DNA of 6,739 nt from Thermoplasmatales archaeon SW_10_69_26 (GTDB lineage: Archaea; Thermoplasmatota; SW-10-69-26): positions 1-6,739 of the forward strand of contig PXUB01000012.1 of NCBI GenBank assembly GCA_003009755.1, written 5' to 3'. Under the pieces are notes generated by a model that was given only the letters and a program-made list of their open reading frames with translations, had not been told where the DNA came from and did not search any database. The position numbers were made by a program, and so were the translations under genes. Below, in pieces: positions 1-6,739 of this stretch (positions are counted from its first letter, which is position 1; the number at the start of each line of letters is the position of its first letter).

Positions 1-92
1 CGCTGGACTACCAGACTCCAAGCGAAGTGTACCTGGCAGGGTTGATCACAGAGGAGGGCGTGTACAGGCTCGTCAACGAGGTCCCTGGATAG
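1..92 (+). CDS. C-terminal end of an unidentified gene, possibly a DDE transposase/integrase (partial)
   Basis: An open frame enters from the left edge (codons in phase with position 3) and stops at TAG 90-92, leaving 29 sense codons. The visible peptide begins LDYQTPSEVYLAG and ends LVNEVPG. The TPxEVY signature resembles the extreme C-terminus of integrase-core transposases (IS481/IS3-like), where a TPAEVY-type motif closes the catalytic domain; this is family recollection, not a search. Codon use (ACT, CCA, GGG, TTG, ACA, AGG) is less G/C-biased at the third position than in the genes to the right, which fits a mobile origin. No second end or inverted repeat can be seen because the rest lies outside the window. 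It could equally be the tail of an ordinary chromosomal gene. Confidence 0.45.
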   Translation, partial: LDYQTPSEVYLAGLITEEGVYRLVNEVPG

Positions 93-102
93 TACAGTGG
101 CT

Positions 103-116
103 CGGCGGATCCGCCG
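103..116. repeat. Perfect 14-nt GC palindrome (possible terminator stem)
   Basis: CGGCGGATCCGCCG is perfectly self-complementary. It begins 11 nt after the stop codon of the left-edge gene and lies about 100 nt before the regulator gene. In RNA it could fold as a 5-bp stem with a GAUC loop. No T-run follows, so it is a weak terminator candidate; part of an insertion-sequence end or an operator are alternatives. Confidence 0.35.
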
Positions 117-161
117 GCTGGGAACGACCCTCACGTGTGTTGTTCTTGGACCGTGGTACGC

Positions 162-174
162 AAACGTTTAACCA
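162..174 (+). promoter_or_regulatory. AT-rich TATA-like promoter element for the membrane regulator gene
   Basis: The segment AAACGTTTAACC stands out as AT-rich in very GC-rich surroundings. It is centred near position 168, about 26 nt upstream of the GATGTTAAG region around 195, the spacing expected between an archaeal TATA box and a transcription start. That would give a leader of about 20 nt carrying the ribosome site at 203-210. AAACGTTT (162-169) is itself a perfect palindrome, and TTAAC (168-172) has an inverted copy GTTAA at 194-198. The assignment rests on composition and spacing only. Confidence 0.35.
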
Positions 175-202
175 TTCTTCAACGGTCTGGGATGTTAAGA
201 CA

Positions 203-210
203 AGGTGGTG
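203..210 (+). promoter_or_regulatory. Ribosome binding site that decides the start at 216
   Basis: AGGTGGTG lies five bases before ATG 216 and resembles the GGAGGTG anti-16S consensus. It favours ATG 216 over the in-frame upstream starts at 135 and 192, because it would fall inside the coding region if either of those were used. Confidence 0.6.
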
Positions 211-215
211 GTTGG

Positions 216-1208
216 ATGGAACGCGGTGCGATCCTCGGCTTCGTTGCCTTGGCTGTGCTGCTGCTCGTCCCCGCGGCGAGCGCGGTCCACGAGGACGACG
301 AGACGCAGATCGAGATCTCCAGCGACGATCTCGCCTGCGAAGCCGAGGAGACCTGCGAGGCGCCCAACGCGAAGGCTCGCCTCGCCGTGACGCACCCGTC
401 CGTCGATCCGAACGCGCCCGACCCCGAATGCGTGACCACGGTGACGCAGGGCCAAGGCCCGGGCCTGCCCGATTGCAACGTCCGCGAACCCCGCGTCGAC
501 CCCGCGATCGTTCGCACGTACATCGGTGTCGACGGCCTCGCGACGGGCGACGACGCGAACGACGGCGACGCCCAGACCCACGGTCAACCGGCCCAGGCCG
601 ACACGTCAGGCGGCCTGAACGTGGACATGGAGTCCGCCATCCTGCTGGGCGCCCTCGGCCTCGGCGCCTCCGGTGCGGCGGCCGCCGTCGGCCTCCGCCG
701 GCTGGCGACGCTGCTGCTGGCCCCGCTGGCCTCCCGGCTGTCCCGCTCCGAGATCCTCGAGAACGACACCCGCAAGCAGATCTACGAGGCGATCCAGGCG
801 GAGCCGGGCATCAACCTGCGCGGCCTCGCCGACGAGGTCGACGTGGCTTGGGGCACCCTCCTGCACCACCTGAAGAAGCTCGAGGACGCCCACCTCGTCA
901 AGTCCGAGCGCTACGGGAAGTACCGCCGCTTCTTCAAGAACGGCTCCGCGTACTCCGAGGAGGAGCAAGACCGGCTGGCCGCCCTGTCGACGCCCTCGAC
1001 GGCGCGCGTGGCCGAGTACATCCTCGAGAACCCGGGCGCCCACCAGTCCGAGATCGGCGACGAGATCGGGGTCACCGCCTCGACGATCCTCTTCCACGTC
1101 AAGCGCCTGAAGGAGGTCGACCTGATCGAGGAGGAGCGCGAGGGTCGCTACGTCCACTACTACCCCAACATCCAGGACCACGAGGCCGCCCAGATGGCGA
1201 CCGCGTGA
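216..1208 (+). CDS. Membrane-anchored transcriptional regulator with tandem winged-helix domains
   Basis: The 330-residue protein has a signal peptide (residues 1-23, hydrophobic core FVALAVLLLV, AxA-type cleavage after ASA-23). An acidic ectodomain of about 115 residues follows, with four cysteines (41, 47, 72, 87) that could form two disulfides. Next come a Gly/Ala-rich membrane segment (about 141-160) with Arg161-Arg162 on the inner side, and a hydrophobic stretch to about 175. The C-terminus carries two winged-helix domains (about 179-240 and 258-320), each with a recognisable turn and wing: VAWGTLLHHLKKLEDAHLV and VTASTILFHVKRLKEVDLI. This predicts an outside-facing sensor joined directly to cytoplasmic DNA-binding domains. 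Similar MarR/ArsR-like tandem regulators are common in Euryarchaeota. The start at 216 is chosen from the ribosome site and the signal peptide; an extension to 135 would bury the signal sequence. The ligand and target genes are unknown. It is convergent with the next gene, with 7 nt between stops. Confidence 0.85.
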   Translation: MERGAILGFVALAVLLLVPAASAVHEDDETQIEISSDDLACEAEETCEAPNAKARLAVTHPSVDPNAPDPECVTTVTQGQGPGLPDCNVREPRVDPAIVRTYIGVDGLATGDDANDGDAQTHGQPAQADTSGGLNVDMESAILLGALGLGASGAAAAVGLRRLATLLLAPLASRLSRSEILENDTRKQIYEAIQAEPGINLRGLADEVDVAWGTLLHHLKKLEDAHLVKSERYGKYRRFFKNGSAYSEEEQDRLAALSTPSTARVAEYILENPGAHQSEIGDEIGVTASTILFHVKRLKEVDLIEEEREGRYVHYYPNIQDHEAAQMATA

Positions 1209-1215
1209 GGCCGGC

Positions 1216-1470
1216 TCAGCCCGGCGTGCCCTGGCGCCGCTCGTGGACGTGCTCGATCGCGAACGACCCGACCATCACCGCCAGGAACCCCGCCAGCAGG
1301 GGGCCGGTCCCGAGGGGGACAAGGCCGGCGGCGGCCGCCAGCGCGACGAGCGCGAGGGCGACGTAGCCGGGCCCGGAGATCCGGCAGTGCAGGGCCCCGC
1401 AGTGGCGCCCGTTGTACCAGCACGCGGCCCCGAACAGCGCGAAGAACCGGCCCCCAGGTAGGTCCACCAC
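1216..1470 (-). CDS. Small Cys-rich two-helix membrane protein, probably frameshifted at its N-terminus
   Basis: The intact frame encodes 84 residues from a GTG at 1470. A cysteine cluster (C17-x6-C24-G-A-L-H28-C29, followed by RISGPG) leads into two hydrophobic segments (about 36-52 and 56-74) and a charged end (EHVHERRQG). The Cys/His cluster ahead of the membrane could bind metal or undergo redox chemistry. I recall small archaeal and bacterial membrane proteins with a CGxxHCxxTGP-like signature but cannot name the family. The GTG at 1470 has no well-placed ribosome site. A GTG at 1484 in another frame has a strong one (GGGGGAGG, spacing 5) and opens MEPLAWWTYLG, which would join smoothly to GRFFALFGAACWYNG if one G were added to the run at 1451-1455. 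The true gene is therefore probably 1216-1484, or to ATG 1502, with a one-base deletion. It is divergent from the DtxR operon. Confidence 0.65.
   Translation of the reverse strand: MVDLPGGRFFALFGAACWYNGRHCGALHCRISGPGYVALALVALAAAAGLVPLGTGPLLAGFLAVMVGSFAIEHVHERRQGTPG
1451..1455 (-). other. Probable single-base frameshift site in a G5 run
   Basis: On the minus strand the sequence reads CTG followed by GGGG and CCGG. Upstream of the run one frame gives WWTYLG; downstream a different frame gives GRFFALFG. Adding one G restores a continuous membrane-protein-like sequence with L-G-G-R across the junction. It could be a sequencing or assembly error, a real mutation, or programmed slippage; an error is the simplest reading. 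Confidence 0.5.
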
Positions 1471-1489
1471 GCCAGCGGCTCCACGTCGT

Positions 1490-1497
1490 CCTCCCCC
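1490..1497 (-). promoter_or_regulatory. Ribosome binding site pointing to an alternative start at 1484
   Basis: Read on the minus strand, GGGGGAGG is followed by ACGAC and then GTG at 1484-1482. This is the only good ribosome site near the small membrane protein, and it belongs to the frame upstream of the suspected frameshift rather than to the GTG at 1470. Confidence 0.5.
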
Positions 1498-1502
1498 GCC
1501 AT

Positions 1503-1639
1503 GGCGGGCGAACGCGCGCCGGCCGACTTCAGGCTAGCCGTTGACCGCGCCTCGCGGGCCGACGCGGGCGCGCCGCGCTCAGGGGATCCCGGGCGCGCGC
1601 ACCCATACGTTCTTGAAGGCAAGGCGGTGTAGACCGAGC
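1503..1639. promoter_or_regulatory. Divergent intergenic region with palindromes and a DtxR-box-like half site
   Basis: This spacer separates the minus-strand membrane protein from the plus-strand DtxR operon. It contains GGCTAGCC (1532-1539) within TCAGGCTAGCC, which matches 9 of 11 bases of the left half and core of the DtxR/IdeR box (TTAGGTTAGCC); the right half does not match. A perfect palindrome CCCGCCATGGCGGG (1495-1508) overlaps its left edge. CATACGTT (1604-1611) is an AT-richer patch about 30 nt before the GTG at 1640 and could be the DtxR promoter. Operator function is inferred from the resemblance and position only. Confidence 0.35.
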
Positions 1640-2089
1640 GTGGCGCACGAGGACCCGTCGCTGTCCACGAACGTCGAGATGTACCTCGAGACGATCTACT
1701 CCCTCACCGAGGAGGGCGGCTCGGCCAAGACGACCGAGATCGCCTCGTCCTGGGACGTCTCGCCGGCCAGCGCCACCGAGATGGTGCAGAAGCTCGACGA
1801 GATGGGACTGGTCGACTACAAGCCCTACCACGGGGCTCGCCTGTCCGACGACGGGCTCGACCGGGCGCGCGCGATCATCCGCAAGCACCGGCTGCTCGAG
1901 CGCTTCGTGACGGAGGTCGTCGGCATCGAGGACCGCGAGCGGATCCACGACATCGCTTGCGACATGGAGCACGCGCTCGCCGAGGAGGTCGAGGCCTGGA
2001 TGGCCGAGGAGCTCGACTACCCGAGCGAGGGGCTGGAGGGGCGACCGATCCCGCCGGCCGACTACTATCCCGAGGAGGGAGACGCGTGA
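1640..2089 (+). CDS. DtxR/IdeR-type iron-dependent transcriptional repressor, short form
   Basis: The 149-residue protein has an N-terminal winged helix (about 10-70, containing VSPASATEMVQKLDEMGLV) and a helical dimerisation and metal-binding domain (about 73-125). The metal ligands of Corynebacterium DtxR are all present: M14 in EMYL, H83 and E87 in KHRLLE, and H103, C107, E110 and H111 in HDIACDMEH. A Cys at position 107, where MntR has Glu, points to the iron-sensing type. It ends after a PIP motif and so lacks the C-terminal SH3-like domain of full-length (about 226-residue) DtxR. GTG 1640 is chosen because it places EMYL at the expected distance from the N-terminus; upstream codons read as a low-complexity Arg/Pro tail. 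The AAGGCGGTG at 1621-1629 is a distant ribosome site, so a leaderless message is also possible. Its stop overlaps the start of the next gene, so it probably controls its own operon. Confidence 0.88.
   Translation: MAHEDPSLSTNVEMYLETIYSLTEEGGSAKTTEIASSWDVSPASATEMVQKLDEMGLVDYKPYHGARLSDDGLDRARAIIRKHRLLERFVTEVVGIEDRERIHDIACDMEHALAEEVEAWMAEELDYPSEGLEGRPIPPADYYPEEGDA
2072..2080 (+). promoter_or_regulatory. Ribosome binding site for the first half-ferritin gene
   Basis: GAGGAGGGA inside the end of the DtxR gene lies 5 bases before GTG 2086 and supports that start over the in-frame ATG at 2095. Confidence 0.6.
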
Positions 2090-2328
2090 GCGAGATGTCG
2101 CGCTCGGATTTCCTGGGCAACCTCATGATGGGTCTGCTGTTCGAGGAGCAAGCGATCCTGGACTCCTACGACGACTGGATGGAGGTCGTCGAAGAGGAGG
2201 AGGTCCGCCAGTGGCTGTCCGACCAGGTCGAGGAGGCCGCCCACCACAAGGGCGAGATCCTCGACATCATCGAGGAGGTCGAGGACAGCTCGCTGCCGCC
2301 CTTGAAGACCGGAGGTGGGTCCCCGTGA
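2086..2328 (+). CDS. Two-helix half-ferritin-like protein, first of a pair
   Basis: The predicted protein has 80 residues and is strongly acidic. Residues about 8-36 and 40-66 should form two long amphipathic helices joined by a short turn. The first carries E20/E21 and Y28; the second carries E50-A-A-H53, an ExxH motif followed by a second His (H54). One Glu with a Tyr seven residues later, then ExxH about 30 residues on, is the ligand set of half of a ferritin or rubrerythrin diiron site, as in encapsulated ferritins that assemble from two-helix subunits. The tail after 67 is Pro/Gly-rich (SLPPLKTGGG) and is not an obvious encapsulin cargo tag. The GTG start overlaps the DtxR stop (GTGA), implying translational coupling. 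Iron or peroxide handling is inferred from the ligands and the repressor next door; the ORF is too short for certainty. Confidence 0.72.
   Translation: MSEMSRSDFLGNLMMGLLFEEQAILDSYDDWMEVVEEEEVRQWLSDQVEEAAHHKGEILDIIEEVEDSSLPPLKTGGGSP
2311..2318 (+). promoter_or_regulatory. Consensus ribosome binding site for the second half-ferritin gene
   Basis: GGAGGTGG lies 6 bases before GTG 2325. It is the best match in the window to the archaeal anti-16S consensus and fixes the start of the second small gene. Confidence 0.7.
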
Positions 2329-2531
2329 GCGAGGCCCAGACCACGGGCGAGGTGCTCGAGGAGATCCTGGCGCGCGAGCTGGCGGCCAAGACGTTCTACG
2401 AGGACCTGTGCGAGGAGGTTCAAGGCACCGAGTTCGAACGCTTCTTGCCGGAGCTCGAGCACATGGCCGAGGAGGAGGCCGAGCACGTGGAAGAGGTCCG
2501 CGAGCTGTTGGCCAAGTACGGCGACGACTGA
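2325..2531 (+). CDS. Two-helix half-ferritin/rubrerythrin-like protein, second of a pair
   Basis: The protein has 68 residues, two predicted helices (about 8-33 and 36-64) and a Q-G-T turn. E18 is followed by Y25 (spacing 7) and by E51-A-E-H54. The Glu-to-ExxH spacing of 33 is the same as between Glu20 and Glu53 in Desulfovibrio rubrerythrin. It begins at GTG 2325, overlapping the stop of the first half-ferritin (GTGA), and has its own strong ribosome site. The two proteins share layout but little sequence outside the ligand positions, so they are old paralogues rather than a recent duplication. A single Cys (C29) lies near the end of the first helix. Together they hold two Glu plus two ExxH, enough for one four-helix diiron centre; hetero-oligomerisation is my inference. 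Homo-oligomers of each are the alternative. Confidence 0.72.
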   Translation: MSEAQTTGEVLEEILARELAAKTFYEDLCEEVQGTEFERFLPELEHMAEEEAEHVEEVRELLAKYGDD

Positions 2532-2591
2532 TCGCCTACCGGCCGGGGCCAGACCCCAGCGCCCTTGAGCCTCGAGATCGTGGCGGGCACG

Positions 2592-3374
2592 ATGTCCGTC
2601 CTGCGCGAAGACGAGGGTCCCGTCACGATCGTCCGCATCGACCGGCCCGATGCCATGAACAGCTTCGATCAAGCCACCGTGGAGGACCTGGCCGACACGC
2701 TGTCGACCGCCATGCGCGAGCCGGGCACCGAGGCGATCGTGCTCGCCGGCGGCGGGGACGTGTTCTGCACCGGCGCCGACCTGACGACCTTCGCCGCAGC
2801 CGTGCAGACCGGGCAGGCCAGCGACGTCGTGCGCGAGGTCTCCTCGACGATGAACGAGGCGATCATGGCCATCGTCGACGGCGACAAGCCGGTCGTCGGA
2901 CGCATCGACGGACCCGCCGCCGGCGGCGGGCTGGGCCTGGCGCTGGCCTGCGATCTGCGCATCGCGAGCCCGCAGGCCAGCTTCACGCCGGCGTTCCTCG
3001 GCGTCGGCATCTCGCCCGACGGCGGCGCCACCTGGTGGTTGCCGCGCATGATCGGCGAGGCCCGCGCCCGTCGGCTCATTTTGCAGAACGAGACGGTCAC
3101 CGCCGAGGACGCCGACGAGTGGGGCCTCGTCTCGGAGGTCGTGGACGAGGACGAGATCGCCGAGCACACGCTGGACGTGGCGCGCGAGCTCGCCGAGGGC
3201 CCCTCGCAGGCCATCGCCGACGCCAAACGCCACCTGGGCGCCGGGGACGAGCTGCGCGCCCACTTGGAGGCCGAGACCGAGACCACGGCCGCCAGCGCCG
3301 ACACCGAGGACTTCGCGGAGGGCGTCGAGGCGTTCCTCGCGGGTCGCGAGCCGGCGTTCGATGGCGGCGATTGA
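2592..3374 (+). CDS. Enoyl-CoA hydratase/isomerase (crotonase) family protein, isomerase-like active site
   Basis: The protein has 260 residues, the usual family length. Oxyanion-hole motifs are clear: TGADL at 60-64 and GPAAGGGLGLALACD at 107-121. SFTPAFLGVGISPDGG (130-145) and the helix LPRMIGEARARRL follow in family order. Aligned without gaps to rat mitochondrial hydratase, the catalytic Glu144 and Glu164 correspond to G115 and F135, so classical hydratase chemistry is unlikely. D143 falls where 4-chlorobenzoyl-CoA dehalogenase and PaaG-type isomerases place a catalytic Asp, so double-bond or ring isomerisation of an acyl-CoA is more likely. ATG 2592 places the first strand at the normal distance. 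TTG 2565 and GTG 2580 are in-frame alternatives with typical codon use, and none of the three has a good ribosome site. The substrate is unknown. Confidence 0.85.
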   Translation: MSVLREDEGPVTIVRIDRPDAMNSFDQATVEDLADTLSTAMREPGTEAIVLAGGGDVFCTGADLTTFAAAVQTGQASDVVREVSSTMNEAIMAIVDGDKPVVGRIDGPAAGGGLGLALACDLRIASPQASFTPAFLGVGISPDGGATWWLPRMIGEARARRLILQNETVTAEDADEWGLVSEVVDEDEIAEHTLDVARELAEGPSQAIADAKRHLGAGDELRAHLEAETETTAASADTEDFAEGVEAFLAGREPAFDGGD

Positions 3375-3399
3375 AACACCCGGGACTGTTGGCCATCCC
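3371..3399 (+). promoter_or_regulatory. Possible promoter of a leaderless PH-domain gene
   Basis: TTGAAACA (3371-3378) overlaps the crotonase stop and lies about 26 nt before ATG 3400. Triplets in this stretch, if read from ATG 3361, are ATT, GAA, ACA, ACT, GTT and CAT, all rare in the surrounding genes. The segment therefore looks non-coding, and a leaderless message starting at 3400 is plausible. Confidence 0.3.
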
Positions 3400-4527
3400 A
3401 TGGACGAGCGCTCGGCCCCGTGGTTCGTCGAGGAGGACGAGACGATCGCGCTGGCCGAGCGGCCCAGCTGGCGCTACGGCCTCAGCCTGTTCCTCGAGAT
3501 GCTGGTCGCCCTCGCGGTGCTCGGCGGCCTCGCCTACGCCGGGCTGAGCTCGTGGCAGCCCGGCCTGGCGGGCTACGTCGCTCCCCTCGGGCTCGTCCTG
3601 GCCGCCGGCGCGGCGATCCTCGCCTGGCGGCGGTGCGTGACGAGCCTGTACGTCGTCACGGACAAGCGGTTGTACGCCAAGCGGGGTCGGATGCTGTTGC
3701 GGTTGCACGTCGCCAGCCACGACCGTGTCAGCGACGTCCGCTACGACCGCGGGGTCCTCGACCGTGCGCTGGGCGTGGGCAACCTGACCTTCGCCACGGC
3801 CGGCGACAACGTGTCCCTGCCGGGCGTGGCGGATGCGGCCCGCATCCAGCGGGAGGCCACGCGGGCTCGAGACGCCTTCGTCGAGGATCTGCTGGAGCGC
3901 GCCGGCCTCGACGTGCGCGCCCTCGAGCAAGCCCCGGCGGGGACCGAGAGGCTGGTGTCGCCCGAGCAGCCGGGCGCCGGGGCCGAGCCCGCCGAGCCGT
4001 CGGTCCGCGTGGACCCCGAACGGCACGGTCTGGCCCCCTACGAGGGCCCGGGCCCGGACTACGTCGGCAGCCAGGAGACGGTGCGGTGGCTGACGAAACC
4101 GACGAAGCTGGCGCTGGTGAACAACCTCGGGTTCGTCTTCGTGCTGTTGGCGTTCGTCACCTCGGCCGGCATCGGGAACCTGGTCACGCGCGCCCAGCAG
4201 CTGCCGATCGGCCCAGCGGCCGGAGCCGGCACCTTGCTCGTCCTCGGCGTCCTGGCCTGGCAGTGGTTGCGGTTGGACAACACCGAGCTCGCCGCCACCG
4301 ACGAGCGCGTGTACCTCCGGCGGGGGATCGTGGCGACGAACGTGAACCAGATCACATACGACAAGATCACCGACATCGCGTTCAACGAGGGCATCGCCGG
4401 CCGCGTGCTCGGGTACGCCACGCTCGAGATCAACACGAGCGGGTCCGCGAGCAAGCCGATCTCCGTGGACGGCATCACGGAGGCGTTGGCCGTCAAGCGT
4501 TCGATCGAGGAAGCCTCGGAGGCTTGA
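3400..4527 (+). CDS. Membrane protein with two bacterial PH (bPH2, DUF304) domains
   Basis: The 375-residue protein repeats one unit twice: a pair of membrane helices and then a bPH2 domain. Helices are at about 28-48 and 56-76, then 237-262 and 272-290. The first PH domain (about 77-160) has YVVTDKRLYAKRG, then the DRVSDVRYDRGVLDRALG and VGNLTFATAG segments typical of the family. The second (about 293-370) has TDERVYLRRG, then QITYDKITDIAFNEGIAG and GYATLEINTSG. Between them (about 160-230) is an acidic, Pro/Gly-rich linker. This is the YdbT-like architecture. The family's molecular role is poorly known; Bacillus YdbS/YdbT have been linked to resistance to antimicrobial peptides. ATG 3400 is preferred to ATG 3361, which would overlap the crotonase by 14 nt and add an atypical-codon stretch. 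Confidence 0.85.
   Translation: MDERSAPWFVEEDETIALAERPSWRYGLSLFLEMLVALAVLGGLAYAGLSSWQPGLAGYVAPLGLVLAAGAAILAWRRCVTSLYVVTDKRLYAKRGRMLLRLHVASHDRVSDVRYDRGVLDRALGVGNLTFATAGDNVSLPGVADAARIQREATRARDAFVEDLLERAGLDVRALEQAPAGTERLVSPEQPGAGAEPAEPSVRVDPERHGLAPYEGPGPDYVGSQETVRWLTKPTKLALVNNLGFVFVLLAFVTSAGIGNLVTRAQQLPIGPAAGAGTLLVLGVLAWQWLRLDNTELAATDERVYLRRGIVATNVNQITYDKITDIAFNEGIAGRVLGYATLEINTSGSASKPISVDGITEALAVKRSIEEASEA
4511..4525 (+). promoter_or_regulatory. Inverted repeat embedding the ribosome site of the second PH-domain gene
   Basis: AAGCCTC-G-GAGGCTT is a perfect inverted repeat across the end of the first PH-domain gene. It contains GGAGG (4518-4522), the ribosome site for ATG 4529 (6-nt spacing). 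As RNA it could fold as a 5-bp stem (AAGCC/GGCUU) with the ribosome site partly in the loop and stem. Ribosomes finishing the upstream gene would open it, so it may couple translation of the two genes. Confidence 0.4.
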
Positions 4528-4528
4528 G

Positions 4529-5065
4529 ATGCCGGCCGAGATCCCCTCCGACGTCCGCACGCACCTGCGCGAGGGCGAGACCGTGATCGCGTGGACACGC
4601 CCCTCGCCGCTGTCGCTGACCGGTCCGTTGCTCGTGCTCGTTGGCGTCCTCGTGCTCACCGTCGTCGTGGCCGTCCTCACCCAGACCCCTGGCCTCGAAC
4701 AGCTGGCGCCGGCAGCCACGCTGGCGGTGGTCCTCGTGATCGAGGCCGGCCGCAAGGTGTTCGGCCGGGTCCGCTCGGTGTACTTCACCGCCTACACGTT
4801 GACCGATCGCCGGTTGCTGGCTACGTCCACGTTGATCCGACGCCAGACGACCACCGTCCCGCTGGCCCAGGTGTCCACCGTCCAGCAGCGCCGGGGCCCG
4901 GTGAGCGTGCTGGTGGGCCTGGATACGTTGGTCGTCTCGGCCTACGGGGATCGGGGCACCTCGATCGAGATCCCCGGCATGGCCCAGGCCGGCCCGATGC
5001 GCTCGCGGTTGGCCCGCGCCACCGTCGACACGGCCAGCCCGCGCTGGCTGCTGCGCGGGGACTAA
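4529..5065 (+). CDS. Small membrane protein with one bacterial PH (bPH2) domain
   Basis: The protein has 178 residues. Two membrane helices (about 30-51 and 58-74) are followed by one bPH2 domain (about 83-165). The domain shows the usual order: YTLTDRRLLATSTLIRR, then VPLAQVSTVQQRRGPVSVLVG, then a strand with LDTLVVSAYG, and a last helix beginning IEIPGMAQAG. It matches one half of the preceding protein and resembles YdbS, so the pair mirrors the ydbS-ydbT arrangement of Bacillus, with order reversed. The start is 1 nt after the stop of its neighbour and is supported by GGAGG. The two proteins probably form one membrane complex. Function beyond that is unknown. Its TAA overlaps the TAG of the convergent reductase gene. 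Confidence 0.82.
   Translation: MPAEIPSDVRTHLREGETVIAWTRPSPLSLTGPLLVLVGVLVLTVVVAVLTQTPGLEQLAPAATLAVVLVIEAGRKVFGRVRSVYFTAYTLTDRRLLATSTLIRRQTTTVPLAQVSTVQQRRGPVSVLVGLDTLVVSAYGDRGTSIEIPGMAQAGPMRSRLARATVDTASPRWLLRGD
5062..5065. other. Overlapping stop codons of two convergent genes
   Basis: The four bases CTAA supply TAA to the plus-strand PH-domain gene and TAG to the minus-strand reductase gene. No space remains for a terminator between them, so the two transcripts must run into each other's coding strand. Confidence 0.85.
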
Positions 5066-6153
5066 GGCTCGATCACGCGCGCCTCGTCGATGAACTCGGG
5101 CACGAGCTTGGGCACCCGCTCGGGTCCGAAGGCCTGCGTCGGGGTGAGCACGCCGGGACCGTTGCCCTCGCCGCGGGCCAGGGCCAAGGCCATGCGGCTG
5201 GTGGCGGCGCCGGTCAACCCGTAGGGATCGGATCCCTCGACGATCGCACGCGCCGTCTGGCCGTCAGGCGTCTCGGCCTCGGCGAGGATCGAGAACCACG
5301 AGGCCTCCCGCTCCTCCTCCGAGGGCCCGCCTCGCCCCTCCGGTGCGCGGGACGCCAACAGCCGGTCGAGGCCCGGGATCTTGGTGACCAGCCACTGCAC
5401 GGGCCACAGCAGGTTGTACTTGCGGGCGCGGTCGCGATCCAGCACGAAGAACGTGCGCACGTTGTCGGCGCCGGTCGACCGGGGCGCGGTCGCGCAGTCG
5501 CCCCACGGGATGAACACGCCGGTGCTGGGGTCCTCGCGGTCGGGGTAGGAGAAGCTGCGCATGTGGCGGCCGGGCACCGCGTCCTGGAAGCGACCATCCT
5601 CGAACTCCCACCAGTCGCCGGTGGAGGCCGCCATCGTGCGCTGGGTACCGTCCGACAGGCGCGAGTTGGTGGCCAACGCGATGTCGACGGAGGTGGGATC
5701 GTCGAGCGCGTGCGCGGCCAGGTAGGCCGACAGGTCGCTGGGCACGACGTCGAACCCGGTCGCGTTCACGACCGTGACGCCGGCCTCGCGGGCGCGCTCG
5801 TCCTGCTCGGAGGCCCACCGCAGATAGCCCTGCTCGCCGGTCGTGTCCACGAAGTGGGTGCCCTCGCGCAGCGCCGCGTTCATCACTGGCGGGCCCAGAT
5901 CGTTGAACGGGCCCGCGGCCGAGGCCACCGCGTCCGCGCGGCTTGCCATCTGCTCGAGCTCCTCGTCGTCGTCCACGCTGGCGACCACGATCTCGGGGTC
6001 GGCCTCGAGTTCGCTGGCGACGTCGGCCAGGCGCTCGCGGCTGCGGCCGGCGATCGCGAACTCGGCCTCCTGGTCGGCCAGGTCCTCGGCGATCAAGCGT
6101 CCGGTGTAGCCGGTGGCGCCGTAGAGGGCGACGTCGAGCTCGCGCGAAGGCAT
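5062..6153 (-). CDS. Saccharopine dehydrogenase-like / trans-acting enoyl reductase family NADP-binding protein
   Basis: The protein has 363 residues. A Rossmann fold opens with VALYGATGYTGRL (G12-x2-G15-x2-G18), followed by AGRSRERL at 35-42, where R37 and R39 are placed to bind the 2'-phosphate of NADP. Later segments typical of the family include AAGPFNDLGPPVMNAAL and HFVDTTGE, then TGFDVVPSDL. The family contains mycobacterial trans-acting enoyl reductases, which reduce polyketide or lipid intermediates, and many uncharacterised archaeal homologues. True saccharopine dehydrogenase activity is unlikely. The C-terminal third has one hydrophobic patch (LLWPVQWLV) but no clear membrane span. 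ATG 6153 is the only good start, since TGA lies in frame 15 nt upstream. It lies 50 nt after the stop of the next minus-strand gene, so the two may be cotranscribed. The substrate cannot be told; a lipid is a fair guess. Confidence 0.82.
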   Translation of the reverse strand: MPSRELDVALYGATGYTGRLIAEDLADQEAEFAIAGRSRERLADVASELEADPEIVVASVDDDEELEQMASRADAVASAAGPFNDLGPPVMNAALREGTHFVDTTGEQGYLRWASEQDERAREAGVTVVNATGFDVVPSDLSAYLAAHALDDPTSVDIALATNSRLSDGTQRTMAASTGDWWEFEDGRFQDAVPGRHMRSFSYPDREDPSTGVFIPWGDCATAPRSTGADNVRTFFVLDRDRARKYNLLWPVQWLVTKIPGLDRLLASRAPEGRGGPSEEEREASWFSILAEAETPDGQTARAIVEGSDPYGLTGAATSRMALALARGEGNGPGVLTPTQAFGPERVPKLVPEFIDEARVIEP

Positions 6154-6190
6154 CGGAACAGAAAGCGCTCACCCCCGTTTGGGTGTTCCG
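6154..6190 (-). promoter_or_regulatory. Leader inverted repeat just upstream of the reductase start codon
   Basis: CGGAACA (6154-6160) and TGTTCCG (6184-6190) are perfect 7-nt inverted repeats, the first touching the start codon at 6153. Inside, CACCC (6170-6174) can pair with GGGTG (6181-6185). On the minus strand the inner stem holds GGGGGTGA, the only ribosome-site-like sequence for this gene, 15 nt from ATG. It could be a translational control hairpin, an operator for a dimeric repressor, or a terminator of the upstream minus-strand gene; there is no T-run. Confidence 0.4.
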
Positions 6191-6203
6191 GAGGCGCCAT
6201 CGG

Positions 6204-6739
6204 TCACCGGGTCGCGCGATCGAGGCCCCCACTCACGAGGGCCTGGGTCGAGGCGGCGAGGTCGAGCGTTGGATCGGTCCAGCAGTTGCCATTATACGAT
6301 CCGCGGAACTCGCCGTCTTGGCAGAGCGTGGTGGCCCAGTACGCGCTGCGGGTGTCCTGCCAGAACCGGTGCCATCGGTCGTCGACGGGACGGCTGGGCC
6401 AGTCGGCGTCGCCGGTGAGGATGGCCGTTGCGTGCGAGTTGGCGGTGAAGTTGTGGACGCCGTAACCCTGCCAGGTGTACCGGGCGTTGGGTGGAAGGTC
6501 GACGTTTCTTGGGTTCGGTTCGCTTGATCCGGAGAGGTCCAGGGGATGGGTTTCGATGGGGGCTGGGATCGAAGTCTGGCGCAGCAGTTCCTCGAGTTCG
6601 GTCCGGTTGAACGATCCGTCGGCCAGGGGTCCCCGCTCGGAAAGCTCGGTTGTTGGGTTTGCTCGGGCGTAGGCGTCGACGGTCTCGAAGCCGGGGCGGG
6701 AGACGTCGTGGAGTTCCTGGCGTGCGGCGTCGGTGAGGG
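6204..6739 (-). CDS. C-terminal part of an unidentified, probably secreted protein (partial)
   Basis: An open frame enters from the right edge on the minus strand (first whole codon 6737-6735) and runs 177 codons to TGA 6206-6204 without interruption. It contains no ATG. I do not recognise the family. Visible features are six Trp residues spread over residues 89-153, a possible disulfide loop (C139-Q-D-G-E-F-R-G-S-Y-N-G-N-C152-W), the segment YTWQGYGVHNFTANSHATA, and a Pro/Asn-rich middle (58-85). Few Lys, many Asn/Thr/Ser and paired Cys fit an extracellular protein. There is no membrane helix in this part. Codon use includes many A-ending codons (CCA, GGA, GCA, ACA, CAA) and some T-ending ones, unlike the core genes to its left, so it may be a recent arrival. 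That this frame is coding is supported by its length and uniform codon pattern. Confidence 0.7.
   Translation of the reverse strand, partial: LTDAARQELHDVSRPGFETVDAYARANPTTELSERGPLADGSFNRTELEELLRQTSIPAPIETHPLDLSGSSEPNPRNVDLPPNARYTWQGYGVHNFTANSHATAILTGDADWPSRPVDDRWHRFWQDTRSAYWATTLCQDGEFRGSYNGNCWTDPTLDLAASTQALVSGGLDRATR

Follow-up and report, generated by a model that had tools for sequence, protein, structure and literature searches.

Introduction

Four-helix ferritins are commonly thought to have arisen when a two-helix half was duplicated and fused. Half-size chains are known from the encapsulated ferritins (EncFtn), such as Rru_A0973 (5da5), the Pyrococcus furiosus protein (5n5e), and EncB/EncC of M. 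xanthus, which have two long helices per chain and are encapsulin cargo or fused to the shell. Each EncFtn chain provides the ligands Glu32, Tyr39, the bridging Glu62, and His65 (PMC5012862, PMC11202242). Ferroxidase activity is wholly lost in the Glu62Ala variant (PMC11202242), and calcium lies between two chains at Glu31 (PMC5012862). The EncFtn centre, formed by two identical chains, is symmetric by necessity, and the ferritin centre varies at the second His position (PMC5012862). EncFtn assembly additionally uses a second interface that is larger than the ferroxidase one. A further group of short half-ferritins, the s-FLPs, is described mainly in bacteria; in Nitrosomonas europaea NE0167 (3k6c), one gene encodes a homodecamer with a complete ExxH in each chain (PMC11202242). 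Rubrerythrins, bacterioferritins, and ferritins carry all four helices in a single chain, and in ferritins an asymmetric centre is usual. Among the regulators of such genes, IdeR controls bfrA/bfrB. Our literature search, confined to open-access papers, found no split or heteromeric half-ferritin beyond the EncFtn papers.

Here we analyzed 6,739 nucleotides (the window; contig C15) from Thermoplasmatales archaeon SW_10_69_26, in which two small genes, A and B, follow a regulator gene. A and B look like a two-gene version of an iron-oxidizing centre that is elsewhere encoded by one gene or assembled from two identical halves. Our leading proposal, in which we have slightly less than even confidence, is that they are co-translated in an iron-responsive operon and form an A–B heteromer with one asymmetric diiron ferroxidase-type centre that operates without a shell.

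Genes and genomic setting

The host genome (2.8 Mb, 95% complete; coded G000) was compared with PWVY01000051 (Thermoplasmata archaeon CSSed11_322R1; coded G001), which represents a second genus of the same family. Three overlapping genes lie on the plus strand of the window. The first encodes a DtxR/IdeR-type iron-dependent regulator (1640..2089; PF01325 and PF02742), for which a GTG start was picked to agree with the G001 orthologue. Profiles, fold, and alignments assign gene A (2086..2328, 80 aa) as an EncFtn-like half-ferritin without the bridging Glu and gene B (2325..2531, 68 aa) as a half-ferritin with a full ligand set and rubrerythrin/bacterioferritin-like spacing. The two overlapping genes of this size recognized in a sequence-only reading are confirmed: each starts with GTG (2086 and 2325), and the regulator stop overlaps the A start, and the A stop the B start, by the same 4-nt GTGA. 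In G001 the trio is joined by 4-nt overlaps of ATGA and GTGA, and both genera share the order membrane HTH protein, DtxR, A, B, enoyl-CoA hydratase. Amino acid identity over aligned codons between the genera is 56% for A, 75% for B, and 83% for the regulator. Third codon positions change most in A and B, which indicates that both are real proteins under selection.

The membrane HTH gene (window 135–1208), upstream of the regulator in both genera, encodes a protein that has two winged-helix domains (HVO_0163-like HTH) and is predicted to be membrane-anchored; this protein may belong to the same control unit as the regulator. The gap between these genes is 42 bp in G001 versus 430 bp here, where it contains an 84-aa membrane-protein-like ORF on the minus strand (1216–1470). 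This ORF, without a clear orthologue in the class (one weak match, G000:C5:31843), may have been inserted, or may not be a gene. Elsewhere in the window (3361–5065), two adjacent genes one base apart encode bacterial PH (bPH_2) domains and hydrophobic stretches.

Family relations and predicted folds

Single-chain AlphaFold models bear out the two helices predicted for each protein, with hairpins formed by H6-34 and H38-67 in A (mean pLDDT 82) and by H7-32 and H36-65 in B (pLDDT 93). Library profile matches were weak for A (EncB_fam 0.0026, ferrit_encaps 0.018) and for B (EncB_fam 0.0015; Ferritin, PF00210, E = 8.6e-5, just under the Pfam cut-off), and the B orthologue in G001 passes PF02915. 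By sequence, the iron protein in the PDB that matched A best was 5n5e EncFtn and the one that matched B best was EncB, and neither match was significant by itself. With a profile built on ten EncFtn-like proteins of the same phylum, A and B from each of the two genomes scored 21–22 bits, far under the curated NCBIfam cut-offs; this score was reached by 0/2000 plain and 0/2000 heptad-preserving shuffles of each sequence. Rubrerythrin-type profiles gave 26–30 bits for B and 13–14 bits for A; taken with the EncFtn scores, A therefore leans to EncFtn and B to rubrerythrin.

Foldseek ranked 5n5e EncFtn and the s-FLP 3k6c first for A, weakly, and rubrerythrin, EncB, and bacterioferritin for B, with all E-values above 0.3 because hairpins are common. 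When the fold of A was examined a second time, many unrelated helical hairpins ranked above EncFtn, so that fold alone is weak evidence for A and its case is carried by the sequence profile. On profiles, fold search, and shuffle controls combined, A and B are both related to ferritin-like proteins more closely than chance allows, and the earlier description of them as two-helix ferritin-like halves, as in EncFtn, holds. Both are half-size proteins related to EncFtn by profile, with the same two long helices per chain and Glu/Tyr and His ligand slots, and a four-helix centre would be expected only upon dimerization. B further has the helical bundle with Glu and ExxH on successive helices that marks the ferritin-like superfamily; A shares the profile relation but has no ExxH in the second-helix ligand register.

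Fission of a four-helix rubrerythrin gene was rejected as the origin of the pair, as both proteins score higher on the N-terminal half (A 13–15, B 28–32 bits) than on the C-terminal half (A 4–9, B 14–15 bits) of rubrerythrin profiles. The notion of one ferritin-like protein split into two genes, which suggests such a fission, is wrong on this point: both chains resemble N-terminal halves or EncFtn and not a C-terminal half. As far as sequence can tell, A and B represent a pairing of two half-size modules rather than a broken four-helix gene, and they differ from rubrerythrin, bacterioferritin, and ferritin, whose N-terminal half B resembles, in needing more than one chain for four helices.

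Ligand slots

In B, the residues singled out by the sequence-only reading occupy canonical slots in alignments and on the helical wheel. E18 (2376..2378) falls in the terminal Glu slot and Y25 (2397..2399) in the Tyr39 slot by MAFFT, wheel, and HMMER, and E51 (2475..2477) and H54 (2484..2486) fall in the bridging Glu and ligand His slots by these methods and hhalign. The Glu32/Tyr39/Glu62/His65 set is complete in B and incomplete in A, which has Ala for Glu62. The host B also fits, from H46 to H54, the HXXXEE-X-EH signature described for bacterial EncFtns (PMC11202242), with H46 replaced by Asp in G001. Ligand slots are 30 residues apart in A, as in EncFtn, and 33 in B. The 33-residue spacing is of the bacterioferritin type.

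On the second helix of A, the ExxH read as a diiron motif (E50/H53) is present in letters but lies one residue out of register. MAFFT, hhalign (against EncFtn and against B), and HMMER all set A51 (2236..2238) and H54 (2245..2247) at Glu62 and His65 in both orthologues, and the register is fixed by the HxGE stretch that follows the ligand (H54-K-G-E in A; HVGE/HMGE in EncFtn). The helical wheel (100 degrees per residue) agrees: A51 faces the core at +2 degrees and H54 lies at −58, with E50 at −98 and H53 at −158, compared with −18 to −34 for the ligand Glu and −73 to −94 for the ligand His in B and two real EncFtn proteins (−13 for the Glu of the G001 B). The angles of E50 and H53 are those of EncFtn Glu61 and residue 64, positions described in a review as gateway slots. 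Alignment likewise puts E50 (2233..2235; MAFFT, hhalign, HMMER) in the Glu61 gateway slot and H53 (2242..2244; hhalign, HMMER) in the outer gateway slot of EncFtn Glu64, so that E50/H53 is unlikely to be the diiron ExxH. E50, H53, and H54 are all kept in both genera, and 15/16 residues over positions 48–63 are identical between them.

The helix-1 residues noted earlier in A fared unevenly. Y28 (2167..2169), kept in G001, sits in the Tyr39 slot by MAFFT, wheel, and HMMER; E21 (2146..2148) is a candidate terminal ligand in the Glu32 slot by spacing, MAFFT, and wheel, whereas HMMER and hhalign insert one residue and favour E20. A gapless MAFFT alignment shows that, in both genera, the slot of EncFtn Glu31 is taken by a Glu of A (E20) and by an Arg of B (R17). 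A51, also kept in G001, is the natural equivalent of the EncFtn E62A variant, and its place at the bridging Glu slot argues against a working A–A centre. The asymmetric roles once suggested for A and B are more apt than could be known at the time, since A holds Ala at the true Glu slot.

Distribution and cellular context

The co-occurrence that was to be checked in related genomes holds in 2/2 family genomes, and neither A nor B has an orthologue in 5 other class genomes or elsewhere among the 389 phylum genomes sampled. A scan of genome contigs for relatives of the pair returned PWVY01000051 only, and viral contigs and plasmids yielded none. Other phylum matches to the B profile, among those with a readable frame, were full-length ferritin-like proteins (L044, L047), and one extra match to the A profile (G130) looked spurious. 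EncFtn-like matches at E ≤ 0.001 were found in 85/292 phylum genomes; only one clears the curated cut-off, and the weakest include some that sit in longer proteins.

Aligned to DtxR (1bi0), the regulator matches all the DtxR metal ligands M10, H79, E83, H98, C102, E105, and H106, in addition to having both DtxR domains. Iron control is likely because all the DtxR iron ligands, including the Met10 and Cys102 equivalents, are kept; a search ahead of the regulator gene gave no convincing operator palindrome. The arrangement resembles DtxR/IdeR control of ferritin genes in tying an iron-sensing DtxR-family regulator to iron-storage-like genes, and differs in that regulator and half-ferritins here form one overlapping gene trio.

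Family 1 encapsulins (PF04454) were absent from the host genome (95% complete) and six class genomes, and a positive control gave signal in three; a shell is thus unlikely. This negative applies to family 1, as the control for family 2 (PF19307) gave no signal. By eye, neither A nor B has an LXVGSL-like C-terminal targeting motif, and the C-termini differ between orthologues. The pair shares with the s-FLPs the short half-ferritin form and no apparent targeting peptide, and stands apart from them in its two genes and in the incomplete ExxH of A. From EncFtn it is set apart by two different chains, by the missing Glu62 of A and the longer spacing in B, and by having no family 1 encapsulin found alongside. 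The same genome also codes for a full-length ferritin and a rubrerythrin-like protein, which suggests a specialized role for the pair. A further ferritin-like protein (L016; G000:C47:34904-35095) follows a Fur-type regulator-like ORF.

A proposed heteromer and its alternatives

In the mechanism we propose, co-translation of A and B would be followed by assembly into a heteromer with a single diiron ferroxidase-type centre formed by its four helices. B would give a full half-site (E18 terminal, E51 bridging, H54, and Y25), and A would give E21, Y28, and H54, with A51 where a second bridging Glu would be. Such a centre, with three Glu and two His, would share the asymmetry of ordinary ferritins and lack the two-fold symmetry of EncFtn. 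Its role would be to oxidize or buffer cytoplasmic Fe(II) with no encapsulin shell, and the DtxR-type iron sensor coded just upstream would control it. The obligate A–B heteromer proposed in the sequence-only reading is plausible; its specific form as an obligate heterodimer, in which an EncFtn-like chain without the bridging Glu and a rubrerythrin-like chain with it make a single asymmetric diiron centre outside encapsulin, we regard as possible rather than probable.

The heteromer is favoured by the same trio with 4-nt overlaps in two genera and by an EncFtn/rubrerythrin relation above all shuffles. By itself A would hardly work as a ferroxidase, because its Glu62 slot is Ala in both orthologues and EncFtn Glu62Ala is inactive; B is complete. 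The residues E20 of A and R17 of B would be complementary in an A–B pair and like-charged in A–A or B–B, which is suggestive only, since members of the ferritin-like superfamily not infrequently have an Arg just ahead of the ligand Glu. With slot spacings of 30 and 33, the two chains may not pack well into a single bundle, and storage of iron in itself does not require the pair in a genome that has a full-length ferritin and a rubrerythrin-like protein.

B has all that a symmetric homodimer needs, and the main rival, which we consider unlikely, is that B alone forms a symmetric half-ferritin (an EncFtn-like homodimer or ring). A would then have an accessory, structural, or iron-delivering role and bind away from the centre, for instance at the non-ferroxidase interface, while contributing nothing to the centre itself. 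The complete E/Y/ExxH set and the signature match of the host B fit this account, as do the larger second interface in EncFtn assembly and the missing bridging Glu of A. However, R17 would then face R17 in the B–B centre, and a structural subunit has no obvious need for the Glu, Tyr, and His that A keeps in ligand slots in both genera, or for the near-identity of residues 48–63. The conserved E50, H53, and H54 could instead serve, with nearby residues, as a shifted ExxH in an A homomer acting as a metal sensor or sink, with B as a separate ferroxidase. H53 faces away from the core on the wheel, E50 points sideways, and the tight coupling of A and B speaks for joint action, which makes separate homomers improbable. 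That A is a degenerating half-ferritin kept only through its operon position would accord with its lost ligand and with its faster divergence than B and the regulator, but a decaying gene would not be expected to change most at third codon positions and stay nearly invariant over residues 48–63 across genera; we consider this very improbable.

If the A–B heteromer exists, it would stand, as a two-gene form, between the symmetric half-ferritins and the asymmetric ferritins made of a single chain; with such a divergent pair of halves, one without a ligand, the step from a symmetric to an asymmetric diiron centre could be tested on a very small protein. The pair would further suggest that archaeal half-ferritins are able to work outside encapsulins. 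In two other Thermoplasmatota loci (L009, 938-2914; L006, 926-1731), the gene immediately after that of a full-length ferritin encodes a 95-aa EncFtn-like half-ferritin with no targeting peptide evident by eye; both half-ferritins may be archaeal counterparts of the s-FLPs that act without a shell. In L009, the half-ferritin is followed by genes that read like superoxide reductase, peroxiredoxin, and a rubrerythrin-type protein.
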